Both the position numbers and the translations under genes were made by a program. This document shows, piece by piece, positions 1 through 64,000 of a DNA stretch of 64,000 nt (positions are counted from its first letter, which is position 1; each line of letters starts with the position of its first letter). The notes beneath the pieces were generated by a model. It was not told the origin of the DNA and did no database searches. It saw only the letters and a program-made list of their open reading frames with translations. Where the stretch lies: contig NZ_LMRF01000006.1 in assembly GCF_001424755.1 (NCBI RefSeq), forward strand, positions 475,862-539,861. Reading direction: 5' to 3'. The DNA is from Marmoricola sp. Leaf446. Its GTDB lineage: Bacteria > Actinomycetota > Actinomycetes > Propionibacteriales > Nocardioidaceae.

Positions 1-783
1 GCCCGCCAGGCCGAGGAGGCCGAGACCCGGCGCCGGGCCCTCGCCGCCGTCGACCGCACGCGTACGGCGCTGCTCGCCGCCGTCGGCCACGACCTGCGCA
101 CCCCGCTCGCGGCGGCGGGCGCCAGCATCGCCACGCTGCGCAGCGACGACCTGCGGCTGAGCGACGCCAACACCGCGGAGCTGCTGGAGGGCGCCCAGCA
201 GTCCCTCGACCGCCTCGGCGCTCTCGTGGCCGACCTGCTGGACGTCAGCCGCCTCCGGGCCGGCGCGATGGCGGTGGTGCTGCAGCCGGTGGACCTGGAG
301 GAGGTCTGCGCCCGGGCGCTGGACGACCTGGCCGCCGCTGCGACCGTGACGCTCGGCCGGGCCGCCGACGTGCCCGACGTGCGCGCCGACCCGGGCCTGC
401 TCGAGCGCGTCGTGGTCAACCTGGTGGCCAACGCGCTGCGCCACACCCCCGGCGGACGGCCGCCCCGGCTGGTCGCCCGCCGGACGGACGGGATGGTCGA
501 GCTCCGCGTCGTCGACCACGGGCCGGGCATCCCCGCGGAGCGGCGCGAGGAGGTCTTCGCCCCCTTCCAACGGCTGGGCGACACCGACCCGGCGAGCGGG
601 ATCGGGCTCGGGCTGGCGCTGTCCCGGGGCCTGGTGGAGGCGATGGGCGGGACGCTGCTCCCCGAGGACACCCCCGGCGGCGGCCTCACCATGGTCGTGG
701 CCCTGCGCCCGGCGCCCGGGGGCCACGCCGGGCTGGTGCCCGGTCGGCGCGAGCGCGGCGAGACCCCGGAGGCGTCCCCGTGA
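1..783 (+). CDS. kdpD: KdpD-type sensor histidine kinase, C-terminal part (5' end outside window)
   Basis: Open from the first base in frame 1 and ending in TGA at 781-783, so only the C-terminal ~260 residues of a usually ~850-residue protein are present. The HisKA H-box VGHDLRTPLAA (phospho-acceptor His about residue 30 of the fragment) is followed by the N-box VVNLVANALRHTPGG and G-boxes DHGPGIP and GIGLGLALSRGLVEAMGG of the HATPase domain. KdpD is a membrane kinase that senses K+ limitation or turgor and phosphorylates KdpE. The 4-base GTGA overlap with the next gene and the KdpE-like partner support KdpD rather than a generic kinase. The N-terminal KdpD and Usp sensor domains and kdpFABC would lie upstream, out of view. 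Confidence 0.85.
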   Translation, partial: ARQAEEAETRRRALAAVDRTRTALLAAVGHDLRTPLAAAGASIATLRSDDLRLSDANTAELLEGAQQSLDRLGALVADLLDVSRLRAGAMAVVLQPVDLEEVCARALDDLAAAATVTLGRAADVPDVRADPGLLERVVVNLVANALRHTPGGRPPRLVARRTDGMVELRVVDHGPGIPAERREEVFAPFQRLGDTDPASGIGLGLALSRGLVEAMGGTLLPEDTPGGGLTMVVALRPAPGGHAGLVPGRRERGETPEASP

Positions 784-1475
784 CCCGCGCGCTGGTCGTC
801 GACGACGAGCCCACCATCCTCCGGGCGCTGGGGATCAACCTCACCGCCCGCGGCTACGACGTCAGGACGGCCGCCGACGGGGCCACGGCGCTGGCCGAGG
901 CCGCCGTGCACCGGCCCGAGATCGTGGTGCTCGACCTGGGCCTCCCGGACCTCGACGGCACCACGGTGATCGCCGGGCTGCGCGGCTGGACCAGCGTGCC
1001 GGTGCTGGTGCTCTCGGGTCGTTCGGACTCGGCCGACAAGGTCGAGGCCCTCGACGCGGGCGCCGACGACTACGTCACCAAGCCGTTCGGCATGGACGAG
1101 CTGCTCGCCCGGATGCGCGCGCTGCTGCGCCGCGCCGACCGCCCGGGCGAGGACCCGCCGGTCGTCGGCTTCGGCGACGTCACCGTCGATCTCGCTGCCC
1201 GCCGGGTGCGACGGTCCGGGGCCGACGTACGGCTGACGCCCACGGAGTGGCACCTGCTCGAGGTGCTGGTGCGCCACCCGGGACGGCTGCTGACGCAGGC
1301 GCGGCTGCTCGACGAGGTCTGGGGGCCGGGCTACGAGACCGCGCACGGCAACCTGCGGCTCTACGTCGGCCAGCTGCGCAAGAAGCTCGAGCCCGACCCC
1401 GCCCGACCCCGGCACCTGCTGACCGAGCCGGGCATGGGCTACCGCTTCGAGCCCCAGGGCCGCTCGGCCCCCTAG
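780..1475 (+). CDS. kdpE: KdpE-type OmpR/PhoB-family response regulator
   Basis: 231 residues. The receiver domain (about 1-118) has the acidic pair VVDDE near residue 8, phospho-acceptor Asp52 in VLDLGLPDLDG, and Lys101 in VTKPFG. The winged-helix DNA-binding domain (about 130-225) contains LTPTEWHLLEVLVRHPG and the recognition-helix region LRLYVGQLRKKLEPDP, ending in the typical GYRFEP. The GTG start at 780 overlaps the kinase stop (GTGA), so the pair is translationally coupled. Known KdpE proteins activate the K+ P-type ATPase operon; whether kdpFABC is nearby cannot be seen here. Confidence 0.9.
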   Translation: MTRALVVDDEPTILRALGINLTARGYDVRTAADGATALAEAAVHRPEIVVLDLGLPDLDGTTVIAGLRGWTSVPVLVLSGRSDSADKVEALDAGADDYVTKPFGMDELLARMRALLRRADRPGEDPPVVGFGDVTVDLAARRVRRSGADVRLTPTEWHLLEVLVRHPGRLLTQARLLDEVWGPGYETAHGNLRLYVGQLRKKLEPDPARPRHLLTEPGMGYRFEPQGRSAP

Positions 1476-1498
1476 CCTGGGCGGGTGACCTTGCCCCG

Positions 1499-2062
1499 AT
1501 GGTTGCCGGCCGCCCGGCTCCCGCTGCCGCCCCGGCCGGCCCCGTGACCACCGATGACGGCGACCCCGTCTTCACCGTGCAGCGCCACCACGCCTCGACG
1601 CTGCACTTCGACCTGCGCCTCGAGGTCGACGGCGTGCTGGTCAGCTGGGCGGTGCCCAAGGGACCCTCGCTCGACCCGTCGGTGAAGCGGCTGGCGGTCA
1701 AGGTCGGCGACCACGACCTCGACCACGCGACCTACGAGGGACGGCACGCCGGCGGGCGGGGCCCCGGCACCAAGATCGTCTGGGACACCGGCACGCTGAC
1801 CAACCTGACCCGCCGCGACGGCACGGAGCTGCCCCTGACCGAGGCCGTGGAGGCCGGCCACCTCAAGGTCGAGCTGCACGGGCACCGGTTGAACGGCGCC
1901 TTCGCCCTGACCCGCACGTTGCTCCGCGGCGACCCCGCCAGCTGGATCCTGGTCAAGGTCGACGACCACGGCGCCGACCCCGCGCACGAGGTGACCGAGG
2001 CGCTCACCTCGGTGCTCACGGGCCGCACCAACACCGACCTGGAGGACGTCGAGCCGGACTGA
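1499..2062 (+). CDS. Stand-alone DNA ligase D-type 3'-phosphoesterase domain protein
   Basis: 187 residues from ATG 1499; an in-frame GTG at 1544 is the alternative start. The core matches the LigD phosphoesterase (PE) domain: FTVQRHHASTLHFDLRLE holds the metal-binding His and Asp residues, followed by SWAVPKGPSLDP, the DHDLDHATYEG strand and GTKIVWDTGT. In LigD this domain removes 3'-phosphates and 3'-ribonucleotides before end joining. No ligase or polymerase domain is present, so this is a single-domain homologue whose substrate is inferred. It lies 23 bp after kdpE, is not obviously linked to it in function, and is followed by a hairpin terminator. Confidence 0.8.
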   Translation: MVAGRPAPAAAPAGPVTTDDGDPVFTVQRHHASTLHFDLRLEVDGVLVSWAVPKGPSLDPSVKRLAVKVGDHDLDHATYEGRHAGGRGPGTKIVWDTGTLTNLTRRDGTELPLTEAVEAGHLKVELHGHRLNGAFALTRTLLRGDPASWILVKVDDHGADPAHEVTEALTSVLTGRTNTDLEDVEPD

Positions 2063-2077
2063 CCCCGGGGACGCAAC

Positions 2078-2104
2078 AGGCCCGGTGCGCAGTGCACCGG
2101 GCCT
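2078..2104. terminator. Hairpin between the convergent phosphoesterase gene and tRNA-Ala
   Basis: Perfect 11-bp inverted repeat (AGGCCCGGTGC at 2078-2088, GCACCGGGCCT at 2094-2104) with a 5-nt loop. It sits between the stop at 2062 and the 3' end of the tRNA at 2110, so it can serve both strands. There is no long T-run on either side, as is common in high-GC actinobacteria. Confidence 0.7.
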
Positions 2105-2107
2105 CTC

Positions 2108-2182
<75 letters not shown>

Positions 2183-2255
2183 GAGTGTCACCCGTTCAGG
2201 CAACGCCGGAAATCCTAGCGGGCACCCCCGTCGGACGCGAATCCGGGGGTGCCGA

Positions 2256-2921
2256 TCAGGAGATCTCGACGTCGGTCGCGCCGAGGTTCCAGCCGGCGAG
2301 CCGCAGCCGGCTGGCGCCACGCTCGCGCAGCACCGCCCACGCGCAGTTGCGCATCGCCTCCAGCCCGTCGGCGGCTGCCAGCGGCCAGCCGAGCATCCCG
2401 GCGACCCCGACGCGCATCGCGGCGCCGTGGAGCACCACGACGGCCGTCCCGTCCTCGGGCAGCCGGTCGAGCACCTCGCGCAGGGCAGGCACGAGCCGCT
2501 CCCCCACCTGCTCGACCGTCTCGGCGCCCTCGGCGTCGACGTGGGCGTGGACGTCGAAGGACTGCGCGGCCCCGGGTCCGAGGCGGTCGGCGAACTCCTG
2601 GCGGGTCAGGCCGGTGCGGGCGCCCGTGTCGTACTCCCGCAGCCGCGGGTCCTCCTCGGCGACCATCCCGATGGCCTTCTCGAGGAACGCCGCGGTCTCC
2701 CGGGCGCGCGCGAGGTCGCTGGTGACCAGCAGGTCGGGCCGCACCTCGGCGACCACCGGCGCCATCGCCTCGGCCTGGTCGCGCCCGGTCGCGTCGAGAC
2801 CGACGTCGGCGTGGCCCTGGGCGCGCCCCTCGGCGTTCCAGGCGGTCTGCCCGTGGCGCACCAGCACCAGGCGTCGGCCGCGTCCGGGCGCGCCGGCCTC
2901 GGGCTGCCGCTCAGCGACCAC
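2256..2921 (-). CDS. Histidine phosphatase family protein (Rv2419c/GpgP-like position)
   Basis: 221 residues from GTG 2921, two bases after the rsfS stop; the longer reading frame would run back into rsfS. The phospho-His motif LVLVRHGQTAWN is near residue 20, the second catalytic His is in VVVLHGAAMRVG, and Arg/Glu residues follow in the usual branch-1 order (SDLARARETA, REYDTG). In Mycobacterium the gene in this place after nadD-rsfS is Rv2419c, a glucosyl-3-phosphoglycerate phosphatase. The same order here suggests orthology, but the substrate cannot be read from sequence. It is probably the last gene of the nadD-rsfS operon. Confidence 0.85.
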   Translation of the reverse strand: MVAERQPEAGAPGRGRRLVLVRHGQTAWNAEGRAQGHADVGLDATGRDQAEAMAPVVAEVRPDLLVTSDLARARETAAFLEKAIGMVAEEDPRLREYDTGARTGLTRQEFADRLGPGAAQSFDVHAHVDAEGAETVEQVGERLVPALREVLDRLPEDGTAVVVLHGAAMRVGVAGMLGWPLAAADGLEAMRNCAWAVLRERGASRLRLAGWNLGATDVEIS

Positions 2922-2923
2922 GG

Positions 2924-3304
2924 TCAGCGGCCACGGCCGGAGGTGACGTCCGCCGGCAGGGTCAGCGCCGGGCAGTCGCGCCACAGCCGCTCGAGGGCGT
3001 AGAACTCGCGCTCCTCGGTGTGCATCACGTGCACGACGACCTCGGTGTAGTCGAGCAGCACCCAGCGACCCTGGCGGTGGCCCTCGCGACGTACGGGCTT
3101 GGCGCCGGCCTCGCGCAGCCGGTCCTCGACCTCCTCCACGATCGAGCGCACCTGGCGGTCGTTGGGCGCCGAGCAGATGACGAAGACGTCGGTGATGGCC
3201 AGCTGGTCGGAGACGTCGAAGGCGACGATCTGCTCGGCCAGCTTGTCCGAGGCGGCGCGGGCGGCCGTGTGGGCCAGCGCGACGGCCTGCTCGGTGGCGG
3301 TCAT
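2924..3304 (-). CDS. rsfS: Ribosome silencing factor RsfS
   Basis: 126 residues from ATG 3304, overlapping the nadD stop by ATGA. It has the compact RsfS/DUF143 fold, with conserved [19 protein letters not shown], the Arg-rich [22 protein letters not shown] and the end [14 protein letters not shown]. RsfS binds ribosomal protein L14 on the 50S subunit and blocks subunit joining when nutrients are short. The length is typical. Coupling to nadD is the conserved bacterial arrangement. Confidence 0.95.
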
Positions 3305-3957
3305 GTGGGTGCTCCCATGGCGTAGAGGTCGTGCTTGGCGATGTACTGCACCACGCCGTCCGGCACGAGGTACCAGACCGGCTCGCCCTTGGCGCGGCGG
3401 TCGCGGCACTCGGTGGAGGAGATCGCCAGGGCGGGGATCTCCAGGATGGTGACCCGGTCGGCGGGGATGCCGTCCAGCGTGCCGGCGGTCATCTCGTAGC
3501 CGGGGCGGGTGCAGCCGACGAACTGGGCGAGGTCGAACAGCTCGTCGGCCTCGCGCCAGGTGAAGATCTCCGCCAGCGCGTCGGCGCCGGTGATGAAGTA
3601 GAGGTCGGCGTCGGGCAACCGCGCGGTCAGGTCGCGCAGCGTGTCGATGGTGTACGTCGGTCCGTCCCGGTCGATGTCGACGCGGGACACGGTGAACCGC
3701 GGGTTGGACGCCGTGGCCACCACCGTCATCAGGTAGCGGTGCTCGGCCGGGCTGACGTCACGGTCGGACTTCTGCCAGGGCTGTCCGGTCGGCACGAAGA
3801 CGACCTCGTCGAGGTCGAACCACGACTGGACCTCGCTGGCGGCCACGAGGTGGCCGTGGTGGATCGGGTCGAAGGTGCCGCCCATGACCCCGACGCGTCG
3901 CCGACGCGGCGTCGTCGTGCCGGGTCCGACGGGGGACTCCGCGGGGTCGGCGAGCAC
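3301..3957 (-). CDS. nadD: Nicotinate-nucleotide adenylyltransferase
   Basis: 218 residues. It converts nicotinate mononucleotide and ATP to deamido-NAD. The nucleotidyltransferase signature [15 protein letters not shown] is near residues 23-37 and the second signature ISSTECRDR near 182. The GTG at 3957 is preferred because the ATG inside GVMGG would remove the first beta strand. A long Pro/Arg-rich tail precedes the domain. It is the first clear gene of nadD-rsfS-phosphatase, all overlapping or within 2 bp. Confidence 0.95.
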
Positions 3958-3977
3958 CTCCGGGACCTGCGCTGCGC

Positions 3978-4130
3978 TCAGGAGTGATCGCGTCCCTTGC
4001 CGAAGGCCGCCAGCGCGAGCACCAGGGCCAGGAGCAGGACCAGCGTGCCCCCACCGATGAGGTAGGGGCCGAACCCGGGGCCCTCGCCCTCGGCCGCGTT
4101 GAGCGGCAGCATCATCAGCACGTCGATCAT
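3978..4130 (-). CDS. Small single-span membrane protein (hypothetical, 50 aa)
   Basis: A 50-residue frame from ATG 4130. After a short acidic/Gly-rich N-terminus ([16 protein letters not shown]) comes one strong hydrophobic helix, [16 protein letters not shown], and a basic tail GKGRDHS. It lies 20 bp upstream of nadD and just downstream of the 4157-4615 gene on the same strand, so it may be co-transcribed. I recognise no family. Real coding status is plausible but not certain for so short a frame. Confidence 0.5.
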
Positions 4131-4156
4131 GGGCGTCAGCCTAGCCGCAGGCCAGG

Positions 4157-4615
4157 TCAGTGGAAGAGCAGGCCCACGCCCAGCAGCCAGGCCCAGAAGA
4201 ACAGCGTGCGGCCGACCAGGCCGGTGACGAAGAAGACCACGACGTTCATGCGCAGCGTGCCCGCGAGCACCGCCATCACGAAGAACGGTGGGAACCCGGC
4301 GGCGGCCGAGACGAAGTTGAGGGCGCCGCTGACCACGGGGCGACCCTCCACGGTGCGCTGCCAGCGGGCCAGCTGGGCCTGCCGCTTGGGGCTCTGCATC
4401 CGCTTGCGCATGAACGGCACCCCGACGGCGCTGCGCGAGCCGTAGTACCACGCGAGCTTGCCGATGTTCTGACCCAGCGAGGCCACCGCCGCCAGCAGCA
4501 GCGCGTTGCGGTCGTTGTTCGTGGCGTACGCGACGGAGATGTAGGCCTCCATGTTGAAGATCGGGATGCTCGAGGAGACGATCCCGAACCCGAAGGTCAG
4601 CAGCAGCAGCTTCAC
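4157..4615 (-). CDS. Small multi-span membrane protein, possibly VTT/DedA-like
   Basis: 152 residues, largely hydrophobic, with about four predicted spans. The segment [21 protein letters not shown] resembles the G-x(2)-GK-x-YY-GR stretch of VTT/SNARE-associated (DedA) proteins, which act as lipid or undecaprenyl-phosphate flippases. The rest is too divergent for me to assign with confidence. The ATG at 4615 overlaps the proA stop by ATGA, so it is translationally coupled to proline synthesis. The C-terminus ends in a hydrophobic helix with only LLFH after it. Confidence 0.65.
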
Positions 4616-5859
4616 CGGGTGTGGCCGTCACCCGTCACGACGTACTTGGTGGAGGTCATCTCCGGCAGGCCCATCGGACCACGGGCGTGCAGCTTCTGGG
4701 TGGAGATGCCGATCTCGGCGCCGAACCCGAACTCGCCACCGTCGGTGAAGCGCGTGGAGGCGTTGACCAGCACCGCGGCGGAGTCGACCGCGGCGGTGAA
4801 CCGCTGCGCCGCGGCCGCGGAGTCGGTGACGATCGCGTCGGAGTGGCCCGAGGAGTGGCGACGGATGTGCTCCAGCGCCGCGTCGAGGTCGGGCACGACG
4901 GCCGCGGAGATCTCCAGGGCGAGGTACTCCGTGCCCCAGTCGGCCTCCGTCGCCGGCACCACGCCGTCGACGGCGGCGAAGGTCGCGTCGCCGTGCACCA
5001 GCACGCCGGCCTGCTGCAGCCGGGCGGTGATGCGCGGCACGAACTCCGCGGCGACCGCCTCGGCCACCAGCAGCGACTCGGCGGCGTTGCACACCGAGGT
5101 GCGGTGGGTCTTGGCGTTGAGCACGATCCGCTCGGCCATGTCGAGGTCGGCGGCCGCGTCGACGTAGACGTGGCAGTTGCCGACCCCGGTCTCGATCACC
5201 GGCACCGTCGACTCCTCCACCACCGAGGCGATCAGGCCGGCACCCCCGCGCGGGATCAGCACGTCGACCAGGCCGCGCGCCCGCATCAGCTCCTTGACGG
5301 CGTCGTGGCCCTCCCCCGGCACCAGCTGCACCACGTCGGCGGGAAGGCCGGACGCGGCGGCGGCCCGCTGCAGCGAGGCCACGATCGCGGTGTTGGAGCT
5401 CAGCGCGCTCGAGGAGCCCCGCAGCAGCACGGCGTTGCCGCTCTTGAGGCAGATGCCGGCGGCGTCGGCGGTGACGTTGGGTCGCGCCTCGTAGATGATG
5501 CCGACCACGCCGAACGGCACCCGCACCTGTCGCAGCTGCAGCCCGTTGGCCAGGGTCGAGCCCCGCACCACCTCGCCCACGGGGTCCGGCAGGCCGGCGA
5601 CGTCGCGCAGCCCCTGGGCCATCGCCGCCAGGCGCGGGCCGTCCAGCCGCAACCGGTCGACGACGTTCTCCGCCGTACCCGCCGACCGAGCACGCTCGAC
5701 GTCCTCGGCGTTGGCGGCGAGGATCACCGCCTCGTCGTCGAGGAGGGTGGCCGCCATCGCCTCGAGGGCGGCGTCCTTGGCCGCCCGGGTGGCCAGGGCC
5801 AGGGTGGACGCGGCGGTCCGGGCCCGTCCGGCCACCTCGGCGAACACGGTGGTGGGCAT
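4612..5859 (-). CDS. proA: Gamma-glutamyl phosphate reductase (glutamate-5-semialdehyde dehydrogenase)
   Basis: 415 residues, normal for ProA. It reduces glutamyl-5-phosphate with NADPH to glutamate semialdehyde, step 2 of proline synthesis. Motifs: [39 protein letters not shown] and the catalytic Cys in [16 protein letters not shown] 5859 is chosen because the family N-terminus begins here and a TACGCT box ends 6 nt upstream. It is separated from proB by a 105-residue gene, so proBA is not a contiguous pair. Confidence 0.95.
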
Positions 5860-5865
5860 GCGCCC

Positions 5866-5871
5866 AGCGTA
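5866..5871 (-). promoter_or_regulatory. Putative -10 box of a leaderless proA promoter
   Basis: TACGCT on the minus strand ends 6 nt before the proA ATG, which would put the transcript start at or next to the start codon. No convincing -35 is seen. It would let proA be transcribed apart from proB. Confidence 0.35.
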
Positions 5872-5879
5872 GAGGGACC

Positions 5880-6197
5880 TCAGGCCCGCCGGCCGGGACG
5901 GGTGCGCCGGTCGTGGATGTGCTTCTCCACGATCTCCAGCCCCACGACCTCCCAGTCGGGCAGCCGGGCGCTGTCGCGGTGCTCGTTCCACAGCCGCATC
6001 GCCAGCGAGGCCACGTCGAGCATCGACTCGCCCTCGTCCCAGAAGCGCACCTCGGCGGTGTCGCCCGTGGCCGAGACCGAGTCGAGGAACGGTCGCTCCG
6101 CGGTCAGTCGCTGCACCGCCGCCCGCGCCAGCAACGGCTCGACGGCGGCACCCCCCAGCGTCAGCGTCACGTGCCAGTGACGCACAGCAGCCTCCAC
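5880..6197 (-). CDS. Hypothetical protein between proB and proA
   Basis: 105 residues from GTG 6197, picked for the strong Shine-Dalgarno GAGGGGGA about 7 nt upstream; ATGs at 6233 and 6257 would add 12 or 20 residues but lack one. The protein is soluble and mixed alpha/beta with no signal: it opens [11 protein letters not shown], has an acidic middle [21 protein letters not shown] and a basic tail [10 protein letters not shown] do not recognise a family. It is followed 20 bp later by proA on the same strand. Confidence 0.6.
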
Positions 6198-6331
6198 GCC
6201 AGTCCCCCTCGCGACGTCCCCTGCTCCGGTCATCTGCTGCCGGCGGAGCCACCCCATGGCCCGACCGGCGGGCTCCATTCTGTCCGGATCCTGGGACCAG
6301 CGGGGCAGAACCGACAGATCGGACCCGTGGT

Positions 6332-7444
6332 TCAGAGCACCACGAGGTCGTCGCGGTGGACCACCTCGCGCTCGTACGCCGCCCCCAGCTCGCGCGCCAG
6401 GTCGTGCGTGGACCGCCCCAGCAGGCCGGGCAGCTCCGCGGCGTCGTAGTTGACCAGCCCGCGGGCGACCGGGCGCCCGTCGGTGCCCACGAGCTCGACC
6501 GGGTCGCCGGCCACGAAGCTGCCGCCGACGTCGGTCACCCCCGCCGGCAGCAGCGAGGCCCGCCGCTCGGTCACGGCGCGGACCGCCCCGGCGTCGAGCA
6601 CCAGGTGGCCGCGCGGCTCGGTCGCGTGCGCCAGCCACAGCAACCGGGTCGGGCGGCGCCGTCCGGTGGCGTGGAACAGGGTGCCGGTCGGCGCACCGGC
6701 CAGCGCCTCCCCCGCGTGGGCGGTGTCGGTGAGGACGACCGGGATGCCGGCCCCGGTGGCGATCCGGGCGGCGTCCAGCTTGGTCTCCATGCCGCCGGTG
6801 CCGACGCCGGCACTGCCCGCGCCACGGACCTCGACGCCGGTGACGTCGTCCCACGAGTGCACGTCGGCGAGCAGCGTGCTGCCGGGACGGCCGGGCGGCG
6901 CGTCGTACAGGCCGTCGACGTCGGAGAGCAGCACCAGCAGGTCGGCGTGCACGAGGTGGGCCACGAGCGCGGCGAGCCGGTCGTTGTCGCCGAAGCGGAT
7001 CTCGGAGGTCGCGACCGTGTCGTTCTCGTTGACGATCGGCACCGCGCCCAGCTCGAGCAGCTTGTCGAAGGTGCGCTGGGCGTTGCGGTAGTGGCTGCGT
7101 CGCGTGACGTCGTCGACCGTGAGCAGCACCTGGCCGGTCACCTGGCCGTGCCGAGCGAACTCCTCGGTGTAGCGGTGCACCAGGATGCCCTGGCCCACCG
7201 ACGCGGCCGCCTGCTGGCGGGCCAGGTCGCGGGGCCGCCGCCGGAACGCCAGCGGCGCCAGCCCGGCGGCGATCGCGCCGGAGGACACGAGCACCAGCTC
7301 GGCCCCGCGGGCGCGTACGCCGGCCAGGTGGTCGACGAGCTCCCTGACCCGCTCGGGGTCCAGGCCGCCGCTGGCCGTGGTCAGCGACGACGAGCCCACC
7401 TTGACCACGACGCGCCGGGCGCCGGAGACCGCGGGACGGCTCAT
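6332..7444 (-). CDS. proB: Glutamate 5-kinase
   Basis: 370 residues, full length with a C-terminal PUA domain. It phosphorylates glutamate to glutamyl-5-phosphate, the feedback-regulated first step of proline synthesis. The amino-acid kinase domain (about 8-255) has [41 protein letters not shown] and [12 protein letters not shown]. The PUA domain (about 275-355) includes DAGAVRAV and [13 protein letters not shown] 7444 overlaps the obgE stop by ATGA, giving obgE-proB coupling. Confidence 0.96.
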
Positions 7445-8976
7445 CGCCAGTCGTCCCGGTCGTCCCCGTCCTGACCGTCCTGCTCGTCGTCGTCGAAGTC
7501 GAGGTGGGTCAGGCCGTGCTCCTGGTCGTAGCGGCGGGCGACGTCGGCCCGCTCCTCGCCCTCGGCGCGGCCCTCCATGAGCGCGTCGATGGCCCGGCGT
7601 CGCTGCCGGGCCACGCGCGACTCGCTGAAGCGCTGGTCCTCGCCGCGGCGGCCGAGCATCTGCGCCCCGGCGTCGATGCCGGGCCGGAAGTCGAAGACGA
7701 CCGCGTTGTCGGGGTGGCCGATCAGCACCGGGTCGCCCTCGTGGGCACCCAGCTCGACCAGGCGCTTCTCCACGCCCAGCCGCTCGAGCCGGTCGGCGAG
7801 GAAGCCGACGGCCTCGTCGTTGCTGAAGTCGGTCTGCCGGATCCAGCGCTCGGGCTTCTCGCCGCGCACGCGCCAGCCCTCGCCGGTCTCCTTGACGGTG
7901 AACTCCACCGCGGCGCTGGTGCTGCGCGGCCGGATCACGATGCGGGTGGACTCCTCGCGCGGCTCGGCCGCCCGGCGGGCGGCCACGACCTCGGCCATCG
8001 CGAAGGACAGCTGGCGCAGTCCCTCGTGGCTCGCGGCGCTCACGTCGAAGACCGGCCAGCCTCGCTCGGCGACCTCGGCCCGCACGATGTCGGCCATGTC
8101 GCGGCCGTCGGGCACGTCGATCTTGTTCAGCGCCACCAGCCGCGGTCGGTCGGCGAGACCGCCGTAGCGCTCCAGCTCGCGCTCGATGACGTCGAGGTCC
8201 TCGGCCGGGTTGCGACCGGGCTCCAGGGTGGCGAGGTCGACCACGTGGACGAGGGCGGCGCAGCGCTCGACGTGGCGCAGGAAGTCGTGGCCCAGGCCCC
8301 GACCCTCGCTGGCGCCCTCGATCAGGCCGGGCACGTCGGCGACGGTGAAGGTGGTGTCGCCGGCCTTGACGACCCCGAGGTTGGGCACCAGCGTGGTGAA
8401 CGGGTAGTCCGCGATCTTGGGGCGGGCACGCGAGAGCGCGGCGATCAGGCTGGACTTGCCGGCGCTGGGGAACCCCACCAGCCCGATGTCGGCGACCACC
8501 TTGAGCTCGAGGTGGATGACCAGCTCCTCGCCGGGCTCCCCCAGGAGCGCGAAGCCGGGCGCCTTGCGCTTGGCCGAGGCGAGCGCGGCATTGCCGAGAC
8601 CCCCGCGACCGCCCTCGGCGATGGTCATCTCGGTGCCGGGACCCACGAGGTCGGCCAGCACCTCGCCGTCCTCGTCGGTGACGACGGTGCCGTCGGGGAC
8701 GGGCAGCACGAGGTCCTCGCCGTGCCCGCCGTTGCGGTGCGCGCCGGCGCCGTGGCCGCCGTGGGGCGCGACCCGTCGCGCCTGGTGGTGGTAGTCGATC
8801 AGCGTGGTCACGTCGGGGTCGACACGCAGGATGATCGAGCCGCCGGGCCCGCCGTTGCCGCCGTCGGGGCCGCCGAGCGGCTTGAACTTCTCGCGGTGCA
8901 CCGAGGCGACGCCGTTGCCGCCGCGTCCGGCCACGACGTGCAGCCGGACTCGGTCGACGAAGGTCGGGACGGCCAT
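7441..8976 (-). CDS. obgE: GTPase ObgE/CgtA
   Basis: 511 residues from ATG 8976, with an AGGAG just upstream. It has an N-terminal Gly-rich Obg domain (about 1-158; [27 protein letters not shown]), a central G domain with P-loop [10 protein letters not shown], switch region [20 protein letters not shown] and NKID, then an OCT domain (about 345-425; [20 protein letters not shown]) and an acidic C-terminal extension of about 80 residues ending in many Asp. It is an essential GTPase in late 50S assembly and stress control. It follows rpmA after a hairpin terminator, the conserved rplU-rpmA-obg order. Confidence 0.96.
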
Positions 8977-9040
8977 GGGGCTCCTACTCGGTGCTGCTGG
9001 GGGTCCCGCCACGACCGGCGGCCGGGGTCGGGGAAGCGCG

Positions 9041-9073
9041 AAGGGCGCTCCTGATGGTCTCAGGAACGCCCTT
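9041..9073. terminator. Hairpin downstream of rpmA
   Basis: Inverted repeat AAGGGCGCTCCTGA (9041-9054) and TCAGGAACGCCCTT (9060-9073): 13 of 14 pairs with a 5-nt loop. It lies 27 bp after the rpmA stop on the minus strand, before obgE, and probably ends or attenuates rplU-rpmA transcription. Confidence 0.65.
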
Positions 9074-9100
9074 GCAGGTGGATCGGAGATCGGGTCTGCG

Positions 9101-9358
9101 TCACTCCGCCGAGACGACGACGTTGACCACGCGGCGACCGCGCTTGGTGCCGAACTCGACGTTGCCGCCCACGAGGGCGAACAGCGTGTCGTCCCCGCCG
9201 CGGCCGACGCCGGCACCGGGGTGGAAGTGGGTGCCACGCTGGCGCACGATGATCTCACCGGCGTTGACGAGCTGTCCGCCGAAGCGCTTCACGCCGAGAC
9301 GCTGCGCGTTGGAGTCGCGGCCGTTCTTGGTGGACGCCGCGCCCTTCTTGTGTGCCAT
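9101..9358 (-). CDS. rpmA: 50S ribosomal protein L27
   Basis: 85 residues. The start [22 protein letters not shown] and the core [23 protein letters not shown] are the L27 signature. L27 sits near the peptidyl-transferase centre. The N-terminus is the short form without the Firmicutes cleavage extension. It is co-transcribed with rplU 52 bp upstream. Confidence 0.98.
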
Positions 9359-9410
9359 GAGGTTGAGTCCTTTGCGTGCGGAGGAGCGGGAGGGGGATGA
9401 CCAGGAGTGG

Positions 9411-9713
9411 TCAGACGGTGATGTCGGTGACCTTCACCTGGATGTACTTCTGGCGGTGACCCTGACGCTTCTTGTAGCCGGTCTTGTTCTTGTACTTCTG
9501 GATGACGATCTTGGGCCCCTTGGTGGCACCGAGGACCTCGACGGTCACCCCGGCCTTGTCGAGGCCGGTCGAGGTGACGTTCTCGCCGTCCACGACCATC
9601 ACCACGGGGAGGGTCAGCGACTCGCCGACACCGGTGGCGGTGCGGTCGATCTCGATGACGTCGCCGACGGCAACCTTCTGCTGCTTGCTGCCTGCGCGCA
9701 CGACTGCGTACAC
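9411..9713 (-). CDS. rplU: 50S ribosomal protein L21
   Basis: 100 residues. It starts [23 protein letters not shown] and ends with the RNA-binding [20 protein letters not shown] region typical of L21. It binds 23S rRNA. It is first in the rplU-rpmA operon and has a good promoter about 130 bp upstream, leaving a leader of roughly 125 nt. Confidence 0.98.
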
Positions 9714-9844
9714 GACGACTCACTCTCCTCGGGTCTGCTGCTGGTGGTCAGTCTGGGTGGCCCGCTCGACGTCCTCGGCCCCGGGTCCGTGGACCAGGCG
9801 CGAAGCGGCTCGGGCGACGGTGCCGCGTAGCGCACCAAGGGAGT

Positions 9845-9874
9845 ACGTTACCGGCCCCCCGGCGGCAGGGTCAA
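9845..9874 (-). promoter_or_regulatory. Putative sigma-A-type promoter of rplU-rpmA
   Basis: On the minus strand, TTGACC (9869-9874) and TAACGT (9845-9850) are 18 bp apart, a close match to the housekeeping -35/-10 pattern in otherwise GC-rich DNA. It partly overlaps the T-run of the rne terminator and would give a ~125-nt leader before rplU. Confidence 0.55.
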
Positions 9875-9899
9875 AACGGCCCCGCCCGCCGGCGCGGGG
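9873..9899 (-). terminator. Rho-independent terminator of rne
   Basis: Directly after the rne stop on the minus strand, a GC stem (CCCCGC and GCGGGG arms between 9880 and 9899) is followed by CCGTTTT, the T-run being the complement of 9873-9876. It is one of the few terminators in the window with a real T-run. Confidence 0.6.
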
Positions 9900-9900
9900 G

Positions 9901-13596
<3,696 letters not shown>

Positions 13597-13790
13597 GGGA
13601 TGAGCTCCTCGTGCACCGCGGGGCCGGGAGTGCCGGGCCTGCTGGTGCGTGGTCGCGGCGTGCGACGCGTCGTGGATGCGGCGCGCTGCACGCAAAGCCT
13701 GTCGGTGGCGACGACTCCTCCGCCTGTGCGCGTCGACGGGCGCTGTCCACACCGACCGCGGTCGCCGGGCCTATCGGGAAGCTGTCACCT

Positions 13791-14534
13791 TCACCGAGGG
13801 GCCGCGTCGCGGTCCGGTGCCAACGGGTCGCCCACCGTGCCGTCCGCCTCGTCCAGAGGCCCCTGCGCCAACCGCTGCTGGAGGGCCGCGGTGACGTCGA
13901 GGCCGGAAGACTTGGTGAGAGCGGCGAGAACGTCGTCGGGTCTCACGGACGGCGTGCCGTGCCGCAGGACCACGTCGAGTATCGCACACCCGGGTCGATC
14001 CGGGTCCTCTCCGCGCACCGACGCCGCCTGCACGGCGGCGCGGGCGTCGAAGCGGCGCAGCCCCTTCTTGGTCATCCGCTCGACCTCGACCTCGGGCGTG
14101 TCGAGCAGCGCGGCGACCGCCTCGCGCGCCGCGTCCACACCGATGCCGTCGAGGGTGATCCGCCAGTGCGAGGCCTCCAGCCGCTCGGCGAGGGAGCCGC
14201 CGGAGCTGACCACCACCTCGAGCAGGTCGAGGCCGTCGGGCAGCGCCTCGGACAGCGAGGCGTGCACGCGGGCCGGGTCGACGACCTCGGCGAGGGCGAC
14301 CTCGACGTACTCCGCCTCGCTCGCCGACCCGGTGGGCGCGGCGCCCGCGTAGGAGATGCGCGGGTGGGGGTTGAAGCCCGAGGAGTAGGCCATCGGCACC
14401 CGGGCGCGGAACACCGCGCGCTCGAAGGCGCGGCTGAAGTCGCGGTGGCTGGTGAACCGGAGCCGGCCGCGCTTGGCGTAGCGGATCCGCAGCCGCTGCA
14501 GCGGCGGCGGCTGTTGCTCGGGCTGCTCACGCAC
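13791..14534 (-). CDS. TIGR03936 family protein (DUF2344), partner of TIGR03960 radical-SAM protein
   Basis: 247 residues. The conserved N-terminus LRIRYAKRGRLRFTSHRDFSRAFERAVFRARVPMAYSSGFNPHPRISYA is the DUF2344 hallmark; the rest is a variable alpha/beta domain. In most bacteria this is fused to, or directly beside, a B12-binding radical-SAM protein (TIGR03960). Here that partner is at 18627-20561, with four unrelated genes between. A TAGGGT box ends 6 nt before GTG 14534, suggesting its own leaderless transcript. Function is unknown; an RNA-linked role has been suggested by its place next to rne. Confidence 0.85.
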   Translation of the reverse strand: MREQPEQQPPPLQRLRIRYAKRGRLRFTSHRDFSRAFERAVFRARVPMAYSSGFNPHPRISYAGAAPTGSASEAEYVEVALAEVVDPARVHASLSEALPDGLDLLEVVVSSGGSLAERLEASHWRITLDGIGVDAAREAVAALLDTPEVEVERMTKKGLRRFDARAAVQAASVRGEDPDRPGCAILDVVLRHGTPSVRPDDVLAALTKSSGLDVTAALQQRLAQGPLDEADGTVGDPLAPDRDAAPR

Positions 14535-14540
14535 CCGCAG

Positions 14541-14546
14541 ACCCTA
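14541..14546 (-). promoter_or_regulatory. Putative -10 box of a leaderless DUF2344 gene promoter
   Basis: TAGGGT on the minus strand, 6 nt before the GTG start at 14534. It supports that start. Confidence 0.4.
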
Positions 14547-14559
14547 GCCCCGGCGGACC

Positions 14560-15738
14560 TCAGGGCCGCCGCTCCCCCTTCATCTGGGGCGAGGCGTAGA
14601 CGGTCGAGACGACGTCGCCGTCGAGCCAGGCGGTCAGGCGCGCGGCCTCCTCGTCCAGGGCCCGGCGCCCCTGCTCGCCGACGTCGCGGCGCAGCACCAC
14701 CCGCACGACCGCATCGGGGTCCTGCACCCAGCAGCCCACCACGCGGCCGTCCCACCACGCGGTGGTGCCGCCGTTGCCGTTGGTGTCGAACAGGTGGGGG
14801 ACGTCGTCGGGGTCGAGGTAGAAGTCGCGTTCCTTCCAGCCCATCAGGGTGGGGTCGAGGACTGGGAGGAGCGCCGCCCCGGCGGCCGGACCGGGCTCCT
14901 CGTCGAGGTCGTCGGGCAGCACCCAGCCGGTGGCCCCCGAGTCGAGGCCGACCTCCAGGGCCTCGAGGTCGGCGAGGGCACGACGCACGGCTGCCTTGGT
15001 GCCGCCCAGCCACCACACCAGGTCGGTCTCGGTGCCGGGACCGAACTGCGCCAGCCAGCGACCGACCAGGACGCGGTAGCCCTCGGCCTCGCCCAGGGGG
15101 GCGGGCGGGTCCTCCCCCAGCCAGGTGGCCGGCAGGGTCCAGCGGTGCCGGGCCGCGCGCCAGCCCAGCTCGTTGTCGCCCCGCAGCAGGCGGGCCTCGG
15201 CCGCGAGCACGGTCAGCACCCGCCCGGCGACGGGCGTCGTGGCGCCACGCCAGGCCCCGAGCCGGCGGTCGAGCTCGGGGACCAGGCCGCGCAGCTGCGT
15301 GGTGGTGGCCGGGCCGGCGTCCCCCACCGCGGCGAGGACCGCGTCGCCCACGACCTCGACCCAGGCCGCGCCGTCGTCGGCCAGTCCGGCCAGCTCGACG
15401 TCCTTGGCCAGCCGGGCGCGCTGCTGCGCGGCCACGCGACGCGATGCGCTCCCCCACACGGCGGGGAGCAGCTCGCGCGGGAAGCCGAACAGCGTGCGGC
15501 GCATCGCGAGCTGCTTGACCACCGAGCGGTCGGCGTACAGCGCCGCGTCCACCTGCGCGCGCGACGCGCCACTGCGTGCCCGGACCGCGAGGTGCACCGT
15601 CGGCGGCTCGGTGGCGTGCAGGCACACGACCGAGGCCACGGCCGTCTCGACGTCGGCGACCGGCGCCGCCAGCGCCTGCCGTCGCCAGGCCCGGGCGCGG
15701 CGCTGCTCGTCGGAGATAGCGTGCACGGGGCCGATCAT
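14560..15738 (-). CDS. Winged-helix DNA-binding domain protein (HTH_42/YcaQ-AlkZ superfamily)
   Basis: 392 residues. It shows the tandem winged-helix layout of the HTH_42 family: RRQALAAPVADVETAVASVVCLHATEP near the N-terminus, then WGSASRRVAAQQRARLAKD and LVWWLGGTKAAVRRALADLEALEVGL, and C-terminal LLPVLDPTLMGWKERDFYLDP plus WWDGRVVGCW. Characterised relatives (AlkZ, AlkX/YcaQ) are DNA glycosylases for bulky or crosslinked adducts with a Q-x-(D/Q) catalytic motif. Here the matching place reads LHATEP, so glycosylase activity is doubtful. First gene on the DUF2344 side of the block at 14560-18623. Confidence 0.75.
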   Translation of the reverse strand: MIGPVHAISDEQRRARAWRRQALAAPVADVETAVASVVCLHATEPPTVHLAVRARSGASRAQVDAALYADRSVVKQLAMRRTLFGFPRELLPAVWGSASRRVAAQQRARLAKDVELAGLADDGAAWVEVVGDAVLAAVGDAGPATTTQLRGLVPELDRRLGAWRGATTPVAGRVLTVLAAEARLLRGDNELGWRAARHRWTLPATWLGEDPPAPLGEAEGYRVLVGRWLAQFGPGTETDLVWWLGGTKAAVRRALADLEALEVGLDSGATGWVLPDDLDEEPGPAAGAALLPVLDPTLMGWKERDFYLDPDDVPHLFDTNGNGGTTAWWDGRVVGCWVQDPDAVVRVVLRRDVGEQGRRALDEEAARLTAWLDGDVVSTVYASPQMKGERRP

Positions 15739-15759
15739 GGCACCGGCCTCCGACGCGGG

Positions 15760-16059
15760 TCAGGCGCGGCGCTGCCCGGGGACGACCGGCACCGGACCGG
15801 TCGGGGTGGCACCGGGCGAGGCGTCGAGCAGCAGCGTCCGGACGTGGGCGCGCACCGCCGCCACCTCGCCGAGGTCGAGCCGCGCCCAGGGACAGCCCGG
15901 ACGGTAGAGGCGGTGCAGCGCCTCCACGTCGGAGTAGCAGTAGAGCACCAGGCGGCCGTCGGGCCCCTGCCACAGCTCGACCCGACGGTCGCGCTCGTCG
16001 CCGCCCGAGGTCGGGACCACGACCAGGGGTGGGAGGGGGCGGTGGGTGCTGTCGTCCAT
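15760..16059 (-). CDS. SAV_915-like small hypothetical protein
   Basis: 99 residues from ATG 16059. The pattern VELWQGPDGRLVLYCYSDVEALHRLYRPGCPWARLDL, a polar strand followed by a Y-S-x(2)-ALHRL helix and a PWA motif, resembles the SAV_915 family of small actinobacterial proteins, function unknown. The C-terminal 20 residues are Pro/Gly-rich and probably disordered. It is divergent from the MFS gene across 117 bp and followed 21 bp later by the winged-helix gene on the same strand. Confidence 0.6.
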   Translation of the reverse strand: MDDSTHRPLPPLVVVPTSGGDERDRRVELWQGPDGRLVLYCYSDVEALHRLYRPGCPWARLDLGEVAAVRAHVRTLLLDASPGATPTGPVPVVPGQRRA

Positions 16060-16176
16060 GGGGACCGATCCTCGGGCTCGTGGCCCCGGTGGACCACGTG
16101 GTGCCAGTGTGCGTCCCCGTCGGCCGCCCGGGGGCGGGGCCGGTGCTTCGTCCCGCCTGCCGGACCGTGCCCGGCC

Positions 16177-17415
16177 ATGGGCGAGACTTCCGCGGTGACC
16201 GACGTACGCCGCCCGCTCGCCGCCCGGACGTTGGTCGTCGTGGCGATCGTGGCGCTCGCCTTCAACCTGCGCCCCGCCGCCGTGAGCATCGGACCCGTCC
16301 TGGAGGACCTCCGCGCCGACCTCGGGCTCTCCGGCGCCGAGGCCGGGCTGCTGACCACGCTGCCCGTGCTCGCCTTCGCCGTCTTCGGTGCGCTCGCACC
16401 CCGGCTGGCCCGCTCCCTGGGACCCCACCGCCTCACCTTCGTCGCGCTGCTGTGCGTGGTCGCCGGGCTGGCAGGACGCAGCCGCGTCGACCACGAGTCG
16501 ACGTTCCTGCTGCTCTCGCTGCTGGCGCTGGCCGGCATGGCGACCGGCAACGTGGTGCTGCCCTCGCTGGTCAAGCTGCACTTCCCCGACCGGATCGGGC
16601 TGCTGACCTCGATCTACACCACCTCCCTGGCGGTCGGCCTGACCTGCGCGCTGACGCTGACCGTGCCGGCGGGCGAGGCCACCGGCGGCGGGTGGCGCGA
16701 CGGGCTGCTGCTGTGGGCCCTGGTCGCGGCCGTCGCCGCCGTCCCGTGGATCGGCCTGCTGCGCCGCGACCGCCGCGACCCCGACGCCGCCCCCACCCGC
16801 GCGATCGGCGTCCTCGAGGTCGGACGCACCTCGCTGGGCCGACGGATGGCGCTGTTCTTCGGGCTCCAGTCCCTCCAGGCGTACGCCGTGTACGGCTGGT
16901 TCGGCGTCGTCTACCGCGACGCCGGGTTCTCCGCGACGACCGCGGGCCTGCTCCTGGGCGTCATCGGCGGGCTGAGCATCCCGCTCTCGCTGGTCATCCC
17001 CCGGCTGGCGGCCCGCACCGACGACCAGCGGCCGCTGATGTGGGGGCTGATGGTCTGCTACCCGCTCGGCTACCTCGGCCTGGCGATCGCGCCGGTCGCC
17101 GGCGCCTGGCTCTGGGCGGTGCTGGTCGGGACCGGCCTGTGCGTCTTCCCGCTGATCCTCACCCTGATCGGGCTGCGGGCCCGCACCCCCGACGGCACCG
17201 CGGCGCTGTCGGGGTTCACGCAGGCCGTCGGCTACCTGCTGGCCGCGGTCGGCCCGTTCGGCATGGGCGTGCTCCACGACGCCACCGGCGGCTGGACGGT
17301 GCCGCTGCTGGTGCTGCTCGCCCTGGCCGTGCCGCAGCTGCTCGTCGGGCTGTCGGTCGCCCGGCCCGAGCACGTCGAGGACCAGCTGCGCGAGCCCGAG
17401 GCGGCGCGGCGATGA
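16177..17415 (+). CDS. MFS transporter, CynX/NimT (cyanate transporter-like) family
   Basis: 412 residues with about 12 hydrophobic spans. The N-terminus LVVVAIVALAFNLRPAAVSIGPVLEDLRADLGLS is typical of the CynX/NimT branch of MFS (NLRPA motif in helix 1), followed by GLLTTLPVLAFAVFGALAPRLAR. Substrates of this branch include cyanate and 2-nitroimidazole; nothing here fixes the substrate. ATG 16177 is used; GTG 16195 is a possible later start. The stop overlaps the next start (ATGA), pairing the transporter with a peptidase-like hydrolase. Confidence 0.85.
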   Translation: MGETSAVTDVRRPLAARTLVVVAIVALAFNLRPAAVSIGPVLEDLRADLGLSGAEAGLLTTLPVLAFAVFGALAPRLARSLGPHRLTFVALLCVVAGLAGRSRVDHESTFLLLSLLALAGMATGNVVLPSLVKLHFPDRIGLLTSIYTTSLAVGLTCALTLTVPAGEATGGGWRDGLLLWALVAAVAAVPWIGLLRRDRRDPDAAPTRAIGVLEVGRTSLGRRMALFFGLQSLQAYAVYGWFGVVYRDAGFSATTAGLLLGVIGGLSIPLSLVIPRLAARTDDQRPLMWGLMVCYPLGYLGLAIAPVAGAWLWAVLVGTGLCVFPLILTLIGLRARTPDGTAALSGFTQAVGYLLAAVGPFGMGVLHDATGGWTVPLLVLLALAVPQLLVGLSVARPEHVEDQLREPEAARR

Positions 17416-18623
17416 GCCCCCGCGTCGTCGACCACCGGATCACGGTCCCGCTCGACCACGACGACCCGGACGGCACGACGCTCGAGGTGTTCGCCCGCGA
17501 GATCACGGCCGCGGACGGCGCCGACCGGCCGTGGCTGGTCTACCTCCAGGGCGGTCCCGGCCACGAGTCGCCGCGCCCCACGCTCGAGCCGCTCGCCCCG
17601 TCGTGGCTGGAGCGGGCCCTGGTCGACTTCCGGGTGCTGCTGCTCGACCAGCGCGGCACCGGTCTGTCCACCCCCTACGGCACCGGCACCCGGCCCCGCC
17701 CGCTCGACCCGGCGGCCGAGGCGGCGTACCTCACCCACTTCCGGGCCGACGCCATCGTCCGCGACGCCGAGGCCCTCCGCGAGCACCTCGGGGTCAGGCG
17801 CTGGTCGGTGCTCGGCCAGTCCTTCGGCGGGTTCTGCGTGCTGCACTACCGCTCGCGCTTCCCCGACAGCCTGCGCGAGACCTACGTGACCGGTGGGCTG
17901 CCGCCGGTGGGCCGTCCGCCCACCGAGGTGTACGCCGCCACGCACGCCGCGCTGCGTCGGCTCGAGGCCGCCCACCACCGTCGCCACCCCGAGGACGCCG
18001 ACCGGCTGCGGGCGGTGCTCGAGCTCGCCGGGGCCGGCGACCTGCGCCGCACCGACGGCTCGCCGCTGACCTCGCGGCTGGTCCGCACCGTCGGCAACCA
18101 GCTCGGCCTGCACGGCGGCTCCGACGCGCTGCACCACCTGCTCGAGCGCGACCCCCGCTCCCCCGCGTTCGTCCCCGACCTCGAGGCGCTGCTCCCCTTC
18201 GGCGGTCGCAACCCGCTCTACGCGGTGGTCCACGAGTCCTGCTACGCCGACGGCGGGGTCACCGGCTGGGCGGCCGAGCGCACCCTGCCCGACGAGGACC
18301 ACCTCACGGGCGAGCACGTCTTCGGCTGGCACTTCGACGACGACCCCGCCCTCGTGCCGTACGCCGCGACGGCCCGCCTGCTCGCCGAGCACGACTGGCC
18401 GCGCCTCTACGACGCCGACGCGCTGGCCGTGGTCGACCTGCCGGGCGCGGCGGTCGTCTACGTCGACGACCCGTTCGTCGAGCGCCGCTTCAGCGAGGAG
18501 ACGCTGGCGCTGCTGCCCGGGGTGGCCGGCTGGATCGACGACACCCACCTGCACAACGGGCTGCGCGTCGACGGCCCGAGCATCCTGGACCGGCTGGTCC
18601 GGCTGGCCCGCGAGCGTGCCTAG
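17412..18623 (+). CDS. Alpha/beta hydrolase, proline iminopeptidase-like (S33)
   Basis: 403 residues. It has oxyanion region LVYLQGGPGHESPR, the DQRGTGLSTP motif characteristic of prolyl aminopeptidases, and nucleophile elbow LGQSFGGFC. The acid is probably in VVYVDDPFVE and the His in DDTHLHNGLR near the C-terminus. S33 enzymes release N-terminal proline from peptides. Coupled by ATGA to the MFS gene, so the two may import and process one compound (inference). It ends 3 bp before the convergent radical-SAM gene. Confidence 0.85.
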   Translation: MSPRVVDHRITVPLDHDDPDGTTLEVFAREITAADGADRPWLVYLQGGPGHESPRPTLEPLAPSWLERALVDFRVLLLDQRGTGLSTPYGTGTRPRPLDPAAEAAYLTHFRADAIVRDAEALREHLGVRRWSVLGQSFGGFCVLHYRSRFPDSLRETYVTGGLPPVGRPPTEVYAATHAALRRLEAAHHRRHPEDADRLRAVLELAGAGDLRRTDGSPLTSRLVRTVGNQLGLHGGSDALHHLLERDPRSPAFVPDLEALLPFGGRNPLYAVVHESCYADGGVTGWAAERTLPDEDHLTGEHVFGWHFDDDPALVPYAATARLLAEHDWPRLYDADALAVVDLPGAAVVYVDDPFVERRFSEETLALLPGVAGWIDDTHLHNGLRVDGPSILDRLVRLARERA

Positions 18624-18626
18624 GGC

Positions 18627-20561
<1,935 letters not shown>

Positions 20562-20637
20562 GCAGGACCTTCCGAGGTCGGGGGACGACGGTCCAGGGTA
20601 CGCGGCCGCGGGGGCTTCCCCGTCGGTCAGGGCGCGC

Positions 20638-20997
20638 TCAGGGCGCCCCGCGGTCCTCCTGCAGGGTCGACGAGCCGGTCAGCTCGTCGACGTCGAGCAG
20701 GTCGTGGCGCACCTGGCCGCCGCGCCAGGAGGCGCGGGCGACCATGTGGCTGGCCACGGGGATGGTCAGCAGCTGCGCCACCACCACGAGCCCGAGGAGC
20801 AGCGTGGTGGAGCCGTCGCGCAGCACCAGCGCCAGGCCGCCGGTGACCAGCACGAGCCCGAGCACCTGCGGCTTGGTCGCGGCGTGCATCCGGGTCAGCA
20901 GGTCGGGCAGGCGCACCAGGCCGATGCCGGCCACCAGGCTCAGCACCGAGCCCAGCAGCACCAGCACCGCCCCCGTCACGTCGAGCACCTGGCTCAT
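20638..20997 (-). CDS. mnhG: Mrp Na+/H+ antiporter subunit G
   Basis: 119 residues, three hydrophobic spans, with the PhaG/MnhG signature VRLPDLLTRMHAATKPQVLG. Small membrane subunit of the hetero-oligomeric Mrp complex, which exports Na+ for H+. The hydrophilic C-terminal tail is longer than usual. It overlaps mnhF by 4 bp and is last in the cluster. Confidence 0.93.
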   Translation of the reverse strand: MSQVLDVTGAVLVLLGSVLSLVAGIGLVRLPDLLTRMHAATKPQVLGLVLVTGGLALVLRDGSTTLLLGLVVVAQLLTIPVASHMVARASWRGGQVRHDLLDVDELTGSSTLQEDRGAP

Positions 20998-21293
20998 CCG
21001 TCCCCCTCCTCGTCGTCGGCCGCCTCGGCCTCGACGTCGTCGCTGCCGGGACTGAACCGGGCGACGCTGACCGAGCCGACGAAGCCCAGCAGGGTGGCGA
21101 CCAGCATGGCGGGCAGGTTCTCGGCCGTACGCCGCAGCGCGGCGTCCACGGCGATCACGCAGATCGTGATCGAGAGCAGCACGTCGAAGGAGATCGCGCG
21201 GTCGAGCATGGTCGGGCCCATCGTCATCCGGGCCAGGGTCAGCATCGCCGAGACGCCCAGCACGACCGCGGCGACGGTCAGCACGGCGCTCAT
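20994..21293 (-). CDS. mnhF: Mrp Na+/H+ antiporter subunit F
   Basis: 99 residues from ATG 21293 (ATGA overlap with mnhE). Three spans; conserved ARMTMGPTMLDRAISFDVLLSI is typical of MrpF. An unusually acidic tail (DDVEAEAADDEEGDG) extends into the cytoplasm. Confidence 0.92.
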   Translation of the reverse strand: MSAVLTVAAVVLGVSAMLTLARMTMGPTMLDRAISFDVLLSITICVIAVDAALRRTAENLPAMLVATLLGFVGSVSVARFSPGSDDVEAEAADDEEGDG

Positions 21294-21853
21294 CGGGTCG
21301 GCTCGGGCGGGACGCCCTCGCGGCCGACCGCGGCCAGCACCCGCGCCTCCTGGGCCCACACCATGCTCCGGACCGCCTCGACCCCCGCGGCGTCGGTGTC
21401 GATGGCGTGCAGGAAGAGCGTGTGGCTGCCGCGGTGGGCCTCGACCACGACCGTGCCGGGCACGAGCGAGACCAGCTCGGCCACGGCGGTGAGCACCAGG
21501 TCGGACTCGGTGCGCAGCCGCACCTCGACCAGGGAGTTGCGCAGCGGGTCGGGCGGGAACAGCGTGGTGCGCGCCACCTGCAGGCTGGCGACGACGACGT
21601 CGACGGCGAACCGCACGACCAGCACCACCAGGCCGACCGGGTGCAGCCGCACGCGCATCCGCAGCGGCGGCAGCGGGAAGACCCAGCAGGCGGCGACGGC
21701 CACGAGCACGCCGCCGACCAGCGACAGCGCGGAGTAGCTGCCCCACAGCACCCACCACACCAGCGTCAGCCACAGCACCATCGGCCACTGCACGGCGCGG
21801 TAGCGCGCCGGACGGGTGCGCCCCCGACGGGTGGTGCGGACCTCGGGGCTCAT
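21290..21853 (-). CDS. mnhE: Mrp Na+/H+ antiporter subunit E
   Basis: 187 residues. Two N-terminal spans (LWLTLVWWVLWGSYSALSLV), then the soluble MrpE domain with NSLVEVRLRTESDLVLTAVAELVSLVPGTVVVEA and LFLHAID. It starts 8 bp after the mnhD stop and is coupled to mnhF. Confidence 0.93.
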   Translation of the reverse strand: MSPEVRTTRRGRTRPARYRAVQWPMVLWLTLVWWVLWGSYSALSLVGGVLVAVAACWVFPLPPLRMRVRLHPVGLVVLVVRFAVDVVVASLQVARTTLFPPDPLRNSLVEVRLRTESDLVLTAVAELVSLVPGTVVVEAHRGSHTLFLHAIDTDAAGVEAVRSMVWAQEARVLAAVGREGVPPEPTR

Positions 21854-21860
21854 CGCGGCC

Positions 21861-23561
21861 TCACCGGGGCACCCCGTCCGTCACGGCGCCGACGTAGGAG
21901 GCGCGGTCGGTCAGGTCGGCGGCGGCGCGGTCGGTGTAGCCCACCAGCGGGCCGGCGATGACGGTGATGGCCAGGCTGGCCAGGACGAGCCCGGCGGTCG
22001 GCAGCACCATGAGCAGCGGTAGCCGGTCGGGCAGCGCGTCGGCCTCGAGCAGCTGGTGCAGGTCGCGGTCGGGAGCGTCGGCGTCGGCGACCTGCCGGGC
22101 CTCGTCGAGGTCGGCGGCGCCGAAGGCGACGCTGCCGACGTGGACGTGGCCGCGGTGCTCGACCATCGCCGGGACCGCCTGCTGGTCCTGCTCGCGCCGG
22201 TCCTCCTCGCCGTGCCCGACCAGCAGCCGGGCCATCTCGTGGGCCTGCTCCGGCGAGCGCCAGAACGCCAGCGCCCACGTCTTGGCCACGGCGTACAGCG
22301 TGAGCAGGCTGGTGGTGGTGCCGCCGGCCACGAGCAGCAGCGCCAGCGGCGAGCCCTGGGCCACGCCCGCCTGGAACAGGTCGACCTTGCCCAGGAAGCC
22401 CGACATCGGGGGGATCCCGGCGAGGTTCATGGCCGGCACGAAGAACAGCACCCCGAGCAGTGGGCTGAGCCGGGCCAGGCCGCCGAGCCGGAGCAGGGCG
22501 GTGCTGCCCGCCCGGCGCTCGATCAGCCCCACGACCAGGAACAGCGCGGTCTGGATGGTGATGTGGTGGGCGACGTAGAACACCGCCCCGCCGGTGCCCG
22601 CCTCGGTCGCGAGGCCCACCCCGAAGATCATGTAGCCGATGTGGCTGACCAGGGTGAAGGACAGCATCCGCTTGATGTCGGACTGCGCGATCGCCCCGAG
22701 GATCCCGATCACCATCGTCAGCAGCGCGGCCACCATGAGCAGCGTCGAGAGCGGGCTGTCGGGGAAGAGCAGCGTCTGGGTGCGGATGATCGCGTAGACG
22801 CCGACCTTGGTGAGCAGGCCCGCGAACACCGCGGTCACCGGGGCGGGGGCCGTGGGATAGCTGTCGGGCAGCCACAGCGACAGCGGGAAGACGGCCGCCT
22901 TGATGGCGAACGTGACCAGCAGCAGCAGCTGGATCATCAGCGCCACCGACGGCGGCAGCCCGTCGAGGCGCGTGGCGATCTGGGCGAGGTTGAGGGTGCC
23001 GACCGCGGCGTACGTCGTGGCCAGGGCGACCAGGAACAGCATCGAGGACAGCACGTTGACGACGACGTAGATCGTGCCCGCGCGCACCCGGGCGGCGGTG
23101 CCGCCGAGGGTGAGCAGGACGTAGCTGGAGAACAGCAGCATCTCGAAGCTGACGAACAGGTTGAACAGGTCGCCGGCCAGGAAGGCGTTGGAGACGCCGG
23201 CCACCAGGGTGAGGAACGTGGGGTGGTAGATCGAGACCGGGGTCTCCCGCTCGTCGCCGGTGATGCCCTGACCGATGGAGTAGAGCAGCACCGCGAGGGT
23301 GACGATCGCGGAGACCAGCAGCATCAGCACCGCCAGCCGGTCGGCGACCAGGGCGATGCCGAGGCCCTCCCAGCCGCCCAGCCACACCACCTGGGTGCCG
23401 TCGCGGTCGACGGAGACCAGCAGCACCGCCGCGACCGCGACCACGGCGGTGAGCACCAGGGCGCTGACGATCCGCTGCGCCCGCGGGAAGCGGAACAGCA
23501 TCAAGGTGGCACCGGTCCCCAGCAGGGGCAGGATCACCGGCAGCGGCACGAGACTCGTCAC
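21861..23561 (-). CDS. mnhD: Mrp Na+/H+ antiporter subunit D
   Basis: 566 residues with about 14 spans, homologous to respiratory complex I NuoN/NuoM. Conserved: SFEMLLFSSYVLL, AIKAAVFPLSLWLPDSYPTAPAPVTAVFAGLLTKVGVYAIIR and AIAQSDIKRMLSFTLVSHIGYM. A hydrophilic segment of about 70 residues (EEDRREQDQQAVPAMVEH onward) before the last helix is longer than I expect for the family. GTG 23561 overlaps the mnhC stop (GTGA). Confidence 0.93.
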   Translation of the reverse strand: MTSLVPLPVILPLLGTGATLMLFRFPRAQRIVSALVLTAVVAVAAVLLVSVDRDGTQVVWLGGWEGLGIALVADRLAVLMLLVSAIVTLAVLLYSIGQGITGDERETPVSIYHPTFLTLVAGVSNAFLAGDLFNLFVSFEMLLFSSYVLLTLGGTAARVRAGTIYVVVNVLSSMLFLVALATTYAAVGTLNLAQIATRLDGLPPSVALMIQLLLLVTFAIKAAVFPLSLWLPDSYPTAPAPVTAVFAGLLTKVGVYAIIRTQTLLFPDSPLSTLLMVAALLTMVIGILGAIAQSDIKRMLSFTLVSHIGYMIFGVGLATEAGTGGAVFYVAHHITIQTALFLVVGLIERRAGSTALLRLGGLARLSPLLGVLFFVPAMNLAGIPPMSGFLGKVDLFQAGVAQGSPLALLLVAGGTTTSLLTLYAVAKTWALAFWRSPEQAHEMARLLVGHGEEDRREQDQQAVPAMVEHRGHVHVGSVAFGAADLDEARQVADADAPDRDLHQLLEADALPDRLPLLMVLPTAGLVLASLAITVIAGPLVGYTDRAAADLTDRASYVGAVTDGVPR

Positions 23562-23992
23562 TGGCGGTCCTCCACGGGGTCGTCCTGCTCCTGGCCGTCG
23601 GTGCTCAGCCCGAAGGAGTCCGAGGTGGCGTCGTCGAGGGCGAGCCTGCGGATCGCGGCGTCCTCCACGTCGTCCTGGACGTCGTCGTGGCCGTGCAGCT
23701 GCCAGCTGCGGTGGGCCAGGGCCAGCAGGAAGGCGATGGTGCCCAGGGTGATCACGATGGCGGTGAGCACCAGCGCCTGGGGCAGCGGGTCGGACATGTC
23801 CTCGGGGTCCGCGCTCCCCCAGAACGGCGAGTCCCCCGCCGGGCCGCTGGCCGCCAGGAACGCGAGGTTGACGCCGTTGCTGAGCACCACGAGCCCGACG
23901 AGCACCCGGGTCAGGCTGCGCTCGAGCAGCAGGTAGACGCCGCAGCCGCTCATCACCGCGCAGGCGGCCAGCAGGGTGAGGTTGACCTCCAT
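23558..23992 (-). CDS. mnhC: Mrp Na+/H+ antiporter subunit C
   Basis: 144 residues from ATG 23992; the stop of mnhA and this start share bases (TGATG). Three spans with the NuoK-like core GCGVYLLLERSLTRVLVGLVVLSNGVNL and DPLPQALVLTAIVITLG. A soluble acidic tail of ~45 residues (DDVQDDVEDAA and on) is an addition compared with the minimal MrpC of about 110 residues. Confidence 0.93.
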   Translation of the reverse strand: MEVNLTLLAACAVMSGCGVYLLLERSLTRVLVGLVVLSNGVNLAFLAASGPAGDSPFWGSADPEDMSDPLPQALVLTAIVITLGTIAFLLALAHRSWQLHGHDDVQDDVEDAAIRRLALDDATSDSFGLSTDGQEQDDPVEDRQ

Positions 23993-26898
23993 CAGTGCAC
24001 CCCCGACGCTTCCGGGGTGGCCGCGTCCTGGCGCTCGCTGCGCAGGATCTCGCGGTCGAGCTGGGAGCCGAAGGTGCGCAGCAGGTCGAGCACCAGCCCC
24101 ACGACGACGAGGTAGACGCCGATGTCGAAGCCGACCGAGGACACCAGGTGGACCTCGCCGAGCAGCGGCAGGGTGACGTAGACGTCGGCCGTCTGCAGCA
24201 CCGCGCCGCCGACGAAAACCGGTCCGATGCCCGACAGCGCCGCCACGAACAGGCCCGACCCGATCAGCACGCCCGCGTCGACCGGGGCGGCCTCGTTGAG
24301 CTCGTAGCGCCCGCCCGCGAGGTAGCGCACCATCAGCGCCAGGCCCGTGACCATGCCCGCGGCGAACCCGCCCCCGGGCAGGTTGTGGCCGGCGACCAGC
24401 AGGTAGATCGAGAACACCACGATGGTGTGGAAGACCAGCCGCGTGACGACCTCGAACACGATCGACCGGCGCTCGGGGCTCAGCGTCCGGGGTCCCGGCA
24501 GCCACACCCGGCGTCCGGGACGGGTCGACTGCTTCTGCACGCCCTGGGGGTAGGGGATCTCGTGGACGCGGCGGATGCCGGTGGAGCGGGAGTCGAGGAA
24601 GATCAGGCTCGCCACGCCGGTCGCCGCCGCCACCAGCACCGAGATCTCGCCGAAGGTGTCCCAGGCGCGGATGTCGACCAGGGTCACGTTGACGACGTTG
24701 CGCCCGTAGCCCTCGACGTAGGCCATCAACGGGAACGTCTCCGAGATCGGCGTGGTGCTGCGCGCGGCCGCGGCGACCAGGACGAAGCCGGCCACCGCGA
24801 CCCCGACACCGGCGGAGAGCGCCATCCGGTAGAAGCGCGTCACCCGCAGCGGCCGGTCGGTGAAGTAGTCGGGCAGCCGTCGCAGCACCAGCACGAACAC
24901 GGTCAGGCTGACGGTCTCGACCAGCACCTGGGTGAGCGCGATGTCGGGGGCGCCGTGCAGCAGGAAGAGCACCGCGCAGCCGTAGCCGGTGACCCCGGCC
25001 AGCACCACGGCGCGCAGCCGGCGGCGCGACCGCACCGTCATGATCGCCGCGGCCACCATCACCAGGGCCACCAGCGGCTGTCCGCCGCGGTCCCACAGCA
25101 CCCACTCCGGCGCCGGCAGCCCCCCGGTCACCAGGCCGTGGACCAGGGCGCCACCGGGCGCGGCCAGCACCACGGTGAGGATGACGCCGAGGTAGATCGA
25201 GACCGAGCCGCGCTGGAACGACCCGGTGACCTCGACCGCGACGCGGTCGAGCAGCCGCATCCCCCACCGGTAGACCTGCTCGGCCTGGAGCGGGGCGACG
25301 AACCGCGCCTGCAGCCGGCACAGCGCGTCGCGCCAGCGGAAGACGAGGTAGCCGGCCCCGATCGAGACGGCGCTGAGCAGGAGCGGCAGCTCGAGGCCGT
25401 GCCACAGCGCGAGGTACTCGTCGTGGCCGCGGGCGGGCAGCTGGTCGGCGTACGGCGCGAGCACGGCGGTCAGCGCCGCCCCGGCGAGACCGAGCCCCAG
25501 GCTGAGCCCGGCGAGGACCACCGGCGCCGCGCCGAAGCCGGGCGAGAGCGGCAGCGGGGCGCTGTCCTCCACGTCGCGCTTGCGGGCGAAGGCTCCCCAC
25601 CAGAACCGGGCGGCGTACCCCGCGGTCAGGGCGGAGCCGAGCACCAGGCCGACCAGCACCAGGGTGCCGGCCCAGGCGGGGACGCCCGGGGTCTCGCCGT
25701 CGGCGAGCTCGAGCAGCGCGGCCCACAGCGTCTCCTTGCCCACGAAGCCGAGCAGCGGCGGCAGGCCCGCCATCGAGGCCGCGGCCAGGCCGGCGGCGAC
25801 CGCCAGCACGGGCAGGCGGCGCCCCAGACCCGAGAGCCGCTGCAGGTCGCGGGTGCCGGTGAGCGTGTCGACCACGCCGACGGTGAGGAACAGGGTGGCC
25901 TTGAACAACGCGTGGGCCAGCAGCACGCCCGTCCCGGCGAGCGCGGCCGTGCGGCTGCCGATCGAGAGCACCACCAGCAGGAAGCCGAGCTGGCTCACGG
26001 TGCCGTAGGCGAGCAGCAGCTTGAGGTCGAGCTGACGCAGCGCCCGCCAGCCGCCGAGCAGCATGGTGAGCGTGCCCAGCGTCAGCAGCGTGAGGTGCCA
26101 GCCGGGGACGCCGGCGAAGGCCGGGGCGAGCAGCGCGACGAGGTAGAGGCCGGCCTTGACCATGGAGGCGGCGTGCAGGTAGGCGCTGACCGGGGTGGGC
26201 GCCGCCATCGCGCCCGGCAGCCAGAAGTGGAAGGGCACCTGGGCGGACTTGCTGAGCGCCCCGACGAGCAGCAGCAGCACCGCCACGGTGGTGGCGGTGC
26301 CCTCCGGGGGGTCGGCCAGGATCGTGGAGATGCGCATCGTGCCGGCCTCGTGGCCCAGCACCAGGACGCCGACCAGCATCACGAGGCCACCGAGGGTGGT
26401 GACCAGCAGCGCCTCCATCGCGGCCAGCCGCGAGGCCCGCTTGGTCGGCTCGAAGCCGATCAGCAGGAAGGAGAAGATCGTGGTCAGCTCCCAGAACACG
26501 ACCAGGACGATGAGGTCGTCGGAGAGCACCAGGCCGAGCATCGCGCCGACGAAGGCGGTGAAGCTGGTGGTGAACCCCACCAGTCCGGGCGTGCCGTCGG
26601 AGAAGTAGAAGGCCGAGTAGGCCATCACCAGCACCCCGATGCCCGCGACGACCAGCACCATCAGCCACTGCAGCGACCCCAGCGAGAACGCCAGCTCCAG
26701 GTCCAGGCCCGGCGCCCAGCGCACCACCTGGGTCACCGGGCGGCCGTCGAGGACCTGCCCGGTGCGGGTCAGCGCCCACACCGTGGCCACCAGCGGCACC
26801 ACCGCCAGCGCCAGGAAGGCGCGGGGCCCGAGCCGGCGCACCAGCACGGGGGCGGTCGCGGCGGCCACGAAGTGGGCAGCGACGATCGCGAGCAGCAC
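23992..26898 (-). CDS. mnhA: Mrp Na+/H+ antiporter subunit A, fused to subunit B domain
   Basis: 968 residues from GTG 26898. The NuoL-like N-terminal part has GLVLSDDLIVLVVFWELTTIFSFLLIG, VPFHFWLPGAMAAPTPVSAYLHAASMVKAG and HALFKATLFLTVGVVDTLTGTRD. It is followed by the DUF4040 region (GCAVLFLLHGAPDIALTQVLVET) and a C-terminal MnhB domain (AGHNLPGGGFAAGMVTGLALM). Because MnhB is fused, the cluster has six genes instead of seven. Mrp supports Na+ and alkali tolerance. A TAGTAT box at 26953-26958 is a candidate -10. Confidence 0.93.
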   Translation of the reverse strand: MLLAIVAAHFVAAATAPVLVRRLGPRAFLALAVVPLVATVWALTRTGQVLDGRPVTQVVRWAPGLDLELAFSLGSLQWLMVLVVAGIGVLVMAYSAFYFSDGTPGLVGFTTSFTAFVGAMLGLVLSDDLIVLVVFWELTTIFSFLLIGFEPTKRASRLAAMEALLVTTLGGLVMLVGVLVLGHEAGTMRISTILADPPEGTATTVAVLLLLVGALSKSAQVPFHFWLPGAMAAPTPVSAYLHAASMVKAGLYLVALLAPAFAGVPGWHLTLLTLGTLTMLLGGWRALRQLDLKLLLAYGTVSQLGFLLVVLSIGSRTAALAGTGVLLAHALFKATLFLTVGVVDTLTGTRDLQRLSGLGRRLPVLAVAAGLAAASMAGLPPLLGFVGKETLWAALLELADGETPGVPAWAGTLVLVGLVLGSALTAGYAARFWWGAFARKRDVEDSAPLPLSPGFGAAPVVLAGLSLGLGLAGAALTAVLAPYADQLPARGHDEYLALWHGLELPLLLSAVSIGAGYLVFRWRDALCRLQARFVAPLQAEQVYRWGMRLLDRVAVEVTGSFQRGSVSIYLGVILTVVLAAPGGALVHGLVTGGLPAPEWVLWDRGGQPLVALVMVAAAIMTVRSRRRLRAVVLAGVTGYGCAVLFLLHGAPDIALTQVLVETVSLTVFVLVLRRLPDYFTDRPLRVTRFYRMALSAGVGVAVAGFVLVAAAARSTTPISETFPLMAYVEGYGRNVVNVTLVDIRAWDTFGEISVLVAAATGVASLIFLDSRSTGIRRVHEIPYPQGVQKQSTRPGRRVWLPGPRTLSPERRSIVFEVVTRLVFHTIVVFSIYLLVAGHNLPGGGFAAGMVTGLALMVRYLAGGRYELNEAAPVDAGVLIGSGLFVAALSGIGPVFVGGAVLQTADVYVTLPLLGEVHLVSSVGFDIGVYLVVVGLVLDLLRTFGSQLDREILRSERQDAATPEASGVH

Positions 26899-27046
26899 TG
26901 CGGCCTTCCGGTCGGGTCGGTCGTGGGGACGAGGTCGGGGCGTGGAGGGCCAATACTAGGGAGCGGGCGCGAACCGTCCGGCGGGCCCCGTTGGGGGGAC
27001 GTCGGCCCCGCAGCCGCCTACACTGCGGGCTCGGGGGTGGCGCATC

Positions 27047-28975
27047 GTGCACGGTCAGGTGGGACGCCTCGGCTTCGTCGGCTGCTGCTACCTGCTGGCG
27101 CCCTGGATGGGTCTGGACAGCTTCACCGTCGACCCCCGCATCGCCGAGGTCTGGCCGCTGGGTGGCGTCGGCTTCGTGCTGCTCACCCTGGTCTGGGACC
27201 TCGACCGGCCCAGCCTCCTCGGCGTGCTCGGGGCGATGGTGGTCGTGGTCACGGTCACCGCGCTGGCGCTCGGCCAGCCCCCGTCGTACGCCGTGTGGTT
27301 CGGCGTCGTCGCGGTGCTGCAGCCGCTCGCCATGGCTGCGGCGTACCGCCGGGGGCGGGGCGCGCCGGGATGGTCACCGCGCCACGCCGCCGACGTCGGC
27401 ACCCTGCTGGCGGCGGCCGTGGTCTCCTCGCTCCTGGTCGGCCTGCTCGGCGGCTACCCCGGCCTGGCGCTCACCGACCTGCCCAGCAAGGTGCTGCTGT
27501 GGTGGGTGCTGCGCAACGCCGTGTTCAGCTTCGTCGGCGGCCTGATCCTCTGCGTGCTGCTGCACCGCGAGGAGCCGGAGGCGCTGGCGCCCAGCGCGTG
27601 GTTCCACCGCGTCGGCCTCGCCGCCGTCGCCGCCCTGTGCGTGGTCGGGACCTACCACGACCCCTCGCTCCCGCTGTCGTGGCTGCTCATCGTGCCGAGC
27701 GTGTGGGGCGGCATGACCCTGACCGTGCGCGGCACCGCCTGGCTGACCCTCTACGTCGCCCTGGTGGCCGCCGGGATGACCTACCTGCCCCAGAACCAGT
27801 TCGGCTACGCCGGCCTGCTCCCGGCGGCCTCGATCGTCGACCTGCTCGTCGTGGCCAGCTCCGCCTTCGCGCTGCTGCTGGCCCTGATGCGCGACCAGCG
27901 GGCCCGGCTGATCGAGCAGCTCGACGCCCGGGGCCGGGAGTCCGAGGCGCAGCGCGGGCTGCTCGAGGCGGTGCTCGACGCGATGGAGGAGGGCGTGCTG
28001 GTGGTCGGTCCGGAGGGGGTACGCCGCCACAACAGCGCCAGCCGCCAGCTCCTGGGCCGACCGGTGCCGCTCGACCACGACATCGCCTGGAGCGAGACCT
28101 ACGGGCTGCAGACCCTCGACGGCCAGCCGCTGACCGACGACGTGCTGCGGCGCGTGCTCTACGAGGGCGAGGACGGCGACCGGCTCGAGGTGCGGGTCGG
28201 CCGGGGGGCCGACGCGCGGCTGCTGGAGGTCTCGGCCCAGTCGGTGCAGCACGGCACCCGGGCCTCCCGGCTGCTCCTGCTCCACGACGTGACCGCGCAG
28301 CGTGCGCGCGTGCGCGAGCTCAGCAGCTTCGCCAGCATGGTGGCCCACGACCTGCGCGGCCCGCTGACCGTGCTCGACGGCTGGCTCGAGGTCGTCGAGG
28401 ACGACCCGGGTCAGGGCGAGGCGGCGCTGGCCCGGGCCCGCGACGCCAGCCAGCGGATGCGCCAGGTGATCGAGGACTGGCTCAACTACGCCGTGGTGCA
28501 GGAGGGCCGGCTGCACCCCGAGGTGGTCGCGCTGGACGAGGTCGTCGGCGGCCTGGTGGAGTCACGCCGCTCGGCGGGCCTCGACCACGACGAGCCCCGC
28601 TTCGAGCTCGACCTGGCGCACCGGGTGCGGGCCGACCCGGGCCTGCTGCGCCAGCTGCTCGACAACCTCGTCGACAACGCCGTGAAGTACACCGCGCCGG
28701 GCGAGGTGCCGGTGGTCACCCTCAGGTCGCACGAGGACGACGAGCCGGGGTGGGTGCGGGTCGAGGTCGTCGACCGGGGCATCGGCGTTCCCGAGGGCGA
28801 GGAGGAGCGGATCTTCGAGGAGTTCCACCGCGGTCCCGCCGAGGGGCGCTCGCAGGGCACCGGCCTCGGCCTGGCGCTGACCCGGCGCATCGTGGCGATG
28901 CACGGGGGTCAGATGACGGCGCGGCGCAACCCCGGGGGCGGCAGCACCTTCGCCTTCACCGTCCCAGCGGCCTGA
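27047..28975 (+). CDS. MASE1-domain sensor histidine kinase (orphan)
   Basis: 642 residues from GTG 27047 with GGGGGTGG about 6 nt upstream. An N-terminal integral-membrane MASE1 sensor (about 1-285; EVWPLGGVGFVLLTLVW, about eight spans) is followed by a PAS-like region (about 300-415; LLEAVLDAMEEGVLVVG), HisKA with H-box ASMVAHDLRGPLTVLDGW (about 420-490) and HATPase (DNLVDNAVKYTAPGE, DRGIGVPEG, GTGLGLALTRRIVAMHGG). No response regulator is adjacent. It is divergent from mnhA over 148 bp and overlaps the end of rodA by 20 bp tail to tail. TACACT at 27019-27024 may be its -10. Confidence 0.88.
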   Translation: MHGQVGRLGFVGCCYLLAPWMGLDSFTVDPRIAEVWPLGGVGFVLLTLVWDLDRPSLLGVLGAMVVVVTVTALALGQPPSYAVWFGVVAVLQPLAMAAAYRRGRGAPGWSPRHAADVGTLLAAAVVSSLLVGLLGGYPGLALTDLPSKVLLWWVLRNAVFSFVGGLILCVLLHREEPEALAPSAWFHRVGLAAVAALCVVGTYHDPSLPLSWLLIVPSVWGGMTLTVRGTAWLTLYVALVAAGMTYLPQNQFGYAGLLPAASIVDLLVVASSAFALLLALMRDQRARLIEQLDARGRESEAQRGLLEAVLDAMEEGVLVVGPEGVRRHNSASRQLLGRPVPLDHDIAWSETYGLQTLDGQPLTDDVLRRVLYEGEDGDRLEVRVGRGADARLLEVSAQSVQHGTRASRLLLLHDVTAQRARVRELSSFASMVAHDLRGPLTVLDGWLEVVEDDPGQGEAALARARDASQRMRQVIEDWLNYAVVQEGRLHPEVVALDEVVGGLVESRRSAGLDHDEPRFELDLAHRVRADPGLLRQLLDNLVDNAVKYTAPGEVPVVTLRSHEDDEPGWVRVEVVDRGIGVPEGEEERIFEEFHRGPAEGRSQGTGLGLALTRRIVAMHGGQMTARRNPGGGSTFAFTVPAA

Positions 28976-30149
28976 CGCCGAAGCCCGGACGGCCGGTGCC
29001 GGTCCCGCGCATCCCGATGTTGACCAGCAGCCCGATCGCCATCATCGAGGCGAACATCGACGACCCGCCGTAGGAGACCAGCGGCAGCGGCACGCCGGTG
29101 ACCGGCATGATGCCCAGGCACATCCCGACGTTCTGGAAGGTCTGGAAGGCGAACCAGCACGCGATGCCCGCGGCCGCCACCCGACCGAACATGTCCTCGG
29201 CGTGCCGGGCGATGAGCAGCGCCCGCCACAGCAGCACCGCGAACAGCACGATCAGCAGGCCCGCGCCGACCAGCCCGAGCTCCTCGCCGGCGACGGTGAA
29301 GATGAAGTCGGTGTGCTGCTCGGGCACGAAGCGCGAGCGCGTCTGCGAGCCGTCGAAGAGACCCTGGCCGAACAGCCCGCCGTTGCCGATCGCGATCCGG
29401 GCCTGCGTGGTGTTGTAGCCCGCGCCCCGTGGGTCGAGGTCGGGGTTGGTGAAGGCCAGGAACCGGTTGATCTGGTAGGTCTTCAGCACCCCGGCGGCGA
29501 CCACCAGCACCGCCAGCGTCACCCCGCCGGCGAACAGGCCCACCAACCAGCGCCGCGGCACCCCGGCGACGGCGAGCACCCCGAAGACGGTGGCGGTCAG
29601 CACCAGCATGGTGCCGAGGTCGGGCTGGGCCATGATGAGGATCGCCGGCAGGCCGGCCACGGCGCCCATCAGCGCGACGTCGACGACACCCACCTTGCGG
29701 CGGCGGGAGTTCTCGGTGCGCTCGGCGACGATCATCGCCATGCCGATCACCACGGCCAGCTTGGCGAACTCGGCCGGCTGGATCGACAGGCCGCCGATCA
29801 TCAGCCACGAGCGCGAGCCGTTGATGGTGCTGCCCATGACGAGCACGAGCAGCAGCCCGACCACCGACCCGGCGTACACCAGCGGGGTGACGATGCGGAC
29901 CCACCGGTGGTCGGTGGCCATCACCACCGCGGCGAGCACCAGGCCGATGACGACGTTGACCAGGTGCTTGTGGAGGTACGCCGTGGAGTCGCCGCCGGTG
30001 AGCACGTCGTTGGTGGCGGTCGCCGACCACACCAGCAGCGTGCCCATGGTCATGATCAGCGCCGCGCAGCCGACGAGCACCCAGTCCAGCGGGGGCACGA
30101 CGACGCGGCTGCGGGCCACGGAGAACCGGTGGAGCGGCAGGACGGTCAT
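28956..30149 (-). CDS. rodA: Peptidoglycan glycosyltransferase RodA (SEDS family)
   Basis: 397 residues with about 10 spans. SEDS motifs: GSRSWLMIGGLSIQPAEFAKLAVVI, AQPDLGTMLVLTATVF, NGGLFGQGLFDGSQT, EQHTDFIFTVAGEELGL and LVSYGGSSMFASM. It polymerises lipid II into glycan strands during elongation, working with the class B PBP encoded 4 bp upstream. Last gene of mreBCD-mrdA-rodA; its 3' end overlaps the convergent kinase gene. Confidence 0.95.
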   Translation of the reverse strand: MTVLPLHRFSVARSRVVVPPLDWVLVGCAALIMTMGTLLVWSATATNDVLTGGDSTAYLHKHLVNVVIGLVLAAVVMATDHRWVRIVTPLVYAGSVVGLLLVLVMGSTINGSRSWLMIGGLSIQPAEFAKLAVVIGMAMIVAERTENSRRRKVGVVDVALMGAVAGLPAILIMAQPDLGTMLVLTATVFGVLAVAGVPRRWLVGLFAGGVTLAVLVVAAGVLKTYQINRFLAFTNPDLDPRGAGYNTTQARIAIGNGGLFGQGLFDGSQTRSRFVPEQHTDFIFTVAGEELGLVGAGLLIVLFAVLLWRALLIARHAEDMFGRVAAAGIACWFAFQTFQNVGMCLGIMPVTGVPLPLVSYGGSSMFASMMAIGLLVNIGMRGTGTGRPGFGVRPLGR

Positions 30150-30153
30150 GGCC

Positions 30154-32286
30154 TCAGTCCCCCTTCGGGCGCGAGGTGGCCGGCGGCAGGATCGAGCCGT
30201 CGTCGGCGAAGGTCGGCAGCCCGGCGGGCGGGGTGGTGCCGGCGATGGCGGCCTGGCCCGGACGCACGTCGGTCCCGGCGACGCCGTACAGCTTCTCCCA
30301 GATCTTGCGGATCGCCGGGCCGGAGGTGCCCGAGCCGGTGCCGCCCTGGCTGACCATCATCACCACGACGTAGTCCTTGGTGTAGGAGGCGACCCAGGAG
30401 GTGCTCTGCTTGCCGTAGACCTCGGCCGAGCCGGTCTTGGCGCGGATCGTCACCTTGTCGAGCGGGAAGCCCTCGAGGCGCCAGGCCATGGTGCCGACCG
30501 ACGCGACGTTCTCGAGCGCCGAGTCGATGTAGTCCAGCACCGCCTTCTTGACCGGCAGCTCCTTGTCCACGACGGGCGGCAGCTCCTTGATGAGCTCGCC
30601 GTCGGGGCTGACGATCGCCTTGGCGACGCGGGGCTCGTAGAGGGTGCCGCCGTTGGACAGCGCGGCGTACGCCCGGGCGAGCTGCAGCGGGGTGACCACG
30701 GTGTCGCCCTGGCCGATCGCGAAGTTGACGGCGTCGCCGGCACGGTAGTGGCTGCCCTCGACGCAGAACTCGCGGGCGAACCGGTGCTGGAAGTCGCTGC
30801 CGTCCTGCTTGCCGATCTTGCAGTAGTAGTCCTTCATGGACTTCCAGTAGGCGAGCTTCCACCTGCGGTCGGCGATCCGGCCCGAGGCCTCGCCGGGGAT
30901 GTCGATGCCGGTGGGCTTGCCGAAGCCGAAGGTCTTGGCCATCGAGACCAGCGGGTCCTCGGCGTCGACGTCGGTCTCGTCGCTGCCCAGCTGCTGCCAG
31001 TAGTCGAAGCCGATCTTGTAGAAGAACGTGTTGCAGGAGACCTCGAGCGCCTTGGCGAAGGTGATGTAGCCGTAGGCGCCGGACTCGTAGTTCTTGAAGG
31101 TGCGGTTGCCGACCTGGAAGCCGGACCCGCAGGCGAGCACGGTCTCGGGGCTGTAGCCGTGGGACAGCGCAGCGGCCGTCATCATCGGCTTCCACGTGGA
31201 GCCCGGCGCGAACTGGCCCTGGGTGGCACGCGAGAGCAGCGGGGTGCCGGCCTCCTCGGAGTAGAGCCGGTCGAGCTGCTTGGTGGTGATGCCGCCGGAC
31301 CACACCTCGGGGTCGTACGTCGGCTGGCTGGCCATCGCCACGACCCGACCGGTCTTGGCGTCGAGCACCACGGCGGCCCCGCTGTCCGCGGCGTAGCGAC
31401 GGCCGGTGACCGTGTCGGTGGTCCCCCGGGCGGTCTGGATGGTCTCGGCGAGCTGCTTCTCGACGTACCCCTGGACCTCGGCGTCGATGGAGGTGACCAG
31501 CGTGGCGCCCGGCGTCGCCTCGATCTCGCCGGAGTCGCCGAGCACGCGACCCATGGAGTCCACGGCCACCTTCTTGTAGCCCGGGGTGCCGCGCAGGTAG
31601 CGGTCGTAGGCCTTCTCCACGCCGGCCCGACCGACCACGGAGGCGCCGTTGACCGAGGTGTCCCCCTCCTTGTCGGCCTCCTCGAGCTCGCCGCCGGTGA
31701 TCGGGCTGAGGTAGCCCAGGACGTGGGCGCCGTTGACGCCGAACGGGTTGGGGTAGGCCCGCACGCTCTCCTGCTGGGCCAGCACCGCGGGGAACTCCTC
31801 GGTGCGCTCGAGCAGCTTGACCGCGACCTGCTGCGGCACGTCGCGCGCGACCGGCACCGGCTGGTAGGGCGAGCCGTTCCAGCAGCTGCCGGCCTCGGCG
31901 CCGCTCTGGCCGCACACCACCATCCGGGCGTCGATGGTCGGGCGGTCCACCTTCACCACCCGGGCGAGCTTGTCGAGGGTGCGCTCACGGATGTCCTCGG
32001 GCAGCTTGCCGAGCAGGGTGCGGTCGACGCTGACGACCCAGCTGCTGCGGTTGGCGACCAGGGGCCGCCCGACGTCGTCGACGATGAGGCCGCGGGCCGG
32101 CTGCACGACGACGTCGCGCACCGACTGCTCGGCCGCGGCGGCCTGGTAGCCCTCGCCGGTGGCGACCTGCATGTACCAGAGCCGGACGAACAGGGTGAGG
32201 AACAGCGAGACCACCAGCGCCTGGACGACGAACAGGCGCAGCCTGCTCTTCTCCGAGGCGTTGGGGCGGATCAGGACGGCAGCCAT
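30154..32286 (-). CDS. mrdA: Penicillin-binding protein 2 (class B, elongation transpeptidase)
   Basis: 710 residues. One N-terminal membrane anchor (LFVVQALVVSLFLTLFVRLWYM), a dimerisation domain with RGLIVDDVGRPLVANR, then the transpeptidase domain: SxxK in APGSTWKPMMTAAAL, SxN in EVSCNTFFYKIG and KTG in IRAKTGSAEVYGKQSTSW. It cross-links peptidoglycan and pairs with RodA. Placement after mreD confirms the elongasome role. Confidence 0.95.
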   Translation of the reverse strand: MAAVLIRPNASEKSRLRLFVVQALVVSLFLTLFVRLWYMQVATGEGYQAAAAEQSVRDVVVQPARGLIVDDVGRPLVANRSSWVVSVDRTLLGKLPEDIRERTLDKLARVVKVDRPTIDARMVVCGQSGAEAGSCWNGSPYQPVPVARDVPQQVAVKLLERTEEFPAVLAQQESVRAYPNPFGVNGAHVLGYLSPITGGELEEADKEGDTSVNGASVVGRAGVEKAYDRYLRGTPGYKKVAVDSMGRVLGDSGEIEATPGATLVTSIDAEVQGYVEKQLAETIQTARGTTDTVTGRRYAADSGAAVVLDAKTGRVVAMASQPTYDPEVWSGGITTKQLDRLYSEEAGTPLLSRATQGQFAPGSTWKPMMTAAALSHGYSPETVLACGSGFQVGNRTFKNYESGAYGYITFAKALEVSCNTFFYKIGFDYWQQLGSDETDVDAEDPLVSMAKTFGFGKPTGIDIPGEASGRIADRRWKLAYWKSMKDYYCKIGKQDGSDFQHRFAREFCVEGSHYRAGDAVNFAIGQGDTVVTPLQLARAYAALSNGGTLYEPRVAKAIVSPDGELIKELPPVVDKELPVKKAVLDYIDSALENVASVGTMAWRLEGFPLDKVTIRAKTGSAEVYGKQSTSWVASYTKDYVVVMMVSQGGTGSGTSGPAIRKIWEKLYGVAGTDVRPGQAAIAGTTPPAGLPTFADDGSILPPATSRPKGD

Positions 32287-32295
32287 GAGGCCCTT

Positions 32296-32814
32296 CTAGA
32301 CGGCGAGCTCGCGCGCGGGGCTGCGCGTCAGCAGCCGCATCAGCACGGGGAGGACGAGAGGGGCGACGACCACGTCCCACAGCAGGGCGAGGAACACCAC
32401 GCCGATCATCTGGCCGACCGGGACGGCGTGGTCGCCGAGCACCTGGCCGGACAGCGCGAAGACCGAGGTGGCGACGAAGGAGCAGGCCCCCACGGTGGCG
32501 AGGGCGGCGAGCGGGCTGTCGCGCGCGTCGTCGCGCACCCGGCCGGCGAGGATCGCGGCCAGCACGAACGCCAGCGCCCAGCGGCCGGCGACGTGCTCGG
32601 CGGGCGGGGCGAGGTCGAGCAGCAGCCCGGCGGCGAAACCGACGGCCACGCCGACCTCCGGCCCGCGGACGAGCGCGGCGGCGACGACGACGAGCAGCGC
32701 CAGGTTGGGCACCACCCCGTTGACGGCGACCACCGGGAGCACGGCGACCTGCGCCACGACGGCCAGGACGACCACCAGCGCGAGCACGAGCGTGCGGTAG
32801 AGACCCGACATCAC
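32296..32814 (-). CDS. mreD: Rod shape-determining protein MreD
   Basis: 172 residues, five or six spans, weakly conserved as usual for MreD (LLVVVAAALVRGPEVGVAVGFAAGLLLDL; VGQMIGVVFLALLWDVVVAPLVLPVLMRLL). Membrane partner of MreC. ATG 32814 overlaps the mreC stop by ATGA, and mrdA starts 9 bp after. Confidence 0.9.
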   Translation of the reverse strand: MMSGLYRTLVLALVVVLAVVAQVAVLPVVAVNGVVPNLALLVVVAAALVRGPEVGVAVGFAAGLLLDLAPPAEHVAGRWALAFVLAAILAGRVRDDARDSPLAALATVGACSFVATSVFALSGQVLGDHAVPVGQMIGVVFLALLWDVVVAPLVLPVLMRLLTRSPARELAV

Positions 32815-33773
32815 TGACCCCGTCCGTTGACGACGATGCGGTCACCGTCGGTGTCCTCGTCCACCACGACGCCGACGACGTCGAGGGAGGTGAAGTCGAC
32901 GTAGGGGTCGATCACGGCCCGCTTGGCCAGCTCGCGGGGCGTCGAGTAGACCGACTCGACGGTGCCGATCGGGATGCCGGCGACGTAGGGCCGGCCGTTC
33001 TGGCTGCCCCAGGTCACCACGGTGTCGCCCTGGGCGGGGCTCGCGGCGTTGTCGACGAGGTCGAGGTCGAGGCGCCCCCGGTCGGCGGTGACGCCGCGGC
33101 CGCGCAGGAAGCCGATCTCGAGGTTGGAGCCCAGGCGGCCGCCGACGACCGACTCGGTGTCGACGACGAGCAGCACGGTCGCGGTGCTGGCGGTCGCGCT
33201 GATCACCCGGCCCACCAGGCCGTCGTTGTTGAGCACCGTCATGTCGCGACCCACCCCCGAGGAGGTGCCGGCGTCGATGGTCACGGTGCGCGAGAACGAC
33301 TGCATCGGCCCCATGCCGACGACGCGGGCCGCGACCAGCGCCCGGCCGGTGCGGTTGGCGGTGCGGGTCAGTCCGTCGAGCTCGGCGAGCCGGTTGCGGT
33401 CCAGCGGGACCTGCTCGGCCTGGGTGCGGAGCCTGGAGTTCTGCGCCGACAGCGTCGCGACCTCCTCGCGCAGCGACCGGTTGGAGCTGAAGTAGGCCAG
33501 CGCCTCGCGCAGCGGGCGCGCGGCGGTGGCGCTGCCGGTCTCGACCGGGCCCACGACGGTGCCGACGGCGTGCCGGACGGGGTCGACGGGCGACGCCTCG
33601 CCACCGGCGGCGTCGACGGTGATCACCGCGACCGAGGCCGCGACCATGAGGCCCGCCACCACGCGCGAGGAGCCCGAGCGCTGGCGGCGGCCGAAGCCGG
33701 TGCCGCGCTCGCCGTCGGGCAGGGAGGGGCGGGCGGCGGTGCGGCGCCCACCGCGCAGTCGTTGCCGAGCCAC
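32811..33773 (-). CDS. mreC: Rod shape-determining protein MreC
   Basis: 320 residues from GTG 33773, 3 bp after mreB. A basic cytoplasmic N-terminus, one anchor helix (VVAGLMVAASVAVITVDAAGG), a coiled coil (about 90-125; LREEVATLSAQNSRLRTQAEQ) and the beta-barrel MreC domain with VVGMGPMQSFSRTVTIDAGTSSGVGRDM and LVGRVISATASTATVLLVVD. It bridges MreB, PBP2 and MreD. Confidence 0.94.
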   Translation of the reverse strand: MARQRLRGGRRTAARPSLPDGERGTGFGRRQRSGSSRVVAGLMVAASVAVITVDAAGGEASPVDPVRHAVGTVVGPVETGSATAARPLREALAYFSSNRSLREEVATLSAQNSRLRTQAEQVPLDRNRLAELDGLTRTANRTGRALVAARVVGMGPMQSFSRTVTIDAGTSSGVGRDMTVLNNDGLVGRVISATASTATVLLVVDTESVVGGRLGSNLEIGFLRGRGVTADRGRLDLDLVDNAASPAQGDTVVTWGSQNGRPYVAGIPIGTVESVYSTPRELAKRAVIDPYVDFTSLDVVGVVVDEDTDGDRIVVNGRGQ

Positions 33774-33776
33774 CCG

Positions 33777-34802
<1,026 letters not shown>

Positions 34803-34858
34803 CGCTACGCCTCGCTGTTCCCGGGGAAGCGGGAGGCCGCACGTCCTCCCGTGACGCG

Positions 34859-34864
34859 AGGGTA
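34859..34864 (-). promoter_or_regulatory. Candidate -10 box of the mreB operon
   Basis: TACCCT on the minus strand about 57 bp before the mreB ATG in the 110-bp ndk-mreB gap. It fits TANNNT; no clear -35 is present. Confidence 0.3.
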
Positions 34865-34912
34865 TGAGCCCGGGAAGGGCCTAGGGCGACGACACGCCGC
34901 CGGTCCGGGAGC

Positions 34913-35320
34913 TCAGCGCGCGGGGAACCAGAGCGCGATCTCGCGCTCGGCCGACTCCGGGCTGTCGGACCCGTGCACGAGGTTCTCGCGGTTGGACAGC
35001 GAGAGGTCGCCGCGGATGGTGCCGGGGGCCGCCTTGCGGCCGTCGGTGGCACCGTTGAGGCCGCGCACGACCTCGACCGCCTCGTCGCCCTCGAGCACCG
35101 CGGCGAGCAGCGGGCCGCTCGTGACGAAGTCGCGCAGCGGCGGGTAGAAGTCGCGCTCGACGTGCTCTGCGTAGTGGGCGTCGGCCTGGGCCGCGTCGAT
35201 GTGGCGGAGCTCGAGCGCCACCAGGGTCAGGCCCTTGGCCTCGAAGCGGGACAGGATCTCCCCCACCAGGCCCCGGCGGACGGCGTCGGGCTTGAGCAGG
35301 ACCAGGGTGCGCTGCGACAT
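34913..35320 (-). CDS. ndk: Nucleoside diphosphate kinase
   Basis: 135 residues, the standard length. It transfers gamma-phosphate between nucleotides through a phospho-His. Visible: [23 protein letters not shown], nucleotide-binding [20 protein letters not shown] and the active-site His in [27 protein letters not shown] box ends 6 nt before ATG 35320. In many actinobacteria ndk directly follows folC-DUF4233; here an opposite-strand oxidoreductase gene intervenes. Confidence 0.97.
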
Positions 35321-35326
35321 GGGAGC

Positions 35327-35332
35327 AACCTA
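35327..35332 (-). promoter_or_regulatory. Putative -10 box of a leaderless ndk promoter
   Basis: TAGGTT on the minus strand, 6 nt before the ndk ATG. Confidence 0.4.
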
Positions 35333-35402
35333 GGGCAAGGAGCGGGCCGGGCGGCAGACCGGGCCGCATGACGGGCGGCAGGACGGGCGGCAGGATGGGC
35401 CC

Positions 35403-36305
35403 ATGCGTGTCATGGAGTTCGACGAGTACGGCGGTCCCGAGGTGCTCCACGAGGGCACCCGCCCCGACCCCCACCCCGGGCCGGGGCAGGTGCGGGTGCG
35501 CACCACCGCGGTCGGGGTCAACCCCTACGACTGGAAGGTCCGCTCCGGCGCGATGGCCGCCTTCGCGCCGGTCACCCTCCCCCACGTCCCCGGCAGCGAG
35601 GCCGCCGGTGTCGTCGACGAGCTCGGCGACGGCGTCGAGGGCGTCGCGATCGGCGACCGGGTCCTCGGCTCGGGCAGCGCCGCCACCGCCGAGCACGTCG
35701 TGCTGCGGCGGTTCGTGCGGGTGCCCGACGGACTCACCGACACCGAGGCCGCCGCCCTACCCGCGGCGGCGGAGACCGCCGCCCGCGCGCTGCGCCTGCT
35801 GGGCCTGGCGCGCGGTGACCTGCTCGTGGTGGACGGCGCGGCCGGCGGCGTCGGCACCGCCGTCGTGCAGCTCGCGGTCGCCCGCGGGATCGAGGTCGTC
35901 GGCACCGCGTCGGCCCACAACCACGACCACCTGCGCGACCTCGGAGCGGCCGCCACGACCTACGGCCCCGGGCTGCCCGACCGCGTCCGGGCGCTGACGA
36001 GCGCGCCGGTCGCCGGGGCGCTCGACCTGGCCGGACGCGGGTCGGTGCCCGAGCTGGTCGGGCTGACGAGCGACCCGCACCGCGTGCTCACCCTCGTCGA
36101 CTTCGGGGCCGCCGAGCTGGGCGTCCAGGTCAGCGACGGGAGCGAGCCCGCCGGACCCGCCCTGGAGGAGGTGGCCGAGCTGGTCGCGCAGGGCCGGTTC
36201 CGGGTGGTGCTCGACGAGGTGCTGCCGTGGACCTCGGTGGCGCAGGCGCACGCGCGCAGCCAGGAGGGCCACGCCCGCGGCAAGCTGGTGCTGCGGGTCG
36301 ACTAG
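35403..36305 (+). CDS. NADP-dependent MDR-family oxidoreductase (quinone oxidoreductase-like)
   Basis: 300 residues. It has the zinc-free MDR layout: N-terminal GroES-like domain (MRVMEFDEYGGPEVLHEG, GVNPYDWKVRSG, PHVPGSEAAGVVDELG), then a Rossmann domain with VVDGAAGGVGTAVVQLAVARG. The catalytic zinc Cys/His residues of alcohol dehydrogenases are absent. Likely reduces quinones or enones with NADPH; exact substrate unknown. CAGGAT lies 6 nt before ATG 35403. Its TAG and that of DUF4233 overlap in one CTAG. Confidence 0.85.
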   Translation: MRVMEFDEYGGPEVLHEGTRPDPHPGPGQVRVRTTAVGVNPYDWKVRSGAMAAFAPVTLPHVPGSEAAGVVDELGDGVEGVAIGDRVLGSGSAATAEHVVLRRFVRVPDGLTDTEAAALPAAAETAARALRLLGLARGDLLVVDGAAGGVGTAVVQLAVARGIEVVGTASAHNHDHLRDLGAAATTYGPGLPDRVRALTSAPVAGALDLAGRGSVPELVGLTSDPHRVLTLVDFGAAELGVQVSDGSEPAGPALEEVAELVAQGRFRVVLDEVLPWTSVAQAHARSQEGHARGKLVLRVD

Positions 36306-36676
36306 GACCCGTCGGCGCCGGTCTGCGGAGCGCCCGGGAAGCGCCCGGTGGCGGTCCACTCGGCCCGCTCGCGCTCGATCTTGGCCCCCAGGAAGTACGC
36401 CGTGGCCCACAGCGCCAGGAAGACCAGGCCCAGGAAGACCATCGCCCGGACCTCGATGCCCACGGCGATCGCGGCCACCTGCACGGCCCACCCGACGGCG
36501 TACGCCCACCGGAACCGCAGCAGCCCGGCGACCAGCACGCAGGCCACGAGCAGCCCCACGCCGATCACCACGGCGGTGCCGGCCGGCACCCCCGCCACGG
36601 CGATCAGGACCGGGGTGCTCAGGCCGAACGCGATCGCCTCGAGGCTGAGGATCGCGGCGCACAGGCGGCGCTGCAT
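36302..36676 (-). CDS. DUF4233 membrane protein
   Basis: 124 residues, four spans (AAILSLEAIAFGLSTPVLIAV, VVIGVGLLVACVLVAGLL, WAVQVAAIAVGIE, MVFLGLVFLALWATAYFLG), then a basic tail ERERAEWTATG. This matches the DUF4233 protein found immediately after folC in actinobacteria; function unknown. The ATG shares bases with the folC stop (TGATG), so it is coupled to folate polyglutamylation. Confidence 0.85.
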   Translation of the reverse strand: MQRRLCAAILSLEAIAFGLSTPVLIAVAGVPAGTAVVIGVGLLVACVLVAGLLRFRWAYAVGWAVQVAAIAVGIEVRAMVFLGLVFLALWATAYFLGAKIERERAEWTATGRFPGAPQTGADGS

Positions 36677-38064
36677 CAGGCCTCCCGCTCGCGGGTGTGC
36701 TCGCGGGTCCGGACCAGCAGGCTGCGGGCCTCGCCGACGGTGACGACCGAGCCGGTGACGAGCACCGCCCCCGAGCCGATCGCCTCGCCGAGCGCCCCGC
36801 CGGCCTCCGCAAGTGCGGCGGCCTGGTCGACGGCGTCGGAGAGCCGGTCGGCCTCGCTGACCCGGTCCTGGCCGAAGATGCCCCGTGCGACCTCGGCGAG
36901 CTCCGCCGGGGACGTCGACCGGTCGCTGCTGTTGCGGGTGCACACGACGTGGGCCAGGACCGGCTCGAGCTCGGAGAGCAGCCCCTCGACGTCCTTGTCC
37001 CCCATCACCGCGATCACGCCGATCAGCGGGGAGAACACGAACGAGTCCTCCAGGGCGGCGACCAGCGCTGCGGCCCCGTGCGGGTTGTGGGCGGCGTCGA
37101 GGACGACGGTGGGCGAGCGGCGCACGACCTCGAGGCGGCCGGGCGAGGTCACCTCGGCGAAGGCGGCCTGCACCACCTCGGCGTCGAGCGGGTCGTCGCC
37201 GCCGACGAAGGCCTCCACGGCGGCCAGCGCCAGGGCGGCGTTCTGGGCCTGGTGGGCGCCGTAGAGCGGCACGAAGAGGTCGTCGTAGCGGCCGCGGAGC
37301 CCCTGCAGCGAGAGCACCTGCCCGCCGACGGCGGGGGTGCGCGCGGCGACGCCGAAGTCGATGCCCTCGCGGACCAGGGTGGCGCCCACCTCGGCGCACC
37401 GCTCGGCCACGACCACGGCCACGTCGTCGTCCTGCACCGCGCTGACGACGGTCGCGCCCGGCTTGACGATGCCGACCTTCTCCAGGGCCACCGCCGCCGG
37501 GGTGTCGCCGAGGTAGCGCGCGTGGTCCACGGCGATCGGGGTCAGCACCGCGACTCCCGCGTCGATGACGTTGGTGGCGTCCCAGGTGCCGCCCATGCCG
37601 ACCTCGACCACGGCCGCGTCGACCGGGGCGTCGGCGAACGCGGCGTACGCCATGCCGACGACGGTCTCGAAGAACGACAGCGGGTGCGGGCCGTCCTCGT
37701 CGACGAGGTGGGTGTAGGGCGCGACGTCGTTGAAGGCGGCCACGAAGGCCTCCTCGCTGATCGGCTCCCCGTCGAGGCTGATCCGCTCGGTCATCGACTC
37801 CAGGTGGGGGCTGGTGAACCGACCCACCCGCAGCCCGAGGGCGACCACCAGCGTCTCGACCATGCGCGCGGTCGAGGTCTTGCCGTTGGTGCCCGTGAGG
37901 TGGATCGCGGGGTAGCCCCGCTGCGGGTCGCCCAGCAGCTCGAGGAACGCGGTGATCCGGTCGAGGGACGGCTCGAGCCGGGTCTCGGGCCAGCGGCTCA
38001 GCAGGGCGTCCTCCACCTCGGCGTAGGTCTCGGCGGGACGGGCCTGCGGCGGGAGCTCAGTCAT
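36676..38064 (-). CDS. folC: Bifunctional folylpolyglutamate synthase/dihydrofolate synthase
   Basis: 462 residues. Mur-ligase fold: P-loop HLTGTNGKTSTARMVETL near residue 60, AVVEVGMGGTWDATNVI, VDHARYLGDT and the C-terminal domain with VVLDAAHNPHGAAALVAAL and GVMGDKD-like IAVMGDKDVEG. Adds glutamate to dihydropteroate and folates. Divergent from valS across 83 bp; TAGACT followed by GGGGGG precedes the ATG. Confidence 0.95.
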   Translation of the reverse strand: MTELPPQARPAETYAEVEDALLSRWPETRLEPSLDRITAFLELLGDPQRGYPAIHLTGTNGKTSTARMVETLVVALGLRVGRFTSPHLESMTERISLDGEPISEEAFVAAFNDVAPYTHLVDEDGPHPLSFFETVVGMAYAAFADAPVDAAVVEVGMGGTWDATNVIDAGVAVLTPIAVDHARYLGDTPAAVALEKVGIVKPGATVVSAVQDDDVAVVVAERCAEVGATLVREGIDFGVAARTPAVGGQVLSLQGLRGRYDDLFVPLYGAHQAQNAALALAAVEAFVGGDDPLDAEVVQAAFAEVTSPGRLEVVRRSPTVVLDAAHNPHGAAALVAALEDSFVFSPLIGVIAVMGDKDVEGLLSELEPVLAHVVCTRNSSDRSTSPAELAEVARGIFGQDRVSEADRLSDAVDQAAALAEAGGALGEAIGSGAVLVTGSVVTVGEARSLLVRTREHTREREA

Positions 38065-38135
38065 GACCCCCCGAGTCTAGGCGGCACCCCTCCCTCCGGC
38101 CCGAGGTGCCGCCGCCGAGCCGGTGAGGCGTTTCG

Positions 38136-38141
38136 TAGGAT
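38136..38141 (+). promoter_or_regulatory. Putative -10 box of a leaderless valS promoter
   Basis: TAGGAT, 6 nt before the valS ATG at 38148; no Shine-Dalgarno is present, in keeping with a leaderless mRNA. I see no T-box. Confidence 0.45.
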
Positions 38142-38147
38142 CCGGGC

Positions 38148-40766
38148 ATGACCTCCCCCTCCCCGTCCGACGCGTCCACGCCGACCGCCGCACCCGCGGT
38201 CGTCGTACCGGACCGGGCCGCGCTGGAGGGCCTCGAGGCGACCTGGTCGCAGCGCTGGAAGGAGCAGGACACCTACGCCTTCGACCGCACCCAGCCCCGC
38301 AGCAACGTCTACTCCATCGACACCCCTCCCCCGACGGTCTCGGGGTCGTTGCACGTCGGCCACGTCTTCAGCTACACCCACACCGACCTGGTCGCACGGT
38401 TCCAGCGGATGCGCGGCAAGTCGGTGTTCTACCCCATGGGCTGGGACGACAACGGCCTGCCGACCGAGCGGCGCGTGCAGAACTACTTCGGGGTGCGCTG
38501 CGACCCCTCGCTGCCCTACGACGCCGACTTCACGCCGCCGCAGAAGCCCGACCCCAAGCGGCAGGTCCCGATCAGCCGGCCCAACTTCGTCGCGCTGTGC
38601 GAGCAGCTGGTCGAGGAGGACGAGCAGGTCTTCGAGCAGCTGTGGCGCACGCTGGGCCTCTCGGTGGACTGGTCGCAGCACTACACGACCATCGGGCCGA
38701 AGGCGCAGACCGTGAGCCAGCGCGCGTTCCTGCGCAACTTCGCCCGCGGCGAGGCCTACCTGCAGGAGGCCCCCACGCTGTGGGACGTGACCTTCCAGAC
38801 CGCGGTCGCCCAGGCCGAGCTCGAGGCCCGCGAGTACGCCGGCGCCTACCACCGCGTCGCCTTCCACGGCGCCGACGGCCCGGTCCACATCGAGACCACG
38901 CGGCCCGAGCTGATCCCGAGCGTGGTGGCGCTGATCGCCCACCCCGACGACGAGCGCTACGCCGCGCTGTTCGGCACCACCGTGACCTCGCCCGTCTTCG
39001 GCGTCGAGGTCCCCGTGCTGGCGCACCCGGCGGCCGAGCCCGACAAGGGCGCCGGAATCGCGATGTGCTGCACCTTCGGCGACCTGACCGACGTCACCTG
39101 GTGGCGTGAGCTGCAGCTGCCCGTGCGCACCGTCGTCGGGCGCGACGGGCGGCTGACCCGGGAGACCCCGTCCTGGCTGTCCGCGCCGGCGGCAGCAGCG
39201 GCGTACGCCGAGCTGGCGGGGAAGACGACCTTCAGCGCCCGCGAGGCGATGGTCGACGCGCTGCGCGGGTCCGGAGACCTCGACGGGGAGCCCAGGCCGA
39301 CCCAGCGGATGGCCAACTTCTACGAGAAGGGCGACAAGCCGCTCGAGATCGTGGCCACGCGGCAGTGGTACCTCACCAACGGCGGCCGCGACGCCGACCT
39401 GCGCACCGAGATGCTCGAGCGCAGCGCCGAGATCACCTGGGTGCCCACCCACATGAAGCACCGCTACGACAACTGGGTCGGTGGTCTCAACGGTGACTGG
39501 CTGATCTCGCGGCAGCGCTTCTTCGGCATCCCGTTCCCGGTCTGGTACCCCCTCGACGGCGAGGGCGAGCCCGACTACGAGCACCCGCTGATGCCGCGCG
39601 AGGAGCAGCTCCCCGTCGACCCCTCGACCGACGCGCCCGCCGGCTTCACCGAGGACCAGCGCGGCCGCCCGGGCGGCTTCATCGGCGACCCTGACGTGAT
39701 GGACACCTGGGCCACCTCCTCGCTCACCCCCCAGATCGCCGGCGGCTGGGAGAGCGACCCCGACCTCTTCGAGCGCGTCTTCCCGATGGACCTCGCCACG
39801 CAGGCGCACGACATCATCCGCACCTGGCTGTTCTCGCGGGTCGTCCGCGCGCACTTCGAGAACCACGCCGCCCCGTGGACCCACGCCCTCATCTCGGGCT
39901 TCATCGTCGACCCCGACCGCAAGAAGATGTCGAAGTCCAAGGGCAACGTCGTCGTCCCCTCTGACGTCCTGGACAAGTACGGCGCCGACGCGGTGCGCTG
40001 GCGTGCCGCCATGGCCCGCCCGGGGCTGGACTCCCCCTTCGACGAGACCCAGATGAAGGTCGGCCGTCGGCTGGCGATGAAGGTGCTCAACGTCGCCAAG
40101 TTCGTGCTCGGCAGCGTGGGCGCGACCACGGTCGACCCGGCCGCGGTCACCGTCCCGGTCGACCGGGCGCTGCTGGCCCGGCTCGACGCCACCGTGGTCG
40201 AGGCGACGCGCGCGTTCGAGGCCTACGACTACACGACCGCGCTGGAGGTCTCCGAGCGGTTCTTCTGGGACTTCTGCGACGACTACGTCGAGCTGGTCAA
40301 GGAGCGCGCCTACGGCGGGGAGGGAGACGGGGACGACCCCGACACCGCGTCCGCCCGCGCCGCGCTGGCCACCGCGCTGCACGTGCAGCTGCGGCTGTTC
40401 GCCCCGTTCCTGCCCTACGCGACCGAGGAGGTGTGGTCGTGGTGGCAGCAGGGCTCGGTGCACCGCTCCCCGTGGCCCACGACCGAGGAGCTCGGTGACA
40501 CGACCGGCGGCGACGCCGCTGCGCTGACGGCCGTGGCAGCGGTGCTGGCGGGGGTCCGCGGCGCCAAGTCGACGGCCAAGGTCGGGATGCGCACCCCGGT
40601 GCTGCACGCCCGGGTCGCGGGACCGGCCCCGGCTCTGGACGCCGTCAGGGCCGCCGAGCGCGACCTGCGCGCCGTCGGCTCCATCACCGGCGAGGTCGAG
40701 CTGGTCGAGGCGACCGGCGACGTCACGGTCGAGGCCACCCTGGGCGATCCCCCGCCCAAGCGCTGA
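38148..40766 (+). CDS. valS: Valine-tRNA ligase
   Basis: 872 residues. Class I aaRS: HIGH-type motif in [21 protein letters not shown] (about 60-80), editing domain in the middle ([20 protein letters not shown]), [12 protein letters not shown], and [10 protein letters not shown] near residue 590. [22 protein letters not shown] marks the actinobacterial form of ValS. Charges tRNA-Val and edits threonine. Convergent with the following Pro/Ala-rich gene, 2 bp between the stops. Confidence 0.96.
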
Positions 40767-40768
40767 GG

Positions 40769-41680
40769 TCAGCGGCCCCGGCCGTGCCCGCCCCGGCCGG
40801 GTGCACCGTGGCGGTCGGGTCGGGCGGCCTTGTCGGGGCGAGCGGCCCTGTCCGGACGGGCGGCCTTGCTCGGACGGGCCGCCTTCTCGTCGCGTGCGGG
40901 CCGGTCGGCCCGCTCCCGCACCGCTCGCGCCGCACGATCGGGTCGCTGCGGCCGCTCGGGCCGGGCGACCGGCGCCGGCGCGACGGTCGCGACCGCCCGT
41001 ACGGTCACCGTACGGCTCCGACCGACGCCCTTGCCCTTGTCGGCGCCGTTGCCACCGCCGTTCCCGCTGCCGGCCGCGACGCCGACCGGCGTGGGCCGTG
41101 CCACCGCTCCTGCCTGCACCGTCGGCCGGGACGGCTGGGACGGCGGGCCCGGCTGGGCCGTCGTCGGCTTGGACGGGGCAGCCGGCGTGGTCGGTCGTGC
41201 CGGGGCGGGCGGGCGCGCGCTCACCGCGCGCGTGGTGGGCGCCTTCGCCGGACGGGGCTTGTCCTCACGCGCGGGCCTGGAGGCGGCGGAGGCGGGTCGA
41301 CCGGCGGCGGTGACGACCGAGGAGGTCGACCCGGCGCTCCGGTCGGCGGACACGCTGGTGACCGCGGCGACCGGCGTCGCGACCGGGGCGAACCCGGTGC
41401 TCGACGTGGTCGTGAGGGTGGTGGTGGGCGCGCCGCCCCCGCCCACGAACGGCGCGGTGAGCGCCTCGGGCAGGGGCGTGGGCGTCGGACCCGGGGGGTT
41501 CGGCCGGGCGGTTAGCCGGCCGCCGAGGAGCAGCGTGGTCGAGGGCACCGCCGTCACGGGCGCTGCCGCCGCCCGGTCACGGACGACGTCGGACTGGGTC
41601 AGTGACTGACCCAGGATGAGTGCCGCCAGGCAGCTCACCCCGAGGAACGCCAGCAGCGGTCGCCGGTGTTCTCCCTGCAT
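40769..41680 (-). CDS. Pro/Ala/Thr-rich exported or membrane-anchored hypothetical protein
   Basis: 303 residues from ATG 41680, chosen for GGGAGG 6 nt upstream. An N-terminal signal or anchor (RRPLLAFLGVSCLAALILGQSL) is followed by ~270 residues of low complexity: Thr/Pro/Ala-rich, then Arg/Pro/Ala/Lys repeats such as RPDRAARPDKAARPD. No enzymatic domain is visible. The basic, proline-rich tail suggests binding to acidic cell-wall polymers (inference). An inverted repeat lies 38 bp upstream. Composition makes exact homology hard to judge. Confidence 0.6.
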   Translation of the reverse strand: MQGEHRRPLLAFLGVSCLAALILGQSLTQSDVVRDRAAAAPVTAVPSTTLLLGGRLTARPNPPGPTPTPLPEALTAPFVGGGGAPTTTLTTTSSTGFAPVATPVAAVTSVSADRSAGSTSSVVTAAGRPASAASRPAREDKPRPAKAPTTRAVSARPPAPARPTTPAAPSKPTTAQPGPPSQPSRPTVQAGAVARPTPVGVAAGSGNGGGNGADKGKGVGRSRTVTVRAVATVAPAPVARPERPQRPDRAARAVRERADRPARDEKAARPSKAARPDRAARPDKAARPDRHGAPGRGGHGRGR

Positions 41681-41717
41681 CGCTGCCTCCCCCCACATCA
41701 CGGCCACGTGGGCCGCC

Positions 41718-41739
41718 CCCGTAATGCCAAGAATACGGG
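41718..41739. promoter_or_regulatory. Inverted repeat CCCGTA-N10-TACGGG, possible operator
   Basis: Perfect 6-bp arms (41718-41723 and 41734-41739) in a locally AT-richer patch upstream of the Pro/Ala-rich gene and downstream of clpX. The spacing is suited to a dimeric repressor; no regulator gene is adjacent. Confidence 0.35.
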
Positions 41740-41805
41740 CAAAAACGGACCAGCGGTGGGTGGTCTAGCAAAGCGGGCAGGTGGTCTACCCGCGACGGCC
41801 GGGAA

Positions 41806-43083
<1,278 letters not shown>

Positions 43084-43218
43084 GCACACCCTCTTCGTCG
43101 GACTGGGCCCCGGCGACCCAGTGCATCCGGCACCGCCCGGGGGCGGTGTCTCGAAACCGTACTCCGATGTCGCCGCTCCCACGTGGGGACACGGCGACCC
43201 GGACCGCGCGGGACCTGG

Positions 43219-43833
43219 CTAGCGCCCGGCCCCGATCGCCACGGCCTTGCGCGACTCCAGCAGCGAGTCGATCAGGCCGTACTCCAGCGCCGCCTGCGCG
43301 GTGAGGATCTTGTCGCGCTCGATGTCGAGGTTGACCTCGGCGGGCGTCTTGCCCGAGTGCTCGGCGATGAGGCGCTCGAGCAGCTCGCGCATCCGCAGGA
43401 TCTCGTTGGCCTGGATCTCGATGTCCGAGCTCTGGCCGTAGGTGCCCTCGGTGTAGGGCTGGTGGATCAGGATCCGGCTGTTGGGCAGCGCCAGGCGCTT
43501 GCCCGGCGCACCGGCGGCCAGCAGCACGGCCGCGGCGGAGGCGGCCTGGCCCAGGCACACCGTCTGCACGTCGGGCTGGATGAACTGCATGGTGTCGTAG
43601 ATGGCGGTCATCGCCGTGAACGAGCCACCGGGTGAGTTGATGTAGATCTGGATGTCGCGCGAGGGGTCCATCGACTCCAGGCACAGCAGCTGCGCCATCA
43701 CCGCGTTGGCGATGTCGTCGCTGATCGGGGTGCCGAGGAAGATGATGCGGTCCTCGAACAGCTTGGCGTAGGGGTCGATGCGACGGACGCCGTAGGACGT
43801 CCGCTCCTCCCACTGCGGGATGTAGTAGTTCAT
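43219..43833 (-). CDS. clpP2: ATP-dependent Clp protease proteolytic subunit 2
   Basis: 204 residues. Serine protease of the ClpP family: oxyanion strand [11 protein letters not shown], nucleophile in [13 protein letters not shown], His in SRILIHQPY and the Asp downstream (NLDIERDK). The AASAAA form is that of ClpP2, as in Mycobacterium. With ClpP1 it forms a mixed double-ring protease. 40 bp after clpP1. Confidence 0.97.
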
Positions 43834-43873
43834 GTCGAGCTCGATTCTGGTCGCGTCGGGACGGTCGGGAGGG

Positions 43874-44521
43874 TCACTTGCCGCGGGCCGGGCGGCCCTC
43901 GTCGGCCGCCTCGCGCGCGCTGCTGATGACGTGGTCGATGAAGCCGTAGTCCTTGGCCTGGCTGGCGGTGAACCAGCGGTCGCGGTCGGAGTCGCGCTCG
44001 ATCTGCTCCAGGGTCTGGCCGGTGTGCTCGGCGATCAGCTCCTGCATCACCTTCTTGATGTGCAGCGACTGCTCGGCCTGGATCCGGATGTCGGAGGCGG
44101 AGCCGCCCATGCCGCCCGAGGGCTGGTGCATCATGATGCGCGCGTGGGGCAGGGAGTAGCGCTTGCCGGCCGTGCCGGCGCAGAGCAGGAACTGGCCCAT
44201 CGAGGCCGCGAGGCCCATGGCCACGGTCGCGACGTCGTTGGGGATGTAGTTCATGGTGTCGTAGATCGCCATGCCGGAGTCCACCGAGCCGCCCGGGCTG
44301 TTGATGTGGAGGAAGATGTCGGCCTCGGGGTCCTCCGCGCTCAGCAGCAGCAGCTGCGCACAGATCGCGTTGGCGTTCTGGTCGCGCACCTCGGAGCCGA
44401 GGAAGACGATGCGCTCGCGGAGCAGGCGCTGGTAGATGTGGTCGTCGAGGCCGTAGGAGCCCCCGCCGTTCATCTGCGGTGCGACCCGGTCGGGCCGGTC
44501 GGACGTGGAGTTCTCAGTCAC
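43874..44521 (-). CDS. clpP1: ATP-dependent Clp protease proteolytic subunit 1
   Basis: 215 residues from GTG 44521. This start is preferred over ATG 44557 because a TAGGGT -10 box ends 7 nt before it. ClpP motifs: [18 protein letters not shown], nucleophile in [12 protein letters not shown], catalytic His in [10 protein letters not shown]. The N-terminal ~30 residues are probably a processed propeptide. Heads clpP1-clpP2-clpX. Confidence 0.96.
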
Positions 44522-44528
44522 GGGACCG

Positions 44529-44534
44529 ACCCTA
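44529..44534 (-). promoter_or_regulatory. Putative -10 box of a leaderless clpP1P2 promoter
   Basis: TAGGGT on the minus strand, 7 nt before GTG 44521. No ClgR-type palindrome was noticed next to it. Confidence 0.4.
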
Positions 44535-44588
44535 GACGGCCGCTCCGACAATTCCACGGGCCCACCCCCCGTGTTCGCCCACAGCGGA

Positions 44589-45815
44589 TCAGACGGGCGC
44601 CTCGTCGCGCGTCGGGGGGTCGGTGCGGTCGCGCAGCCAGCCCTTGATCGCGGCGTACACGTCGTCGTGGTTGAGCAGGTCGAAGTGCCCGCCGCGGATG
44701 TGCAGCGTCTCGGCCCCCGGGAACATCTCCGGACCTCGACGCGGCCGGCCCAGCGCCGAGGCGTAGGGCACGAGCATGTCGCCCAGCGAGCCGGCCGAGA
44801 CCGACCGCGGCGAGCTCGACAGGGTCGCTGCCACGAGGCGGTAGCGCGCCCTCGGGAGGTTCTGCACGTCGCGGGCCAGGCCGTGACGCAGGTCCAGGAT
44901 GCCCACCGAGCGGTACTCCAAGATCCGTCCGAAGGGCGCGGACTCCGGCAGCCGCCCGAGCGCCGCGACGCCGCGGTCCACGACCCGTTCGAGCGGCGCG
45001 CCGAGGTGGGGGGTGCCCAGGCAGACCACGTCGGTGACGAGGTCGGTCCACGGGGTGTCCCGGTCGGTCGTCACGGCGCAGGCGGCACGCAGGATCAGGC
45101 CGCCCATCGAGTGGCCCACCAGCGCCAGCCGGCGCACGTCGGTCGGCCAGCACTCCACGAGCCGGTCGAGCAGCGCCGCCATGGCGACGCCGTTCTCGGC
45201 CACCGGGAGCCCGGTGTTGACCCGGACGAAGACCGGGGTCCAGCCGTCCTCGGTCCGCAGCCGCTCGCCGTAGCTGGTCGCGGCCGCGGGCCGGTCGTCC
45301 TGCCGGGGCCGTGCCTCGCGGTTCCAGAACGCCTCGTTCTCGCACAGGCCGTGCACGAAGACCACGACCCTCTCACCCGCGTCTGGGAAGGCGGCGGCCA
45401 CGCCGGCCTCGTCCAGGACGACGTCGTGGTGGCCCACGCGGACGCCCATGTCGAAGGCGAAGGGATGGGCCTGCTCGGTCAGCCGGTCGCCGATCAGCCC
45501 GTTGACCGCCGAGGTCAGGAAGCGGCCGTGGGGCGTGTCCTCCAGCCGGCCCCCGACGCCGGTGCGACCGACCTGCGTCAGGCCGCGGGCGCCGGCCTTG
45601 AGCCCGAGGCTGAGGCCGCCGTAGACGCACCGGGCGATGCCGTCGTGGACCCGGTGGGAGACCGTCGGCCCCCCGCCGTTGAGCTTGTCGTTGAGCCCGT
45701 GGATGCGCCCGGCGATCGCGCCGTGCACGTCCCGGACGGTGCCGAGGAGGAGGTCCTCCGCGTAGTGGGCCGCCAACGCGGCCGCGTCCAGGTTGTTCGC
45801 CTCTGCCTGCTTCAC
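44589..45815 (-). CDS. Alpha/beta hydrolase, lipase/PGAP1-like
   Basis: 408 residues from GTG 45815. It lies downstream of the tig terminator; the longer frame to 45950 would run through that terminator and into tig. The C-terminal hydrolase domain has oxyanion motif [15 protein letters not shown], nucleophile elbow [14 protein letters not shown], acid about [13 protein letters not shown] onward and a terminal His in [15 protein letters not shown]. The N-terminal ~150 residues are helical, of unknown role. Likely an esterase or lipase. The start codon abuts a 16-bp palindrome, and there is no Shine-Dalgarno. Confidence 0.8.
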
Positions 45816-45816
45816 A

Positions 45817-45832
45817 GTGAACAAGTGTTCAC
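45817..45832. promoter_or_regulatory. Palindromic operator GTGAACAAGTGTTCAC
   Basis: Two perfect 7-bp arms with a 2-bp spacer, ending one base from the GTG start of the hydrolase and just before the tig terminator stem. It has the look of a TetR/GntR-type operator. The GAAC-N4-GTTC core is also shared with LexA boxes, although the flanks differ from the mycobacterial consensus. Confidence 0.6.
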
Positions 45833-45834
45833 CG

Positions 45835-45868
45835 AAAAGCGGGGCCAGGTCAACGACCCGGCCCCGCT
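45835..45868 (-). terminator. Rho-independent terminator of tig
   Basis: Perfect 9-bp stem (AGCGGGGCC and GGCCCCGCT at 45838-45846 and 45860-45868) with a 13-nt loop, followed on the minus strand by TTTT, 20 bp after the tig stop. Confidence 0.8.
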
Positions 45869-45888
45869 CGTCGGCGTGGTGCTCGTGC

Positions 45889-47355
45889 TCAGGCCTTGGC
45901 GGCGTCGCCCTCGGCGTCCGTCGCGGGCTCGTCCGAGGCGCCGTCGGCACCTTCCTCGGCGGTGTCCGTCGCGGCCTCGTCGGCGGGCGCCTCGGCGGAC
46001 TCGGTCTCCTCGGCAGCGGGCTCGCCCAGGCTGCCGTCGGGACGGAGGTTCTTCAGGTCGACGGGGTTGCCGGACTCGTCGGTGACGGTCGCGGACTCCA
46101 CGATGCTGGCCAGCGCCTTGCCGCGGACGACCTCGGAGACCATCTCGGGCACGTGGTTGTGCTCGAGCATGTGCTTGATGAACTCCTCGGGGTTCTGGCC
46201 CGACTGCTGCGCGCGGCGCATCAGGTGGGCCTGCAGCTCCTCCTGCTCGACGCCGATCTCCTGGCTCTTGGCGATCTCGTCGAGCAGGAACTGCGACGCG
46301 ACGGCGTCGCGCACCCGCTTCTCCAGCTCGGCCTCGAACTCGTCGATGGTCTGCTCCTCGGAGTCGAGGTAGGCCTCCATCGTCATGCCCGCGTAGGCCA
46401 GCTGCTGCTCGATCTCCTGGCGACGGGCGGCGAGCTCCTCGGTGACCAGGGCCTCCGGGAGCGGCACCTCGGCGCCGTCGAGCAGCTGCTCGAGCACCGC
46501 GTCGCGCGCGGCGGCGGCCTGCTCGAGGCGCTTGCCGCGCTCGAGGCGGGTGCTGACGTCGGCGCGCAGCTCCTCGACGGTGTCGAACTCCGAGGCGGTC
46601 TGGGCGAAGTCGTCGTCGAGCTCGGGGAGCTCCTGCTCCTTGACGGCGGAGACCTTGACGGTCACCGAGACGTCCTGGCCGGCGAGGTCGCCGCCCACGA
46701 GCTGGGAGGTGAAGGTCGCCTCCTCGCCGGCGGACAGGCCGCGCAGCGCGTCGTCGATGCCCTCGAGCATGTCGCCCGAGCCCACCTTGTAGGAGTAGTC
46801 GGAGACCTGACCGCCCTCGATGGCCTCGCCGTCGGGGGCGGTGGCCTCGAGGTCGATGGTGACCAGGTCGCCGTCGGCGGCCGCGCGCTCGACGTCCTTG
46901 AGGGTGGCGAAGCGCTCGCGCAGCGCCTCGACCTGCTCCTGGACGTCCTCGTCGCTCACGGCCAGGTCGTCGACCTGCACGCTGAGGCCGTCGTACGACG
47001 GGAGCTCGATGCTCGGCCGCACGTCGACCTCGGCGGTGAACTCGAAGAGCGTGTTGTCCTCGAGCCGGGTCACGTCGATCTCGGGCTGGGCCAGGGGCTG
47101 GAGGTCGTTCTCCTGCAGCGCCTGCACGTAGAGCTGGGGCAGGGCGTCGTTGATCGCCTGGTCGAGGACGGCGCCGCGCCCGACCTGGCGGTCGATCACC
47201 GGCGGCGGCACCTTGCCCTTGCGGAAGCCGGGGATGTTCACCTGCTTGGCGATGGACTGGTAGGCCGCGTCGAGGCTCGGCTTGAGCTCCTCGAAGGGCA
47301 CCTCGACGGTGATCTTGGCCCGGGTCGGGCTCAGCGTCTCGACGGCGCTCTTCAC
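45889..47355 (-). CDS. tig: Trigger factor (ribosome-associated chaperone, PPIase)
   Basis: 488 residues from GTG 47355 with GAGGAG 8 nt upstream. N-terminal ribosome-binding domain with the signature FRKGKVPPPVIDRQVG (GFRKGK), then a FKBP-like PPIase domain (about 160-245; ADGDLVTIDLEATAPDG, GDMLEGIDDALRGLSAGEEA) and the helical C-terminal arms. It ends in an acidic Ala/Glu/Asp-rich tail of about 60 residues. The start is only 40 bp after tRNA-Pro with no visible promoter between, suggesting read-through from the tRNA promoter. Confidence 0.96.
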   Translation of the reverse strand: MKSAVETLSPTRAKITVEVPFEELKPSLDAAYQSIAKQVNIPGFRKGKVPPPVIDRQVGRGAVLDQAINDALPQLYVQALQENDLQPLAQPEIDVTRLEDNTLFEFTAEVDVRPSIELPSYDGLSVQVDDLAVSDEDVQEQVEALRERFATLKDVERAAADGDLVTIDLEATAPDGEAIEGGQVSDYSYKVGSGDMLEGIDDALRGLSAGEEATFTSQLVGGDLAGQDVSVTVKVSAVKEQELPELDDDFAQTASEFDTVEELRADVSTRLERGKRLEQAAAARDAVLEQLLDGAEVPLPEALVTEELAARRQEIEQQLAYAGMTMEAYLDSEEQTIDEFEAELEKRVRDAVASQFLLDEIAKSQEIGVEQEELQAHLMRRAQQSGQNPEEFIKHMLEHNHVPEMVSEVVRGKALASIVESATVTDESGNPVDLKNLRPDGSLGEPAAEETESAEAPADEAATDTAEEGADGASDEPATDAEGDAAKA

Positions 47356-47395
47356 AGGTCTGTCTCCTCGTTGTGGTCGGTGGTGCGTCGTGGGG

Positions 47396-47468
47396 TCGGG
47401 GCGACAGGACTCGAACCTGCGGTCTCCTGCTCCCAAAGCAGGCGCGCTAGCCACTACGCTACGCCCCG
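47396..47468 (-). tRNA. tRNA-Pro (anticodon TGG)
   Basis: Cloverleaf on the minus strand: acceptor CGGGGCG/CGCCCCG with discriminator A, anticodon stem CCTGC/GCAGG around TTTGGGA (anticodon TGG), T-arm GGTTCGAGTCC. No encoded CCA. Confidence 0.95.
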
Positions 47469-47470
47469 CG

Positions 47471-47502
47471 AAGGGCTCTCCCACGGGCGTGGGAAGGCCC
47501 TT
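47471..47502. terminator. Hairpin between tRNA-Gly and tRNA-Pro
   Basis: Stem AAGGGC/GCCCTT with an inner CCCA/TGGG pairing. There is no T-run before tRNA-Pro begins, so it may be a processing or partial terminator signal rather than a full stop. Confidence 0.4.
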
Positions 47503-47506
47503 GCAG

Positions 47507-47577
47507 AGCGGATGACGGGAATCGAACCCGCGTCATCAGTTTGGAAGACTGAGGCTCTACCATTGAGCTACATCCGC
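47507..47577 (-). tRNA. tRNA-Gly (anticodon TCC)
   Basis: 71-nt cloverleaf on the minus strand: acceptor GCGGATG/CATCCGC, discriminator T (usual for bacterial Gly), anticodon loop CTTCCAA giving TCC, T-arm GGTTCGATTCC. First of tRNA-Gly, tRNA-Pro, tig. Confidence 0.95.
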
Positions 47578-47585
47578 GCGCCCGG

Positions 47586-47632
47586 GGCGCGCGTCAGCGC
47601 GCCTGTGCTTCTCGGGCACGGACCATCGTGCC
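47586..47632. terminator. Two hairpins downstream of the SpoIIE-type phosphatase gene
   Basis: GGCGCGC-GTCA-GCGCGCC (47586-47603) and GGCACG-N6-CGTGCC (47615-47632) lie between the phosphatase stop and tRNA-Gly on the minus strand. They probably end the rpiB-glycosylase-phosphatase transcript. No T-run. Confidence 0.4.
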
Positions 47633-47691
47633 ACAGCCGCGTGCCCCGCTCCGAACCAGCCCCGCACCACCGGCGACCCGTCGGCACCGGG

Positions 47692-48777
47692 CTACCAGCG
47701 TCGGTGCACCACGATCAGCGCCCGGTCGTCGTTGGTGTGGGTGATCGCCGAGACGGTCCGCTCCGCGGCGCCGTCGAACCCGCGCTGGAGCATGCCCTCC
47801 CCCAGCCCGGCGAGCTTGTCGATGCCCAGCGCGATGTCGCGCGTCGCCGTCTCCACGAGCCCGTCGGTGAACAGCATCAGGCCGTCGCCGGCCGCCAGCC
47901 GGCCGCGCACGCACTCGAAGTCGGCGTCCGGGATCAGCCCCAGCACCGGGCCGTCGGAGGCGACCACGGTCCACCGTCCGGAGCCCGCGTGCAGCCACAC
48001 CGCCGGCGGGTGGCCGGCCTTGCGCAGCTCGAAGTCGCCGGTCGTGAGGTCGAGGTGCAGGTGGATCGCCGTGGCGAACCCCTCGTCCCAGTCCTGGCCC
48101 AGCAGGTAGGTGTTGGCCGCGGGGAGGAACTCCTCGCCGGGCAGCGCCGAGACGATGCCGTTGAACGCCCCGGACAGGAACAGCGAGCGCGACCCCGCCT
48201 CCACGCCCTTGCCGGAGACGTCGACCAGCACCACGTCGAGGCAGTCGTCGAACGAGCGTCGCGCGACCACGAAGTCGCCGGCGAACTGGGTGCCCCCGGC
48301 CGAGCGCACGACGGCCTCCACCGACCACCGGTCGGGGAGCTCCGGCAGCACCCCCTGGCGCGAGATCCGGTCGCGCAGGTCGACGAACATCGACTCGCCG
48401 CGCGGGCCCGAGACCCCCAGCCGGCTGCGCCGGAAGGACGTGAACAGGATGATCACCGCGACCGCGAAGATGACCGCGGTGCGCACCACGGACCGGTAGT
48501 TCAGGTTCACGCTCGGCTCGAGCAGCATCACGCAGACACCCAGGCACACGAACACCGTGAACCACGGCAGCGAGCGCGGCCCCAGCCACAGGCTGCCGAC
48601 GATCATCGGCAGCACGAGCGTGTTGGCGGGGACGACCGTGGGCCACGCGAAGCCGCTGACCACGAGGCCGACGGTCATCGCCACCAGCACCACGAGCGCC
48701 GGGGTGTCGGACGCGGAGAAGGAGGCCCGCAGCCGGCGGCGCGCGTCGGGCAGGGACAGGGACTCCAGCAGGCTCAC
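47692..48777 (-). CDS. Membrane-anchored PP2C/SpoIIE-type protein phosphatase
   Basis: 361 residues. About four spans in the first ~110 residues (LVVLVAMTVGLVVSGFAW, LVLPMIVGSLWLG, TAVIFAVAVIILFTSF), then a SpoIIE domain with VVRSAGGTQFAGDFVVARR, metal-site VVLVDVSGKGVEAGSRSLFLSGAF, LRKAGHPPAVW and GDGLMLFTDGLVETATRD. This family dephosphorylates anti-anti-sigma factors; no sigma regulator is adjacent. It lies 7 bp after the glycosylase gene, with TAGGGT just upstream as a possible internal promoter. Confidence 0.85.
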   Translation of the reverse strand: MSLLESLSLPDARRRLRASFSASDTPALVVLVAMTVGLVVSGFAWPTVVPANTLVLPMIVGSLWLGPRSLPWFTVFVCLGVCVMLLEPSVNLNYRSVVRTAVIFAVAVIILFTSFRRSRLGVSGPRGESMFVDLRDRISRQGVLPELPDRWSVEAVVRSAGGTQFAGDFVVARRSFDDCLDVVLVDVSGKGVEAGSRSLFLSGAFNGIVSALPGEEFLPAANTYLLGQDWDEGFATAIHLHLDLTTGDFELRKAGHPPAVWLHAGSGRWTVVASDGPVLGLIPDADFECVRGRLAAGDGLMLFTDGLVETATRDIALGIDKLAGLGEGMLQRGFDGAAERTVSAITHTNDDRALIVVHRRW

Positions 48778-48784
48778 GATCGGC

Positions 48785-49624
48785 CTACCCTACGGCGCGG
48801 GAGCGGAACACGGGCTGGCAACGCGGACACCAGAACGAGTTGCGGTGCTGCAGCTCCTCGGTGCGCACGGTCGCCCCGCACACCAGGCAGGGCTGGCCCT
48901 GTCGGCGGTAGACGTAGTTCTTCACGCGTCGGTGCTCGAGCTTCGAGGCCTCCCGGGCGACGGCGGCGTGCTCGGGCCGCAGCGTGCGGATCTGCCCGGC
49001 GCGCACCCCGTCGTGCAGCAGCACCACGAGGTCCTCCCACAGGGCCGCGAACTGGCCGCGGCGCAGCGTCCTGCCGGGCCGCAGCGGGTGCAGCCGGTGC
49101 CGGAACAGCACCTCGGCGCGGTAGACGTTGCCGACCCCGGCCACCACCGCCTGGTCCATCAGCAGCCCGCCGATGGGGGCGCGGCTGCGACTGATGCGGG
49201 CCCAGGCGCGCTCGGGGTCCGCGCCCGGGTCGAGCGGGTCGGGGCCGAGCCGGTCGAGGATGCCCTGGCGCGCCTCCGGGGTGACCAGCTCGCAGGCGGT
49301 GGCACCGCGCAGGTCGGCGTACGCCGAGCCGGAGACCAGCCGCCACCGCACCTGCCCGACCGGGTAGGGCGCCGGACCGGGCTCGGGCACGGGGCGCACC
49401 ACGAACTTGCCGTAGAGGCCGAGGTGCACGTGCACGGCGCGGTCCTGCTCGAAGTCGACGAACAGGTGCTTGCCGCGCGAGCTCGCCCCCAGCAGCGTCA
49501 GCCCGTCGAGCTGCTCGGCGGACTCCTGGAACCGGCCCTGCGGGCTCCCCGAGGCCACGACGTCGCCCGCGAACGCGTCGCGCAGCGAGGTGGCCAGCCG
49601 GAAGAGGGTGTGGCCCTCAGGCAT
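48785..49624 (-). CDS. Fpg/Nei-family DNA glycosylase (endonuclease VIII-like)
   Basis: 279 residues. N-terminal MPEGHTLFRLA gives the catalytic Pro1 and Glu2; the H2TH region is DQAVVAGVGNVYRAEVLFRHRLHP; a C-terminal zinc finger is CLVCGATVRTEELQ...CPRC, ending in the finger residues QPVFRSR. MPEGH resembles actinobacterial Nei2. Excises oxidised bases and cuts AP sites. The start overlaps rpiB by 8 bp. Confidence 0.9.
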   Translation of the reverse strand: MPEGHTLFRLATSLRDAFAGDVVASGSPQGRFQESAEQLDGLTLLGASSRGKHLFVDFEQDRAVHVHLGLYGKFVVRPVPEPGPAPYPVGQVRWRLVSGSAYADLRGATACELVTPEARQGILDRLGPDPLDPGADPERAWARISRSRAPIGGLLMDQAVVAGVGNVYRAEVLFRHRLHPLRPGRTLRRGQFAALWEDLVVLLHDGVRAGQIRTLRPEHAAVAREASKLEHRRVKNYVYRRQGQPCLVCGATVRTEELQHRNSFWCPRCQPVFRSRAVG

Positions 49625-50114
49625 CCGGGCCGAGCCCGACCGCGGACTCCGGCAGCGGCGGCAGCTCGCCCGTCGTCTCGTACGCCGAGAGCATCCCGAT
49701 CCGCCGGGAGTGGCGCTCCTCGCCGGAGAAGTCGGTGCCGAGGAAGACCTCGACGAAGCGGGTCATGTCCTCGAGGCTGTGCATCCGCCCGCCCACCGAG
49801 ACCACGTTGGCGTCGTTGTGCTGGCGTCCGAGCGCGGCGGTCTCCTCGCTCCACGCCAGGGCGCAGCGGACGCCGTCGACCTTGTTGGCCGCGATCTGCT
49901 CGCCGTTGCCGGAGCCGCCGATGACGACGCCGAGGCTGCCGGGGTCGGCGACCACGCCCTGCGCCGCCCGCAGGCAGAACACGGGGTAGTCGTCCTGGGC
50001 GTCGTGGACGAAGGGGCCGTGGTCGACCGGCTCGTGCCCCTGCTCCCGCAACCACCCGACGAGGTGGTCCTTGAGCTCCAGGCCGGCGTGGTCGGAACCG
50101 AGGTGCACGCGCAT
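49617..50114 (-). CDS. rpiB: Ribose-5-phosphate isomerase B
   Basis: 165 residues. LacA/RpiB family: VHLGSDHAGLELKDHLV, active-site region VVIGGSGNGEQIAANKV with the Glu used in actinobacterial RpiB in place of Cys, and HNDANVVSVGGRM. Interconverts ribulose-5- and ribose-5-phosphate in the pentose phosphate pathway. A TAGCCT box ends 6 nt before the ATG. Overlaps the glycosylase gene. Confidence 0.93.
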   Translation of the reverse strand: MRVHLGSDHAGLELKDHLVGWLREQGHEPVDHGPFVHDAQDDYPVFCLRAAQGVVADPGSLGVVIGGSGNGEQIAANKVDGVRCALAWSEETAALGRQHNDANVVSVGGRMHSLEDMTRFVEVFLGTDFSGEERHSRRIGMLSAYETTGELPPLPESAVGLGPDA

Positions 50115-50120
50115 GGCGCC

Positions 50121-50126
50121 AGGCTA
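50121..50126 (-). promoter_or_regulatory. Putative -10 box of a leaderless rpiB promoter
   Basis: TAGCCT on the minus strand, 6 nt before the rpiB ATG at 50114. Confidence 0.4.
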
Positions 50127-50148
50127 GTCCGCGCCCACGTCAGGTGGC

Positions 50149-50718
50149 TCAGCGGGCGAGCAGGGCGTCCAGCCCGACGGCCATCGAGGCCGCCAGCCGG
50201 AAGTCGATGCGCGGGTCGGGCACCGTCACGGTGTAGCGGTCGCGCAGCGACATCTGCCGCTCCGAGCTCATCACCACCTGCCCGGTCTGGGTGTCGACGA
50301 AGTCGAAGTGGAAGGAGAACGGCAGGTCGACGAAGCGCCGCAGGATCGCCACGACCTGGTTGCGCTCGCGGCCGGTCGCCTCGAGCCCGGGCGCGCTGAG
50401 GTGGAAGGTCGAGCGCAGCAGGCTCTGGCCGAAGTCCTTGCGGAAGGAGCCGAGGTGGCCTCCCTCGGCGTCGCGCACGTCGTAGCCCGCGTTGAGGTCC
50501 ATCCGCTGCCGCGCGGCGAAGGAGAACACCGGCTGGGTGCGGCCCTCGTCGCGGAAGAACGTCACCTGCTCCTTGAACGCCATCCGCTTCTGCTGCGCGA
50601 TCGCCATCAGCCGGCCGTCGGACCCGTCGGGGTTCGCCTCGGTGATCGCGTAGCGGTTGACCATCATGGTCACCTTCTGGCGGACGTAGAACCGGGGCAG
50701 GTGCATCTGGGCGCTCAT
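50149..50718 (-). CDS. LURP-one-related family protein
   Basis: 189 residues from ATG 50718, 7 nt after a TAGGGT box. A beta-rich tubby-like fold is suggested by YVRQKVTMMVNRYAITEANPDG, the FKEQVTFFRDEG and GHLGSFRKDFGQSLLRSTFHL strands, and the C-terminal hydrophobic helix RLAASMAVGLDALLAR. Bacterial LURP-one proteins resemble tubby/scramblase folds; function unknown. No close operon partner: 30 bp after the esterase stop and 34 bp before rpiB's start, but each with its own -10. Confidence 0.75.
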   Translation of the reverse strand: MSAQMHLPRFYVRQKVTMMVNRYAITEANPDGSDGRLMAIAQQKRMAFKEQVTFFRDEGRTQPVFSFAARQRMDLNAGYDVRDAEGGHLGSFRKDFGQSLLRSTFHLSAPGLEATGRERNQVVAILRRFVDLPFSFHFDFVDTQTGQVVMSSERQMSLRDRYTVTVPDPRIDFRLAASMAVGLDALLAR

Positions 50719-50725
50719 GGCGCAC

Positions 50726-50731
50726 ACCCTA
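50726..50731 (-). promoter_or_regulatory. Putative -10 box of a leaderless LURP-one gene promoter
   Basis: TAGGGT on the minus strand, 7 nt before ATG 50718; it argues against the GTG at 50727. Confidence 0.4.
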
Positions 50732-50748
50732 GGAGGCCGGGGCCCGCC

Positions 50749-51639
50749 TCAGGGGTGCATCCGCAGGAAGCCGGCCACCTGGCGCGTCAGCGGCTCGGCG
50801 GCGTCGAAGACCGACGGGTGGCGCCAGAAGCCGTGCACCTGCCCGAGGTAGCGCGTGGCCGTCACCTCGACCCCCAGCTCGGCCAGCCGGCGGGCGAGCA
50901 GCTCGCCCTCGTCGCGGAGCGGGTCGCCCTCGGCGGTGGTGACCAGCGTCGGCGGCAGCGTGGCCAGCCGCGCGTCGCTCGAGCGCAGCGGAGCGAGGTC
51001 GGGGTCGTCGAGGTCGGCGGGCGTCCCGGCGTACTGCTGCCAGTACCACTGCGCTCCCCCGCGCTCGAAGCCCACGCCCTCCAGCCCGTACGACGCGCCC
51101 TCGCCCCGCGGGTCGAGGAACGGGTAGGTCAGCGCGAGCGCCGTGAACCGGCCCGGGTGGCGAAGTGCTGCGACCAGGGCGAGGTTGGCTCCCGCGCTGT
51201 CGCCGTGGGCGTACGCCGGGCCGGCCAGACCCTCCGCGTCGGCGTGCGCGTCCAGCCAGCCGACCACGGTGGAGACGTCGTCGGGCGCGGCCGGGAACCG
51301 GTGCTCCGGCGGCCGCCGGTAGTCGACGCCGAGCACGGCCAGGCCACACCGGTCGGCCAGGCGCCGGGCGGCGTTGTCGTGGACCTCGACGTCGTTGAGG
51401 ACGAACCCGCCCCCGTGCAGGTGCACCACCACGCCCGGCGCGGCACCCGCGGGCACGTAGAGGCGGCAGGGGACGCCGTCGGTATCGACGTCACGCACCT
51501 CGGCGACCGGCTCCCGGGGCTCGGCCAGCGCCACGCGCTGCGCCTCGGCGCGGGCCGAGACGACGTCGAAGCCCGGGTCCTGGACCGGGGTGTCGCCCGC
51601 GGCGGCCTCGACCGCGCGGCGGGCCTGGGGGAACAGCAT
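50749..51639 (-). CDS. Alpha/beta hydrolase, hormone-sensitive-lipase family esterase
   Basis: 296 residues. HSL family: oxyanion motif VVHLHGGGFVLND near residue 75, nucleophile elbow AHGDSAGANLALV, acid in TTAEGDPLRDEGE and His in YLGQVHGFWRHPS. Probably an acetyl-esterase/lipase on short acyl esters. ATG shares bases with the metG stop (TGATG), so it is translated from the metG transcript. Confidence 0.9.
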   Translation of the reverse strand: MLFPQARRAVEAAAGDTPVQDPGFDVVSARAEAQRVALAEPREPVAEVRDVDTDGVPCRLYVPAGAAPGVVVHLHGGGFVLNDVEVHDNAARRLADRCGLAVLGVDYRRPPEHRFPAAPDDVSTVVGWLDAHADAEGLAGPAYAHGDSAGANLALVAALRHPGRFTALALTYPFLDPRGEGASYGLEGVGFERGGAQWYWQQYAGTPADLDDPDLAPLRSSDARLATLPPTLVTTAEGDPLRDEGELLARRLAELGVEVTATRYLGQVHGFWRHPSVFDAAEPLTRQVAGFLRMHP

Positions 51640-53444
51640 CAGCCCGCTCCCCCGTCGGAGAGCCGCGCCAGCTCCACGTCGACCACCTCGGGGTCGAGCT
51701 TGGTGAAGACCGGCGTGGGCTTGGCGACCGGGGTGCCCGGCACGACCGGACGGCGCTCCCAGCGGGCCGCGGTGGTGTAGTCGCCGGTCAGGACCGGGTA
51801 GCCCGGGCCGCCGTCGAGGTCCTCGGACTCCACCAGCTGCGGCATCGGCTGCACCCGACCCTCACCGCCCAGCACGAGGTCGACCGCGTTGGCCGAGAAC
51901 GGCAGGAACGGCGAGAGCACCGTGTTGAGGTCGGCCACGCACTGCGTCAGCACGTGCAGCACGGTGCCGAGCCGCTCGCGCTGGTCCTCGCCCTTCAGTG
52001 CCCAGGGCGCGGTGTCGGTGACGTAGCGGTTGACCTCGCCCACGACCTTCATCGCCTCGCCGATCGCGGCCTTCTGCCGGTGCCGCGCGATGAGGTCGCC
52101 GACCACGGTGAAGCTCTGCTCGACCCGGGCCAGCAGCGCCTCGTCGGCCTCGGTGAGCGGGCCCGCCGCCGGGACCTCCCCGAAGCTCTTGGCCACCATC
52201 GAGGCGGTGCGGTTGACCAGGTTGCCCCACCCGGCGACCAGCTCGTCGTTGGTGCGGCGCACGAACTCCGCCCAGGTGAAGTCGCTGTCCTGGTTCTCGG
52301 GGCCGGCAGCCGCGACGAAGTAGCGGAACGCGTCGGGCTGGTAGCGGCTGAGGAGGTCGCGGACGTAGATCACGACGCGCTGCGAGGAGGAGAACTTGCG
52401 GCCCTCCATGGTGAGGAACTCGCTCGAGACCACCTCGGTCGGCAGGTCCAGCTCGCCCAGGCGGCCGGGCTCGCCGCCCCTGTCGCCCTTCCCGGAGTAC
52501 GCCAGCAGCTCGGCCGGCCAGATCTGGCTGTGGAAGGTGATGTTGTCCTTGCCCATGAAGTAGTAGGACAGCGCCTCGGGGTCGTTCCACCACTGCCGCC
52601 ACGCCTCGGGGTCGCCGGTCCTGCGGGCCCACTCGATGCTCGCCGAGAGGTAGCCCACGACGGCGTCGAACCAGACGTAGAGCCGCTTGCTGGGGTTCTC
52701 GCGCCAACCGTCCAGCGGGACCGGGATGCCCCAGTCGATGTCGCGGGTCATCGCGCGCGGCCGGATGTCCTCGAGGATGTTCTGGCTGAACTTGATGACG
52801 TTGGGCCGCCAGGTGCCGCTGGCCTCCCGCTCGTCGAGCCACTCCCCCAGCGCGCCGGCCAGGGCGGGGAGGTCGAGGAAGAAGTGCTGGGTCTCCACGA
52901 ACTCCGGCGTCTCGCCGTTGATGCGCGAGCGCGGGTTCTTCAGGTCGGCGGGGTCGAGCTGGTTGCCGCAGTTGTCGCACTGGTCGCCGCGGGCCTTGTC
53001 GTAGCCGCAGATCGGGCAGGTGCCCTCGATGTAGCGGTCGGGCAGGGTGCGCCCCGTGGACGGGCTGATCGCGCCGTACGTCGTCTGCTCGAGGAAGTAG
53101 CCGTTGGCGTGGACGCCGGTGAAGAGCTCCTGCACCACCGCGGTGTGGTTGCGGGTGGTGGTGCGGGTGTAGAGGTCGTAGGAGATCCCGAGCGCCGCGA
53201 GGTCCTCGGCGATCACCCGGTGGTTGCTGTCGGCCAGCTGCTGCGGCGTCACGCCGGCCTCGTCGGCCGCGATCAGGATCGGGGTGCCGTGCTCGTCGGT
53301 GCCCGAGACCATCAGCACGTCGTGGCCCGCCATCCGCATGTAGCGGCTGAAGACGTCGGAGGGGACGCCGAACCCGGCCACGTGGCCGATGTGGCGGGGG
53401 CCGTTGGCGTAGGGCCAGGCGACGGCGGACAGCACTCTGCTCAT
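51639..53444 (-). CDS. metG: Methionine-tRNA ligase
   Basis: 601 residues from ATG 53444, 7 nt after a TAGGAT box; longer frames add unrelated sequence. Class I: HIGH in [13 protein letters not shown], zinc knuckle [17 protein letters not shown] near residue 145, KMSKS-like KFSSSQRV (about 350) and the anticodon domain. No C-terminal tRNA-binding (EMAP) domain. Charges initiator and elongator tRNA-Met. Confidence 0.96.
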
Positions 53445-53451
53445 GACGCTG

Positions 53452-53457
53452 ATCCTA
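53452..53457 (-). promoter_or_regulatory. Putative -10 box of a leaderless metG promoter
   Basis: TAGGAT on the minus strand, 7 nt before the metG ATG; no Shine-Dalgarno is present. Confidence 0.45.
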
Positions 53458-53501
53458 GGTTCCGGTGACATCTGGCACTGGCGGCGGGGAGGCGCGCTGC
53501 C

Positions 53502-53507
53502 TAGCGT
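53502..53507 (+). promoter_or_regulatory. Putative -10 box of a leaderless GOLPH3-like gene promoter
   Basis: TAGCGT, 7 nt before ATG 53515. Confidence 0.4.
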
Positions 53508-53514
53508 CGTGACC

Positions 53515-54213
53515 ATGACGGACGCACCGCTGCTGATCGCCGAGGACCTGCTGCTGATCCTGCTGGACGACGACTCCGGCAGGCTCACCCACGCGAGCTA
53601 CCTCGACACCGGTCTCGGCGGCGCCCACCTGGTCGACCTGGCCCTGGGCGGGCACGTCGACGTCGACGAGCCCGGCCGGAAGTGGGGCTTCACCCAGGCC
53701 GCCCGGGTCCACGTCACGGGCTCGCTGCCCGGCGACCCGGTGCTGCGGGCGGCGTACGACACGGTGGCGGAGAAGGAGCGCACCGCCCAGGACCTCGTCG
53801 GACGCCTCGGCAGGAAGCAGCGCGACCCGCTGCTCGAGCGGCTCGCCGGGCGCGGGCTGGTCGAGCGGCGCGAGGGCAGGGTGATGGGGCTCTTCCCCAC
53901 CACCCGGTGGCCCGCCGCCGACGCCCGCCACGAGACGCAGGTGCGCCAGGCGCTGGACTCCGCGCTGCTGCGCGGCGGGACGCCCGACCCGCGGACGGCG
54001 GGCCTGGTGGCGCTGCTGCACGGCCTCGGGGTCGCCCACCGCGTGGTGGACCGCGGCGACGTCCCCGCCGGCGAGGTCAAGAAGCGCGCCAAGGCCGTCG
54101 CCGAGGGCGACTGGGCCGCGAAGGGCGTCAAGGACGCCGTCGCTGCGGCCCAGGCCGCGGTGGTGGCGGCCATGGTCGCGTCGTCCGCGGCCGCCACCGC
54201 CGGGTCGAGCTAG
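53515..54213 (+). CDS. GOLPH3/VPS74 (GPP34) family protein
   Basis: 232 residues from ATG 53515. All-helical GPP34 pattern: [85 protein letters not shown] and the C-terminal [38 protein letters not shown]. In eukaryotes GOLPH3 binds PI4P on the Golgi; the actinobacterial members, including several per genome in some species, have no settled role. Its stop overlaps that of the convergent gene in CTAG. Confidence 0.88.
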
Positions 54214-54815
54214 CTGAAGTCCAGGTCCGCGGACCGGCTCCGCTTGAGCTCGAAGAACAGCGGGTAGGACGCGACGGCGACGCAGCCGTCCCAGAGCTTC
54301 CCGGCCTCCTCGCCGCGCGGCGCCTTGGTGATGACGGGACCGAAGAACGCGGTGCCGTTGATGTGGATGGTCGGCGTGCCGACGTCGTCGCCGACCGCGT
54401 CCATGCCCTCGTGGTGGCTCCGGGCCACCGCCTCGTCGAGGGAGGTGTCGTCGTAGGCGTCGATCAGCTCCGGCGGGAGGCCGGCGTCGGCGAGCGCGTC
54501 GATCGCGATCTGCTTGCCGAACTCCTGGCCCTCCACGTGGATGCGGGTGCCCATGGCGGTGTAGAGCGGCAGCAGCACCTCGCTGCCGTGCTCCTGCTCG
54601 GCCTTGATGCAGACCCGCACCGGGCCCCAGGCCTGGTCGAGCATGTCCCGGTAGTCCTGCGGGATGTCCTTGTCCTGGTTGAGGTAGGCCAGGCTCATCA
54701 CGTGCCAGTGGACCTCGATGTCGCGGACCTGCTCGACCTCGAGCATCCAGCGTGAGGTGATCCAGGCGAAGGGGCAGCGGGGGTCGAACCAGAAGTCGGC
54801 GCGGTCTTTGCTCAT
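54210..54815 (-). CDS. DsbA-family protein, Rv2466c-like (mycothiol-dependent nitroreductase type)
   Basis: 201 residues. Thioredoxin-fold/DsbA: FWFDPRCPFAWITSRWMLEVEQVRDI with the redox motif as CPFA, MSLAYLNQDKD, the cis-Pro loop GTPTIHINGTAFFGPVI and KLWDGCVAVASYP. In M. tuberculosis Rv2466c the motif is CPWC and the enzyme uses mycothiol to reduce nitro-compounds. Here the second Cys is Ala, implying a monothiol mechanism. TAGGTT lies 8 nt before the ATG. Convergent with the GOLPH3-like gene. Confidence 0.85.
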   Translation of the reverse strand: MSKDRADFWFDPRCPFAWITSRWMLEVEQVRDIEVHWHVMSLAYLNQDKDIPQDYRDMLDQAWGPVRVCIKAEQEHGSEVLLPLYTAMGTRIHVEGQEFGKQIAIDALADAGLPPELIDAYDDTSLDEAVARSHHEGMDAVGDDVGTPTIHINGTAFFGPVITKAPRGEEAGKLWDGCVAVASYPLFFELKRSRSADLDFS

Positions 54816-54856
54816 GGTGGGCGAACCTAGCGGGAGGACCGGTGATTCCCGAGTGA

Positions 54857-54862
54857 CATGAT
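54857..54862 (+). promoter_or_regulatory. Putative -10 box of a leaderless pepN promoter
   Basis: CATGAT, 7 nt before ATG 54870. It contains the alternative upstream ATG (54858), which argues for the later start. Confidence 0.35.
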
Positions 54863-54869
54863 CGGTCCC

Positions 54870-57413
<2,544 letters not shown>

Positions 57414-57439
57414 GCGCCCCGGGGAACCGACGACGTGCC

Positions 57440-57478
57440 CGCTCGCTGCGCGGCGGCTCAGCTGCCGTGCAGCGAGCG
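57440..57478. terminator. Hairpin between convergent pepN and DUF5130 genes
   Basis: Perfect 10-bp arms CGCTCGCTGC (57440-57449) and GCAGCGAGCG (57469-57478) with a 19-nt partly self-complementary loop. It overlaps the last codons of the DUF5130 gene and lies 27 bp after pepN. Bidirectional terminator likely. Confidence 0.55.
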
Positions 57479-57847
57479 CGGCGCGCGGGCCGCGTCGGCG
57501 AGCTGGGACACGCCGTGCTTGACGCCACCGACGACGTCGCCAGCGGCGAAGGAGCTCTGCATGCCGGCGACGGCGAGGCGCACGGCCTCGTCGCTGAGCG
57601 TGCGGCGCACCACCTCGCCGGTGACGACCTCGAGCCGGCGGGCGGCCGGGTCGACGAGCACCATCACGCTGCGGGGCGGGTTGGCCAGCGCGGCGTGCAG
57701 GCGGTGGGCGTAGGCAGCGGGCTCGCCCTGCGCCGCGCCGACGTAGACCGAGAACTCGTAGCGGCAGACCGTCTCGGCGTTGCGGATCGCCCGGTCGATC
57801 TCGGCCTGCTGGGCGCCGTTGAACTCACCAGTGGGCACTGGTGCCAC
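57458..57847 (-). CDS. DUF5130 (TPM-like) family protein
   Basis: 129 residues from GTG 57847 (GTG 57838 possible). It has the TPM-like core AIRNAETVCRYEFSVYVG, PRSVMVLVDPAARRLEVVTGEVVRRTLSDEAVRLAVAGMQSSFAAGDVVGGVKHGV, without signal or membrane helix. TPM domains are linked to membrane-protein or photosystem repair; here the role is unknown. The start overlaps the end of the upstream membrane-protein gene by 23 bp, so the two are coupled. Confidence 0.8.
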   Translation of the reverse strand: MAPVPTGEFNGAQQAEIDRAIRNAETVCRYEFSVYVGAAQGEPAAYAHRLHAALANPPRSVMVLVDPAARRLEVVTGEVVRRTLSDEAVRLAVAGMQSSFAAGDVVGGVKHGVSQLADAARAPRSLHGS

Positions 57848-58217
57848 CCGAGCCCTTGCCGGCCGACTCGATCTGCTCCGGCGTCACCTGGTCGGCGGCG
57901 CCGAGGCCCTTGGTGGGGCCTCCGAACCACTCCGGCTCACCGCGCCAGGCGGCGCCCGGCTCGTAGCCCTTGTCGCGGGCCATCGAGGGCAGCACCGTCA
58001 GCAGCGCCACCACGGCGGCGATGCCGACCGGGATGATGACCAGCACGAGCAGGAAGCCCAGGACCGAGACGTCGGGCGCCTGCTCCCACGCGGCGGGGGT
58101 GTCGGCCGAGGCCGGCGTCACCGCCGCCGCCGCGAGCACGAGGCCCAGGGAGCCGACGGGCGCGAGCAGGGTGCGGCGGACACGGCGGGCGCGACGGCCG
58201 GAGTCGTGAGTCAACAC
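57825..58217 (-). CDS. Small exported or membrane protein coupled to DUF5130
   Basis: 130 residues from GTG 58217; GTG 58256 would add 13. A basic n-region (HDSGRRARRVRRTLL) and hydrophobic SLGLVLAAAAVTPASA form a signal peptide with a likely cut after ASA. One further span follows (LGFLLVLVIIPVGIAAVVALLTVL), then a soluble tail with EPGAAWRGEPEWFGGPTKG. Family not recognised by name. It probably anchors or partners the DUF5130 protein (inference from overlap). Confidence 0.7.
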   Translation of the reverse strand: MLTHDSGRRARRVRRTLLAPVGSLGLVLAAAAVTPASADTPAAWEQAPDVSVLGFLLVLVIIPVGIAAVVALLTVLPSMARDKGYEPGAAWRGEPEWFGGPTKGLGAADQVTPEQIESAGKGSGGTSAHW

Positions 58218-58265
58218 ACTCCCAGGATAGCCGGGCTCGGCTTGGTCGGGCTCCACGCGGGCTCG

Positions 58266-58271
58266 TAGCCT
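58266..58271 (+). promoter_or_regulatory. Putative -10 box of a leaderless mscS-like gene promoter
   Basis: TAGCCT, 7 nt before ATG 58279. Confidence 0.35.
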
Positions 58272-58278
58272 CCCTCAC

Positions 58279-59253
58279 ATGCTCGTCCCCACCCCCCTGC
58301 TCGACATGCCGACCCAGTGCCAGGAGAGCGACAGCTGGACCTGCGCCGCCGTCTTCGAGTGGACCGGCAACGAGGCGCTGGCGCGCGCGGCCACCTGGCT
58401 GATCGGCAAGCCGACCGCCATCGTGGCCATCCTGCTCGGCGCCCTCGTGGTCCGGTGGCTGGCCAGCAAGGCGGTCGACCGCGTCGTACGTCGCGCCACG
58501 GTCGCGCCCGCCCCCGGTGCTCGGGCCGGTCACACCCGCCGGGCCCAGCGCGCCCGCAGCCTCGGCACGCTGCTCAAGAGCATCGGCACCACCGTGGTCT
58601 TCGGCATCGCCTTCGTGATGGCGCTCTCCGAGATCGGCGTCGACGTCGCCCCGATCCTGGCCAGCGCCGGGGTGCTGGGCCTGGCCATCGGCTTCGGCGC
58701 CCAGAACCTCGTCAAGGACTTCCTCTCCGGCGTGATGATGATGATCGAGGACCAGTACGGCGTCGGCGACGCCGTCGACCTCGGCGAGGCCGTCGGCACG
58801 GTGGAGGCCGTGGGCCTGCGCGTGACGCGGGTGCGCGACGTCAACGGCACCGTCTGGTACGTCCGCAACGGCGAGATCCTCCGCGTCGGCAACCAGAGCC
58901 AGAACTGGGCCCGCACCGTGCTCGACGTCAACGTCGGCTACGGCGAGGACCTCGTGCGCGTGCGCCGGATCCTCGAGGAGGTCGCCCACGGCCTGTGGGA
59001 CGACGAGGACTTCCGCGACCTGGTCATCGAGGAGCCCGAGGTGTGGGGCGTGGAGAACCTCGGCCCCGACGCCGTGGCGGTGCGCGTGACGCTCAAGACC
59101 GCGCCGCTCGAGCAGTGGGCCGTGGCCCGCGAGATGCGGCAGCGCATCAAGGCCCGCTTCGACCACGAGGGCATCGTCATCCCGCTCCCCCAGCGGGTGG
59201 TGTGGCACCACGACGCTCCCCCGCGGCCCGCCGCCCCGGCGGCCGCTGAGTAG
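58279..59253 (+). CDS. Small-conductance mechanosensitive ion channel (MscS family)
   Basis: 324 residues. Spans at about 35-55, 100-120 and the pore helix ILASAGVLGLAIGFGAQNLVKDFLSGVMMM, followed by the beta domain DQYGVGDAVDLGEAVGTVEAVGLRVTRVRDVNGTVWYVRNGEILRVGN and a mixed C-terminal domain. Opens under membrane tension to release solutes after osmotic downshift. Divergent from the DUF5130 pair. Confidence 0.93.
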   Translation: MLVPTPLLDMPTQCQESDSWTCAAVFEWTGNEALARAATWLIGKPTAIVAILLGALVVRWLASKAVDRVVRRATVAPAPGARAGHTRRAQRARSLGTLLKSIGTTVVFGIAFVMALSEIGVDVAPILASAGVLGLAIGFGAQNLVKDFLSGVMMMIEDQYGVGDAVDLGEAVGTVEAVGLRVTRVRDVNGTVWYVRNGEILRVGNQSQNWARTVLDVNVGYGEDLVRVRRILEEVAHGLWDDEDFRDLVIEEPEVWGVENLGPDAVAVRVTLKTAPLEQWAVAREMRQRIKARFDHEGIVIPLPQRVVWHHDAPPRPAAPAAAE

Positions 59254-59320
59254 GCGTACTCACCGCGGTCGAGTAGCGCTCCCGACGCCACGAGGACCCT
59301 CGCGGGCCGATGATCGGGCC

Positions 59321-61846
59321 ATGAGCAGACTCGCCGACCCCCGCGTGTGCCCGGACTGCCGGGCCGACCTGGACCCCGACGGCCGCTGCCGCGGCTGCGG
59401 GCTGCACCTGCGCGGCCCGCTCGCGGTCGAGCTGTGGGGGGTGATGCAGACCGCCGACGCGCTGGTCGAGCGGCTCCGGGCGGCCGTACCCGCGCCCGCC
59501 CCCGTGGCCGCCCCCGTGGCCGTCACCCGTCCCGTCACCGGTCCCGTCCCCGTGCCGGTCGCACCCGGCCCGCCACCGTCGGCGCCGCCCGGTCGTCGCA
59601 CCGGTGTCCCGGCCTCGTCGGTCCCGGTCGTGCTGCTCACCCTCGGCGGCCTGTGCCTGATGGTGTTCGCGCTGATCTTCATCGGCGTCGCCTGGAGCCT
59701 GCTCGGGCTGCTGGGCCGCACCCTCGTGCTGCTCGCGGTCACCGCGTCGCTGGGCGGCGTGGCCGGGCTGATGACCCGTCGCGGGCTGCGGGCCTCGGCC
59801 GAGGTGATGTGGGTGGTCACGGCCGGCATGCTCGCCATCGACCTGTACGCCGCCCGCGCCTCCGGCCTGCTCGGGCTCGACGCGCTGCCCGACCGCGCCG
59901 GCCACGCCCTGGTCGGCGCCGCCCTGCTGGGCCTGGGTCTCGGCGTGTCGCTGCTGGCCCGTCGTACGCCGCTGGGCGCGATCTGGTCGATGCAGGGGGT
60001 CGCCGTCGCCGGCGCCGCCCTGGTCGCCGCCGCCCAGGCCTGGACCCGCCCCGACCCCGCGGCCGCCTCGACCCTCGCCGTCGTGCTGGCCGCGGCCCTC
60101 GGGCTCGCCGTCCGGCCCCGGCTCCGCGGGGCCGGTCTCGGGCTGCTCGCGCTGGCCCCGGTGAGCTGGCTGGTGCTGCTCGGGGCCGGCGTCCTGCGCA
60201 GCCTCGAGCCGCTCGACGCCGCCACCTGGTGGGCGCAGGGCCGCTGGTGGCCGCTGCTCGCGGCGGCGGTGCTCGCCGCGGTGGTGGTGCACGCACCCCG
60301 GGTCCCCGCGTGGGCCCGACCGTGGGCCGCCGGGCTGGCCCTGGTGCCCGTGGTGGCCGCCGTCAACGCGCCCGGCACGCTGGGATCCGCCGCGGCGGAC
60401 GAGGTGGCGATGGTCGTCTCGGTGCTGCTGCTGGCCGCGGTCAGCGCCCTGGCCGGCCCGACCTGGGCCCGTGCGGGTGCCGTGCTGACGGCCGTCGGCA
60501 CGCTCCTGCTCGGCCTCGTCCTGGTCGGCCGCTCGCTGGTGGTCGTCGGCGACGTCCTGACCGGGCCGACCGCTCCCGCCACCGGCCTGCTCGCGGCCCC
60601 GTCCGAGGGCGCCGTGCCGTCGTGGACGGCGGTCGTGCTGGCGCTGGGCGTCGTGCTCGGCGCCGCCTCGCTGCTGCGCCACGCGGCCGGGCCGGCCGTG
60701 CCGGTCTCCGCCGCCGGCGCCCGCGGCGTCGTGCTCGCCGCGGCGCCCGGGGTGCTCGCGCTCGGGCTGCTCGTGCTGCTGCTCGGTCTCGAGCCGGTCC
60801 GGTGGACCGCTGCGCTCGGCGGCCTCGTCGCCACGGGCGTGGCGGCCGGGGCGGCGTGGTGGTGGCGCCGCGAGGTGCCGGCCGCGGTCGCCGCCGCCAC
60901 CGTCGCGGCGTACGTCGGGCTGCTGACCCTGGCCCTCGCGGCCGGGGCCGGGGCCGACGAAGCGTGGCTGCCGGCCGCGGTCACCACCGCGCTGGCCCTG
61001 CCCGCGCTCGCTGCGTCGCTGCTGCGCGACCGCGAGGGTGCGGCGACCTCGGCGTCGCTGCTCGCCGGCGCCGGGGTGCTGCTGGGCGGGGTCGCGCTGG
61101 TCACCTGGGGCGCCCAGCTCGACGTCGGCGAGACCGTGCAGGCCGTCGCCCTCGCGTCGTACGCCGCCGCGGCGGGCCTGCTCGCCGCTCCCGTGACCCG
61201 GCTGGTCGCGACCCGGGTCGCGCTGGAGACGGCCGCGCTGGTGGCCGCGGCGGGGGCCGTCGCCCTCGCCCCGGGCGCCGCGGAGGCCGCGGTCGCGCTC
61301 ACCGTCACCGGCTCGGCCGTCGCGCTCCTGGCCGTGCTGCACCGCGACCGCGAGTCGCTCGCGTGGCTCGCCACCGTCCTGCTCGCCGCCGCCACGCTGC
61401 TGCGGGTGGTCGCCGAGGTCACCGCCCCCGAGCTGGTGACGCTCCCGGCCGCAGCGCTGCTGCTCGCCGTGGGCACGCTGCGGCTGCGCCGCGACGCGAC
61501 CGTCGGCAGCACCCGGGTGCTGGGCTCCGGGCTGGTGCTCGCGCTCGTGCCGAGCCTGCTGCTGGCGCTGGCCGACCCGGTCTCGCTGCGCGGCGCGCTG
61601 CTCGGCGCGGCCGCGGTCCTCACGCTGGCCTGGGGCGTCACCCAGCGGCTGGCGGCCCCGTTCACCGTGGGCGCGGCGGTGACCGCCGTGCTGGTGCTGC
61701 GCCACCTCGGGCCGGTCGCCGACGCGGTCCCCCGCTGGGTGACCATCGGCGCCGTCGGCGTCGCGCTGCTGGTCGTCGGCGTCACGTGGGAGTCCTCGCT
61801 GCGCAGCATCGACCGTGCCCGCCGCTACGTCACCTCGCTGCGCTGA
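59321..61846 (+). CDS. SCO7613-type large polytopic membrane protein with zinc ribbon
   Basis: 841 residues. N-terminal zinc ribbon (CPDCRADLDPDGRCRGCG, residues about 10-27), a helix, a Pro/Val-rich linker (VAAPVAVTRPVTGPVPVPV), then more than 20 hydrophobic spans of Ala/Leu/Val in a row. It matches the SCO7613 C-terminal domain family of actinobacteria, function unknown. The extreme Leu/Ala content means many alternative frames are open, but this frame alone gives a coherent membrane protein. The next gene begins 29 bp later. Confidence 0.8.
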   Translation: MSRLADPRVCPDCRADLDPDGRCRGCGLHLRGPLAVELWGVMQTADALVERLRAAVPAPAPVAAPVAVTRPVTGPVPVPVAPGPPPSAPPGRRTGVPASSVPVVLLTLGGLCLMVFALIFIGVAWSLLGLLGRTLVLLAVTASLGGVAGLMTRRGLRASAEVMWVVTAGMLAIDLYAARASGLLGLDALPDRAGHALVGAALLGLGLGVSLLARRTPLGAIWSMQGVAVAGAALVAAAQAWTRPDPAAASTLAVVLAAALGLAVRPRLRGAGLGLLALAPVSWLVLLGAGVLRSLEPLDAATWWAQGRWWPLLAAAVLAAVVVHAPRVPAWARPWAAGLALVPVVAAVNAPGTLGSAAADEVAMVVSVLLLAAVSALAGPTWARAGAVLTAVGTLLLGLVLVGRSLVVVGDVLTGPTAPATGLLAAPSEGAVPSWTAVVLALGVVLGAASLLRHAAGPAVPVSAAGARGVVLAAAPGVLALGLLVLLLGLEPVRWTAALGGLVATGVAAGAAWWWRREVPAAVAAATVAAYVGLLTLALAAGAGADEAWLPAAVTTALALPALAASLLRDREGAATSASLLAGAGVLLGGVALVTWGAQLDVGETVQAVALASYAAAAGLLAAPVTRLVATRVALETAALVAAAGAVALAPGAAEAAVALTVTGSAVALLAVLHRDRESLAWLATVLLAAATLLRVVAEVTAPELVTLPAAALLLAVGTLRLRRDATVGSTRVLGSGLVLALVPSLLLALADPVSLRGALLGAAAVLTLAWGVTQRLAAPFTVGAAVTAVLVLRHLGPVADAVPRWVTIGAVGVALLVVGVTWESSLRSIDRARRYVTSLR

Positions 61847-61863
61847 GCGCGGGGCCGGGCCGT

Positions 61864-61869
61864 CATGAT
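61864..61869 (+). promoter_or_regulatory. Putative -10 box of a leaderless globin gene promoter
   Basis: CATGAT, 6 nt before GTG 61876. The GAGGGG between them abuts the start codon too closely to serve as a Shine-Dalgarno. Confidence 0.35.
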
Positions 61870-61875
61870 GAGGGG

Positions 61876-62280
61876 GTGAGCACCTTCTACGACGAGATCG
61901 GCGGCAGCCCGACGATCCGCACCATCGTGCACCGCTTCTACGCGGGCGTGGCGCAGGACGAGGTGCTGCGGCCGATGTACCCCGAGGCCGACCTCGGTCC
62001 CGCCGAGGACCGCTTCGCCTCGTTCCTCGAGCAGTACTGGGGCGGGCCCACCACCTACTCCGAGCGCCGCGGCCACCCGCGGCTGCGGATGCGGCACGCG
62101 CCGTTCGCGGTGACGCCCACCGCGGCGCAGCACTGGCTGCGCCACTTCCGCGACGCGCTCGACGAGGTGGCGCTACCGCCCGAGCAGGACCAGCAGTTCT
62201 GGGACTACGTCACCCACGCGGCGCAGTTCATGGTCAACACCCTCGAGGAGCCCGACGAGGTCCCCCGCCCGGCCCGCTGA
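61876..62280 (+). CDS. Group II truncated haemoglobin (GlbO-like)
   Basis: 134 residues from GTG 61876. It matches GlbO throughout: STFYDEIGGSPTIRTIVHRFYAGVAQDEVLRPMYPEADL, FLEQYWGGPTTYSERRGHPRLRMRHAPF with the proximal His in RMRHAPF, and WLRHF. Binds O2 or NO; GlbO-type proteins are tied to respiration and oxidative protection. Convergent with the thioesterase gene. Confidence 0.94.
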   Translation: MSTFYDEIGGSPTIRTIVHRFYAGVAQDEVLRPMYPEADLGPAEDRFASFLEQYWGGPTTYSERRGHPRLRMRHAPFAVTPTAAQHWLRHFRDALDEVALPPEQDQQFWDYVTHAAQFMVNTLEEPDEVPRPAR

Positions 62281-62300
62281 CGGCGGCGCTGGTGCCGGGC

Positions 62301-63122
62301 TCAGGCGAGCTCGGCCTCCAGCCGCTCGCGCTGCTGCGCGGTCAGCGCCACCGGACGCTGGGTGTCGAGGTCGAAGCCGACCAGCACCACCAGGGCGGTC
62401 GCGAGCACGGCGCCGGCCGCCCCGTCCGCGACGAGGGGGTCGCGCAGCTCCGAGCGCACGGTGAAGGACTTCTCCCCCACGTGGGCGACCCACGCGTGCA
62501 CGTCGTACGCCGCCGCGCGCGGCCGCACCGGCGCGAGCAGACCGACGTCGGTGCGGGCCACCACGACGCGGCCCCAGTCCTGGCCGCGCTCGTGCAGGTC
62601 CATGAAGTAGAGGATCCGGCTCTCCTGGAAGAGCTCCACGACCGCGTCGTCGCGCACCAGCCCGTCGGCGCCGACGTCGGAGCCGCGCACCGGCAGCGCC
62701 AGGCGGTGGCGACCCGGCCGGCGCTCGCCCCGCACCTCGCGCCACGCGAGCGGCTCGTCACGGAGGTCCTCCAGGCGCGCGCGGAGGTCGTGGTCGGGGG
62801 CGCTGTGCAGCTCCAGCGTGGACTCGGCACGGAGGTGGGTGACACTGCCCGACGGCGCGTCGTCCCGAACGACGTGGGTGAGCGTCAGGACGGCCCCGTC
62901 GACGTCGCTCACCGAGGTGTCGACCAGGGCCGGGCGTCGGCCGAAGACCAGCGGGGCCACGAAGTCGATGCGGTGGCCGGTGACCCGACCGTCGCCGGCG
63001 CGCAGGTCGGCCAGGAACGCGGTCCGGGCCTGCGCCAGGTAGTCGAGGTAGGTCACGTTGTTGACGTGGCCGAGCAGGTCCATGTCGGCCCAGCGCAGCG
63101 GAACGGCACAGGTGTGGGGCAC
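62301..63122 (-). CDS. Acyl-CoA thioesterase, double hotdog (4HBT-like)
   Basis: 273 residues, two tandem hotdog halves (about 1-130 and 145-273). Each opens with an equivalent strand-helix: PLRWADMDLLGHVNNVTYLDYLAQAR in the first, VRGSDVGADGLVRDDAVVELFQESRILYFMDL in the second. The first-half D-M-D-x(2)-GHVNN motif is the 4HBT active site. It hydrolyses acyl-CoA; chain preference unknown. GTG or ATG choice at 63122 has no clear Shine-Dalgarno. Confidence 0.85.
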   Translation of the reverse strand: MPHTCAVPLRWADMDLLGHVNNVTYLDYLAQARTAFLADLRAGDGRVTGHRIDFVAPLVFGRRPALVDTSVSDVDGAVLTLTHVVRDDAPSGSVTHLRAESTLELHSAPDHDLRARLEDLRDEPLAWREVRGERRPGRHRLALPVRGSDVGADGLVRDDAVVELFQESRILYFMDLHERGQDWGRVVVARTDVGLLAPVRPRAAAYDVHAWVAHVGEKSFTVRSELRDPLVADGAAGAVLATALVVLVGFDLDTQRPVALTAQQRERLEAELA

Positions 63123-63145
63123 GCGCCGATGCTCCCAGAGGCGGT

Positions 63146-63337
63146 TCAGCGGCCCAGGGCGAGGTGGCCGTAGTAGTGCAGCACGCCCTCGTGGCGGCGC
63201 AGCCGGGCGCGACGGGTCTCGGCGACCACGGAAGTGGTGGCGACCAGGCCGACCAGGGCGAGGACGAGCCCGAGACCGGCCAGGGCGGCGAAGCCGAGGA
63301 CGAAGGGCGCCAGGTCGGGCAGCAGGGTGAAGCTCAT
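63146..63337 (-). CDS. Small membrane protein under a twin operator (63 aa)
   Basis: 63 residues from ATG 63337 with AGGA 9 nt upstream. One long hydrophobic stretch (FVLGFAALAGLGLVLALVGLVATTSVVAE), enough for one or two spans, then a basic tail TRRARLRRHEGVLHYYGHLALGR. Two palindromic sites and a TAGACT -10 precede it, and a TetR gene is divergent. No family recognised. Probably the TetR target; it may go with the thioesterase 23 bp downstream. Confidence 0.65.
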   Translation of the reverse strand: MSFTLLPDLAPFVLGFAALAGLGLVLALVGLVATTSVVAETRRARLRRHEGVLHYYGHLALGR

Positions 63338-63350
63338 GGTGGAGGTCCTT

Positions 63351-63364
63351 TCTACGTCTGTAGA
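63351..63364. promoter_or_regulatory. Palindromic operator copy 1 (TCTACGTCTGTAGA)
   Basis: 5-bp arms TCTAC/GTAGA around GTCT, 13 bp upstream of ATG 63337. Identical to copy 2, the two centres being 21 bp apart, which is two helical turns on one DNA face. Confidence 0.75.
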
Positions 63365-63371
63365 AATCGAG

Positions 63372-63385
63372 TCTACGTCTGTAGA
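63372..63385. promoter_or_regulatory. Palindromic operator copy 2 (TCTACGTCTGTAGA)
   Basis: Exact repeat of copy 1. It overlaps the minus-strand TAGACT (63370-63375), the likely -10 of the 63-residue protein gene, so binding would block RNA polymerase. The TetR gene's TAGTGT (63408-63413) is 22 bp away. Confidence 0.75.
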
Positions 63386-63447
63386 AGCCGGGGCTCCAGG
63401 CGGCCGGTAGTGTCCTGCGTCACCGACCCACCGCGCGAGGAGGACCC

Positions 63448-64000
63448 GTGGCACCGCCGTCGGCCGACTTCTCCGAGCGCCAGCAGCGGCTGCTCGACGC
63501 GGGCGTCCGCGTCGTCGCCCGGGCGGGGCTGCGCGGCCTGACCCACCGGGCCGTCGACCAGGAGGCGGGGCTCCCGCAGGGCACCTGCTCGGCGTACATG
63601 CGCACGCGGCTGGCCCTGCTCACCCGCCTCACGGAGTACGTCGTGCACCGGCTCGCCTCCGACATCGACGTCCTCACCGAGGACCTGGAGACCCATGGCG
63701 TCGACCCCGACCACGCCCTGCGGGCCACCTCGGCGCTGCTGCGGGGCTGGCTGGACGACCCCGACCTGCTGGTCGCACGGATGGAGCTGTCGCTGGAGAG
63801 CACCCGACAGCCCGAGCTGGCGGTGCTGGTGCTGGCGCACGGCGAGCGGCTGGTCCACGTCGTGGACCACGCCGTCGCCCGCGCCCACCCGGGCTGGACG
63901 GCGCAGGAGACCTCGCTGCGGGCGAGCACGCTGGTCGCGGCGCTCGACGGGGTGCTGCTGCGCAGCCTGCGCGAGCCGCCGGAGGGGCGGGCCGCCGGGC
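63448..64000 (+). CDS. TetR-family transcriptional regulator (3' end outside window)
   Basis: The first 184 codons from GTG 63448, with GAGGAGGA just upstream; the frame is open to the window edge. N-terminal HTH: ERQQRLLDAGVRVVARAGLRGLTHRAVDQEAGLPQGTCSAYMRTRLALLTRL (about 10-60), then a helical ligand domain (LRATSALLRGWLDDPDLLVARMELSLES). Divergent from the small membrane protein gene with twin palindromes between, the normal layout for auto- and target repression. Ligand unknown. Confidence 0.85.
   Translation, partial: MAPPSADFSERQQRLLDAGVRVVARAGLRGLTHRAVDQEAGLPQGTCSAYMRTRLALLTRLTEYVVHRLASDIDVLTEDLETHGVDPDHALRATSALLRGWLDDPDLLVARMELSLESTRQPELAVLVLAHGERLVHVVDHAVARAHPGWTAQETSLRASTLVAALDGVLLRSLREPPEGRAAG

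Follow-up and report, generated by a model that had tools for sequence, protein, structure and literature searches.

The closest described systems are those of DesT, a TetR-family repressor of desBC in Pseudomonas aeruginosa, and FabR of E. coli. In the excerpted text of PMC4273635, the desT gene is divergent from a desaturase gene (desB–desT), the E. coli FabR site is given as AGCGTACACGTGTTCGCT and AGCTTACAGCTGTACGCT is proposed as the FabR site of Shewanella oneidensis; excerpts of PMC3462791 place FabR over the −10 element of E. coli fabA. In mycobacteria, MadR is described in the excerpts of PMC8872791 as an acyl-CoA-responsive TetR regulator of desA1/desA2 with a predicted structure near that of DesT.

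Here we analyse a 64,000-nucleotide stretch of DNA from Marmoricola sp. Leaf446 (the window), in which a predicted site of this build lies between tig and a gene for an alpha/beta hydrolase, and we propose that a TetR protein encoded elsewhere in the genome, P0002, binds it. DesT is the closest solved relative of P0002, and the gene for P0002 is likewise divergent from desaturase genes; in contrast to the DesT system, the sites here include an alpha/beta hydrolase beside tig. The predicted operator shares the 18-bp build of the FabR site, and the pattern AG[C/T]GnACRnnYGTnC[G/A]CT spans both the excerpted E. coli site and a tally of 48 sites described below, although T and A occupy positions 3 and 16 here, where E. 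coli has C and G. As an actinobacterial TetR regulator of desaturases MadR is similar, but the motif reported in the excerpts of PMC8872791, TCTGTGxxxxxxxGT, is unlike the window palindrome, and in this comparison, by motif and not by protein, we rejected a MadR-type motif since the sequences differ. Among the literature matches listed, none beyond the MadR and FabR/DesT papers described a FabR/DesT regulon from actinobacteria or one that includes a lipase, and a term search of a Nocardioides simplex transcriptome paper (PMC7807495) returned no mention of desaturase or FabR. The type of regulator is known; the putative target and the layout are new, the target being undescribed as far as literature searches show.

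A predicted operator between tig and a lipase-like gene

The original prediction described a palindrome with perfect 7-bp arms one base from a GTG start. It lies at 45817–45832 (GTGAACAAGTGTTCAC), has a 2-bp centre and is separated by the single base 45816 from the hydrolase start codon on the minus strand (Table 1). By shape alone the palindrome is ordinary and within chance expectation: the window holds 16 perfect 7-2-7 repeats, compared with a mean of 17.65 (range 12–23) in 20 mononucleotide shuffles. The whole case therefore rests on its sequence. The predicted operator matches AGTGnACN4GTnCACT with one mismatch, and the window copy of GTGAACN4GTTCAC is the sole occurrence in the 3.81-Mb genome.

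A tig terminator stem had been placed 6 bp away on the other side, and a hairpin does begin at that distance (minimum free energy −31.9 kcal/mol, z −6.8). Its identity as a terminator is likely but not certain, because the T tail is short and a mechanical terminator scan of the window did not include this hairpin among its calls.

The putative controlled gene encodes a protein of 408 aa that scores over the Pfam cut-offs for the PGAP1 and DUF676 models. It carries a GxSxG nucleophile motif, and GHSMGG and HFDLL were invariant in the 5 sequences aligned. Searches found no solved-structure relative at E 0.01 and no matching NCBIfam family; the fold model was poor (mean pLDDT 51.6) and was left out of the argument. 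The product would be a lipase-like enzyme with a putative lipid substrate.

Table 1 Features of the window and of related loci
Feature	Position	Strand	Basis
ClpP-like gene, downstream of hydrolase	43874..44557	−	ORF; named from own sequence
Alpha/beta hydrolase, PGAP1/DUF676-like, GHSMGG motif; putative controlled gene	44589..45815	−	Pfam and alignment
GTG start codon of hydrolase; probable 5′ end of leaderless mRNA	45813..45815	−	sequence
Predicted FabR/DesT-type operator, 18 bp, GGTGAACACTTGTTCACT on gene strand	45816..45833	−	predicted
−10 candidate AACACT, inside palindrome	45824..45829	−	inferred
Probable tig terminator hairpin, then short T tract CTTTTC	45839..45867	−	folding
−35 candidate TTGACC, in loop and 3′ arm of post-tig hairpin	45848..45853	−	inferred
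tig (trigger factor), upstream gene	45889..47355	−	ORF, start trimmed by eye; named from own sequence
Second palindromes at desaturase promoters	L053:4512-4529, L160:2817-2834, L161:2306-2323, L162:2518-2535, L166:2654-2671, L167:2521-2538, L168:2447-2464, L171:2751-2768		
Loci with GGCGTCAC-like element	L044, L046, L047, L048, L055, L158, L160		

The predicted operator overlaps a candidate promoter

On the gene strand, the −35 candidate TTGACC is followed by 18 bases, the −10 candidate AACACT, 8 bases and the GTG codon. AACACT is a poor −10, and a promoter scan found no sigma-70 consensus. G018, which lacks both the palindrome and the TetR gene, keeps TTGACA-N18-AACACT-N7-ATG. This suggests a role as promoter element for AACACT and as regulator site for the remainder of the palindrome. 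The junction CACTGTG is kept in 7 own-clade genomes (G000, G001, G002, G008, G009, G013 and G014). The hydrolase mRNA is probably leaderless from the GTG at 45815, and an in-frame TTG (45824–45822) could serve as the start codon instead. Leaderless initiation is common in actinobacteria, and short or absent leaders are consistent with it. Of the earlier remark that an ordinary −10 and a leader seem not to fit before the gene, the part on the leader apparently stands; the part on the −10 does not, as a candidate lies inside the palindrome.

Promoter-like elements also adjoin the palindrome elsewhere. TAnnnT is found 4–9 bases after it in genus g6, with the start codon 4–8 bases further, in 20 of 23 palindrome-bearing genomes, and CATAGTTTC stands directly 5′ of it at 11 of 19 first-reductase-type promoters. 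TTGAC recurs within the post-tig hairpin, either in the loop or in the 3′ arm, in the window and at L007, L014, L015 and L018; overlap of the tig terminator with the −35 of the next promoter seems to be kept.

A FabR/DesT-like TetR protein and sites at desaturase operons

The genome contains two exact copies of AGTGnACN4GTnCACT, at C1:593871 and C1:1318869, both just upstream of a gene pair encoding a flavin/2Fe-2S (ferredoxin) reductase and then a fatty-acid desaturase; the desaturase of the second operon was located by tblastn and genome search. The site at C1:593871 adjoins the TetR gene encoding P0002 (C1:593028–593759), which is divergent from the first reductase/desaturase operon. At L044, the site (4872–4889) lies between the TetR gene (4029–4760, minus strand) and the reductase and desaturase genes (plus strand). 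The original prediction had read the palindrome as the operator of a repressor acting at initiation and had proposed a search for the same palindrome beside a TetR gene; with the looser motif this search was positive, and the recurrence supports the TetR-operator reading.

P0002 contains the TetR DNA-binding domain PF00440 (32.7 bits; cut-off 24). In the libraries searched, its closest solved TetR protein was DesT (3lsj; E 1.1e-29), with the next at 9.9e-7. Its best NCBIfam model was PRK11202 FabR, at 131.4 bits and so under the curated cut-off of 151, a difference from FabR proper for which we call P0002 FabR/DesT-like and not FabR.

Across 24 genomes of the genus we counted 36 exact sites, compared with 11 for the control pattern (five of them in one genome). 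Reductase/desaturase operons accounted for 22 of the 36 and the hydrolase for 12, with 2 others. A genome search allowing two mismatches was swamped by chance (35 sites versus 97 for the control), and weaker sites were not callable.

The site is conserved at the hydrolase and tracks the TetR gene

Of the 24 genomes of the genus, 22 carry the hydrolase, as do 106 of the 149 genomes of the family. Upstream DNA was read for 104 of these 106 (in G032 and G080 the gene start lies off the contig), taking the best match to AGTGnACN4GTnCACT within 300 bp upstream plus 20 (420 upstream in G096). We found the motif at two or fewer mismatches in 48 of 104 genomes and the reversed control in 1 of 104. Matches were exact in 27 genomes, with one mismatch in 16 and two in 5; the bearers comprised 19 of the 22 genomes of the same genus and 23 of the 24 of genus g6, with 6 more from g13, g20 and g23. 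The 48 sites tally to TSAGTGnACRnnYGTnCACTSA, in which positions outside the search pattern are also conserved (R8 and Y11 each in 48/48, T−1 in 38/48, and the flanking S). We conclude that the palindrome is beyond chance by sequence, because relatives retain the looser motif and GTGAACN4GTTCAC is unique in the genome. The original prediction had allowed that the palindrome might prove unique and not conserved, which does not hold, given the motif copies elsewhere in the genome and in relatives.

We compared the presence of the site with that of the TetR gene across family genomes. An exact site occurred somewhere in the genome in 68 of 106 genomes with the TetR gene and 2 of 43 without (p 4e-12), compared with 28/106 and 7/43 for the control pattern (p 0.21), and the palindrome was present at the hydrolase in 48 of 93 TetR-bearing and 0 of 11 TetR-less genomes (p 8e-4); as the genomes are related and the tests ignore shared ancestry, the p values overstate independence. 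The hydrolase association was stronger when first counted on 71 genomes (48/63 versus 0/8) than on 104. Nested absences of both site and TetR gene are clear in two cases, one in each of the two well-sampled genera: G018 in g1 (palindrome in 19/21 genomes with the TetR gene, 0/1 without) and G130 in g6 (23/23 and 0/1). In eight of the eleven TetR-less genomes, some of which are incomplete (G072 and G063 77%, G148 83%), all candidates were rescored and gave TetR matches only at E 3e-8 or weaker. The hydrolase site was absent from 45 of the 93 TetR-bearing genomes, namely two genus members (G003 and G015) and 43 genomes of g8, g14, g17, g19, g21 and g26, genera that showed no hydrolase site and whose TetR is mostly 43–50% identical to P0002.

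Proposed control of a lipid-remodelling regulon

We consider it highly probable that the palindrome serves as operator for a TetR protein of FabR/DesT-like type that blocks the hydrolase promoter and co-regulates the lipase-like enzyme with desaturases. The repressor would be P0002, encoded divergently from an operon bearing the same site. A bound dimer would cover the −10 and the start point, with the −35 lying in the post-tig hairpin, and hydrolase transcription would be blocked. By analogy with DesT and FabR, the repressor may respond to the acyl-CoA pool, and on derepression the lipase-like enzyme would rise together with the two desaturase operons.

With moderate confidence we extend this to one joint claim: that a FabR/DesT-like sensor in Nocardioidaceae joins desaturases and a lipase-type hydrolase in a single lipid-remodelling regulon, and that terminator, −35, operator, −10 and leaderless start are nested within about 55 bp. 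If this is true, low unsaturated acyl-CoA would trigger the release of acyl chains from existing lipids as well as their desaturation. An uncharacterised hydrolase beside tig would thereby gain a regulatory context, membrane lipid desaturation, within a regulon that can be tested at three promoters of one genome. The results also suggest FabR/DesT-type control of actinobacterial desaturase operons through a defined operator, and a compact layout in which the 3′ hairpin of one gene holds the −35 of the next and the operator holds its −10.

The same protein might instead work by a mode other than promoter occlusion: it could be a roadblock that stops read-through from tig, form a loop or act as an activator. 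In six genus members (G005, G007, G011, G012, G016 and G017) the palindrome lies 86–120 nt upstream of the aligned coding region and precedes a second, terminator-like hairpin, and for so distant a palindrome simple occlusion is hard to see. The promoter overlap elsewhere, at the own-clade −10, in g6 and beside CATAGTTTC, argues against such modes, which we regard as unlikely. Activation in particular typically involves a fixed spacing, and because the position of the palindrome near the promoter varies, a blocking repressor fits better.

Alternatively, the palindrome could work as RNA without any DNA-binding protein, either as another hairpin or within the tig terminator. Its RNA folds (−7.3 kcal/mol), G019, G020 and G006 have extended arms and a T-rich tail after tig, and positions 5/14 pair slightly above expectation (22 versus 16.3, p 0.045). 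However, desaturase promoters far from tig carry this motif too, its genome-wide occurrence follows that of the TetR gene, and covariation is lacking at 8/11 (29 pairs, 31.1 expected), 0/19, −1/20 and 1/18. Because the half-sites vary independently at 8/11, a dimer site fits better than an RNA hairpin; this and the recurrence at other promoters make the RNA reading very improbable.

The GAAC-N4-GTTC core had also raised the prospect of a LexA (SOS) box that makes the hydrolase DNA-damage inducible. That core is present, but the DNA upstream of lexA in the same genome carries CGAACACGCGTTCG and TTCGAACAGGTGTTTGAA, that is, CGAAC...GTTCG, whereas T/A replaces C/G beside the core of the window site, which does not match CGAAC-N4-GTTCG. 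Position 5, moreover, is A in only 17 of the 48 homologous sites (C in 22, T in 5, G in 4), and the other bases would break the LexA core. Exact TCGAACN4GTTCGA occurs 6 times in the genome (control 0), and the 6 proteins scanned beside these sites included no SOS family. From the mismatch to the genome's own lexA box and the variable position 5 we rejected a LexA identity, which is extremely improbable. A chance palindrome, for which its unexceptional shape would speak, is refuted by conservation at the same gene and can be given practically no weight.

Further elements related to the predicted operator

Besides the desaturases of the two operons, the genome encodes two paralogues (G000:C2:353262-354338 and C5:51104-52150, by tblastn), on contigs where the genome search found no exact site. 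G013 has the motif ahead of a 61-aa ORF that gave no Pfam match (L050:5070-5087). In G004 it precedes a gene for a secreted class 2 lipase-like protein (L054:4920-4937), a second link to lipases. At eight loci (Table 1), a second palindrome with 1–2 mismatches is found on the side of the TetR gene, its start 76–77 bp from that of the desaturase-promoter site; autoregulation of the TetR gene, with a fixed spacing of the sites, is probable. At first-type reductase promoters, an element resembling GGCGTCAC recurs some 12 bp 5′ of the TTGACC −35 and is possibly an activator site.
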